Origin: Candidatus Binatota bacterium
GTDB taxonomy: Bacteria > Desulfobacterota > Binatia > UBA1149
Length of the DNA stretch: 38,038 nucleotides
Assembly (NCBI GenBank): GCA_012960245.1
Contig: DUBO01000050.1
Coordinates: forward strand, 1 to 38,038
Direction: 5' to 3'
Below, in pieces: positions 1 through 38,038 of the stretch; position 1 is the first letter of the stretch, and every line of letters starts with the position of its first letter. Under the pieces are notes generated by a model. It was not told where the DNA came from, searched no databases, and saw only the letters and a program-made list of their open reading frames with translations. The translations under genes were made by a program, and so were the position numbers.

Positions 1-261
1 CGACAGATTCCGCTTGCGGGCGAACCCGCCGACGTGGTTGAAATCGTCGCCAACTACGGCCAGTGGCTCACCACTTGCGACATTCCCAAGCTCTTCGTCA
101 ACGCCGAGCCGGGGGCCATCCTGGTCGGTGCGGCGCGCGATTTCTGCCGCCGCTGGAATAACCAGGAAGAAGTCACGGTCAAGGGCGCGCACTTCGTGCA
201 GGAAGACTCGGGCGAAGAAATAGGCCGCGCCGTGGCCGACTGGATCAAGCGCCGGGCCTGA
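1..261 (+). CDS. Haloalkane dehalogenase, C-terminal part (partial)
   Basis: This is the last 86 residues of an alpha/beta-hydrolase, open from base 1 and cut by the window edge. The text matches the C-terminus of subfamily II haloalkane dehalogenases (LinB/DhaA): an IPLAGEPADVV segment, then IPKLFVNAEPGAIL, RDFCRRW and KGAHFVQEDS. The His of GAHFVQEDS is at the position of the catalytic base of the Asp-His-Glu triad; the nucleophile Asp lies upstream and is not visible. The family cleaves carbon-halogen bonds in haloalkanes to give an alcohol and halide, in the cytoplasm. The stop is 6 bases before the next gene, so the two are probably cotranscribed. Family assignment is firm; the natural substrate is unknown. 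Confidence 0.9.
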   Translation, partial: RQIPLAGEPADVVEIVANYGQWLTTCDIPKLFVNAEPGAILVGAARDFCRRWNNQEEVTVKGAHFVQEDSGEEIGRAVADWIKRRA

Positions 262-267
262 CCACCC

Positions 268-1257
268 ATGCAGCCCACCAAGCTTGGAATCATCGGACTG
301 GGCCGCCACGGCAGCCGATACGCGCGCCACGCGGCGCAAGACGTGGAGGCGTTGCAACTGACGGCCATCTGCCGCCGCGACGAAGCAGCGGGCCGCGCCC
401 TGGCCGGGGAACTCAACTGTCGTTGGACGGGCGACGCACGTGAACTGATCGCAAGCGACGACGTCGACGCGGTAGTACTGGTGACCCTGCCCTCGCTGCT
501 ACCCGAATTAGTGACCCTGGCGGCCGAACTCGGCAAACCGCTGCTGGTCGAAAAACCCGTCGCAACAGGGCTCGAAAGTGGCCGGCGCATTCTCGCGGCC
601 GTCGAATCGGCCAACATTTACTGCATCGCCGGGCACACCCTGCGCTTCAATTCGCTCTGCCTGGCCATGCGCGATGAAATCGACAGGCTGGGCCGCATCG
701 ACACACTCACTTTCAGCCAGCGTTTTCCGCCGCAGCAGCAACTCGATTGGCTCGACGATCCGGCGAGATCCGGCGGAGGCAACATCATCCACACCGGTGT
801 TCACTGCTTCGACCTGCTGCGCTGGTTCACCGGCCTCGAGGTATCCTCGGTGGCCTGCTCGATGCGCAGCACAGTGACCACCGACACCGAGGACAACTTC
901 GTCGCCTCGCTGCAGCTCTCGAACGGCAGCACCCTGGCCCAGGTTAACTGTTCGCGAAGCAGCAACAGTCGCAACGGCCTGATCGAAATATCCGGCGAGC
1001 ACGGCCAGCTCGTGGGCGATCACGTGCTGGGCACGCTCCACTTCCTGGGTCCCGATGGCCCGAGGGAGCTCACGACGGCCGCGCCGGTGATGACCGTGCC
1101 CGCCATACTGGAGGCCTTTGCCGCCGGCGTGGGGGGCAAGCAGAGTGCCACGGCCGCCGCCGCCAGTTACCGCGACGGATTGGCCGCGGTGGCCGTGGCC
1201 GAGGCCTGCTATCGCTCGGTGTCCAGCGGCCGTTTTGAAAACGTAACCGCGCTCTGA
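268..1257 (+). CDS. Gfo/Idh/MocA family NAD(P)-dependent oxidoreductase
   Basis: A 329-residue protein of normal length for the family. The N-terminal Rossmann fold opens with IIGLGRHG (GxGxxG, residues 10-15) and has the family EKP motif at residues 95-97, whose Lys contacts nicotinamide. The C-terminal alpha/beta domain carries GGGNIIHTGVHCFDLL (169-184), where His179 fits the usual catalytic His of the family. Such enzymes oxidise or reduce sugars, inositols or related polyols, and the exact substrate cannot be read from the sequence. The ATG lies 6 bases after the dehalogenase stop, so translation is likely coupled. Neither neighbour is a sugar gene, so the pathway is open. Confidence 0.88.
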   Translation: MQPTKLGIIGLGRHGSRYARHAAQDVEALQLTAICRRDEAAGRALAGELNCRWTGDARELIASDDVDAVVLVTLPSLLPELVTLAAELGKPLLVEKPVATGLESGRRILAAVESANIYCIAGHTLRFNSLCLAMRDEIDRLGRIDTLTFSQRFPPQQQLDWLDDPARSGGGNIIHTGVHCFDLLRWFTGLEVSSVACSMRSTVTTDTEDNFVASLQLSNGSTLAQVNCSRSSNSRNGLIEISGEHGQLVGDHVLGTLHFLGPDGPRELTTAAPVMTVPAILEAFAAGVGGKQSATAAAASYRDGLAAVAVAEACYRSVSSGRFENVTAL

Positions 1258-1302
1258 AGCCTGCGGCTGCCGGTTGGAGTTTCTCCAAAACGACCGCGAG
1301 CC

Positions 1303-1331
1303 TTACCCCGACGCCCGTGCTCGTGTATCAT
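1303..1331 (+). promoter_or_regulatory. Candidate promoter for the Nudix gene
   Basis: TTACCC (1303-1308), a 17-base spacer and TATCAT (1326-1331) resemble a housekeeping promoter. It lies after the oxidoreductase stop and would give a short leader before the GTG at 1367. The -35 match is weak (3 of 6), so this is tentative. Confidence 0.25.
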
Positions 1332-1366
1332 TCGTGTCACGGCTCGCGGGTGAGCCCAGTAGAAGC

Positions 1367-1915
1367 GTGGACAAGCGACTCGAGCATCTCTCCAGTAAGT
1401 ACGGCGCACCCAGGCAGCTGACCCTCGAGCTGCCTTCGCTGGATTTCCCGCCGGTTTCGCGGCGACGCCACGGCGAAGTCTGCATGGCCATCCTGCGGCC
1501 CAGCGGGGGCTTTCTGCTACAGACCAAGGCCAGCTACCCCGGTTCGGTCATGCGCCTGCCCACCGGCGGTATACAGAAAGGCGAGGCGATAGAAGACGCA
1601 CTGCTACGAGAAATCTGGGAAGAGACCAACCTCGAGGTAGACGTGGCCCGCTTCGTGGCCGCCATTCGTTACAGCCACGGCAAGCGCGTGTCGAGCTTCT
1701 GCACTTACCTTTTCTTCACCCGCGAAACCTCGGGCGTGCTGCAGAGCAACGACCCAGGCGAGAAAATAACCGAATGGGTAGAGGCCAAGCCGGCCGAGCT
1801 GGCCGACTACGCCGGCAAGCTACGGGACATCGTCCCGTCCTGGTCGAACTGGGGCACGTTCAGGGCCATGGCCATGGACGTGCTGCTTGAAGACTGCAAC
1901 AGCCACGGCCTGTAA
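1367..1915 (+). CDS. Nudix hydrolase
   Basis: A Nudix fold protein that would hydrolyse a nucleoside diphosphate linked to another group. The Nudix box lies at about residues 67-89 from the GTG at 1367: GGIQKGE, seven residues, then REIWEETNL. All metal-binding glutamates are present; the usual Gly near the end (EExGU) is Asn. I chose the GTG at 1367 because a promoter-like pair ends at 1331. The frame is open back to a TTG at 1274 (213 residues), and the extra 31 residues look poorly conserved. The substrate is not predictable. The 52-base space to the convergent glycosyltransferase holds only a weak inverted repeat (GGTTT...AAACC, 1929-1950). Confidence 0.85.
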   Translation: MDKRLEHLSSKYGAPRQLTLELPSLDFPPVSRRRHGEVCMAILRPSGGFLLQTKASYPGSVMRLPTGGIQKGEAIEDALLREIWEETNLEVDVARFVAAIRYSHGKRVSSFCTYLFFTRETSGVLQSNDPGEKITEWVEAKPAELADYAGKLRDIVPSWSNWGTFRAMAMDVLLEDCNSHGL

Positions 1916-1967
1916 CCACTGGCGACCAGGTTTTACCGTCCGCGGAAACCGTCCCCAGGAGGTCAGT

Positions 1968-2717
1968 TCAGGCGGGCGGAAACAGCGGCGAGCTCAGCAG
2001 CCCGGCGCGCGCCAGCCTGAATTGCACACCCGTGCGCAGGCAGCCGAGCCCGTACACCACGCTGCGGCGAAAATTAATGGACGACGCTTCGTTGCAGTAG
2101 CTGGTAGGGCAGCTGATCTCGGCCACCGTGTAGCCGAACCACATGACCTGGGCCAACATCTGGTTGTCAAAAACAAAATCGTCGGAATTGGCATCCAGCG
2201 GCAACTTCTCGAGCAGTTGCCTGGAGAAAGCGCGGTAGCCGCTGTGCAGCTCGGACAGTTTTGACCCCATCAGCAAATTGCCTGCCGCGGTGAGAAAGCG
2301 ATTGGCGACGTACCGCCACAGCGGCATGCCCCCCTTGAGCGCGTAGCCACCGAGCACGCGCGAACCCATGGCGCAAGGATGCAGTCCGCTGCCTATCACC
2401 GCCACCAGCGCGGGTATCAACCTGGGCGTGTACTGGTAGTCCGGGTGCACCATCACGACTATGTCAGCGCCTTCTTCGAGGGCGAGACGATAGCAACTTT
2501 TCTGGTTGGCGCCGTAACCGAGATTGTTGTCGTGCCTGAGCACGGTCGTATCGGGAAACGTGCGCGCTATTGCAGCGGTCTGGTCGGCGCTGCCGTCGTC
2601 GACCACGATCACCCGGTCAACCACGCCCTGGGCCATGACCTCTTCCCAGGTGCGGCGCAATGTAGTCTCCGCGTTGTACGCGGGCATGACCACTATGATT
2701 TTATTTTCCCGGTACAC
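1968..2717 (-). CDS. Family 2 glycosyltransferase (DPM1/undecaprenyl-phosphate type)
   Basis: A 249-residue GT-A glycosyltransferase. The N-terminus has VVMPAYNAETTL (9-20), the nucleotide-binding VVDDGSADQT (38-47) and NNLGYGANQK (64-73). The family's metal-binding region reads HPDYQYTP (91-98). LHSGYRAFSR (157-166) and DDFVFDNQM (179-187) are typical of polyprenol-phosphate hexosyltransferases. It lacks C-terminal membrane helices, so it probably acts at the inner face of the membrane on a lipid carrier. The GTG start at 2717 is preceded by a GGGGAG ribosome-binding site, and TATACT at 2740-2745 could be its -10. It lies 66 bases downstream of the lactonase-like gene on the same strand, so it may be cotranscribed or have its own promoter. 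Acceptor and donor sugar are unknown. Confidence 0.87.
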   Translation of the reverse strand: MYRENKIIVVMPAYNAETTLRRTWEEVMAQGVVDRVIVVDDGSADQTAAIARTFPDTTVLRHDNNLGYGANQKSCYRLALEEGADIVVMVHPDYQYTPRLIPALVAVIGSGLHPCAMGSRVLGGYALKGGMPLWRYVANRFLTAAGNLLMGSKLSELHSGYRAFSRQLLEKLPLDANSDDFVFDNQMLAQVMWFGYTVAEISCPTSYCNEASSINFRRSVVYGLGCLRTGVQFRLARAGLLSSPLFPPA

Positions 2718-2783
2718 CGACGCTCCCCTTCCCCCAACGAGTATACCAAGTACGGGCAGCGTCTACCCACATCGTGTAAAACA

Positions 2784-3782
2784 TCAGTCTGTGCCTGTCT
2801 GGACGGCCGGCACAGACACGAACTCGTGGTAGCGCAGGTCGGCGCGGTCGGCCTCCCTCACCGACCTGAGATCGTGGCCCGGCACCACCAGCACACCGCC
2901 CTCGTCTTCGAGCAAACCCACGAAACGGTTTATGCGCCAGGCCTGTTGCCACCAGTCGTCCATGTTATGGGCGAAAGCCGGCTGTGCCACGTGGCGCCAG
3001 CTGGCCTCGGTGTAGGCCGCGTCGCCGGTGAGCAGTATCACCCCGCCACGGCCCCTCAGTACCAGCCCTTGCGTGCCCGCTGTGTGGCCGTGCAGGTCTA
3101 CGAGCACGGCACTGCCGTCGCCGAATACGTCGTAGTGCCCATCAAAAGTTGCCCAGGGCTCGGTGGCCGCGTAATCGATAACCGTGCGCCGCTCCAGGTC
3201 GTCCCAGTCCTGCTCGAAGAAAAAATCCTCGAACCAGCGAGCACCCCACGCGCCCTCTTCCTCGCGGCGCGGCAACAGCAGAGTGGCCCCGGCAAAGGCC
3301 TCCACGCTTCCCGCGTGGTCAAAATGCAAGTGTGAAACCGCCACGTAGCCGACGTCAGCCGGGTCCAGCCCCGCCGCCGACATCTGCTCGGGCAAGGACT
3401 GCCCGGGCTCGGTATGGCAGAGATCGAGCGCCGCCAGCAATGGGCCCAGGTACTGCTCCGGGCTATCCCTCACTGCAGGTGAGTAACCGGTGTCGAACAC
3501 CAGCAGGCCCTTGCTCTCGTGCTCGACCACAAAAGCAGGGACGGGGATTTCGCTGGCCTCCTGCCAACTTCCACCCTTGGCCATGACGCCGGGCAGGCTA
3601 CGCATGGTGCCGGTGTTGAACGCGTGCAGCAGCAGGTCTACCGGCTCGTGGGCCTGCTCCCAACCCCGCAGCACGGGCTCTATTCGCGGCACCCGTCGTT
3701 GATCTGCACAGCCTGGCAGCAAGGTAGCGATCAACAGGCAACACGAAAGAAGACGCAGAGGCGCGCAGAAAGGAGAGGTCAT
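2784..3782 (-). CDS. AHL-lactonase-like metallo-beta-lactamase-fold lipoprotein
   Basis: A 332-residue protein with an N-terminal signal and a lipobox (LLPGC, Cys25), so it should be lipid-anchored outside the cytoplasm. The rest is a metallo-beta-lactamase fold with a full dinuclear metal set: HLHFDH (151-156), His233 in HGHTAGTQ, Asp254 in LTGDAAYTEA and His303 in VPGHD. Tyr257, three residues after the bridging Asp, is at the position of the Tyr typical of AiiA/AttM-type N-acyl-homoserine lactonases. I infer a lactonase, possibly quorum-quenching, but other lactones are possible. The open frame runs upstream to 4697 antisense to asd; the ATG at 3782 is chosen because it begins the signal peptide. 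The gene follows the DUF3024-like gene after 29 bases. Confidence 0.82.
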   Translation of the reverse strand: MTSPFCAPLRLLSCCLLIATLLPGCADQRRVPRIEPVLRGWEQAHEPVDLLLHAFNTGTMRSLPGVMAKGGSWQEASEIPVPAFVVEHESKGLLVFDTGYSPAVRDSPEQYLGPLLAALDLCHTEPGQSLPEQMSAAGLDPADVGYVAVSHLHFDHAGSVEAFAGATLLLPRREEEGAWGARWFEDFFFEQDWDDLERRTVIDYAATEPWATFDGHYDVFGDGSAVLVDLHGHTAGTQGLVLRGRGGVILLTGDAAYTEASWRHVAQPAFAHNMDDWWQQAWRINRFVGLLEDEGGVLVVPGHDLRSVREADRADLRYHEFVSVPAVQTGTD

Positions 3783-3811
3783 TTTACAGCGACTGACTGT
3801 AACCGGGGAGG

Positions 3812-4180
3812 TCAGGAATTCCAGTAGCAGCCGAAGGGGTCGCGGGAGATCTCGCCGACGCAGTCGGCAAGCGAACCCTCGACCGCGTCTCCGCGATCGT
3901 CGTAGTAAGCCGCCCAGCGCCCGTTGCCCTTTTTCCAGAAGAGCTTGTAGCCGCTTTCTTTCTCCGGCCTCAACTGGGCAATGCGGTGATCGACGATGTC
4001 GCCGTTGCACCCATCGCGAAAGCGATGCACCACCGTGATGACTCCCGCCACCGAACACCTGGCCGTGAGTATTCCCCTGGGTCCTACTCTCCAGCCGAGT
4101 ACGCGTCGGACGAAGGGGGCCATAAACTCGTGCACCGATGCGATGCGTTGAGTTTTCTTGCGAGCGGAGGAACGTGCCAT
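3812..4180 (-). CDS. Small protein, DUF3024-like
   Basis: A 122-residue protein with no signal peptide. The C-terminal half has the pattern seen in DUF3024 proteins: a short HRIAQLRPE strand, a YKLFWKKGNGRWAAYY stretch, and a final helix ending in EISRDPFGCYWN, which is very like the DP.G.FW end of that family. The function of DUF3024 is unknown. The N-terminus is basic (ARSSARKKTQR). I chose the ATG at 4180; a TTG two codons earlier is possible. No Shine-Dalgarno precedes it, but a promoter-like pair (see 4189-4217) ends 8 bases upstream, suggesting a leaderless transcript. It heads a likely two-gene unit with the lactonase-like lipoprotein. Confidence 0.72.
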   Translation of the reverse strand: MARSSARKKTQRIASVHEFMAPFVRRVLGWRVGPRGILTARCSVAGVITVVHRFRDGCNGDIVDHRIAQLRPEKESGYKLFWKKGNGRWAAYYDDRGDAVEGSLADCVGEISRDPFGCYWNS

Positions 4181-4188
4181 ACACAATT

Positions 4189-4217
4189 ACAGTAGCCCCG
4201 GCGGCCGTAGCGGGCAA
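4189..4217 (-). promoter_or_regulatory. Candidate leaderless promoter of the DUF3024-like gene
   Basis: On the minus strand TTGCCC (4217-4212), a 17-base spacer and TACTGT (4194-4189) form a promoter-like pair. The -10 ends 8 bases before the ATG at 4180, so the transcript would start at or next to the start codon. Confidence 0.4.
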
Positions 4218-4220
4218 GTT

Positions 4221-4230
4221 CCCCCCCCCC
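4221..4230. repeat. C10 homopolymer in a divergent intergenic region
   Basis: Ten consecutive C on the plus strand lie between the divergent DUF3024-like gene and asd. The run is just upstream of the candidate -35 of the DUF3024-like gene. It could be a slippage-prone tract or a sequencing artefact. Confidence 0.9.
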
Positions 4231-4306
4231 TTGGCACACAGCGCATGTGCCCCGACCACTTCACTATCGTTCAAACAACGGGGGTTGCCCACGCAAGCGC
4301 AACTGG

Positions 4307-4335
4307 TTTCAATCCCCTGCAGGTACGCGTAAACT
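4307..4335 (+). promoter_or_regulatory. Candidate asd promoter
   Basis: TTTCAA (4307-4312), 17 bases and TAAACT (4330-4335) precede the ATG at 4360 by a short leader. The match to the -35 consensus is modest. Confidence 0.3.
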
Positions 4336-4359
4336 CTGTCACTTAGAAGTGAGTCCGTC

Positions 4360-5442
4360 ATGAAAAAAATGAAGGTAGCCATTGTCGGAGCCACGGGTAT
4401 TGCCGGGCAGCAATTCGTTTCTGCCCTGGCCCAGCACCCCTGGTTCAGGATCGCTCGATTGGGGGCTTCCCCCCGTTCGGCGGGGAAGAAATACGGTGAC
4501 GCGCTGCGCGATGAGTCCAGTGGTTCAATGCGCTGGTGGGCTGGCGGCAGTGCCCCGGAATCTGTGCTCGGCATGACCGTGGAAAACGGTGCAGACCTGA
4601 AACTGGACAATGTGGACCTCGTATTCTCGGCTGTGGAATCCGACGTCGCCGTCGACCTCGAACCGATGTACGCGCAGACCACCCCGGTGGTGAGCACCGC
4701 CTCCGCCTTTCGCTACGAAGACGACGTGCCGCTTTTGCTGCCCGGCGTCAGCCTGCAACAGGCCTCCTTGCTACGCCGCCAACAGAAGAACCGTGGCTGG
4801 AAAGGATTTATCGTGCCCCAGCCTAACTGCACCGTTACCGGCCTGGCCATAACCCTGAAGCCGCTGGACGAACGCTTCGGGGTCAAAAAAGTATCGATGG
4901 TTTCCATGCAGGGCATTTCGGGAGCCGGCCGGTCGCCGGGAGTAGCCGCGCTGGACGCCATAGACAACGTCATTCCCTACATTCCGTCGGAAGAAGAAAA
5001 GGTGACCGCCGAGGCCCGCAAGCTGCTGGGCAAGGTCGTCGCCGGCAAGCTCGAGGAATCGTCGGTGAAGGTATCGTGCACCTGCACGCGGGCGGCAGTG
5101 CTCGAAGGCCACACCGAGGCCGTATCACTGGAACTCGAACGACCTGCGACACCTGCCCAGGCGGCCGCGGCCCTGCGCACGGCGGGCAAGCGGGCGGCGC
5201 GGCTCAAGCTGCCTTCGATGCCCGAAACGCTGATATACGTGCACGACGACCCTTTCAGGCCCCAGCCCAGGCTCGACCGCGACGCCGGTGACGGCATGAC
5301 CACCTCGGTGGGCCGAATCCGCGAAGAGCCGCTGTACCGGCACGGCCTGCGCTACATGCTGGTATCACACAACACCAAGATGGGCGCGGCCAAGGGAGCT
5401 CTGCTCATAGCCGAGTACCTGCTCGACCGCGGTATACTCTGA
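4360..5442 (+). CDS. asd: Aspartate-semialdehyde dehydrogenase (archaeal/fungal-type)
   Basis: This 360-residue enzyme reduces aspartyl phosphate to aspartate semialdehyde with NADPH, the branch point to lysine/diaminopimelate, threonine and methionine, in the cytoplasm. The NADP-binding loop is IVGATGIAGQQF (8-19). The catalytic Cys157 sits in PQPNCTVTG, and the acid/base His is probably His251 in LEGHTEAV. GISGAGRSPG (185-194) is a typical loop. The PQPNC form and overall layout are those of the archaeal/fungal ASADH class rather than the E. coli class. The ATG at 4360 follows a short leader with a promoter-like pair. The next gene starts 29 bases downstream and may be in the same transcript. 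Confidence 0.93.
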   Translation: MKKMKVAIVGATGIAGQQFVSALAQHPWFRIARLGASPRSAGKKYGDALRDESSGSMRWWAGGSAPESVLGMTVENGADLKLDNVDLVFSAVESDVAVDLEPMYAQTTPVVSTASAFRYEDDVPLLLPGVSLQQASLLRRQQKNRGWKGFIVPQPNCTVTGLAITLKPLDERFGVKKVSMVSMQGISGAGRSPGVAALDAIDNVIPYIPSEEEKVTAEARKLLGKVVAGKLEESSVKVSCTCTRAAVLEGHTEAVSLELERPATPAQAAAALRTAGKRAARLKLPSMPETLIYVHDDPFRPQPRLDRDAGDGMTTSVGRIREEPLYRHGLRYMLVSHNTKMGAAKGALLIAEYLLDRGIL

Positions 5443-5471
5443 AGAGCCAGGCAGCGGATTCGACTCAGCCG

Positions 5472-6860
5472 ATGTCTGTTTCGCCTCCCCCGCTACGCCC
5501 AGCCCTGCTCCCGGACAAGCCGCGTGGCTTCATCCGCCTGCTCGGCCCGGGCGTCATGCTCGTCGGCCTGGCCATTGGCGCTGGCGAGCTCGTCATCTGG
5601 CCCGTTACCACGGCCCGCTTCGGCGCCACGGTGGCATGGGCCGCCGTGCTCGGCGTGAGCCTGCAACTGATCATCAACCTGGAGATAGGCCGCTACACCC
5701 TGGCCACGGGCGAAAGCGCCTACGGGGCCCTGGCCCGCCGGGGGCGCGGTTGGGTGCCCGTGTTCCTGCTGCTCAACGTCGTGTCGTGGATACTGCCGGG
5801 CTGGGCGCGCACCTGTGCAGGCGCCGTCAAGGTGCTTGTGGTCGGGCTCGATGGCCCCGGCGATCCCTGGGTCTGGACGGCGCTCACCTTCGCCATCGTA
5901 GCGCTGGTTATGTTCGGGCCGCGCAACGTCTACGGGTGGATGGAAAAGATCGTCACCGCCTTGGTCTGCTTCATGCTGCTGGGCCTGCTGGTAATAGTAG
6001 CCAGGCTGGGCAACGGCGAGACCGCCGCCGAGCTCGCCCGTGGCATAGCCTCGGTGGGTGTAAAACCACCCGACATGCCGCCCTACCAACTGCTGTCAGC
6101 CGTCGTCTTTGCCGGCGCCGGGGGAACCGCCAACCTGTTGTTCTCGTATTACCTACGCGACAAGGGCTGGGGAATGTGCGGGCGCCTGTCCAACTCCGGC
6201 GAATCAAACGAAGCGTGGATTCCCGACGATAACAGCGTAAACGCCGACCGCTGGAGCCGCTGGTTCAAACACATGGCCCGTGACCAGGTGATCTTCTTCT
6301 GGCTCACCAACCTCGTAACGATACTGTTGTTTATCTTCGCTGCGCTGGCGGTGCTGCACCCCGCCGGCATTGTCCCGTCCAACGAGGCCCTGCTCTACGA
6401 AGAGGCGGTGCTGTTGGACACGGTCTGGGGGCCGGGAGGAAAAATCCTCTTCATGGTCATAGGCATCGCCTGCCTGTTCACCACCCAGCTCACCCTGCTC
6501 GACGGCGTGGCCCGCAGCTGCGCAGACCTGCTGCACAACAACTACCGCTGGAGCCGCCGCTGGAGCCTCAAGGACTGGTACCGGGGCATAGCCCTGGTTT
6601 GGATGGTCGTGGGCACCGCGCTCACCTGGGCATGGGGAGCCCTGCCCCCGTTTGTCTTCCTGCTCTCGGCCGGCTTCTTCGGCGGCATAGCCATGGCGGT
6701 CTACTGCCCCCTGCTCCTGTGGAGCAACATCCGCGAATTGCCCGAGTTGTGCCGGCCTTCGATAACCGCGCGACTGGCCATGTCGGGCGTGAGCCTGTTC
6801 TACATCGCGTTTGCCACCATTTCGGTAGGCGTGGTCGTTCAACAGTTGTTTGTGGGCTGA
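5472..6860 (+). CDS. NRAMP-like membrane transporter lacking the canonical metal site
   Basis: A 462-residue, roughly 11-helix membrane protein with the NRAMP (LeuT-fold) layout: LLGPGVMLVGLAIGAGEL in helix 1 (23-40) and FAGAGGTANLLFSYYLRDKG around helix 6 (213-232). True NRAMP Mn/Fe transporters have DPGN in helix 1 and a Met-Pro-His in helix 6. Here these positions read GAGE and GAGG, so the standard divalent-metal ligands are absent. The loop after helix 6 (CGRLSNSGESNEAWIPDD) is hydrophilic and shared, as far as I recall, with a little-studied side branch of the superfamily. Substrate is therefore unknown and need not be Mn or Fe. The gene follows asd by 29 bases. The ATG at 5472 is the first plausible start. 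Confidence 0.8.
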   Translation: MSVSPPPLRPALLPDKPRGFIRLLGPGVMLVGLAIGAGELVIWPVTTARFGATVAWAAVLGVSLQLIINLEIGRYTLATGESAYGALARRGRGWVPVFLLLNVVSWILPGWARTCAGAVKVLVVGLDGPGDPWVWTALTFAIVALVMFGPRNVYGWMEKIVTALVCFMLLGLLVIVARLGNGETAAELARGIASVGVKPPDMPPYQLLSAVVFAGAGGTANLLFSYYLRDKGWGMCGRLSNSGESNEAWIPDDNSVNADRWSRWFKHMARDQVIFFWLTNLVTILLFIFAALAVLHPAGIVPSNEALLYEEAVLLDTVWGPGGKILFMVIGIACLFTTQLTLLDGVARSCADLLHNNYRWSRRWSLKDWYRGIALVWMVVGTALTWAWGALPPFVFLLSAGFFGGIAMAVYCPLLLWSNIRELPELCRPSITARLAMSGVSLFYIAFATISVGVVVQQLFVG

Positions 6861-6874
6861 CCCCCGCAAGGGGG
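6861..6874 (+). terminator. C5-GCAA-G5 hairpin after the NRAMP-like gene
   Basis: CCCCC-GCAA-GGGGG starts at the base after the stop codon and would fold into a 5-bp stem with a GNRA-type tetraloop. No T-run follows, so it is not a classical intrinsic terminator; it may protect the 3' end. Confidence 0.4.
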
Positions 6875-6970
6875 AGCCATTGGCGCGCAGCACCTCTGCT
6901 GCCGCAGACCGGCTAAGCGGGAAATCCGCCACCCGGTAGGGGAAAAATTGGCCCGACAGGCGAAAACTCG

Positions 6971-6999
6971 TTCCCAGCGAGCCTTCCGGACGCTAGAAT
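6971..6999 (+). promoter_or_regulatory. Candidate promoter for the YiiX-like gene
   Basis: TTCCCA (6971-6976), 17 bases and TAGAAT (6994-6999) give a good -10 and a weak -35. Transcription would begin near 7006, just before the inverted repeat at 7008. Confidence 0.4.
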
Positions 7000-7007
7000 G
7001 TAAGACT

Positions 7008-7021
7008 GCGGACAGGTCCGC
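7008..7021 (+). repeat. Inverted repeat just before the YiiX-like start codon
   Basis: GCGGAC-AG-GTCCGC is a perfect 6-bp dyad that ends 6 bases before the ATG at 7028. In DNA it could be an operator; a loop of only 2 bases makes a tight RNA hairpin less likely. Confidence 0.5.
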
Positions 7022-7027
7022 GAACAC

Positions 7028-7927
7028 ATGTACCAGCACCTGAAACAATTCATCATCCGCCGACTGACGGCCATCCTTGTCAGGGAACGCATGGGTTACC
7101 GGCAACTGTTGCCCAGTGACATGGGTCGGCTGCGCGATGTCATACAGCCCGGTGACGTCCTGCTGGTGGACGGCAGCCAGCGCATAAGCGAAGTTATCAA
7201 GTACCTGACGCAGAGTTCGTGGTCGCACTCGGCGCTCTACGTCGGCGACGCGCTGCTCAAACGAGGTGGCCCCCAGGCCGACGAGTTTCACCGCTTGTAC
7301 GGTGACGAAGCCTCGGCACTGCTCGTCGAGGCCACGGTCGAGAACGGCGTCGCCGCTGCGCCGCTGTCAAAATACCGCAACCACAACGTGAGAATATGCC
7401 GCCCCTTCAAGCTGCGCCCCGGTGACCTCAACACGGTACTCGCCACCGTCATCGACCAGATCGGCTCGAAGTACAACGTGGAGCAGATATTTGACCTGCT
7501 TCGTTACTTCTTTCCGGTAACCCTGGTCCCCAAGCGCTTCCGTCGCAGCATGCTCGAGCACGCGGGTACCCTGTCCAAGGAAGTAATCTGCTCGGCGCAG
7601 ATAACCTCTGCCTTTCAGAAAGTACGTTACCCGGTACAACCACTGGTAACCTCGCCGCGGGTTTCCGAACGGGTGCAGGTAGACACCGGCAAGCCACGCA
7701 AGAGGTGGTTCGGCCGGGCAGAGCCCGACCTCGTCAGCGACGGGGTCTTCACAGCCTGCGATCCCAACCTGGTCACACCACGGGACTTCGACCTGTCACC
7801 CTACTTTGAAGTGGTGAAATCCGACCTGCTTGGCAACCGCAACTTCGACTACCGCAAGATCGTGTGGGCCGGCAGCGACGGCGGCGAATCTGAAGTAACC
7901 GAAGAAGAACTACTCGAGACCGGCTGA
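7028..7927 (+). CDS. YiiX/YebB-type permuted papain-like (NlpC/P60 clan) protein
   Basis: A 299-residue protein with the circularly permuted papain-like fold. PGDVLLVDG (41-49) starts the domain and SSWSHSALYVGD (63-74) carries the catalytic His67. LLVEATVENG (98-107) holds the expected polar residue, and LSKEVICSAQI (182-192) has the nucleophile Cys188. Members are thought to be amide or thioester hydrolases acting on peptides or lipids; natural substrates are mostly unknown. There is no signal peptide, but the N-terminus is basic and amphipathic, so a membrane-associated location is possible. The C-terminal 100 residues, with RKRWFGRAEPD and an acidic tail, are not recognised. It has its own promoter-like element and stands alone between hairpins. 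Confidence 0.78.
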   Translation: MYQHLKQFIIRRLTAILVRERMGYRQLLPSDMGRLRDVIQPGDVLLVDGSQRISEVIKYLTQSSWSHSALYVGDALLKRGGPQADEFHRLYGDEASALLVEATVENGVAAAPLSKYRNHNVRICRPFKLRPGDLNTVLATVIDQIGSKYNVEQIFDLLRYFFPVTLVPKRFRRSMLEHAGTLSKEVICSAQITSAFQKVRYPVQPLVTSPRVSERVQVDTGKPRKRWFGRAEPDLVSDGVFTACDPNLVTPRDFDLSPYFEVVKSDLLGNRNFDYRKIVWAGSDGGESEVTEEELLETG

Positions 7928-7931
7928 CCCC

Positions 7932-7960
7932 CGGCCGCGTTGTTAACGATCAACGGGCCG
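7932..7960. terminator. Hairpin between convergent genes
   Basis: CGGCC-G-CGTTG, an 8-base loop and CAACG-GGCCG form a 10-bp stem with one bulged G. It lies 5 bases after the YiiX-like stop and between it and the converging thioredoxin-like gene, so it may serve both. There is no T-run. Confidence 0.5.
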
Positions 7961-8005
7961 CCAGTAGACAACAGGGATAAACTACCCCTGCAGGTGGCGG
8001 CTGCC

Positions 8006-8473
8006 TCAACCCGGCTTGAAGTCGGGTAACTCCGGGTTGTCGAAGAGGTAGGCGCAATCCCATTCCAGACCTGCAGCGCTGACCATGAGCTCCATTGCCC
8101 GCCGGTACTCCTCGCGGCTGAAACCTTCGATCGTCGACCCCAGCAACTCTCCATCGAGCTGCAGCAGTACCGGCACCGAGGCCAGGCCCAGCTCGGTCGA
8201 CAACGGCCAGCCGGGGTTATCCAGGTACACCGGCATGGTTATCTTGTTGTCACGGACAAAGTCCTCGGTCTCCTCGAGGCTGTCCTGGGACACGGCCACG
8301 ATGTCGATAATGCCTTCGCCCCGGCGGTAGAGCTGCTCAAGCAGGGGCAGGGCGATGCGGCAAGTGGGACAGCCGGCCTTGTAGAGCAGCAGCACCCTGC
8401 GCCCCTGCCCCGGCAGATCCGCCAGCTCGTCGGATCCCAGCCTGGGCAGTTGTCTCGTTTTCAGCTCAACCAC
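8006..8473 (-). CDS. Thioredoxin-fold redox protein (TlpA/AhpC-like)
   Basis: A 155-residue thioredoxin-like protein with a CPTC active site (residues 35-38, in YKAGCPTCR) and a cis-Pro motif (ASVPVLLQLDG) further on. VSQDSLEETEDFV matches the peroxiredoxin/TlpA-type insertion. It has no signal peptide, so it is probably a cytoplasmic disulfide reductase; its partner is unknown. I prefer the GTG at 8473: a -10-like TAAACT lies 6 bases upstream, giving a leaderless message. A TTG at 8479 is the alternative. The C-terminal extension (about 25 residues ending in ELPDFKPG) is not familiar. It is divergent from the GT39 gene. Confidence 0.8.
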   Translation of the reverse strand: MVELKTRQLPRLGSDELADLPGQGRRVLLLYKAGCPTCRIALPLLEQLYRRGEGIIDIVAVSQDSLEETEDFVRDNKITMPVYLDNPGWPLSTELGLASVPVLLQLDGELLGSTIEGFSREEYRRAMELMVSAAGLEWDCAYLFDNPELPDFKPG

Positions 8474-8479
8474 GAACAA

Positions 8480-8508
8480 AGTTTAGCCCCGGTCTGGCTT
8501 ACACGCCA
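8480..8508 (-). promoter_or_regulatory. Candidate leaderless promoter of the thioredoxin-like gene
   Basis: On the minus strand TAAACT (8485-8480) lies 6 bases before the GTG at 8473. The element 17 bases further up is TGGCGT, a poor -35. A near-identical TGGCGC sits in the same place before the M20 peptidase gene. Confidence 0.3.
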
Positions 8509-8549
8509 GCGCAAGCCTGCCGCTGGTCGCGGCAGCAGGCACCCGGCTG

Positions 8550-8578
8550 GTGAAACAGCTGCGCGGGCAGGCTAGTAT
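8550..8578 (+). promoter_or_regulatory. Candidate leaderless promoter of the GT39 gene
   Basis: GTGAAA (8550-8555), 17 bases and TAGTAT (8573-8578) end 8 bases before the GTG at 8587. No Shine-Dalgarno is present. Confidence 0.4.
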
Positions 8579-8586
8579 CGCGCGTC

Positions 8587-10398
8587 GTGTCGACGCCGCC
8601 CTCACCAGTTCCAAGCGCTTCGCAGGCACCGGCCACGCTGGCCACTGCCACCCCGGCCACTGCCGCCTCTACGGCCTCGACGACCACCGCGGGCCACAAG
8701 CGGGGCTGGCTCCTTCTGCTGCCCCTGCTGCTGACTCTGGCCTCGCTGCTCTACGTCGTACCGATTTCGCAGGTTCCCTTTTACACCAAGGGTGAACCCC
8801 GCGAAGCCATTGTCGTGCAGGCCATCGTAGAAAACGGGGACTGGATACTGCCCCTGAGAAACGGCCACGAAATACCGTCGAAACCACCGCTGTTTCACTG
8901 GCTGGGTGCGCTCGTGAGCCTCGCCGCGGGTTTCGTTTCGGAATGGACAACGCGCCTGCCCTCGGCCGCGGCGTCTATAGCCTGCGCTGCCGCCGTTGCC
9001 GCCGCCGCCGCGAGATTCTTCGGACCACTGGCCGCCTTCCTCTCCACCCTGGTGCTGCTCACCACCGTGCAGTGGACTATCTCGGCCACCACCGCGCGCG
9101 TGGACATGGTACTGGCCGCGGCAACGACCGGCGCGCTGCTGTTCTTCATGGGCGACTACCTGCGTGATCGCAGACCTCTGTCGTTGGGTTTCTACGCCTG
9201 CGCCGCCCTGGCCGTACTGGCAAAGGGACCGGTGGGCCTGGTGATCCCGGTGGCCGTTATTGCCTGCTTCCTGCTGCTGCGCGGCGACCGCGAATACCTG
9301 CGCCGGCTGCGCCCTGGCAAGGGCCTGGCGATCCTGTCGCTGGCGGCGGCCTGGTACCTGGCTGCCAGCTGGGAAGGCGGGATGCCGTTTTTCGACAAGC
9401 TGGTCATGAAGGAGAACCTGCAGCGGCTTGTCAGTGCCCAGGCGTCGGGCGTGGGCCACGTACACTCGCCTTTCTACTATCTGCCCGCCCTGCTCGGTGG
9501 CTTTGCCCCGTGGAGCCTTTTCGCGCCCGGCCTGGTGGTCGGTCTCACGGCCCGCGCGCGTCGTGGCGAGCACGACCAGGCCACCACCCTGTTGCTGTGC
9601 TGGTTTGCAGTCACGCTGCTCATCTACTCGCTGGCCGGATCAAAAAGAGGCGTCTACCTGCTCAGCCTTTACCCGGCGCTGGCCATGCTCTACGGCGCCT
9701 GGTGGGCATCGATGGCGTCCACCGGTCAGGACACGGCCGACGCACGGCCCTCACGCATGCTCTCCTGGCTGGCGAGCCTGGTGGCCGCCGTGCTGGCGCT
9801 GCCACTCATCGTGGTGGTCGCGCAAGCACTCGGGGTCGATGTCACCGCCTGGCTGGACCCGCTGCTCAGTCGCAGCGACGCCGCTAACCTGCCGGTTATC
9901 CGCGATACCATCGCGGCCAATCCCGTGGCCTGCGTTGCCTGGGCGTCCACCCTGCTTCTGGGCGCGAGCGGTGCGGTAGCAGCCCTTGCCCGTCGCAAGC
10001 CGGTCGCGTCGGCACTGCTCCTCGCCTCGGCCATCGCTGTATCCCAGCTCGTGCTGCCGCTGGTGTTTCAACGCCAGCTCGGACGCGAGCAGGGCCTGCG
10101 CGATTTCATGGCGAGGGTCAACGTACAGCTTCCCGAAAAAGACGCGCCGTTGTTTTTCTACCGCGGCTTTGACTACGGGGCCGTCTTCTATGCCGGTCGC
10201 AACGTATACCGCGTGGACGAGCACCTGCCCTTGTTCGACGAGCAGGACACCTGGCTGCTGGTAAACGAAAAGTCCCTGCCGCCGGACGGCGACTATCACT
10301 TGCAGGAGGTTATGCGCTATACCTACGGCGATAACCCGGGCAGGGAGGCTCTCCTTTTGACCAGGGCGCGGCGCGGGGACAAGGAAAAACGGAAATGA
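8587..10398 (+). CDS. GT39/ArnT-like lipid-linked sugar transferase
   Basis: A 603-residue polytopic GT-C enzyme. After an Ala/Thr-rich N-terminus (about 38 residues) and a first helix comes the periplasmic motif TKGEPREA (67-74), the place of the acidic pair in the ArnT/PMT family. SKPPLFHWLGA (98-108) and LAKGPVGLV further on are also family hallmarks. These enzymes move a sugar from a polyprenyl-phosphate to lipid A, protein or another acceptor on the periplasmic side. The acceptor here cannot be told, and arabinose transfer should not be assumed. The GTG at 8587 sits 8 bases after a -10-like TAGTAT. The stop overlaps the mgtE start (ATGA at 10395-10398), so the two are cotranslated. Confidence 0.85.
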   Translation: MSTPPSPVPSASQAPATLATATPATAASTASTTTAGHKRGWLLLLPLLLTLASLLYVVPISQVPFYTKGEPREAIVVQAIVENGDWILPLRNGHEIPSKPPLFHWLGALVSLAAGFVSEWTTRLPSAAASIACAAAVAAAAARFFGPLAAFLSTLVLLTTVQWTISATTARVDMVLAAATTGALLFFMGDYLRDRRPLSLGFYACAALAVLAKGPVGLVIPVAVIACFLLLRGDREYLRRLRPGKGLAILSLAAAWYLAASWEGGMPFFDKLVMKENLQRLVSAQASGVGHVHSPFYYLPALLGGFAPWSLFAPGLVVGLTARARRGEHDQATTLLLCWFAVTLLIYSLAGSKRGVYLLSLYPALAMLYGAWWASMASTGQDTADARPSRMLSWLASLVAAVLALPLIVVVAQALGVDVTAWLDPLLSRSDAANLPVIRDTIAANPVACVAWASTLLLGASGAVAALARRKPVASALLLASAIAVSQLVLPLVFQRQLGREQGLRDFMARVNVQLPEKDAPLFFYRGFDYGAVFYAGRNVYRVDEHLPLFDEQDTWLLVNEKSLPPDGDYHLQEVMRYTYGDNPGREALLLTRARRGDKEKRK

Positions 10399-11753
10399 GC
10401 GACACGGTCGAGCAGGAGCGCGAAACACGCGAACGCGTGTTTGCGGCGGCAGCGCTGGCCGACGACCTGGTGCTACGCCAGGAAACCGCCCGCCTTCACC
10501 CCGCCGACATAGCCGAGATCCTCGACCAGCTCGACGACGATAACGAGCGCCTGTCGGTATTCTCGGTACTCGATGACGCCCGCGCGGCCGAGGTCATAAG
10601 CGACGTCGGCGAATCAGCCCGAGCGGCCCTTCTCGCGCGCCTGGCCGACGTGCACATTGCCACGCTGCTCGAAGGCCTCGACAGCGATGACGCCGCTGAC
10701 CTTCTGGGCGAACTTTCCGAAGACCGCAAGCTGATGCTCCTGCACCGGGCCGACCCGGAGACCCGGCGTGACGTGCAGGGTCTGCTTTCCTATCCCGACG
10801 ACAGCGCCGGTGGCCTGATGAAAACCGAGGTCGCATCGGTGGATGTTGGAACCACCGTGCGGCAGGTGCGCACCTACCTCAGGCAACACCGCGAGGATTT
10901 TCACGATATTCACAACGTCTTCGTCACCGACCACAAGAAAAGACTCGTAGGCTACGTGCCCGTCCGCAACCTGGTCATGGCCAACGACGGTTCGTCGGTG
11001 GACGAGATTCTGCTTGATGACTTCGTGTCGGTAAGCGCGACCGTAGACCAGGAAGAAGTCGCTCACCTGTTCGAAAAGTACGATTTGCTTTCGCTACCGG
11101 TGGTCGACGCTTCCGAACTGCTGGTCGGTCGCATAACCGTTGACGACGTGGTTGACGTCATAGAAGAAGAGGCCACCGAGGACATGCTCAAGATGGCCGG
11201 CGTGGGCGACGAACCGCTGGGCCTGCACGGGCCCGTAAAAGCCCTGCGCACACGGCTTCCGTGGCTGGGGCTGAATCTCCTGACCGCCACCGTGAGCGTT
11301 GCGGCGATCTCGCTGTTCCAGGACACCATACACCAGGTAGCCACTGCCGCGGCCTTAATGACGGTAGTCGCCAGCCAGGGCGGCAACGCCGGCGTCCAGA
11401 CAATGACCCTGGTGGTACGCGGGTTGGTGCTCGGCGAGCTGAGCCCGCATAACACCCGCCGCATCGTAGTGCGAGAACTGGCCATCGCCCTGCTCAACGG
11501 CGCGGTACTGGGCTCGGTGGCCGCGGCTACTGTCTACGCGTGGAAGGGAGACGTAAGGCTGGCCACGGTCATGGCAACCGCGATGATCGCCAACATGCTC
11601 ATCGCCGCGGCCCTCGGCACGCTCGTGCCCATGGGCTTGCGGCGGCTGGGAGCAGATCCGGCGGTAGCCTCGTCGGTGTTCGTGACGGCGGGAACCGACA
11701 TGCTCGGCTTCCTCGTCTTCCTCGGCCTGCTCAGCGTCGCCCTCGGGATCTAA
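10395..11753 (+). CDS. mgtE: Magnesium transporter MgtE
   Basis: A complete 452-residue MgtE, the Mg2+-gated Mg2+ channel of the inner membrane. It has the N domain of helical repeats (HPADIAEILDQLDDDNERLSV; about 35-130), two CBS domains (about 135-260, including DIHNVFVTDHKKRLVGYVPV and LPVVDASELLVGRITVDDV) and five transmembrane helices. The pore helices carry the signature VVASQGGNAGVQTM and PAVASSVFVTAGTDMLGF; the Asp of the latter lies in the pore in known structures. Acidic residues of the N and CBS domains are the usual Mg sensor, so control is probably by the channel itself. The ATG overlaps the GT39 stop, an uncommon partner for mgtE. Confidence 0.95.
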   Translation: MSDTVEQERETRERVFAAAALADDLVLRQETARLHPADIAEILDQLDDDNERLSVFSVLDDARAAEVISDVGESARAALLARLADVHIATLLEGLDSDDAADLLGELSEDRKLMLLHRADPETRRDVQGLLSYPDDSAGGLMKTEVASVDVGTTVRQVRTYLRQHREDFHDIHNVFVTDHKKRLVGYVPVRNLVMANDGSSVDEILLDDFVSVSATVDQEEVAHLFEKYDLLSLPVVDASELLVGRITVDDVVDVIEEEATEDMLKMAGVGDEPLGLHGPVKALRTRLPWLGLNLLTATVSVAAISLFQDTIHQVATAAALMTVVASQGGNAGVQTMTLVVRGLVLGELSPHNTRRIVVRELAIALLNGAVLGSVAAATVYAWKGDVRLATVMATAMIANMLIAAALGTLVPMGLRRLGADPAVASSVFVTAGTDMLGFLVFLGLLSVALGI

Positions 11754-11761
11754 TCACCGTC

Positions 11762-11803
11762 GGGAATATCGCCGCCCGGCTCAGGCTTCTTCCGAAATAT
11801 CCC
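11762..11803. terminator. Weak inverted repeat between convergent mgtE and the YdjC-like gene
   Basis: CGGGAATAT near 11762 pairs with ATATCCCG ending near 11803, with one bulge and a loop of roughly 25 bases that overlaps the end of the YdjC-like gene. It may be a 3' hairpin for either gene. Confidence 0.2.
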
Positions 11804-12623
11804 GGTACGAAACCAGGTCGATGTCTTCCCGCGCCGCGAGTTCCTTGCGAACCATCGGGCTGGTGAGCGCGGCGGCCTCGCCCACGCCGTCGTAACGCGG
11901 CAGCAACGATCCAGGGTGGCACACCAACTCGGTGACGCCACTCTTGAGAGAAGCGAGCAACTCGACCATGCCTCCCTCAGTCACCGGACGATGACGGCCC
12001 AGGATCTCTACCCGGTCGGGTCCGCGGAACCTGCCCGAGCGCAGCCGCCCCCAGGCAAGGGCGGGGCGCATGGCAGCGTTTTCGGCGCGTCGCTCCCAGT
12101 CACCCACCACGAACTCCCTGCTGTATTTCCAGGTCGGGCCACAGGGTTTGCGCATGGCCCAGATAGGGTACTCCAGCGAGAGCTCCCTGAGGATGGACAG
12201 CACCGAGGGCAGAAGGTGCAGGCCGTAGCTGCTCGAAACGTAGCTCAGTACGAGACCGCCGGACAGGAACTTCTCGACCTGGGCGCGAATTTCGGCACGC
12301 AGCTCCTTCTTCAGTCCACCGCCCCTGCGATACAGCCACATGGCCTCGAGGGGACGGTCCACGAAGCGGCCGCCCGCGTCGACCAGGTTGGGTATGTGGC
12401 GCCGCGGAAGCGTAGACGTGCCCTCGCACAACACCAGGTGCAACCCGGTACCGAGGCCAGAGCGCATGGAGGCCGAGACCATGGCCGACCGCGAAGCCGG
12501 ACCGTTAACGCGCAGCCCCGTACTCGAGATTATACCCGAATCGTAACCGTCCATGACGGCGTCGTTCACCTCGGGGTACATGCCGAGGTCGTCCGCCGTT
12601 ATTATTATTCCCTTGTCTGCCAT
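11781..12623 (-). CDS. YdjC/ChbG/HpnK-family deacetylase-like protein with degenerate metal site
   Basis: A 280-residue protein of the YdjC carbohydrate-deacetylase family (ChbG acts on chitooligosaccharides; HpnK is found with hopanoid genes). TADDLGMYPEVN (9-20) has the catalytic acid and first metal Asp. TGLHLVLCEG (59-68) has His62, and ELVCHPGSLLPR (232-243) is the C-terminal motif. In active members a strongly conserved H-x-D-x-H-x-H-x-LP stretch supplies another metal His. Here it reads SYVSSSYGLHLLP (127-139): the first His, the Asp and the middle His are Tyr, Ser and Tyr, and only the last His remains. The enzyme may be inactive or altered. I chose the ATG at 12623; the frame extends to 12677 into the upstream ClC gene. 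It is last in a four-gene minus-strand run. Confidence 0.8.
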   Translation of the reverse strand: MADKGIIITADDLGMYPEVNDAVMDGYDSGIISSTGLRVNGPASRSAMVSASMRSGLGTGLHLVLCEGTSTLPRRHIPNLVDAGGRFVDRPLEAMWLYRRGGGLKKELRAEIRAQVEKFLSGGLVLSYVSSSYGLHLLPSVLSILRELSLEYPIWAMRKPCGPTWKYSREFVVGDWERRAENAAMRPALAWGRLRSGRFRGPDRVEILGRHRPVTEGGMVELLASLKSGVTELVCHPGSLLPRYDGVGEAAALTSPMVRKELAAREDIDLVSYRDISEEA

Positions 12624-12654
12624 CGCTGTTGAAACCCTGCCCCCCGGGCGGATA

Positions 12655-14493
12655 TCAGCCGTGGAGCTCCCTGGCAAGCAAGCGCTTCTGGTAAAAGTTC
12701 TGCAGGTCGGCTCTCTTGAGCATACCTACGACCCGCTTGGGGTTGGATTCATCAACCACCGGCACCTGCTCCAGGCCGCGCGCGGTTATTAACTGCATGG
12801 TATCGTAAAGGTTGTCCGAGCCCGAAACGGTCAGAACCTCCGTCTCGGCCAGCTCGCCTACAACCAGGAACGGCCAGGCATCACGGTGCAACAGCACGGT
12901 CTTGAGGTCCTGCATGCTGATTATTCCGGTCAACTCGTTGTCCCGGTTCACTACCGGAAAGTACACGTGATGGCTGTTGGTAACGTAGCGTACAAAATCG
13001 GTAACGGCCATCGACTCGGGAATCTGCTGGAAGTCCCTGCTCACCAGGCCCCGGACGTAAAGCCCCCTGAGCAGGTTGGCCTCGGCGCCGGCGTGTATGT
13101 CAAGTCCGCGACGACTGAGATCGAAGCTGTCTATGCTGTCGGTCATCAGGCGCCGGGCCACGAGGGTGGCCGTTATGGCGGTGATCATGATAGGCAGCAC
13201 CACGTTGTAGTCCCTGGTCATTTCCCACAACAGGAATATCGCGGTCATCGGCGCGTGCGTCGAGGCTGCCAGGAAAGCGCCCATGCCGATCAGCCCGAAA
13301 CTGCCACTCGCGCCCAGCGCCCCGGGTATGAGCATGTTCACCAGCGATGCAAAGCCACCCCCGAACACGGCCCCTATGAACATGGCCGGGGCAAACACCC
13401 CGCCCGATCCTCCGCAACCCAGCGTCACGCCGGTCATCGCGATCTTGACCAGTACCAGCGACAGCAGCAGGCCCACGCTGAGGCCACCGGAGAACACCTC
13501 GTTCATGGTGGCGTAGCCGCTGGAGCTGACCTGCGGAAAAAATATTAACGACACGCCCACTATGAGCCCGCCGAGCATGGGGGTGACGCTGCGCGACAGC
13601 CGCGAACGCTGGAACCAGTCCCTTATCCCGTAGAAAGACTTGATGTAGAAAACCGCGAGCAGGCCGCACATAAGGCCAAGCAAGACGTAGAAGAGCAGCT
13701 CGTGGTTTATCGGGTAGTCGAAGCTTGGCGCGTGCAGAACCTGGTGATCGGCGCGCATGTACTGCGACACCACAGTAGACGCGCCCGACGCCAGCACTAT
13801 GAGCGCGAAGGCCTGGGACTGGAACTCGCCGAGCAGGACGATCTCCTGGGCGAAAAAGACCCCGGCGATCGGGCTGGAAAAAGTCGCTGCGATCGCTGCC
13901 GCCGAACCGCAGGCTATGAGCACCCGCAGACGCTCGGCCGACGGACGTATGGCCCTTGAAACCGTCGAGCCAATCGAGCCGCCTATCTGCGCGATCGGCC
14001 CCTCGATACCCGCGCTCATGCCCGACCCCAGCGTGATGGCGCTCGACAGGGTCTTGAGCGTTATCCAGCGGCGACGGATGTAGCCGCCCTTGATGTTTAC
14101 CTTCTCAAGGAAGTTGGGCAGGCCGTAGCCTTGGACCTCACCAGGAAACCAGCGGTCGAGTATGACCAGCAGGAACATGCCGGCCATGGGGACGATGGGG
14201 ACCAGCCACCACCTTTGGGGCAGCGAACCCAGTCCGTCCAGTACGCTGTCGCCAACATCGCGGCCACCAATTCCGAGGCCACTGCCGAGCTGGTTCCAGA
14301 AAAGATCGTGGGCGCCGTCCATGGCCCAGTGAAAGGCCACGTTGGCCAACGCGGTTATCGCGCCGATCAGTATCGCGGCACCGAACAGCCACGCATTGTT
14401 TTCCGAGACCAGGCGCCACCAAAGGGCGCTCGCCCGGCCTTCCTGGCCGACCGCCAACTCAGAGTCGCTGCTTACATTGTCCGCGGGGGTCAC
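12655..14493 (-). CDS. ClC-type chloride channel/antiporter with C-terminal CBS pair
   Basis: A 612-residue ClC protein with about 460 residues of membrane core, then two CBS domains (about 480-600, including HVYFPVVNRDNELTGIISMQ and QVPVVDESNPKRVVGMLK). The filter motifs are recognisable: GYGLP (122-126), GIEGPIAQIGG (162-172) with the gating Glu164, and GGVFAPAM. Two positions differ from E. coli CLC-ec1. The central Ser of GSGIP is Tyr123, and the residue aligned with the inner gating Glu (second of FIIEE) is Ile218. These changes could alter anion choice or proton coupling. The GTG start at 14493 has a good ribosome-binding site (GAGAGGA). It lies 67 bases after the DnaQ/UvrC-type gene and 31 before the YdjC-like gene. 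Confidence 0.88.
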   Translation of the reverse strand: MTPADNVSSDSELAVGQEGRASALWWRLVSENNAWLFGAAILIGAITALANVAFHWAMDGAHDLFWNQLGSGLGIGGRDVGDSVLDGLGSLPQRWWLVPIVPMAGMFLLVILDRWFPGEVQGYGLPNFLEKVNIKGGYIRRRWITLKTLSSAITLGSGMSAGIEGPIAQIGGSIGSTVSRAIRPSAERLRVLIACGSAAAIAATFSSPIAGVFFAQEIVLLGEFQSQAFALIVLASGASTVVSQYMRADHQVLHAPSFDYPINHELLFYVLLGLMCGLLAVFYIKSFYGIRDWFQRSRLSRSVTPMLGGLIVGVSLIFFPQVSSSGYATMNEVFSGGLSVGLLLSLVLVKIAMTGVTLGCGGSGGVFAPAMFIGAVFGGGFASLVNMLIPGALGASGSFGLIGMGAFLAASTHAPMTAIFLLWEMTRDYNVVLPIMITAITATLVARRLMTDSIDSFDLSRRGLDIHAGAEANLLRGLYVRGLVSRDFQQIPESMAVTDFVRYVTNSHHVYFPVVNRDNELTGIISMQDLKTVLLHRDAWPFLVVGELAETEVLTVSGSDNLYDTMQLITARGLEQVPVVDESNPKRVVGMLKRADLQNFYQKRLLARELHG

Positions 14494-14560
14494 CGAAGAA
14501 TCCTCTCTTCAGGATAGCTGTCGCGATGATGGTAAGGGAAGGCTCAATCGCCGATACACG

Positions 14561-16396
14561 TCAGTCGGCCAATTCGGCCCGGATCTGCCCACAAGCGTCA
14601 GCCATCGTCCCGGGGTCGCTTAAGTCCAGCCTGAGCATGCTTTCCCCGTCCCGGTTGCCGTCCCGGCCCCCATGCTTTACGGCCCAGTCGGCCAGTATGC
14701 TCGTGGCCACAGCCACCTTGCCCATCATACGCCCATCCGGGGGTTCGCTGCCCAGAGCCTCGAACCACTCCTCCAGTTTTTCAACGTCGCTGGCAGCTCG
14801 AAGGGTAAACGTCGCCGCGAGCCGTCCCCAGGCAACCGCGTACACCATCCTGCCGCCGTCGAGAGCGGGCAGCACCGCGAGAAAATGCTGGCCGTACCAC
14901 TGCAGGGGCTGCTTGCGGTGAACGCGCGCTATGCGCGAAGCCGAACTCCTGCGCGAGCGGCGTCTCGAAGATCCGCCGAGCACTTCCTCCACGTCGAAAG
15001 CGTCATCGTCGAGGGCCGCCCTGAACTCCTGCACCTGCTGCGCGTAAGACTGGGAATCAACGGTTTCGTCGCAGGGGCTCGAGCAGCGCCCCTTTTCTTT
15101 CAACTCGCAGGCCTTGAACTCCGTCGACACGTCGAGCTCGCCGGCGCAGGTGCGAAGACCAAACCGCGCCGCAAACAAGCGCGCCGCCTCTTCGGCCAGC
15201 CCGGGTGTCCCGAACGGCCCGAGGTAAAGGGACCGGTCTGCCCGCAGCCTCGGAGCTACGTAGACGGCCGGAAACTCGTCTTCAAGCGTGACCCGCAGGA
15301 AGTGTGGTCGCGGAAGATGCTTACTGCCACGGTTGTAGGTCGGTTCGTAACGACGCACGTGCTCGGCCTCTATCATGGCCGCTTCGGTCTCGGAGCCCGC
15401 CGCCTTGACCAACACATCGCAGGTGCTTGCTGCCATGCCCATCTGCCGGTCGCTGAGATGCGGCGCGCCCACGAACCACGGCAGCACGGCCTCGGCCACG
15501 TTGTCCGACCGGCTCACGTACAGCGCATCGCCACCCGCGTCGATCATCCTGAAACAGCCCGGCCCGCGCGGCAGCGCCTCGAGACACTGCTGGCTGATGT
15601 TTATCTCGTGACGAGGCCGCGGCTCTTCTTCGTCGAGCAGGCCCAGCGCCCCTTCGATGGTCGACACGCCCCGCCCCCTCATGTCTTCAATTAACTTGCC
15701 GAGCACACCGGCGGTGACCTCGGCATCGGCCAGCGCGCGGTGCCTGTTGTCGGCCTTGAGTTCAAAGTGCTCGGTCAGGTAGTCAAGCGCCACGCGTCGC
15801 AGCTCGGGCCAGGTACGCCTGGCCAGCTCCACCGTGCACAGGTAGGGCAAGTCCAACGAACGTCCGAGTAGCTGGCGGCAGCCGGTATCGAGTACGGTCA
15901 CGTCGAAGGCCGCGTTGTGCGCCACCAGCACCGCGTCGCCGGCAAACTCGACGAAGTCGGCCAGTACCTCCGCAAAGGGAGGCTTGTCGGCGACCATTTC
16001 GTCGGTGATGCCGGTGATACGCGAAACGTAGGGGGGAATAGGCGAGCCCGGGTTCACCAGCTGTTCAAACCTGCCGGTGATCTCGCCGCCCACGTAGCTC
16101 ACCGCGCCCACCTCGGTGACGCCCCCGCGGCCCGGGCTGTTGCCCGTACCCTCGAGGTCGACCACGACAAAGGGCACACGCGAAAAATCCCTGCTGAAGT
16201 GGTTGTCGGTGTCCGCCTTCCAGTTGCCGCTGTCGCGGTCCTTGCTGAAACGCGCGTCGTCGCTCAGCAGGCGGTGAATAAAGTTGCGGCCAAACTCGGT
16301 GTCCTCACCGCTGCCGGGGAATACATGTCGCAGCAGGCGAGCGGGGGTGCCCTCATCGGGACTGTCGAGAAGCAACTTGTATATATCGGTGTGCAA
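14561..16396 (-). CDS. DnaQ-type exonuclease fused to a UvrC/Cho-like domain
   Basis: A 611-residue fusion. Residues 1-75 are an unassigned N-terminal region. A DEDDh 3'-5' exonuclease follows: VVDLEGTG (Asp80, Glu82), HNAAFD (160-165) and HRALAD (His219, Asp224), all complete. Residues 270-360 align with the UvrC GIY-YIG domain, but GVY is GCF (280-282), YVG is YVS (293-295) and the catalytic Arg region is NVAEAV. EAEHVRRYEPTYN (343-355) keeps the metal Glu region. The UvrC four-Cys cluster is present (417, 430, 438, 442). Similar exonuclease-UvrC fusions are known in actinobacteria (Rv2191 type). I infer a DNA repair exonuclease whose second nuclease site is probably dead. The TTG at 16396 starts 19 bases after the ferredoxin stop. 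Confidence 0.86.
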   Translation of the reverse strand: MHTDIYKLLLDSPDEGTPARLLRHVFPGSGEDTEFGRNFIHRLLSDDARFSKDRDSGNWKADTDNHFSRDFSRVPFVVVDLEGTGNSPGRGGVTEVGAVSYVGGEITGRFEQLVNPGSPIPPYVSRITGITDEMVADKPPFAEVLADFVEFAGDAVLVAHNAAFDVTVLDTGCRQLLGRSLDLPYLCTVELARRTWPELRRVALDYLTEHFELKADNRHRALADAEVTAGVLGKLIEDMRGRGVSTIEGALGLLDEEEPRPRHEINISQQCLEALPRGPGCFRMIDAGGDALYVSRSDNVAEAVLPWFVGAPHLSDRQMGMAASTCDVLVKAAGSETEAAMIEAEHVRRYEPTYNRGSKHLPRPHFLRVTLEDEFPAVYVAPRLRADRSLYLGPFGTPGLAEEAARLFAARFGLRTCAGELDVSTEFKACELKEKGRCSSPCDETVDSQSYAQQVQEFRAALDDDAFDVEEVLGGSSRRRSRRSSASRIARVHRKQPLQWYGQHFLAVLPALDGGRMVYAVAWGRLAATFTLRAASDVEKLEEWFEALGSEPPDGRMMGKVAVATSILADWAVKHGGRDGNRDGESMLRLDLSDPGTMADACGQIRAELAD

Positions 16397-16415
16397 AACA
16401 GTGTTCCGGTAGAGT

Positions 16416-17204
16416 TCAGCCGAACATGGAACGCCGCGGGCGCTCCAGCAGCGACTCGACTATGCGCCGCAGTTCGTCAGCAGAGGCTTTCTTTATGTCA
16501 GTCATGTTGGCCTCGTGGCTCTCGACCTCGCCCTTGACCGCCGACTCGTGGCGGTCAACCTCCGCGTTCATCAAGTCAACGTAGCGATCGAGTCTACGCG
16601 AGATTTTGAGAAACACCCGTTGGCCCGGACTGAACGAAGCCTGGCATAGCGGGCAACGCAGCACGGTACCGGGCGAAAGGAACCTGAAGTCTACTTCGTA
16701 CTCACCCTGGCAGCTCCGGCACAGCACGGGCACCGGGAAATCGAGCACTGAATTGGCCTCCACCACGGGGGCCGTGGCTACAGCAGCGGGAGCCGGGGGC
16801 GCAGCCGCCGCGCCTTCAGTCGCAGTGGACCCAGCCTCAGCCGCAGGCTCGCCCGCGTCGGCCCCACCGGCGTCATCCGAAAAGCGCGACGGGAAGCTGT
16901 CGCCGAAGTTCTCGTCGGGGTGCAGGACCCGCGCTCTTTCTATCAGTTGCACTTCGGTCTCCGGGCGATCGGGATCCGGAATGCAACAGTCAACGGGACA
17001 GACCACCGCGCAGGCTTCTTCGTCAAAAAAACCAACACACTCACTGCACCTGTCAGGAATTATGTAGAAAAAATCGTCGGACAACGCCTGGTGGGCCGAG
17101 CCCTCGTGCTGATACTCTACTCCACCCTCGTAGATCGCCGTGTTGGGACACTCCGGCTCGCAGGCGGCGCAGTTTATACAATCGTCGGTTATTACCGTAG
17201 CCAT
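16416..17204 (-). CDS. Ferredoxin fused to a zinc-ribbon and C-terminal helix
   Basis: A 262-residue protein with three parts. Residues 1-80 are an Alvin-type 2[4Fe-4S] ferredoxin (YfhL-like): CINCAACEPECP (Cys9, 12, 15, 19), then Cys53, 56, 65, 69 with extra Cys73 and 74. Residues 110-150 are an Ala/Pro-rich linker. Residues 160-190 hold two CxxC pairs (CRSC 162-165, CPLC 184-187), a zinc-ribbon resembling MJ0042-type short ribbons. The last 65 residues are charged and helical. YfhL-like ferredoxins are usually about 80-110 residues, so the ribbon extension is unusual. It could bind nucleic acid or protein and deliver electrons. GAGGAG precedes the ATG at 17204. It lies just upstream of the DnaQ/UvrC-type gene and is probably cotranslated with it. 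Confidence 0.82.
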   Translation of the reverse strand: MATVITDDCINCAACEPECPNTAIYEGGVEYQHEGSAHQALSDDFFYIIPDRCSECVGFFDEEACAVVCPVDCCIPDPDRPETEVQLIERARVLHPDENFGDSFPSRFSDDAGGADAGEPAAEAGSTATEGAAAAPPAPAAVATAPVVEANSVLDFPVPVLCRSCQGEYEVDFRFLSPGTVLRCPLCQASFSPGQRVFLKISRRLDRYVDLMNAEVDRHESAVKGEVESHEANMTDIKKASADELRRIVESLLERPRRSMFG

Positions 17205-17261
17205 ATCTCCTCATTCTGACTACACCGACGGAGAAAGACAAAAATCGTCCATCGCAGCAAC

Positions 17262-17275
17262 CCCCCTTAAGGGGG
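17262..17275. promoter_or_regulatory. Perfect 14-bp palindrome in a divergent promoter region
   Basis: CCCCCTTAAGGGGG lies between the ferredoxin-fusion gene (start 17204, minus) and the vWA gene (start 17329, plus). It is 16 bases upstream of the candidate -35 of the vWA operon, a typical place for an activator or a shared operator. Confidence 0.5.
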
Positions 17276-17291
17276 TGACCAAAATATCGTC

Positions 17292-17320
17292 TTGTCAGCC
17301 TTCCGCGCGACGGCTACTCT
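17292..17320 (+). promoter_or_regulatory. Candidate promoter of the vWA-ExbBD operon
   Basis: TTGTCA (17292-17297, 5 of 6 to consensus), a 17-base spacer and TACTCT (17315-17320). The -10 ends 8 bases before the proposed TTG start at 17329, again suggesting a leaderless message. Confidence 0.5.
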
Positions 17321-17328
17321 GCAAGACC

Positions 17329-18435
17329 TTGTTCATTAAGCGCTTTCTTCTGACCCTGAGGCAGAGCACCGGGCTTCGCCGCCGCCTCGAGGGCTACACG
17401 GTATCGGCCCTGTTCCACCTACTGCTGGTGTTATTGCTGGCCACGATCACCATATCGGCTGGCGGAGAAGGCTTCGGCCTGGGCCTGAGATCAGATAAAA
17501 CGCGGGTGCATCTTTCGCTCAAGGAAGAAAGCGTCGATGAAGCCGACCTCGAAAACCTCATTGAGACGGTCGAGATAAAGCCGATAGAGGTGCAAAGGGT
17601 GCGGCCCCAGGACGTGCGCCTGCCCGAGCTGGCCAGCTTTGCCGCTCCCATGCCCAGCGCCGATCGGCTGCGCGACCTGTCGTCTCGCCACAACCCCACC
17701 GCGAGCACCGGCAGCCGCTCGGCCCGTTTTGGTAGCTTTCTGGGCAGCCTGCGCAAGTCGGGACTGGACGTCGCGCTGGTGGTCGATTCGACCGCGAGCA
17801 TGCAGGATGTCATTGACGATATAAAGGACAACAGCCTCCAGCTGGTCGGCCGCATACAGGAGCTGGTGCCGATAGCGAGAATTGGAGTGGTCGCCTTTCG
17901 CGACCGAGGTGAGCGCTTCGTAGTTCGTTGGTCCGATCTCAGTTTTCACGGTAGCAAGATCCGCGACTTTATCGGCGACATCGAAGCTGGCGGTGGTGGT
18001 GACTGGGAAGAGGGTGTACGCCAAGGCGTCGAAGCCGCCATGGACGAGCTGTCGTGGCGACGCAGGTCTAAGAAAGTAATCATAGTGATAGGCAGCTCAC
18101 CGCCGCACGCCTCCGATCTCGACGCCATCGACGCGCTGGCCAGGGAATTCAACGGTACCGGCGGGGTGCTCAGCACCATCGACCTGACCCGCCGCATGCA
18201 CGAACGCTACGAGATCCGACTCCACACCTGGCTTTACGGCGAGCCCCCGGACAAAATCTCTCCCCTGCCCGAGTTCTACCAGGAAGTCCGACGCAGCTAC
18301 CGGGCGATGGCCAACGCGGGCGGAGGCGAAATGGCCGCCCTCGGCAGCGACGAAGAACTGGCCGAGCAGGTCCTCTACTTTGCCTTCGGCTCGCAGTGGC
18401 AGAAAGAAGTAGACCGTTTCAAGGCCGTGTACTGA
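17329..18435 (+). CDS. TonB-anchored von Willebrand factor A protein
   Basis: A 368-residue inner-membrane protein. The single N-terminal helix (GYTVSALFHLLLVLLLATI, 22-40) has Ser26, His30, Leu37 and Thr41. This is the spacing of the Ser-His-Leu-Ser motif of the TonB transmembrane helix, which contacts ExbB/ExbD. A periplasmic linker of about 100 residues leads to a vWA domain (146-355). Its MIDAS starts with VVDSTASM (Asp153, Thr155, Ser157) and has GGGGDWEEGV (221-230). The Asp usual in IGDAPPH is Ser256 (IGSSPPH). There is no TonB C-terminal domain. The frame is open upstream to 17140 across the divergent gene; I chose the TTG at 17329 because it follows a promoter-like pair and precedes the helix. 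ExbB follows after 29 bases. Confidence 0.82.
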   Translation: MFIKRFLLTLRQSTGLRRRLEGYTVSALFHLLLVLLLATITISAGGEGFGLGLRSDKTRVHLSLKEESVDEADLENLIETVEIKPIEVQRVRPQDVRLPELASFAAPMPSADRLRDLSSRHNPTASTGSRSARFGSFLGSLRKSGLDVALVVDSTASMQDVIDDIKDNSLQLVGRIQELVPIARIGVVAFRDRGERFVVRWSDLSFHGSKIRDFIGDIEAGGGGDWEEGVRQGVEAAMDELSWRRRSKKVIIVIGSSPPHASDLDAIDALAREFNGTGGVLSTIDLTRRMHERYEIRLHTWLYGEPPDKISPLPEFYQEVRRSYRAMANAGGGEMAALGSDEELAEQVLYFAFGSQWQKEVDRFKAVY

Positions 18436-18464
18436 AAACTAAGAAAACAGAGGAGCCCCTTTTC

Positions 18465-19247
18465 ATGAACAAGCGCAAAAACTCCACCACACCCGGGTCG
18501 GCGAGCAAGGCTGCCGTCTTCAATGCCACTGCCTTGCTGCTGTCGGCCGTGTTCCTGCTGTCGGCGACGCCGGCGGCGGCCCAGGAGGGCGCTGCGAAGG
18601 CGGCCAACGGTGCCCTCAACTACAGCCTCATGGACCTCGTGCAATTCGGCGGCATCGTGGGCTACGTCATCCTGCTGTTGTCGGTGGTAGCCGTCGCCCT
18701 GATCGTGGAATACACGCTGTCAATCAGGCGTAAGACCCTCATGCCTGAAGAAGAACGCGTGGACCTGCGCAAGATGCTCGACGAAGGACGCTTTGACGAG
18801 CTGCGGACAAAAACCGCCTCGGGTGAGAGCTCGTTCTTCGGGCGCGTAGTTTCGGCAGGGGTAAAGGAACACGACCGCGGCTACGAAGCTGTCGTCAAGG
18901 CGATGGAAGATAGCGCCGACGAAAACGCCGGCCGGCTGCTGCGAAAAATCGAACACCTCAACATGATCGCCAACATCGCACCCATGCTCGGCCTGCTGGG
19001 TACCGTGATGGGCATGGTCAATTCGTTCAACCAGATATCGGTCGCCGTCGGTGGCGTTGATCCGCGCAGGCTCGCGGGCGGTATATTTGAAGCCTTGATG
19101 ACCACCGTCATGGGCCTGATCGTGGCCATCCCCTCCTTGTATGCCTTCGGCATGTTCCGCAACCGGGTCGACGCGCTGTCGGCCGAGGTAGTGGCCGAGG
19201 CCGAGGACGCAGTGTCGCCGCTGAGGAACGGAATCTCCGGCAAGTGA
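18465..19247 (+). CDS. exbB: ExbB/TolQ/MotA-family proton channel subunit
   Basis: A 260-residue ExbB. It begins with a cleavable-looking signal (hydrophobic 21-35, ATPAAA-Q near 39-40), as in marine-type ExbB proteins, then a first helix (GGIVGYVILLLSVVAVALI). The conserved pore helices are IAPMLGLLGTVMGMVNSF (171-188) and GGIFEALMTTVMGLIVAIP (205-223). Thr180, Glu209 and Thr213/214 are at positions of the polar pore residues of ExbB. With ExbD it would turn proton flow into mechanical work on the TonB-type anchor next door. The ATG at 18465 has an AGGAG site. Its stop overlaps the next start (GTGA at 19244-19247). Confidence 0.93.
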   Translation: MNKRKNSTTPGSASKAAVFNATALLLSAVFLLSATPAAAQEGAAKAANGALNYSLMDLVQFGGIVGYVILLLSVVAVALIVEYTLSIRRKTLMPEEERVDLRKMLDEGRFDELRTKTASGESSFFGRVVSAGVKEHDRGYEAVVKAMEDSADENAGRLLRKIEHLNMIANIAPMLGLLGTVMGMVNSFNQISVAVGGVDPRRLAGGIFEALMTTVMGLIVAIPSLYAFGMFRNRVDALSAEVVAEAEDAVSPLRNGISGK

Positions 19248-19684
19248 AAGGAGCTCACTCACACCGGCCGAGGGCGATCTCATTTCGGGCGACCGCGATG
19301 ATAGACATGGCATTTCTGCTCATAACCTTCTTCATCATGTCGATCCGTTTCGGCCAGGCGGGAGAAGAAACCATAGAGCTGCCCAACGCCGACCAGGCCC
19401 GCGAGGTAACCGACGAGCGCGTTGAGCTCGTGACCGTCAACGTGTCGGGCGAAGGCGTGTACCTGGTGTCGGGCGTACAACGGTCAAGGGCTGAACTGTA
19501 CCGCTACATCGAGGCGCGCAAGGCAGAGGCCAGCGAACACCGCAAACTCGAAATCGTGGTGCGCGGCGACCGCTCGAGTCGTTTTGAGAACGTACAGGCG
19601 GTGATGCGGATGGCTGCCGACGCCGGGGTCACCGACGTGAGCCTCGCGGCCTTACAGGCCACCGACGACGTGGAGCAGAGGTAG
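19244..19684 (+). CDS. exbD: ExbD/TolR-family protein, first copy
   Basis: A 146-residue ExbD with one N-terminal helix (MIDMAFLLITFFIMSIRF, 19-36) and a periplasmic domain. Asp21 is the proton-carrying Asp of the family. The usual P-x-I-D is A-M-I-D, so the Pro is missing, unlike in the second copy. The periplasmic part has the ExbD pattern VELVTVNVSGEGVYLV and a VVRGDRSSRFENVQAVM stretch. The GTG at 19244 overlaps the ExbB stop; an AAAGGAG lies just after this GTG, but I see no good later start. The second ExbD begins 4 bases after its stop. Confidence 0.88.
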   Translation: MKGAHSHRPRAISFRATAMIDMAFLLITFFIMSIRFGQAGEETIELPNADQAREVTDERVELVTVNVSGEGVYLVSGVQRSRAELYRYIEARKAEASEHRKLEIVVRGDRSSRFENVQAVMRMAADAGVTDVSLAALQATDDVEQR

Positions 19685-19688
19685 GGCC

Positions 19689-20150
19689 TTGCGTCGACCG
19701 AGAACATCGAACTCCGATCGCGGATCGGGCGAGCTGCACATGGCGCCGCTGATCGACTGCGTGTTCCTGCTGCTCACCTATTTTCTGTTCACCATTTCGT
19801 TGGCGACCGTCGAGGGCCTACTGACTTCAAAGCTCGCCATGGGCGGCGAAATGGAAGAGAAGCGCTTCGACCTCAAGCTGCAGGAGAAAGAAACCATCGT
19901 ACGCCTGGTCCACGCCGGCGAGAGCGTGCAGTACTTCATCGACGACTGGCCCGCAGCTGACTTCGCCGCCGTGGCCGAGCACCTGAAAGGCATCCCCGAG
20001 CAATCGCTGGTGGTCATCGATGCGTCTGCCTCTATTCCCTACGAACACGTCATCCGCCTCTACAACCAGTGCCTGCGCCTATCGCTGGCCAACGTGGTCT
20101 TTCCTCTTTCTTCGCGCAGCGGGACCATGGGGACAGCCCCGCGCCTGTGA
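19689..20150 (+). CDS. exbD: ExbD/TolR-family protein, second copy
   Basis: A 153-residue ExbD with a canonical helix start, MAPLIDCVFLLLTYFLF (18-34), and the key Asp23. The periplasmic part (FDLKLQEKETIVRLVHAGES, then SLVVIDASASIPYEHVIRLYNQC) fits the ExbD fold but is quite different from the first copy. This suggests a hetero-oligomer rather than recent duplication. The TTG at 19689, with AGGTAGGG just before it, is the best start; starting at the ATG of residue 18 would remove the cytoplasmic tail. The stop overlaps the GTG of the TPR gene (GTGA at 20147-20150). Confidence 0.87.
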   Translation: MRRPRTSNSDRGSGELHMAPLIDCVFLLLTYFLFTISLATVEGLLTSKLAMGGEMEEKRFDLKLQEKETIVRLVHAGESVQYFIDDWPAADFAAVAEHLKGIPEQSLVVIDASASIPYEHVIRLYNQCLRLSLANVVFPLSSRSGTMGTAPRL

Positions 20151-22228
20151 AAGTAGCGCCTCTAACTGGAGCCGCGGTGCCTGCCGTGATCCTGGCTACC
20201 GTATTGACGGCGCTGTCGCTGCTGCCCGGGATCGCGGCGGCCGATGACCTGGAGGAGCTGCGCGGCCTGCTGCGCGAGGTCACAGCCCGGGCCGAGTCGC
20301 TCGACCGCCGCGCCTGGAATCGCGATGCGGAGAAATCGCTTACCGAGAAAGCTGAGAATGCCGTGGACCTGTTCCACCGCCTGGCCGGCAGCGGAAAGAT
20401 GGACAGCCCCACTGCGCAGTTGACCCTGTCAACCGTCGAGCGAACCCGCGAGCGGTACACCACCGAGATCCGGCGTATGCAGGACGACGTCATAGAGGTG
20501 GACGGCGACCTCGAGGCCGCCCAAGACAGCGCCGCCTGGAAGCAGCGCGAGGTGTTGGCGCAAAGACTCCTCTACCGACTCAACTGGATTCGCTATGAGC
20601 TTGCGATGCGCTACGAAAGTCGCGGGCAGCAACGCACGCGGCTACTGCAACGCGCCGAACGGGGTTTCGCGGACTTCCTTGGCGCGAGCGATCGTGCAGT
20701 GGCCCTGGAGTGTCTCTACGGACACGGCCTGACTCTGAAGGCGATGAAGCGATACGACGAGGCTCTCGACGACCTCCATGCCGCACTCGACATGAGCCCG
20801 GCCGCCGCGCGAGCCACCGACATACGAGCAGCGGTGGCTGGCATCGCCTTGGCCACCGGTCGAATCGAAACCGCCTTGCGACAGACCGCAAGCCTGCTGG
20901 CCGGCGCCGGCAAAGAAGAGGACCGGTTGCGCGCCACGTTTCTGCGGGCCAAAGCCCTGCTGCTGGCCCTCGGAAAATACCGCGACCGCTACGACGACCG
21001 CAGCAGGGGTTCCATGCGCCTGGAGGCGGCGCGCATGCTCGAGAGATTGCACGCCAGCCCCGGCTACTGGCGCTCCAAGGCCAGCCAGTTGGTAGACGCC
21101 GGGGTAGAGGACCCCCTGGAATGGACAGCGGCCGGCACCGGTGGATTCGTAACGTTGCTCATCGCCGACTCGCTGAGAAGGCGTGGTGACTGCCCGCGGG
21201 CGCAGCCGCTGTACGATGCTCTCTTTGAACGCAATGAATACCTGTCCGAGGCCAGGCTTGGACGCGGCTTCTGCTTCTTCCATTCGGGCAAGTGGGAAGA
21301 CAGCATCACCGAGCTCGGGCAGGCCCTTGAAGAAGCCGGCCCGGTGGCTCGGGAACAGGCCGCCTGGTTCATGTTCAAGGCCGCCGAGTCTCTGTACCTC
21401 TCGGCCGACGATCAGGCACGCGACGCAGCCGCCTTGCGCTACTCTAAACTCGCCCGTGCATTCGTCGACGCCGCGCCCCGCCACGAGAACGCCTGGGAAG
21501 CGTGGTTCCGCCTCGGTGAGTGGCACCGCGACCATCGCCAGTACCTCGACTGTGCCGACGCTTTCGCGCGTGTACGCGGCGACGCCGCTTTCATGCTCAA
21601 GTCGAGATTCCAATCGGCGCAGTGCGCGTTCCAGTCGATCACCGACCGCGACCCGGGCGATGACCCCGATATCGACGAGCTGGCAAACGCGCTCGCGTCA
21701 CTGGACGGTTTCCTCTCGCACTCCGCCGACTTCCGTAAGCGGACATCGGCTGGCCGAGGTACCGCCGGTTTGCTGGATCCGCTCGAGGCAAGGGCAACGG
21801 TGATGGCCGCCGCGCTGGCGGGCCGACTCGAAGCTGCAAGCGAATCGCTGAAGCCATCGGCAGTGGACAGGCTTGCCGGCTTCGAGCTGCAGTTTCCCGA
21901 GCAGGCCGACCTGCTGCCAGAGGTGCTCGTGCTGCGGGCCTACTCTTTCCGTCGCCTGCAGGACCCGGTCCGGGCCGCCCGGGCGGTAGACCAACTGGCC
22001 GGACTCGACGGCAACGAGGGTAATGAGCAGCTGCGCAAACTTGGAGTGCTGTTTCTCAAGGACGCGGCCAGCATCGCCCAGGACGGCGACGAGGCCCTGG
22101 CCCGGAGCTACAGGAAGATCGCGCTCAGTGCCTGGGAAGGACTGCTCGCGCACACTGACGCAGGGGACCCGCGCGCCGCCGACATCCGCCGCCTGGTCGT
22201 CGACCTACGAAGCCAGACCAGCTCCTGA
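20147..22228 (+). CDS. Exported TPR-repeat protein of the ExbBD operon
   Basis: A 693-residue protein with a signal peptide (hydrophobic 10-28, GIAAA-DD near 31-33), so it is periplasmic. The mature part is all helical. An early coiled-coil-like region (EELRGLLREVTARAESLDRR) is followed by TPR-like pairs such as ALECLYGHGLTLKAMKRYDEAL (about 184-206), ARLGRGFCFFHSGKWEDSITEL and AWEAWFRLGEWHRDHRQYLDCA. There is no catalytic motif. It is probably a scaffold for the ExbBD/vWA machine, comparable in place to the TPR protein CpoB beside Tol-Pal. The frame is open upstream to 20069, but GTG 20147 overlaps the ExbD stop and starts the signal peptide, so I use it. Confidence 0.83.
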   Translation: MKVAPLTGAAVPAVILATVLTALSLLPGIAAADDLEELRGLLREVTARAESLDRRAWNRDAEKSLTEKAENAVDLFHRLAGSGKMDSPTAQLTLSTVERTRERYTTEIRRMQDDVIEVDGDLEAAQDSAAWKQREVLAQRLLYRLNWIRYELAMRYESRGQQRTRLLQRAERGFADFLGASDRAVALECLYGHGLTLKAMKRYDEALDDLHAALDMSPAAARATDIRAAVAGIALATGRIETALRQTASLLAGAGKEEDRLRATFLRAKALLLALGKYRDRYDDRSRGSMRLEAARMLERLHASPGYWRSKASQLVDAGVEDPLEWTAAGTGGFVTLLIADSLRRRGDCPRAQPLYDALFERNEYLSEARLGRGFCFFHSGKWEDSITELGQALEEAGPVAREQAAWFMFKAAESLYLSADDQARDAAALRYSKLARAFVDAAPRHENAWEAWFRLGEWHRDHRQYLDCADAFARVRGDAAFMLKSRFQSAQCAFQSITDRDPGDDPDIDELANALASLDGFLSHSADFRKRTSAGRGTAGLLDPLEARATVMAAALAGRLEAASESLKPSAVDRLAGFELQFPEQADLLPEVLVLRAYSFRRLQDPVRAARAVDQLAGLDGNEGNEQLRKLGVLFLKDAASIAQDGDEALARSYRKIALSAWEGLLAHTDAGDPRAADIRRLVVDLRSQTSS

Positions 22229-22256
22229 GCGCCGCTGGCAAAAGCTGCCGTTCAGT

Positions 22257-23186
22257 TCAGCCGCCGTCTTCGAGCTCGACCAGGAAGCCCTCGGTCTCGC
22301 CCGTTGCACGATCTGCCATGATGACCCGGGCGCGATCGTAATCACCCTCGCTGTAGTAGACAAAACCTTCGATGACCTGTCCCGGCTCCAGCTGGGCCGA
22401 GTGCAGCAAGCGGCGCTCCATGATAGCCGCCGCGCGTTTCACGTCACCCAGTGACTCGCCGGCCTGCTCGGCGCGACGGCCCGCCTTGCGCAAACTCGAC
22501 AAGGCGACGTCCATTTCAAGCGGGTAAGCACGCAGCCTTTTGCCCGTGCGCCTGAGAACAACGTCGGCCGGGTGAAAGCGGTAGTGCCGCGAGCTGCCGT
22601 TTTCTATTCTCACTTTGACGGGTAGCAGATCGGCGGCCGACAGGTTTGCCTCGAAGTCGAGCACGGTAGAAAAACCGCGGATCGGTTCCAGCGTCACGAT
22701 TACTCCCACGGCTTCCTTCTTTCGCTCTACGTGTTTGCGTGGCGGTGGCCGCGTGGTCACCACGCCGGCATCGGCTGGGGCTGATGATTTCTTCTTCAGG
22801 TCGGCCGCCCTGACGTCTTCTGCGCTGAGATCGGCGCGGCCGGTTATCGACAGGAACACAACCCTCTCAAAGTACTGCTCTCCGGCGATTCCATTCTCCG
22901 AAGGGACAATGTGAACACCGTTGGCGTCGCAATGTATTCTGACAGTGCCTGAAATGGTCTCCTCTTTGTCGTGGCGCTCGGCACTGATGAAACCCGGGCT
23001 ACCGGGCGACGCCAGTCGAAAAGCCGTCACCGTCATTCTCGCCTGTCGCAGCGAGTCGTGGACGTAGCGGTTGGCCTGGTCGCAGGTCAGCCGGTCGGTG
23101 TGGATCTCGTAGAAGCGCGTAATGGGCGTGCAAGCGAACAGTACCCCGGCCGCAAGCACGACGACCGCCCTGCTGATGGCCTTCAT
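22257..23186 (-). CDS. Lipoprotein of unknown function
   Basis: A 309-residue lipoprotein: the signal ends in a lipobox VLFAC (Cys19). Residues 20-125 form a first domain with the pattern of a small alpha/beta lipoprotein (CDQANRYVHDSLRQARMTV). A basic, Pro-rich linker (about 130-160, RPPPRKHVERKKE) follows. The C-terminal part (165-305) looks like an immunoglobulin-like beta sandwich: LPVKVRIENGSSRHYRFHPA, then LEPGQVIEGFVYYSEGDYDRA, a pattern seen in DUF4352-like exported domains. I do not recognise a named family. The ATG overlaps the stop of the CDP-alcohol gene (ATGA at 23183-23186). It converges with the TPR gene, 28 bases away, with no strong terminator between. Confidence 0.72.
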   Translation of the reverse strand: MKAISRAVVVLAAGVLFACTPITRFYEIHTDRLTCDQANRYVHDSLRQARMTVTAFRLASPGSPGFISAERHDKEETISGTVRIHCDANGVHIVPSENGIAGEQYFERVVFLSITGRADLSAEDVRAADLKKKSSAPADAGVVTTRPPPRKHVERKKEAVGVIVTLEPIRGFSTVLDFEANLSAADLLPVKVRIENGSSRHYRFHPADVVLRRTGKRLRAYPLEMDVALSSLRKAGRRAEQAGESLGDVKRAAAIMERRLLHSAQLEPGQVIEGFVYYSEGDYDRARVIMADRATGETEGFLVELEDGG

Positions 23187-23776
23187 TTTTGAGACACCCG
23201 CGTGCGGAATACCAGGCCGACGTTGTCGACTGCCGCGGTGGCGTTCATGAGCACAACCGTAACGAAGGCGGGCTCAAGCAGCCAGCGGGTTACAAACACT
23301 CCGGGAAAAACCGCCAGGCCGCCCAGCAGTGCCAGCACGTAATTAGCTACGCCCGCGGCGTGTCCCCGCTCTGAGCTCAACATGCCCTGGCCACGCCGGG
23401 AGGTGATCAACCACCTCCCCGAGTAACTGCCAAAGGACAGGACCAGGGCCGCGACCGGAAGCCAGTTGGCATGCTCGGTGTAACGCACGGCCGAACCGGT
23501 AAGGGGGTGACTCCAGGTGGTCGCGAGCGCGAAGCCGGTGAAAGCCAGGGCGAGGAAGGCAGCGTCCGACAGGTTATCGACCAGGCGACCGGTGTTGCTC
23601 TCCTCGTGTCGGGTCCTTGCCACCCTGCCGTCGTACCAGTCGCTGAGGCAGGCCAGCACGACAGCCGGTAACACCAACGCAGACGTCGGGGTGCGGGCCA
23701 GCTCAAGCAGTACCAGGACGCCCAGCAACACCCTGCTCAGGCTGAGCAGGTGCTGGGGCCCAAACACCGGCTTCAC
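23183..23776 (-). CDS. CDP-alcohol phosphatidyltransferase
   Basis: A 197-residue membrane enzyme. It has the exact family signature D-x2-D-G-x2-A-R-x8-G-x3-D-x3-D: Asp46, Asp49-Gly50, Ala53-Arg54, Gly63, Asp67 and Asp71 (SDWYDGRVAR, then GRLVDNLSD). The four Asp bind the metal that moves a phosphatidyl group from CDP-diacylglycerol to an alcohol. About six helices are seen. The alcohol (glycerol phosphate, inositol, serine or other) cannot be told. It overlaps the beta-propeller gene upstream (ATGA at 23773-23776) and the lipoprotein gene downstream, so the three are translationally coupled. Confidence 0.9.
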   Translation of the reverse strand: MKPVFGPQHLLSLSRVLLGVLVLLELARTPTSALVLPAVVLACLSDWYDGRVARTRHEESNTGRLVDNLSDAAFLALAFTGFALATTWSHPLTGSAVRYTEHANWLPVAALVLSFGSYSGRWLITSRRGQGMLSSERGHAAGVANYVLALLGGLAVFPGVFVTRWLLEPAFVTVVLMNATAAVDNVGLVFRTRVSQK

Positions 23777-25092
23777 CCTCCGCTCCAGCAGGCGAAGCAG
23801 CCCTGGGCCAACTCGGTGATCAAGGAACCGTCGTCGAGGTCGACCAGGTAAACCGAGTTAGCGCGATTGTCGTCGGGGTTTCCACCGGCGGCGGTCAACC
23901 GCCCGGACAACAGCATCGACCGTCCATCGGCAGAAACCAGGGGATGAGAAACCGCGAACTGGTCAAAAAACTGGAGGAAATAGGTCATCTCGGGGCTGGG
24001 TATGAGCAGTGGGCCCGGCCCGTTGGTGTCTCCCTTATCATCGAAAACCGATATCCTCACGCCCTGGCCTTCGTCAACGCCCACAGACACCAGCCTGTTG
24101 CCCTTGCCGGCCCAGAAAAAACTCACCACGTCGCTGTCGTGAACTACCCTGGTGTTTCCACTGCGCACGTCGACCAGGGTGACGCCGGTAAACACGTGGG
24201 GGCTCTCGCCGAGGGCCTGCGAAATCGCCAGCGTGCGGCCGTCCCGTGACCAGTCCATGACCACGTGACCCTCCACCGGGCACACGATCTCGCTTACGCC
24301 ATCCTCAACCCGATACACGGCGAGAAACTCCTGCTCGCCGGCACTCGCGTCCACGTACGCCAACCTGTCACCCGCGGGCGACCACACCGGCACGCGGAAT
24401 TCGCCGGGCTCGAGGCTCGCGACCTCGACCGCACACTCGCCAACGTCCAGCAACAACAAGCGCGCGTCCTCGGATAAACTCGCGCTGCCACCAACGTGCA
24501 CCGCCAGCATGCCGACCCCCGGGTCGGGAGACCAGGACCAGAACAACGGCGAGCCGTGCTCCACGGCCTCGAGCACGGTGGGACCATCCAGTCCTACGGT
24601 GCCGCCACGCGATACAAGATCGAGGTGGAGGCCATCGCTTGCTTCGTAGAGTATCGCAATGTGCTGGCCGTCGGCAGACCAGTTGTGGCACACCGGGGTC
24701 ACCTGGGTGCTGCGCCACAGCTCCCGCATGCTCACACCGTCGCGCTCTACGAGATACAGGGCCGAGTCGGTTTCGGTTTCCTGGCCGGCGCACACGCCGA
24801 GGCAGGCAAGCCTGTCGCCGGCAGGCGAGAACACAGGCCAGGCGTAGTAACGCCGGTCGGCCTGTTCGACCCAGCCCCAGGTCAGCCGATGTGGTTCGCC
24901 GCCGCGTACTGATTCGTAAACGTCGCCGTCGTTGCCCACGAGGACAAAGTTGCCGTGCTGCCCCGTCCCCGGCCCGAGGTCCGCCTGCTCAAGCGCGGGC
25001 GCTTTATTTCCTACCGCTATACCAACCGCCACTCTTCCAACCGCCACTACTCCGCCACCACTCTTCGAGTCGCAACCCTTCCACCGCTGCAC
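23773..25092 (-). CDS. PD40/TolB-like beta-propeller protein
   Basis: A 439-residue protein built of WD40-like/PD40 repeats as in TolB: FSPAGDRLACLG, WSADGQHIAIL, WSPAGDRLAYV, WSRDGRTLAIS and SADGRSMLLSG recur at blade intervals. That suggests six or seven blades over about residues 60-430. No N-terminal TolB domain and no clear signal peptide are seen; the first 35 residues are a low-complexity Val/Gly stretch (VVAVGRVAVGIAVG). This casts doubt on the exact start. The GTG at 25092 is 9 bases after the Smr stop. It probably binds protein or lipid partners; its coupling to a CDP-alcohol transferase and a lipoprotein suggests an envelope role. Confidence 0.75.
   Translation of the reverse strand: MQRWKGCDSKSGGGVVAVGRVAVGIAVGNKAPALEQADLGPGTGQHGNFVLVGNDGDVYESVRGGEPHRLTWGWVEQADRRYYAWPVFSPAGDRLACLGVCAGQETETDSALYLVERDGVSMRELWRSTQVTPVCHNWSADGQHIAILYEASDGLHLDLVSRGGTVGLDGPTVLEAVEHGSPLFWSWSPDPGVGMLAVHVGGSASLSEDARLLLLDVGECAVEVASLEPGEFRVPVWSPAGDRLAYVDASAGEQEFLAVYRVEDGVSEIVCPVEGHVVMDWSRDGRTLAISQALGESPHVFTGVTLVDVRSGNTRVVHDSDVVSFFWAGKGNRLVSVGVDEGQGVRISVFDDKGDTNGPGPLLIPSPEMTYFLQFFDQFAVSHPLVSADGRSMLLSGRLTAAGGNPDDNRANSVYLVDLDDGSLITELAQGCFACWSGG
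25011..25066. repeat. Imperfect tandem CCAACCGCCACT-type repeat
   Basis: Short units of CCAACCGCCACTCTT and variants recur across about 55 bases and encode the Val-Ala-Val-Gly repeats at the N-terminus of the beta-propeller protein. Such tracts change length easily. Confidence 0.6.
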
Positions 25093-25101
25093 GTCCGCCC
25101 A

Positions 25102-25842
25102 TCAGCGGGTGCGCAACAGCAGGTACAACGCTCCGTCTCCACCGTCACGACGAAGCGCGCTGCTGTACGCGTCCACGCCCAGGTCGGCTCCTACCGCTGA
25201 CAACCAACGCGGTATTTCTTCACAAAGCACACCGCGACCACCGTTCGAGCCCCTGCCCTTGCCGGTTACCACCAGTGCGCAACGCTCCCGTGCCGCCCTG
25301 CAGCGCGCAATAAAAACACGCACCGCCCCGATGGCATCTTCCAATACCATGCCATGGAGGTCAAGATTGGATTGCACAGGGAACTCTCCTCGCTCCAGTC
25401 TCGAGACCAGGTCGCGACCCAGACCCTGCCTGGCCGCCTGCGCGGGACCCAGGTCGACCATGGAGTGGGCCACCTGCTCCAATCGGTGATTCTTGAGCCC
25501 TCGGCCGCCAACGGGGGGACTGTTGGAGCTCAAACGAGCAGCACCACCGCCACCGCTGAGCGGATTCACCCCCGCCACCGCTTCCCTGAATAGTGCGATT
25601 TCGTCAACAGGCGAAGACTGGAAATGCCCCCCGTCGACCTTGGTGTCCTCGCCTGCAGACGCTGCCGGCCCGGCCGGTGAAGCCACGCGGCCATCGCGCT
25701 CCTCGGGGCTCTGCTCGCGGCCCTTTACCCGTTCAAGCGCGTCTTGAAAGGGATTGTGGGACAAACCCTTGGCCGCGTCCTTCTCGCTGTCGCGTCTCGC
25801 CACTACCCCCTGATCATACTCCTGTGAGCGGCCTTCGCCCAA
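25102..25842 (-). CDS. Smr-domain protein
   Basis: A 246-residue protein. The first 110 residues are charged, Gly/Pro-rich and probably disordered, with an NPFQDALERV element (30-39) and a DEIALFREAVAGVNPL element (80-95) as in stand-alone Smr proteins. The Smr domain (about 155-245) has LDLHGM (160-165) and TGKGRGSNGGRGVL (193-206), the two motifs of the MutS2/YlbA-type nuclease. These proteins nick or cut DNA or RNA in the cytoplasm; the target here is unknown. The TTG at 25842 lacks a ribosome-binding site. A GTG at 25803 (233 residues) is a good alternative. It is first in the run leading to the propeller gene. Confidence 0.85.
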   Translation of the reverse strand: MGEGRSQEYDQGVVARRDSEKDAAKGLSHNPFQDALERVKGREQSPEERDGRVASPAGPAASAGEDTKVDGGHFQSSPVDEIALFREAVAGVNPLSGGGGAARLSSNSPPVGGRGLKNHRLEQVAHSMVDLGPAQAARQGLGRDLVSRLERGEFPVQSNLDLHGMVLEDAIGAVRVFIARCRAARERCALVVTGKGRGSNGGRGVLCEEIPRWLSAVGADLGVDAYSSALRRDGGDGALYLLLRTR

Positions 25843-25941
25843 GCCCGCGACAAAAGAAGGGCACCCGGCATCCGGCCAGGGAGGTGGCTGGCCATGACCG
25901 GGCTGCGGGGATAGCTTCCGGCTTTTGCCCCGGAGGTAACC

Positions 25942-26892
25942 ATGAAGCGCGAGCTGACGTTTTCCCTGTTCTTACCGCAAGCAGCCACCGACTGGCCGGC
26001 CCTTCGAGCCAAGGCCCTGCTCATCGAACAACAGGGCTGGGACGGCCTCTGGCTGGTCGATCACTTCTTCGCAGGCGGATCCCGGGGCCTGGATTTTTTT
26101 GAGGGCTGGACCGCCCTGTCCGCCCTGGCAGAGGCCACCGACCGGCTTCGGCTTGGCCTGCTCGTGAGCTGCAACTCCTACCGCAACCCGGCATTGGTGG
26201 CGAAAATGGCCTGCACGCTCGACCGCATCAGCGACGGCCGTCTCGAGCTGGGCATGGGCAGCGGTTGGATGGAAGAAGAATACCTGGCCTACGGCTTCGA
26301 ATTTGCCGGCGTACGCGAACGCCTCGATCGACTGGACGAGGGTCTCGAAATAATACGCGGCATGTTAAGCGGGGGGAGCACAACTTTCGAAGGCCGCTAC
26401 TACAAGGTACTCGACGCGCCCTGCGAGCCCCGGCCCGTGCAGGAGCCCTTGCCCATAACCGTGGGCGGCGCGGGCGAAAAGGTGTTGCTGCGCATCGTCG
26501 CGCGCCACGCAACGCGCTGGAACTGCCCCATGCCCGAAGCGCCCGAGATTCCCAGGCTGCGAAAGGTGCTCGAGGCTCACTGCAGGGAAGTCGGACGTGA
26601 CCCCGACGAGATAACCATAAGTGAGCAGACCGCGGTGATCATCGGGCGCGACGAAAAACAGGTGGCCGAAAAACTCGAACTGGCAAAACTCATGATTGGT
26701 GGCTTCGTGGACATCGAAACCATGACAGTGGTGGGCACACCCGACCAGGTTACCGAGAGCCTGCTGGCTAAGACCAGGGGCGGGGTGACAGACTTCACCG
26801 TTCTTTTTGGCGATTTCGGCGAGCCCGATTCACTCGAGCTTTTCAGCGAACAGGTCGTGCCCGCCCTGCGCGAGGGCTTCGCCTCGAGCTGA
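25942..26892 (+). CDS. Luciferase-like (LLM class) F420-type oxidoreductase
   Basis: A 316-residue TIM-barrel enzyme of the bacterial luciferase family. Marks are LFLPQAATDWPAL (9-21), GWDGLWLVDHFF, SYRNPALVAKMACTLDRISDGRLELGMG (about 80-107), GSGWMEEEYLAYGF and PITVGGAGEK. These fit the F420-dependent subclass better than FMN-dependent alkanal monooxygenases, but cofactor use is inferred, not seen. Such enzymes reduce or oxidise small organics with F420 or flavin. The ATG at 25942 has an excellent GGAGG site. It is a single gene; its own promoter is not clear in the 99-base space from the Smr gene. Confidence 0.87.
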   Translation: MKRELTFSLFLPQAATDWPALRAKALLIEQQGWDGLWLVDHFFAGGSRGLDFFEGWTALSALAEATDRLRLGLLVSCNSYRNPALVAKMACTLDRISDGRLELGMGSGWMEEEYLAYGFEFAGVRERLDRLDEGLEIIRGMLSGGSTTFEGRYYKVLDAPCEPRPVQEPLPITVGGAGEKVLLRIVARHATRWNCPMPEAPEIPRLRKVLEAHCREVGRDPDEITISEQTAVIIGRDEKQVAEKLELAKLMIGGFVDIETMTVVGTPDQVTESLLAKTRGGVTDFTVLFGDFGEPDSLELFSEQVVPALREGFASS

Positions 26893-26916
26893 TCGGACCG
26901 CCGGACTCCGCCCGCG

Positions 26917-27813
26917 TCAGCCGATGTCGGACTTGGGCGCGGACTGCATGTACTCGATGAACTTCTCGGCCGCCGGGCTGAAGTGCTTGCCCGTGCGGTG
27001 GATTATGCCGATCGGCCGCGTCATGCCCGGGTCGGTCAACTCGAGTTTAACCAGGCTGCCGTTGTTGACCTCGTTGATGCAGGCCTTCTCGGGAATAATC
27101 GCAATGCCCGCGCCTACCTCGACCAGCCGCTTGACCATTTCGATGTTGTCCAGTTCGGCGACGTACTGGACCTCAACGTTACGCTCCGCAAAACGTCGAT
27201 CGAGAGCCAGGCGGGTGGGGATGCCCTTTTCGAAGCCAACGAACTTCTCTCCCTCGAGATCGGCCAGCGCGATCTTGCCGCGCTCGGCCAGCGGGTGTTC
27301 GGGAATACAGACGACCACCAGTTGGTCGGTTCTGAAATCGAGGACGGTGATCTGGGCGCGGGCCGTGGGGTAAGCTACGATGCCCAGGTCGACGTTGGCC
27401 CGTAGCACCTGCTCGTAAACGTGGCTCGAACGATCGTACTCGAGGTAAACGTTGACCATGGGAAAATCAGCGAAGTAGGCCTTCAGCGGTTCCGAAAGTT
27501 CGTACAGGCCAACGCTGTGAACGGTGCCCACGCGGATGCTGCCCGTCACCACGTTGCTCAGCCCCTGCAGCTGGGCCTCCATTTCGTTGAAGGTGTGCAG
27601 CAGCTCGCGCGCGCCACGATGAAGAATGTCGCCGGCGGCCGTGGGCCTCACGCTCCCACGCTTCCTGTCGAGCAAGCGCTTACCGTAGCGCTCCTCGAGA
27701 CCCCGGACCTGCTGGCTTACGGCCGACTGGGTTATGTAGTTCTGCGTGGCAGCCAGCGAGAAGCTCTGGTTCTCCACCACGTCACAGAAAATCTTCAGTG
27801 TCTCTATATGCAT
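26917..27813 (-). CDS. LysR-family transcriptional regulator
   Basis: A 298-residue LysR regulator. The N-terminal winged helix (about 1-60) has ETLKIFCDVVENQSFSLAA and ITQSAVSQQVRGLEERYGK. The effector domain (about 90-290) is of the usual periplasmic-binding fold (GSIRVGTVHSVGLYELSEPL, then VVVCIPEHPLA). The ligand is unknown. The ATG at 27813 has GAGG 7 bases upstream; the frame is open 12 codons further. It is divergent from ddl, and the near-palindrome at 27872-27885 could be its operator. LysR proteins usually control their own gene and the divergent one, so ddl control is possible but unproven. Confidence 0.92.
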   Translation of the reverse strand: MHIETLKIFCDVVENQSFSLAATQNYITQSAVSQQVRGLEERYGKRLLDRKRGSVRPTAAGDILHRGARELLHTFNEMEAQLQGLSNVVTGSIRVGTVHSVGLYELSEPLKAYFADFPMVNVYLEYDRSSHVYEQVLRANVDLGIVAYPTARAQITVLDFRTDQLVVVCIPEHPLAERGKIALADLEGEKFVGFEKGIPTRLALDRRFAERNVEVQYVAELDNIEMVKRLVEVGAGIAIIPEKACINEVNNGSLVKLELTDPGMTRPIGIIHRTGKHFSPAAEKFIEYMQSAPKSDIG

Positions 27814-27871
27814 GACTGCCTCGCCCTGGTTATTACTATTCGTTATCAACAGCGCAGCGAACTGTTGGATT

Positions 27872-27885
27872 ACTTATGCATACGT
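27872..27885. promoter_or_regulatory. Candidate LysR operator dyad
   Basis: ACTTATGCATACGT is a 14-base dyad (12 of 14 symmetric) with a perfect TATGCATA core, between the LysR gene and ddl. It overlaps no coding sequence. Confidence 0.35.
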
Positions 27886-27915
27886 CCAGCGGCGGCTCAA
27901 ACCCACGCTTCAGCT

Positions 27916-27921
27916 TATACT
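27916..27921 (+). promoter_or_regulatory. Candidate -10 element for ddl
   Basis: TATACT is a 5-of-6 match to the -10 consensus. No good -35 is seen at the right distance; the LysR-type dyad lies about 30 bases upstream, as expected for an activated promoter. Confidence 0.3.
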
Positions 27922-28018
27922 GGTAGATGATTTGGTGTGAGTAACTTACAGTTGGCTCAAGCCGCTCTTTGACGGGTGACTTTTGCCTGCCCGCTTCCCG
28001 GTGCTAAAGCGTCTATCC

Positions 28019-29122
28019 ATGGCTGGCAACTCGCTTAACGTACTTCTCCTTGCCGGGGGACCGTCGGGCGAACACCCCGTGTCGCTGAGGTCGGCCCGCG
28101 CGGTGCGCGAATCCCTGCTGGCCGCCGGCCACGCGGTAACAGTGCTGGGAGTGACCGGCTCGGGGGCCTGGAAGGCAGGCGATTTTGACGACTTGCTCGA
28201 AAGAGCAGCCACCGAGCTGGTAAACGTGGACGAGCAGGCCGGGCGAGCGGTCAGCCTGGCCTGGGACGGCACGCACAGCAGGCTGCTCTATCTCGACGAC
28301 GGCTCAAGCGTAGACGTAGCCAGGCCCGACCTGGTGTTTCCGGTCCTGCATGGGCCCGGTGGTGAAGACGGCAGCCTGCAGGGCTTGCTCGACTGCAACC
28401 ACCTGCCCTACGTGGGCTCCGGCTGTGCGGCCTCGGCCCTGTGCATGGACAAACTGCTGTCCAAGCAGCTGGCCGCCGCCGCCGGGATAGCGCAGGTTCA
28501 GTTCTTCGACGCCTCGGGCCTCGACGCCGGCGAGACAGCAGCGCGGCTGGACCAGGCCTTCGGCTACCCCTGCTTCGTTAAGCCGGCCAACCTGGGCTCC
28601 TCGGTAGGTATCAGCAGGGTTGCCTCGGCCGGGGACCTGCAGGCGGCGCTGGCCGAAGCCCGGCGCTGGGACCAGCGGGTCATCGTTGAACAGGGCACGG
28701 ATGCCAGGGAGATAGAGCTGGCGATGCTCGGCGACTGGTCCCAGGTGGCTATATCGCCGCCCGGAGAGATCGTTTCGCCCGGCGGCTTCTACGACTTCGA
28801 GCAGAAGTATAGCGGCAACAGCGAAACCACCTTGCTGGTCCCCGCCGATCTCGAAGATGCCACCCTCGCCGAGATGGAAGACTTCGCGCGCCGTTTCTGG
28901 CGTGTCGCGGGTTGCCACGGCCTGTGCCGCGCCGATTTCTTTGTTGAGAAATCCACGCAGCGGGTTCTCTTCAACGAGGTCAACACCATGCCCGGCTTCA
29001 CGCCGATAAGCATGTACCCGCGCCTGTGGGCCGAGGCCGGAATACAATCGGCCGAGCTGGTGGACAGCTTGCTGAGAATCGCCCTTGAGCGCGCCGAGCT
29101 CAGCTCCGCAACACGCGCCTGA
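28019..29122 (+). CDS. ddl: D-alanine--D-alanine ligase
   Basis: A 367-residue ATP-grasp ligase that makes D-Ala-D-Ala for peptidoglycan. The N-terminal domain has LLLAGGPSGEHPVSLRSA. The ATP-grasp core shows HGPGGEDGSLQGLLD, CFVKPANLGSSVGISR (the ATP-binding Lys and Ser loop), VEQGTDAREIELAML, YDFEQKYSG and RADFFVEK followed by NEVNTMPGFTPISMYP (metal-binding Glu/Asn). All key motifs are intact. The ATG at 28019 is used; TTG 27983 and GTG 28001 are in frame upstream but fall before the conserved start. The last 23 bases overlap the converging acyl-CoA synthetase gene. Confidence 0.94.
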   Translation: MAGNSLNVLLLAGGPSGEHPVSLRSARAVRESLLAAGHAVTVLGVTGSGAWKAGDFDDLLERAATELVNVDEQAGRAVSLAWDGTHSRLLYLDDGSSVDVARPDLVFPVLHGPGGEDGSLQGLLDCNHLPYVGSGCAASALCMDKLLSKQLAAAAGIAQVQFFDASGLDAGETAARLDQAFGYPCFVKPANLGSSVGISRVASAGDLQAALAEARRWDQRVIVEQGTDAREIELAMLGDWSQVAISPPGEIVSPGGFYDFEQKYSGNSETTLLVPADLEDATLAEMEDFARRFWRVAGCHGLCRADFFVEKSTQRVLFNEVNTMPGFTPISMYPRLWAEAGIQSAELVDSLLRIALERAELSSATRA

Positions 29123-30686
29123 GCGTTTTCCCCGACGGGTTGCGGGGCAGGGAGTCGGCAAACTCCACCGTGCGCGGCTTCTTGTAAGCTGACAACAGCG
29201 CCGCGCAGTGCTGCTTGAGTTCCTGCTCGTCCACTTGCGCACCGGGCCTGCACACGACCACTGCGTGCACCGATCGGCCCCACTCGGGGTCATCACGGCC
29301 GACCACGGCTGATTCCAGTACCGCGGGATGGCTGGACAAGGCGTCCTCCACCTCGCGCGGGTGGACGTTGAAGCCGCCGGTGATGATGGTGTCATCGAGA
29401 CGGTCGAGCACTGTAAGAAAACCTTCGTCGTCAAAAAACCCGAGGTCGCCGGTGTGCACCCAGCCCTGCTCGTCGAGCCCGCGGGGGTCGCGCTCGTCAG
29501 CCGAAGCCTGGCCCGGCGATTTTTTTCCGGCCCGCCAGTAGCCACTCATGGTGTTGGGGCCGCGAAGCAGCACTTCCCCCGGCAACGCGCCAACGACATC
29601 CCGCCCCGCCTCGTCGACTACCCGCACTTCGACCCGTCGCGCCGGCCGGCCGCAGGATCTCAACCTGCTGCTGCGTTCGTCGAGGCTTCCCGACAAGGGG
29701 TGCTCGGACTGGAGCAACGTTGTTGCCGGCCACGTGCACTCGGTGAGACCGTAGATCTGTATGAACACCTGGCCAAGCAACTCGAGTCCCTGCAGCAGCC
29801 GATCCACGGGCATGGGCGCGCCGCCATAGATGACCCTGCGCAGCGAAGAGAGGTCGGCGGCAACAGAGTCGCGGTCGAGAACCCGCGCGAGCATGGTAGG
29901 CACAAGAAAAACCGAGGTCACCGCGTGCGCGCGCACCAGGGGCCCGAAGCAACGGGCGTCAAAACGATCGAGTAACACCGCCCGGCCACCGCCGAGCAAA
30001 CAGGGCAGCAGCATCGCACCAGCAGCGTGGGTCATCGGCGCCACCTGCAACAACACCTCGTCACGGCCGGGGTCGCCCAACACCTCGGTCACCGCCTCAA
30101 TCGACCCGTCGTAACAACGCAGCGGCTGTACGACCCCGCGCTGTTTGCCCGAGGTCCCCGAGGTGTAGCGTATCCTTACAGCATCGTCTTCAGCGGGCGC
30201 GGCCCAGCCCTCCTGCGCCCATCCCTTTCCGCCAATGGGAGCAGCAAGCAGTTGCGACCAGTCCTCGCTGCCTACGAATACCAACCGGCAGCTCTCGGGA
30301 ATCTGTACCGACCCCACCAGCCCCGCGCACTCGTTGGACACCAGCAGCACGCCGGGACTGCAATCAGCCAACAGCCCGGTAAGCTCGGCCGCCGAGCTGC
30401 GCGTGTTGAAGCTCACCCAGACGAAGCCGGCCACGAGGCAGGCCCACTCGCTGGCCACCATCTCGCAACTGTTGTGCATGAGGACCGCGAGCCGGTCGCC
30501 GCGGCGCAAGCCCCCATCGGCGAGCCCCGAACACAACCCCATTACCATGGAGTAGAGTTCTTCCCAGGTGGTCCGCCCCGTTACCGGACCGCCGCCGGGG
30601 TCATCAGGATCCGAGCTGACAGTGAGCAGTGCGATATCGCCGGCCCAGCGCCGGGCCGCCTGCTCGATACGATCGGCCAGGTTCAA
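29100..30686 (-). CDS. AMP-binding acyl-CoA synthetase/ligase
   Basis: A 528-residue ANL-family adenylate-forming enzyme that activates a carboxylic acid with ATP and usually joins it to CoA. Motifs are RYTSGTSGKQRG (about 173-184; the usual PKG is QRG), YGLTE (312-316), GWVHTGDLGFFDDEG and, at the C-terminus, LPRNPSGKTLRR with the catalytic Lys. There is no signal peptide. The TTG at 30686 is well supported: GAGGGG lies 8 bases upstream and the TTGA overlaps the coaE stop. Substrate is unpredictable, but the coupling to coaE (CoA synthesis) fits a CoA-consuming enzyme. Confidence 0.9.
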   Translation of the reverse strand: MNLADRIEQAARRWAGDIALLTVSSDPDDPGGGPVTGRTTWEELYSMVMGLCSGLADGGLRRGDRLAVLMHNSCEMVASEWACLVAGFVWVSFNTRSSAAELTGLLADCSPGVLLVSNECAGLVGSVQIPESCRLVFVGSEDWSQLLAAPIGGKGWAQEGWAAPAEDDAVRIRYTSGTSGKQRGVVQPLRCYDGSIEAVTEVLGDPGRDEVLLQVAPMTHAAGAMLLPCLLGGGRAVLLDRFDARCFGPLVRAHAVTSVFLVPTMLARVLDRDSVAADLSSLRRVIYGGAPMPVDRLLQGLELLGQVFIQIYGLTECTWPATTLLQSEHPLSGSLDERSSRLRSCGRPARRVEVRVVDEAGRDVVGALPGEVLLRGPNTMSGYWRAGKKSPGQASADERDPRGLDEQGWVHTGDLGFFDDEGFLTVLDRLDDTIITGGFNVHPREVEDALSSHPAVLESAVVGRDDPEWGRSVHAVVVCRPGAQVDEQELKQHCAALLSAYKKPRTVEFADSLPRNPSGKTLRRVLRS

Positions 30687-31297
30687 GCAGCCGGCCCCTC
30701 GCCGGTGAACTCCAACCACGCGACCTCAACGGCGCGTTCCAGCTCGTCCACGGTGCCGTTGTTCTCGATCACCCGGTCGGCCACCGCGCGGCGCGCATCG
30801 TTGTCGGTCTGCGCGGCCACCCGCAGGCTCACTTCGTTTACGGTCATGCCCCGCCCCGACACCAACCTGCCCACCACCAGTTCGGGGTCGGTGAGCACGG
30901 CCCACAGTTCGCCCTCACCGCCGGTCCAGCCGGTCTCGGTCATCAACGCGGCCTCAACCACGACCACGCTTTGCGGGTGGTCGCGGTGGGCATCGGCCAT
31001 GCGCCCCGCAACCTCGCTTCGCACCAGCGGATGAATGAGCCCGTTGAGCTGCGCGAGCTTGCTGCGATCGTTGAAGACCACTTGCCCGAGCAACTGCCGG
31101 TCGATGCTTCCGTCAGGAGCCAACACACCATCGCCGAACAGTCCGAGCACCGCCGCGTGCCCGTCGGTGCCGGGGAAATAAATCTCGTGGGCAATACGGT
31201 CGGCGTCGATAACCACTCCGCCGAGCGACGCCATTATGGCGGCGGCCGTGGATTTTCCGGAGCCGATGCCCCCCGTGAGACCTATCATTCTACTCAT
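30683..31297 (-). CDS. coaE: Dephospho-CoA kinase
   Basis: A 204-residue kinase that phosphorylates dephospho-CoA, the last step of CoA synthesis, in the cytoplasm. It has the P-loop GGIGSGKS (9-16), DADRIAHEIY and FNDRSKLAQLNGLIHPLV, all typical. TDPELVVGRLVSGRGMTVNEV is the nucleotide-lid region; the usual Arg-x-x-x-R pattern is partly altered. The ATG at 31297 is preceded 6 bases away by TAGAAT and has no Shine-Dalgarno, so it is probably leaderless. Its stop overlaps the start of the acyl-CoA synthetase (TTGA). Confidence 0.93.
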   Translation of the reverse strand: MSRMIGLTGGIGSGKSTAAAIMASLGGVVIDADRIAHEIYFPGTDGHAAVLGLFGDGVLAPDGSIDRQLLGQVVFNDRSKLAQLNGLIHPLVRSEVAGRMADAHRDHPQSVVVVEAALMTETGWTGGEGELWAVLTDPELVVGRLVSGRGMTVNEVSLRVAAQTDNDARRAVADRVIENNGTVDELERAVEVAWLEFTGEGPAA

Positions 31298-31303
31298 GGC
31301 TTT

Positions 31304-31309
31304 ATTCTA
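31304..31309 (-). promoter_or_regulatory. -10-like element of coaE, leaderless spacing
   Basis: On the minus strand TAGAAT (31309-31304) ends 6 bases before the coaE ATG. The -35 region is weak. The 51-base space to the divergent GT-C gene leaves little room for other control. Confidence 0.45.
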
Positions 31310-31348
31310 AGGCTGCGCAGGATAAACAGAAGAGCGGTGCTGGGGCCA

Positions 31349-32851
31349 ATGGCCCGCGCCGATAGAGCCGCACTGGACAAGCCACCACAGGATACTCGCT
31401 CCCCCGGGCCCGGCGACGCGGCTTCGACCGCACTCGTATTCCTGTTGTCGCTGCTCTTCCTGTTCAGCTTTGACCCCCTCTCGCGTCCACTGGGCCTGGA
31501 TCCCGCGACCTGGGATTACATGTCGGTAGAGGTCTCGCGCGGACTTGTACCCTACAGGGATATTTTTCTTCACAAGACGCCGTTGGCCGCACTGCTCGGG
31601 TCCACCGGAGCGCTGGCGGCAAGCGCCGTGGGCGCCCGGCCGGTGGCCGGGGTACACCTGCTGTACCTGCTGTTCGCGGCGGCAGCCCCTACTCTCCTTT
31701 TTGCTCTCATGGGCGGACGGCGGGCGCTGCTGGTGGCACTGTCGTCGGCCCTTTTCATGCTGTCGGCTGACCAGTGGGTAGTCGCCGCTGTGGAAGGGGC
31801 AAGGCCCAAGGTGCTAACCGTTGCCCTGGGCCTGGCCGCACTGCTCGCGAACCGCCGCGGTCGCCCGCTCGTTGCGGGTATAGCCGCCGGCGCTGCTACG
31901 TTGTGCTGGCAACCGGGCCTCTGTTTCTTTCTGGGTGCGGCCTTCGAACTCCGGCGGGCGCCGTCGTCTCTCCTGCGCTTGCTGGCTGGCACGGTTGCGC
32001 CGGTGGCCCTGTTGCTGGCCTGGTTGTGGCATCACGCTGCGCTGGCTGACTTCTTTGCACAGGCGGTGACGTTCAACTTTGACTACATAGCCTTTCACGC
32101 CAGTGCTCCCTCCCACAGCGTCGCCAGGGTGCTGCGCCAGCTGCTCGCTTGGAACGGGCCGGAGATGTTTTTGCTCGTGCCTGCTTTGCTGGCTCTGTTC
32201 GTTACTCGCCGCGACCTCTCCGTGTCGGGACTGGCAGTGGCCACCGCCGCCTACCTGGGCATGACGCTGGTGAGCTTCCAGGCCTGGCCGGATACGCTAC
32301 TGCTTATTCCCGGGATGGCCGCGCTGCTCGGCGCGGGCCTGCCGCGCTTGTGCTCCCGCCCCGCGATTGCCCACTTACGGTTTGCAGTGCCCCTGCTCGC
32401 CCTCGCGCTGGCCCTGACCCCCAGCCGCGATCGCCTGTCGCCCCCGCTTGACCTGGCCACGCAGCAGGCCAAATTCCAGCAACTGGCCGCCCATTTGCCC
32501 CCGGACGCACGCGTTATCGCCGTGGGTGTACCCGAGCTACTGCTCCACCTCGATCGCCGCAACGGCTGGAAGTGGCCTTACATGTGGTTCGGGGTCGACG
32601 CTTTCGCCGCAGAACAGTCGGGAGGAATGGACGCCCTGCTGGCCGATCTCGACAAGGACCCTCCGCGACTGATGGTAATAGGGCGACGCTGGCACGGGCC
32701 GTTACGCCGTGACTTTGACGCCTGGGCCGAGAGCCGATACAGCCAGCAAAGCGTGAGCATTTTTCCGCACACCAAGCGCCCCCTGCAGGTGTACCGGCCA
32801 CTGGACCCTTCACCGCCCGCGGCAAACCCGGCGGCGCCCAAGCGCCCGTAG
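31349..32851 (+). CDS. GT-C-fold membrane protein, probable glycosyltransferase
   Basis: A 500-residue polytopic protein with about 10 hydrophobic helices. It starts with a hydrophilic tail, then LVFLLSLLFLFSFDPLSRP. The first outside loop has LDPATWDYMSVEVSRGLVPYRDIFLHKTPLAALL, the Asp-x..Tyr / PYRD / HKTP pattern of ArnT-like and related GT-C polyprenyl-phosphate sugar transferases. No other GT39 motifs are obvious, and the C-terminal 90 residues form a soluble domain. Sugar and acceptor are unknown. The open frame extends to 30629 antisense to coaE; I chose the ATG at 31349, next to GGGG. A GTG at 31337 is an alternative. Confidence 0.75.
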   Translation: MARADRAALDKPPQDTRSPGPGDAASTALVFLLSLLFLFSFDPLSRPLGLDPATWDYMSVEVSRGLVPYRDIFLHKTPLAALLGSTGALAASAVGARPVAGVHLLYLLFAAAAPTLLFALMGGRRALLVALSSALFMLSADQWVVAAVEGARPKVLTVALGLAALLANRRGRPLVAGIAAGAATLCWQPGLCFFLGAAFELRRAPSSLLRLLAGTVAPVALLLAWLWHHAALADFFAQAVTFNFDYIAFHASAPSHSVARVLRQLLAWNGPEMFLLVPALLALFVTRRDLSVSGLAVATAAYLGMTLVSFQAWPDTLLLIPGMAALLGAGLPRLCSRPAIAHLRFAVPLLALALALTPSRDRLSPPLDLATQQAKFQQLAAHLPPDARVIAVGVPELLLHLDRRNGWKWPYMWFGVDAFAAEQSGGMDALLADLDKDPPRLMVIGRRWHGPLRRDFDAWAESRYSQQSVSIFPHTKRPLQVYRPLDPSPPAANPAAPKRP

Positions 32852-32858
32852 CAATGGC

Positions 32859-33659
32859 CTAGAAGTTATCCTTGAGCCTGCGCGTGGCAGCAAAGACGGC
32901 GACATCGTCAACCGCCGATTCTCCAGACAACGCAGTGATCGACGCGCGCAGCTCTTCGCTGTCTGACCTGAGGAAGGGGTTGGTGAGTTTCTCCTCCGCT
33001 ATCGTGCTCGGGACAGTAGGCAGGTCTTGAGCCCGCAGCGAGTCGACGTCGCGGGCTTTCTGCACAAGATGCTCATTGCCGGGCTCGAGGGTCAGCGCGA
33101 ACGCCAGGTTCGACTGGGTGTACTCGTGGCCAAAGTAGACCCTGGTCTCGTCGGGAAGGCTCGCGAGTCTTTCAAGCGATTCTTTCATCTGCGCGGCGTC
33201 GCCCTCGAACAGCCTGCCGCAGCCGGCTGCAAACAAGGTATCGCCGGTAAACACTGCCGCCTCATCGGCGAACCAGTACGCTATGTGGCCACGGGTGTGG
33301 GCAGGAATGAAAATGGCCTCACCACTTAATCCTAACGAGCCACCCGGTCGGCATAGCTCGAACTCCTGGCCGTCGTCGAGGGGGTCGGTGATTCCGGGAA
33401 TACGCTCGGCGTCGCCAGAGTAACCGAACACCCGCATAGAGCCGTCGGGCTGCATTGCCAGCAGGTCCATGTTTCCGCCCACGTGGTCGGGATGATGATG
33501 GGTCGACATTACGGCGACCAGGGTCACGCCCTCGCGCTCGGCCGCCTCGGCAACTGGTCCCGCGTCGGAAACATCAACAACGCCGGCCTCACCGCTCTGC
33601 TCGTCTATGACCAGGTAGGCATAATTATCGAAAAGCTGGGGGACGGGTACTACGCGCAC
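32859..33659 (-). CDS. gloB: Hydroxyacylglutathione hydrolase (glyoxalase II)
   Basis: A 266-residue glyoxalase II, which hydrolyses S-lactoylglutathione in methylglyoxal detoxification. Metal ligands are STHHHPDHVGG (His54, His56, Asp58, His59), His125 in HTRGHIAYW, Asp140 in FTGDTLFAAGCGRLFEG and His178 in YFGHEYTQSNLAFA. The last motif is a GloB hallmark. The C-terminal substrate domain is present (DLPTVPSTIAEEKLTNPFLR). A shift to another thiol is possible if the organism lacks glutathione. The GTG at 33659 lies 21 bases after the upstream exported-protein gene; no strong ribosome-binding site is seen. Confidence 0.9.
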   Translation of the reverse strand: MRVVPVPQLFDNYAYLVIDEQSGEAGVVDVSDAGPVAEAAEREGVTLVAVMSTHHHPDHVGGNMDLLAMQPDGSMRVFGYSGDAERIPGITDPLDDGQEFELCRPGGSLGLSGEAIFIPAHTRGHIAYWFADEAAVFTGDTLFAAGCGRLFEGDAAQMKESLERLASLPDETRVYFGHEYTQSNLAFALTLEPGNEHLVQKARDVDSLRAQDLPTVPSTIAEEKLTNPFLRSDSEELRASITALSGESAVDDVAVFAATRRLKDNF

Positions 33660-33680
33660 AGCAACAGTCGCTCTTCGCTC

Positions 33681-34217
33681 TTATTCTTCGGAGCTATCGT
33701 CGTCGAGGTCGTCCGGCTCCGGCGTATAGGGAATATCCATGTCCAACGTGTTGATGACGGCGCCTTCTTCATCGAAATGATCGGCATGACTGTGCATGAC
33801 CTGCAGCTCGTCGTCGTAGGTCAACACCTGCTTGTTCAAGCGACCCCCCTGGGGGCTGAACCGTTCTCGCTCCTTAAACCACATGAGCCCGCCTTCATCG
33901 AAGAAACCCGAAGAGCGTGCGACCATCTTGCCGTCTATCCAGGTGCGATACTCGAAGCTGTCGTCATCGCGCCGCTCCAGGCCCAGCATCAAACCACGGT
34001 TCACCGGCTCAAGTACCGGACCGTTAAAGCGGGCCACCCTGAGCCGTCCGTAGCGGTCGGGCAGAAAGGTGGGGCCACCCACGTAGTAAGTCATGCCCTC
34101 ACGCTTCTCGATGGCGGGCTGGGCTTCCGTTTCGATCGGATCGTCACTGGAACACGCGGGCTGCATCAGCGCTACAAAAAGGGTAGCGACGAGCGCCCCG
34201 GTTACTGGAATCTTCAC
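33681..34217 (-). CDS. Small exported protein, probable lipoprotein, unknown function
   Basis: A 178-residue protein with an N-terminal signal (hydrophobic 6-18) ending in MQPAC (Cys22). This is a lipobox-like site, but Gln at -3 is unusual, so lipidation is uncertain. The mature part has strand-rich repeats: YGRLRVARFNGPVLEPVNRG, DDSFEYRTWIDGKMV, GFFDEGGLMWFKERER and HADHFDEEGAVI. They faintly recall YwqK-type repeats; I do not claim membership. It ends in an acidic tail (PDDLDDDSSEE). The GTG at 34217 has a strong GGAGAGAGGA site and overlaps the stop of the coiled-coil gene (GTGA). Confidence 0.65.
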   Translation of the reverse strand: MKIPVTGALVATLFVALMQPACSSDDPIETEAQPAIEKREGMTYYVGGPTFLPDRYGRLRVARFNGPVLEPVNRGLMLGLERRDDDSFEYRTWIDGKMVARSSGFFDEGGLMWFKERERFSPQGGRLNKQVLTYDDELQVMHSHADHFDEEGAVINTLDMDIPYTPEPDDLDDDSSEE

Positions 34218-35197
34218 AGTGTCCTCTCTCCTACCATGATGCTGGCTGGTTCAGTCCGCCGCAGCGGCCTCGGCGTGGCGGCCTGCTTGCCGATGGCGCT
34301 GGCCAATCGGCCGTCCACCACGGCAACGTGCCTCGACAGCGCGTCCAGGCGGCCGGTCTTGATGCGCGCCTCGCGAGACACCTCGGCGGTTCTTGCCTCC
34401 AGCCGGCTGAGCCGCTCACGCACAAGGTCCAGGCTCTCGGCGACACGATGCGCCCCGTTGCTTTGTATCTTGCGAAAATCGCCCAGGCGCGAATCGAGTT
34501 CATCCACGCGACTGGCCACCTGCCCGTCTTTGGCCTCCGTCTCGCCGGCTACCCGGCTGACCGTAGAGAGCCTCTCCATTCGAGCGTCAAGTTGTTCGAG
34601 TCTCGCACGCTGAGCACTGGTGTCGCGCAGAAGACGGGTGACGTGGTCATCGCGCGACTGCACGAGTTCACGAAAACCGTCGCTGTCTTTCTGCCTGCGA
34701 TCCTGCACGGCGCAGCTTCTTCCCTGCACCCTTGCCAGGCCGTCAACCGCCGACTCAAATCTCGCTGCGCGCGCCCTGAGCTGCCCGAGAATACCGGCGG
34801 TGGCAAGCTCGCGCTCCCTGAGCTCGCTTACCTGCCCGCCCAGGTCGCCGAGCTCCCGGCTCAGCTCCTCCAGCGAATCACGGTCGGCCAGTCCCAGCAG
34901 GGCCACCAGGCCCGCGCGGCCCAGATCACCAGCCGAAGCCTTCGATCTCCCCTCGGCGCTGCCCGACAGCAGGCCCCTCAGGCTGGCCACGGCCGCCGTG
35001 GATACCCCGGCGCCCAGGAGCCCGAGGCCCGGTAGATTGAGCCCAGGGATATTGAGGCCGGGGATATTCAGCCCCCGCTTGCCTGTAGTCGCCTTGCCCA
35101 TGAGCATTGCGGCTTCCCGCTCAAAGCTTCGCAGTGCGTCCAGGAAACTCGTTACTGATTTCATAAAACTCGTAGAACTGGTGCCGTAATCGGCCAT
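34214..35197 (-). CDS. Coiled-coil protein with GLNIP repeats, unknown function
   Basis: A 327-residue protein with no signal peptide. Residues 10-35 form an amphipathic helix (MKSVTSFLDALRSFEREAAML). Residues 42-56 are three tandem copies of GLN[I/L]P followed by GLGLLGAG, and residues 60-105 are small and hydrophobic. From about 105 to 300 it is a long coiled coil rich in Arg, Glu and Leu (SLEELSRELGDLGGQVSELRERE, VDELDSRLGDFRK, ESLDLVRERLSRLEART). The architecture suggests a structural or membrane-sculpting protein; I recognise no family. The ATG at 35197 has a GAGGAGG site. It overlaps the next gene by 4 bases. Confidence 0.72.
   Translation of the reverse strand: MADYGTSSTSFMKSVTSFLDALRSFEREAAMLMGKATTGKRGLNIPGLNIPGLNLPGLGLLGAGVSTAAVASLRGLLSGSAEGRSKASAGDLGRAGLVALLGLADRDSLEELSRELGDLGGQVSELRERELATAGILGQLRARAARFESAVDGLARVQGRSCAVQDRRQKDSDGFRELVQSRDDHVTRLLRDTSAQRARLEQLDARMERLSTVSRVAGETEAKDGQVASRVDELDSRLGDFRKIQSNGAHRVAESLDLVRERLSRLEARTAEVSREARIKTGRLDALSRHVAVVDGRLASAIGKQAATPRPLRRTEPASIMVGERTL
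35030..35074 (-). repeat. Three tandem 15-base units encoding GLN[I/L]P
   Basis: Three 15-base units in the coiled-coil gene encode Gly-Leu-Asn-Ile/Leu-Pro. The DNA copies differ at several bases, so the protein repeat seems to be kept by selection and is not a fresh duplication. Confidence 0.8.
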
Positions 35198-35300
35198 TCG
35201 CCTGCCGCCTCCTCATCTCTCCACTCACAACCACTACCAGTCCCTCGACCAGCCGGCACCCGCCAAAAGCGCGAGTCCATCGGTCAAGGATACTATCGAA

Positions 35301-35315
35301 TGCCCCCGGGGGGCA
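35301..35315. promoter_or_regulatory. TGCCCCC-G-GGGGGCA dyad upstream of the coiled-coil operon
   Basis: A perfect 7-bp inverted repeat with a 1-base centre. On the minus strand TAGTAT lies a few bases further down (about 35290) and TTTGCC overlaps the far side of the dyad, so the dyad would sit between a -35 and a -10. The rest of 35198-35415 holds no gene I can support. Confidence 0.35.
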
Positions 35316-35376
35316 AACACCACGGCACAATATTTTCAGGCAACGCCCCAAACGTGCCCGCTACTGCACAGCCCCC

Positions 35377-35411
35377 GGTCCCCCGCGGGCTTGCGGATCA
35401 GCCCGGGGACC
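35377..35411 (-). terminator. Strong hairpin after the M20 peptidase gene
   Basis: GGTCCCC-CGC-GGGC, a 10-base loop and GCCCGGGGACC make an 11-bp stem with a 3-base bulge, starting 5 bases after the peptidase stop. No T-run follows. Confidence 0.5.
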
Positions 35412-35415
35412 GTCG

Positions 35416-36915
35416 TCAGCCGCCGAGTTCGAGCAACAGGTCTACCATGCGCCCAACAGCATCCTGCAACGACGATACCGAAACGCGCTCGTCGGGGCCG
35501 TGCAAGGTTGAACGTTCCTCGGGCGAAGTTTCCAATGGCACCATGCCGTAGGCGTGGATACCCTTCTCCCGAAAATAGTGACTGTCGGTAAAACCACCCA
35601 GCAAGGCCGGCAGCACTATCGCTCGCTCGTCCATTGCGGCGGCCACCCGTTCGACCGCCTCGGTCAACTCGTTGTTCATCGGCGACTGGGTCGACGCGAA
35701 ACTAAGGATGGGTTCTATCCGGACGTTTGGCCCACCGACCAACTGGCGAAGCTCTGACAGAAACGAAACGCAGTCGTGGCCGGGCAGCAGGCGGCTGTCT
35801 ACCTGGGCGGTCGCGGTCGCCGGGATGATATTGGTTTTGGCCGAACCCTCGAGCATCGTGGGCGCCACGGTGTCGGTCACCAGCGCGGCCGCGGCCGGAT
35901 CGGCCATGAACCAGTCCCTGAATTCGGCTGACTCCAGGGAGCGTTCCAGCTGGCGATACTGCCGGGCGTGCTCTTCGTCCAAGGCCGCGTAGGCCGCGTA
36001 ATAACCGGCCACCACCGGGACGACCTCGATCTTTTTCTCACGCGCAGTAAGCTTGGCCAGCGCGTCTACCAGCCTCGTAACCGCCGTCTCGGCGGCTGGT
36101 CGCGAACCGTGGCCGGGCTCGCCGGTGGCTATCACGCGAAACCAGCACGGGTTCTTTTCGGCCACGCCGAGCTTGAACACCAGCGGTTTGCCCGGGTCGC
36201 GGTGAACGAACCCACCCTCGTTGAGCACGAACTCGGCATCGCCGAGCAGGTCGTAATGGTTATCAAGCATCCAAGCGGCACCCAGGCGACCGCCCGTTTC
36301 CTCGTCCGCCGTAGCCAGAAAAATAATATCCCGCGACAGGGTTGTCCCCGACTCCTTCAGGGCCAGCATAGCGAGCAACTGGATGGTGGTAATGCCCTTG
36401 CAGTCGAGCACGCCGCGCCCGTAAAGCGACCCGTCCTTGACGACGGCCTCGAAGGGCGGAACGCTCCACTGCTCAGGATCAGCCGGAACCACGTCGATGT
36501 GGCTCAACAGGATTACCGGCCGCCGGCTGCCGTCGCCTCGCAAGCGCGCGTAGACGTTTCCCCTGCCGGGACGCGACTCGAACACGCGCGCGTTTATGCC
36601 CGACTCTTCAAGTACCGACGCGAGAAAGTGTGCGCCACGCGACTCGTTGCCCGGTGGATTTACGGTGTCGATGCGTACGTAGCGCGACAGCAGTTCGACC
36701 GCGCGGCTGCTGGCCCGGTCCGTTGCCGCCTGGCGGAGGGCCTGGACACCCACCTTGGAACCAACCGTGGCCGCGACTTCTTCGATACCGGTGCGAGCGG
36801 CCGGGGACCCCTGGGCCATCGCCGGGGCTGACAACAGCGCAGCTGCCAACACAGCAGCTGACAACACCAGCAGGCTGTTGAACAAGGACGGGGCAAAGCT
36901 GTTAATCCTACTCAT
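35416..36915 (-). CDS. Exported M20-family metallopeptidase
   Basis: A 499-residue peptidase with a signal peptide (LLVLSAAVLAAALLSAPAMA-QG), so it acts in the periplasm or outside. The M20 dizinc set is complete: LLSHIDVVP (His and the first Asp), GRGVLDCKG (bridging Asp), TADEETGG (catalytic Glu and metal Glu), and EPGHGSRPA for the dimerisation-domain His. The layout is like carboxypeptidase-S or succinyl-diaminopimelate-type enzymes, but the C-terminal FTDSHYFREKGI form fits M20 amino-acylases and dipeptidases. The substrate is a peptide or N-acyl amino acid. The ATG at 36915 is used; a GTG at 36921 is only 5 bases after TATCAT. Confidence 0.9.
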   Translation of the reverse strand: MSRINSFAPSLFNSLLVLSAAVLAAALLSAPAMAQGSPAARTGIEEVAATVGSKVGVQALRQAATDRASSRAVELLSRYVRIDTVNPPGNESRGAHFLASVLEESGINARVFESRPGRGNVYARLRGDGSRRPVILLSHIDVVPADPEQWSVPPFEAVVKDGSLYGRGVLDCKGITTIQLLAMLALKESGTTLSRDIIFLATADEETGGRLGAAWMLDNHYDLLGDAEFVLNEGGFVHRDPGKPLVFKLGVAEKNPCWFRVIATGEPGHGSRPAAETAVTRLVDALAKLTAREKKIEVVPVVAGYYAAYAALDEEHARQYRQLERSLESAEFRDWFMADPAAAALVTDTVAPTMLEGSAKTNIIPATATAQVDSRLLPGHDCVSFLSELRQLVGGPNVRIEPILSFASTQSPMNNELTEAVERVAAAMDERAIVLPALLGGFTDSHYFREKGIHAYGMVPLETSPEERSTLHGPDERVSVSSLQDAVGRMVDLLLELGG

Positions 36916-36926
36916 AGCCACCGTGC

Positions 36927-36955
36927 ATGATACGGGCTGTTGCCTGCTTGCGCCA
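36927..36955 (-). promoter_or_regulatory. Candidate promoter of the M20 peptidase gene
   Basis: On the minus strand TGGCGC (36955-36950), 17 bases and TATCAT (36932-36927). The -10 ends 5 bases before a GTG and 11 before the ATG. The TGGCGY element matches the one before the thioredoxin-like gene. Confidence 0.35.
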
Positions 36956-36996
36956 GAGGGCGTGCCTGTCCCCGCGAATAAAGGGCGGTGCTGCTT

Positions 36997-37869
36997 TCAG
37001 AGCCCGAAGGCCAGCACCAGGGGGATGGCGACCAGTGACACCAAGGTGCTCACAAAAACGGTAGCCGCTACCTCGCTAGCGCCGTCGCCATACTTCTGGG
37101 CAAAAACAAAGTTTATTACAGCTGACGGCATTACCGACAGCAGCATGACCACGCTGCGGGTCACCCCGTCCACGCCGGTGACCCAGACAAAGAGCAACGC
37201 TACGAGGTAGCCACCGCCCATACGCGAAACAGTGGCCAGCAGTGGCCCTTTCAGCGAGGGTAAGGGCTGCTGCTGCAAACGCGCGCCGAGAGCCAGCAGC
37301 ATAAGCGGAATCGCGAGATCGCCCAGCAGTGCGACCGACCTCTGCACCGGCTCGGGCAGCTCGATGCCGGTCCAGCCCACCGCCAGTCCAGCAACAGCCG
37401 CGTAAATATACGGGAGGCGAAAAACTTCGCCCGGGCGCTTGCCGCCGGCGACGTAGACACCGAGCGAACTCATCAGAACCGACATCGTCGCGAACACTAT
37501 CACCCCGCGCACCAGCCCTTCGTCGCCGAACGCGAACAGGCACAGGGGCAGCAGCATGTTGCCGGCGTTCATGAACATGGCCGGCAGAAGGTAGGGGCCC
37601 GGCCGGCTGCCCGAGGCGGCGAACAACAGCCTGGCCACCAACGCCGTGCCGCCGACCAGGAACAGGCAGGCGGCAACCAGCATGCCCGTCTCGGCCGCGT
37701 GAACTGTACCGCGCGATAGAGATGAGAACACCAGGCAGGGCGCGCCAACGTACATGACCACCTCGGTGAGCGTGTCTATCGACAGCCTGCGCCAGTGAGC
37801 CAGCCCCCACCCCACGCCGGCAAGCATAAAGACCGGCGCTACCGTCCTCAGTACTTCGGCACTCTCCAC
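36997..37869 (-). CDS. AEC-family (auxin efflux carrier-like) transporter
   Basis: A 290-residue membrane protein with about 10 helices in two inverted halves, the AEC/bile-acid-sodium-symporter fold. Conserved stretches are VAPVFMLAGVGWGLAHWRRL, YVGAPCLVFSSL, PAMFMNAGNMLLPLCLFAFG and MPSAVINFVFAQKYG. The unwound-helix regions NAGNMLLP and PSAVINFV are where substrates bind in known members. Bacterial AEC proteins move malate, auxin-like acids and other small acids; the substrate here is unknown. The GTG at 37869 follows AAAGGTG and shares one base with the rlmE stop (TAGTG), so the two are coupled. Confidence 0.9.
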   Translation of the reverse strand: MESAEVLRTVAPVFMLAGVGWGLAHWRRLSIDTLTEVVMYVGAPCLVFSSLSRGTVHAAETGMLVAACLFLVGGTALVARLLFAASGSRPGPYLLPAMFMNAGNMLLPLCLFAFGDEGLVRGVIVFATMSVLMSSLGVYVAGGKRPGEVFRLPYIYAAVAGLAVGWTGIELPEPVQRSVALLGDLAIPLMLLALGARLQQQPLPSLKGPLLATVSRMGGGYLVALLFVWVTGVDGVTRSVVMLLSVMPSAVINFVFAQKYGDGASEVAATVFVSTLVSLVAIPLVLAFGL

Positions 37870-38038
37870 TACTGCACCTTTGTATCCCCGCCTTTATCAG
37901 CGGCCGTCCCGGCGCCAGGTAGCGCGGCCTCGGGGTGCTTTCGATACCCGCGCGCCACCAGGTAAATCTCGCGCGAACCCTTCCTCGTAGTGGGCGGCTT
38001 GAAGCGCGCCACCTTGTCAAAATCCGCGCGTAGACCGG
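37869..38038 (-). CDS. rlmE: 23S rRNA 2'-O-ribose methyltransferase RlmE, C-terminus (partial)
   Basis: This is the last 55 residues of a frame that enters from the window edge on the minus strand and ends with TAG at 37871-37869. The text LRADFDKVARFKPPTTRKGS then REIYLVARGY matches the end of RlmE/FtsJ, whose catalytic Lys-Asp-Lys-Glu set ends with the Glu of SREIYLVA. The enzyme methylates U2552 of 23S rRNA using S-adenosylmethionine. The 23-residue tail after ARGY is rich in Ala and Gly and has no homologue that I know. The rest of the gene lies beyond the window. Confidence 0.82.
   Translation of the reverse strand, partial: GLRADFDKVARFKPPTTRKGSREIYLVARGYRKHPEAALPGAGTAADKGGDTKVQ

Follow-up and report, generated by a model that had tools for sequence, protein, structure and literature searches.

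The 38,038-nucleotide window analysed, a contig of Candidatus Binatota, carries at 17329-22228 on the plus strand a five-gene unit encoding a vWA membrane protein, ExbB, two ExbDs and an exported TPR protein. The unit belongs to the vWA force transducers, a family described from sequence by Williams-Jones et al. (2025; PMC12204202), and it is likely that its products form a proton-driven ExbB-ExbD motor with a side-docked vWA arm, in which vWA and TPR are the conserved functional pair and the motor that drives them can be exchanged. According to the accessible text of PMC12204202, members of the family have an N-terminal helix with an SHLS motif, a disordered linker (domain II, ~100 residues), a predicted motor-box strand and a C-terminal vWA fold without a TolA or TonB domain. 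The gene set given there, with a Tichowtungia vWA protein, comprises a tolQ-like gene, two dissimilar tolR-like genes and a TPR gene, and complex models dock the helix of homologues on the motor through a conserved His. The same gene set is present in the window, and the vWA protein has a helix with S26, H30, L37 and T41, a linker at residues 46-127 and a C-terminal vWA domain, with no TolA or TonB domain. The statement in the initial annotation that no named system has this content is therefore superseded by the 2025 publication. Relative to the accessible text of PMC12204202, the window differs in its phylum, Candidatus Binatota, which is not named there, and in its gene order, with the vWA gene first and the TPR gene last; motor exchange and FHA fusions, described below, are also absent from that account. 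New here are the vWA-motor linkage, the co-inheritance of vWA and TPR proteins, the presence of two motor lineages and the planctomycete FHA-vWA proteins.

All five genes lie where they were initially annotated, as confirmed by the open reading frames and by Pfam matches to VWA (PF00092, E-value 4.4e-7), MotA_ExbB (2e-29), ExbD (8.5e-17 and 2.9e-12) and, in the TPR protein, several TPR families. In a correction to the initial annotation, four-base overlaps, both GTGA, join only ExbB to ExbD1 (19244-19247) and ExbD2 to the TPR gene (20147-20150), whereas the other junctions are gapped, by 29 bases between vWA and ExbB and by 4 bases (19685-19688) between the two ExbDs. The second overlap holds only with GTG 20147 as the TPR start, which was our choice; the longest frame begins at 20069, and Pfam was run on that longer version. 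The TTG start of the vWA gene is consistent with two homologues (L047, L048) of the same length, 368 aa, in which the motif Ser is likewise residue 26. A divergent frame (16416-17204, minus strand) and a convergent frame (22257-23186, minus strand) flank the unit. A family scan of 10 proteins encoded outside the window identified a molybdopterin oxidoreductase, an isocitrate dehydrogenase and two spermidine-synthase-like proteins; one other had weak matches below the cut-off and 5 had no family, and the neighbours were then dropped as a clue to function. A defence system such as Zorya was also considered and rejected, as none of the five proteins matched a PADLOC-DB family at E <= 0.01.

Features of the five-gene unit, with the basis for each assignment
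Feature	Coordinates	Strand	Basis and remarks
vWA force-transducer-like protein	17329..18435	+	368 aa, TTG start; Pfam, relatives, AlphaFold2 model m030799f42324
Long N-terminal helix, residues 14-45, with S26/H30/L37/T41	17368..17463	+	AlphaFold2 model, motif comparison
Linker, residues 46-127, mostly low confidence	17464..17709	+	AlphaFold2 model; holds VHLSL
vWA domain with the helices that flank it, residues 128-368	17710..18432	+	PF00092 at 147-264; Foldseek
Putative MIDAS-type metal site, D153-S-T155-A-S157	17785..17799	+	Conservation in alignment
ExbB/TolQ-type motor subunit with N-terminal extension	18465..19247	+	Pfam, alignment to TolQ
ExbD1	19244..19684	+	Pfam; membrane Asp kept
ExbD2, divergent second ExbD	19689..20150	+	Pfam; membrane Asp kept
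Exported TPR solenoid, 693 aa	20147..22228	+	GTG 20147 chosen start; model m187e3b626984

The four motif residues of the vWA helix are spaced, as initially reported, like S16, H20, L27 and S31 of E. coli TonB, and the same spacing is found in S18, H22, L29 and S33 of E. coli TolA (both from the MG1655 record). In an alignment of 43 sequences, H30 is kept in all 43 and S26 in 42, so that the free variation of Ser and His that would have counted against a docking role is not seen. When residues 1-128 were ranked by entropy, over columns occupied in no fewer than 40 of the 43 rows, H30 was lowest (0), followed by S26, tied with G128; the conservation of S26 and H30 exceeds chance. The other half of the proposed motif is loose among relatives, with Leu at the L37 position in 25/43 sequences and Thr or Ser at the T41 position in 19/43. 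As a control, vWA loci without a detected motor were inspected: at none of the 18 does a clearly hydrophobic helix preceding the domain contain S-x3-H, whereas such a helix is present at all five non-Binatia vWA loci that have a motor. S-x3-H does not, however, reliably indicate a neighbouring motor; the planctomycete FHA-vWA proteins contradict such a use.

The AlphaFold2 model of the vWA protein has a mean pLDDT of 78.8, with values below 50 at residues 45-70, 84-110 and 112-127. Within the linker, VHLSL (residues 60-64) is a candidate D-box or motor-box strand by its sequence; the model has no strand in the linker. A D-box-like pattern occurs in 23 of 42 relatives, while 2000 shuffles gave 5.1 on average and 13 at most; the rows are related to one another, and Gly-rich cases make up nine of the 23, seven of them in a single family (f11). 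As initially annotated, the protein lacks a TonB or TolA domain: only vWA-type Pfam families were matched (E <= 0.05), and none from NCBIfam. Foldseek matches of the domain include the Rpn10 vWA domain, integrin beta, SpaC and BatB. We take D153-S-T155-A-S157 to be a MIDAS-type motif, a putative metal site; D153 and S157 are kept in 43/43 sequences and T155 in 41, with Ser in the other two. The vWA profile search also matched three distant animal vWA sequences.

In the motor, S73, T180 and T214 of ExbB align with TolQ S28, T145 and T178. A Ser at the S28 position and the Thr pair are retained in all 55 ExbB rows from vWA loci, which include two second motor copies. In other ExbB/TolQ proteins Ser is present in 22/26 rows and the Thr pair in 26/26, and these residues therefore indicate a working motor rather than vWA specificity. 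A hydrogen bond between TolQ S28 and TolA H22 is reported in the accessible text of PMC12583513. Both window ExbDs have the membrane Asp, and a sequence search found no solved relative of ExbD1. Elsewhere, the source genome has an ExbB-ExbD-TonB locus, with a TonB that matches TonB_C, and a further ExbB/TolQ-ExbD/TolR pair.

A motor adjoins the vWA gene in 44 of 47 loci and in 44 of the 45 vWA-bearing genomes among the relatives, the exception being G052; the vWA gene has thus stayed beside exbB/exbD. A single ExbD is present in 30 of the 44 relative loci with a motor. The synteny, together with the Ser and His conservation, supports the initial proposal that a TonB/TolA-type helix may couple the vWA protein to the ExbBD motor. 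The vWA and TPR proteins are jointly present or jointly absent in 55 of 58 genomes, and in one family the TPR gene is on a different contig from the vWA gene in 6/6 genomes. This inheritance together, even when the gene is unlinked or the motor differs, points to the TPR protein as the partner of the vWA protein and gives partial support to the initially proposed partnership, in which the TPR protein would be a putative scaffold. The model of the TPR protein (mean pLDDT 90.8) consists of helices only, and fold searches returned only generic solenoids with low TM-scores. A lipoprotein reading was considered and rejected; a lipobox-like pattern is found in 5 of 46 listed N-termini (L029, L056, L124-L126), with starts uncurated.

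In the ExbB tree, similar vWA-TPR pairs occur on two distinct motor lineages, which suggests that function resides in the vWA-TPR pair and that its motor can be exchanged. The window motor is nearest to a planctomycete one, its ExbB grouping with vWA-linked ExbBs of Phycisphaerales (99/97). The window vWA protein has 25-26% similarity to two Phycisphaerales vWA proteins, whose loci carry the gene set given in PMC12204202. L220, an ExbB whose genome (G013) lacks a vWA gene, is placed among the vWA-linked ExbBs of type B. AU tests on the vWA proteins rejected neither a single clade of type A plus Planctomycetota (p 0.094) nor a single type B clade (p 0.065).

By analogy, the motor would have the composition ExbB5-ExbD2, here probably with one ExbD1 and one ExbD2, and would be turned by proton flow past the ExbD Asp and the ExbB Thr residues. 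Residue conservation on both sides would place the vWA helix against the outer face of the ExbB pentamer, where it would dock through S26 and H30 and ExbB S73, as TolA does on TolQ. A candidate strand in the linker could then be caught and pulled by the ExbD pair, with the vWA domain holding a ligand through its putative metal site; the TPR solenoid may be that ligand or its presenter, and the object being pulled would lie in the outer membrane or cell wall.

The same motor families and helix docking motif are found in ExbB-ExbD-TonB and TolQ-TolR-TolA, but the five-gene unit has no TonB_C or TolA domain, and neither TolB nor Pal was recognised by Pfam among 5 neighbours scanned. A second vWA family in the accessible text of PMC12204202 also adjoins a tolQ-like gene; it has a pore helix with an Asp and no ExbD, whereas the window helix carries the Ser/His motif but lacks an Asp, and two ExbDs accompany it. 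An unlikely alternative is that the vWA protein docks on the motor to regulate or assemble it and is not itself pulled, the TPR protein being the working end. The co-inheritance of vWA and TPR also fits a regulatory pair, and the Foldseek matches include bacterial BatB (entry title 'conserved hypothetical protein'), but the helix shares its motif with TonB and TolA, which are force arms, and the predicted ~80-residue, mostly low-confidence linker would suit a tether better than a compact regulator.

A motor for surface motility or adhesion, whose vWA domain would act on an adhesin at the cell surface, is very unlikely. The fold does resemble integrin beta and the pilus adhesin SpaC, and a gliding role is floated in the accessible text of PMC12204202, but no gliding or adhesin gene was recognised in the two neighbour scans (5 and 10 proteins), and the protein is predicted to have a membrane-helix anchor and a periplasmic domain. 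Beyond the fold resemblance, no evidence was found for the adhesion role initially proposed. Marginally less probable still is an accessory role in TonB-dependent uptake, comparable to that of TtpC and the TPR protein of Vibrio TonB2 systems. Those systems include a TPR protein and use TonB; we know of no vWA protein in them. ExbB and ExbD are common to both (PMC6957404, accessible text), as is the TPR protein, but TonB_C is absent from all five window proteins by Pfam, and the genome has its separate TonB locus.

The side-docked vWA arm on an exchangeable motor is therefore the reading that we prefer. Planctomycetes also encode proteins of FHA-helix-vWA architecture in which this helix motif recurs; no motor gene was found adjoining them. 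It is conceivable, though doubtful, that vWA-TPR is a pluggable periplasmic pulling module whose motor was swapped in one Binatia lineage, with the FHA-fused planctomycete arms working on distant motors; as FHA is a cytoplasmic phosphothreonine reader, Ser/Thr kinases might then switch pulling. To our knowledge, TonB, TolA and their close paralogues are the only side-docked force arms to have been established by experiment. The Binatia comparison points to the TPR protein as the vWA partner, to S26 and H30 as the key residues, and to two natural motors. An arm of a third kind, widespread and ending in a different domain, would mean that envelope bacteria apply the same motor to a job that has yet to be named.

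The initial annotation had described a unit comprising a vWA membrane protein, ExbB, two ExbDs and an exported TPR protein, and the frames and family matches bear this out. In its own genome (a 2.8 Mb assembly of 60 contigs) the unit is the third motor locus, besides L001, where a contig ends with a pair of ExbB/TolQ and ExbD/TolR type, and L002, with ExbB, ExbD and a TonB that carries TonB_C (5e-14). Within the best 80 of 111 records, the nearest named record to the vWA protein is 'bacterium UBP10_UBA1149' (98%), and many titles read Candidatus Binatia, Binatota or 'Deltaproteobacteria'. Candidatus Binatota has the rank of phylum in the NCBI taxonomy, and we infer that the 58 genomes compared represent the class Binatia. 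The window ExbB is extended at its N-terminus by a long signal-like stretch (18465-18590), most type B ExbB frames (the second motor lineage, below) being shorter, about 213-230 aa.

Features of the window and of planctomycete relatives
Feature	Position	Strand	Basis
vWA protein, ExbB, ExbD1, ExbD2, TPR protein	17329-22228	+	frames and family matches
Divergent frame, 4Fe-4S-type matches below their cut-offs	16416-17204	-	family search
Convergent frame without family	22257-23186	-	family search
Planctomycete FHA-helix-vWA proteins	L127:6748-9063; L182-L199

The predicted structure of the vWA protein shows a single extended helix, a linker modelled for the most part at low confidence, and a vWA domain modelled confidently, with Rpn10, integrin beta, SpaC and BatB vWA as the nearest Foldseek folds. 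A solenoid built entirely of helices is predicted with confidence for the TPR protein. Residues D153, T155 and S157 of the vWA protein are kept; at D225, 6 of 43 rows of alignment A1 and 18 of 43 of A3 have E or A instead. The TonB-like spacing noted in the helix is exact, S26/H30/L37/T41 matching S16/H20/L27/S31 of E. coli TonB and also S18/H22/L29/S33 of TolA; the TonB of the same genome has the S, H and L, with R at the fourth position. In A1 (P0001 with 42 relatives; the near-duplicate or fragmentary L045, L046, L052 and L070 excluded) H30 occurs in 43/43 and S26 in 42/43 rows, rows being trimmed relative to the S-x3-H site where present, which favours its alignment; in the one row lacking S-x3-H (L027) A replaces S and the His is retained. 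Position 37 has L in 25 rows and otherwise F (10), V (7) or I (1), and position 41 has T or S in 19. Both S and H are present in 43/43 rows of A3, partly by selection, as its rows were taken from related loci having the motif. TolQ S28 hydrogen-bonds TolA H22, according to PMC12583513. Ser occupies the S28 position in all 55 ExbB rows from vWA loci, and is not specific to them because 22 of the 26 remaining ExbB/TolQ rows have it too.

Outside Binatia, S-x3-H in a clearly hydrophobic segment upstream of the domain is present in all five vWA loci with a motor (L124-L126, L131, L132), on whose motors the broad ExbB/ExbD profiles were partly trained, and in none of 18 loci without a motor detected by these profiles (L129, L130, L134-L149), two of these frames being cut short and the vWA boundary crude. 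The nearest approach is in L144, where S-x3-H closes a signal-like stretch. In the planctomycete record L127 the motif occurs, with no motor detected by these profiles.

The vWA gene was found in 45 of the 58 genomes, own included, with a best E of 1.1e-52 or lower, giving 47 loci with the window. Same-strand ExbB and ExbD genes lie nearby in 44 of the 47 loci and 44 of the 45 genomes. The exceptions are L052, where the contig ends within the vWA gene, the end of which is with the motor on L070 of genome G012; L065, one copy in G025, whose other copy (L152) reads ExbB-ExbD-ExbD followed by a vWA gene running up to where the contig stops; and L069 (G052), a genuine case of vWA without an adjoining motor. 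The motor-linked loci have two ExbDs in 12 cases, one in 30, and one plus a second ExbB-ExbD set in two (L026, L043). Such a second set lies between the TPR gene and the next gene in L026, L043 and L090, and a spermidine-synthase-like gene lies 3′ of the operon in L026, L043 and L091, the loci tested. L081 is titled a Klebsiella pneumoniae MAG, yet its operon is of Binatia type, and the title looks wrong.

The TPR gene adjoins vWA in 39 of the 47 loci; two others end at contig ends (L052, L061) and the remaining six all belong to family f12, where a TPR relative is on another contig in 6/6 genomes. TPR was found in 44 of the 58 genomes, and the count of co-occurrence proposed in the initial annotation gives both genes in 43, neither in 12, vWA alone in two and TPR alone in one; single TPR absences are soft because at most 17 candidates were scored per genome, and the genomes are not independent observations because absences fall in few families. 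The two with vWA alone are G016, where a diverged TPR adjoins vWA, and G051, where the contig ends after ExbD; in G003, with TPR alone, the contig stops at ExbB, and in that gene order vWA would come before it.

The motors adjoining these vWA genes fall into two lineages. In an ExbB tree of 81 rows the window ExbB and those of eight operons sharing its motor type (type A) cluster with the two Phycisphaerales ExbBs (99/97), apart from type B, the other Binatia vWA-linked ExbBs (100/95), within which L220, from a genome without vWA, also falls. An AU test with 39 type B rows, second copies excluded, rejects a single A+B ExbB clade (p 0.003), the groups having been named post hoc from the tree and long branches flagged. 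In the vWA tree A and B group together (97/91) with A nested in B (99/95), an inner order not fixed by two AU tests. All-pairs blastp scores, divided by the lower self-score (L052, L065, L069, L127 and, for vWA, L070 excluded), give A-B and B-B medians of 0.314 and 0.263 for vWA, 0.104 and 0.114 for TPR, 0.142 and 0.479 for ExbB and 0.109 and 0.460 for ExbD. The highest A-B ExbB value is 0.183, and among the 478 B-B pairs whose vWA similarity falls within the A-B range none has an ExbB value as low; type A versus Phycisphaerales ExbB is 0.276. Median bit scores against type B and Phycisphaerales are 216 and 94 for the window vWA and 65 and 125 for its ExbB; its TPR scores 126 against type B and has no Phycisphaerales match at E up to 1. 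Thus vWA and TPR similarity is kept within Binatia while the motor differs. Both types occur in G050.

Outside Binatota, three near-identical proteobacterial records, one titled Gammaproteobacteria (L124-L126), have the order ExbB-ExbD-ExbD-vWA-TPR. Two from Phycisphaerales or Phycisphaeraceae (L131, L132) read TPR-ExbB-ExbD-ExbD-vWA, the PVC-group set and order given by Williams-Jones et al. (PMC12204202). That paper describes the vWA family, with AF3 docking via the His and function called unknown. Coupling of vWA to the motor, the main idea of the initial annotation, holds and was already in print. 'Binat', 'Desulfobacter', 'MIDAS' and 'orphan' are absent from the main text of PMC12204202, with 'FHA' only as FhaC; PMC12905483, which cites it, does not mention 'vWA' or 'von Willebrand'. 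The D-box (motor-box strand), a possible case of which lies in the linker, is defined in PMC10907165. No paper joining Binatota with von Willebrand or with ExbB was found in a search mostly outside subscription literature, and FHA domain, von Willebrand factor and ExbD together gave only one planctomycete expression paper.

Among 18 FHA-vWA loci of Planctomycetota (G058, to which L127 belongs, and relatives), S-x3-H lies upstream of a hydrophobic stretch in 15, with FHA PF00498 above cut-off in 12 of these. ExbB/ExbD adjoins none of the 18, although contig ends truncate several of them, and in 14/14 genomes searched every listed ExbD is on a contig other than that of FHA-vWA. These proteins have the look of arms that rely on a motor from another locus, and phosphorylation could switch them. 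Within the reach of these searches, the vWA-TPR co-inheritance across Binatia and the FHA fusions are new, and the motor exchange may be as well. The window is a further member of the vWA force transducer family, in another phylum.
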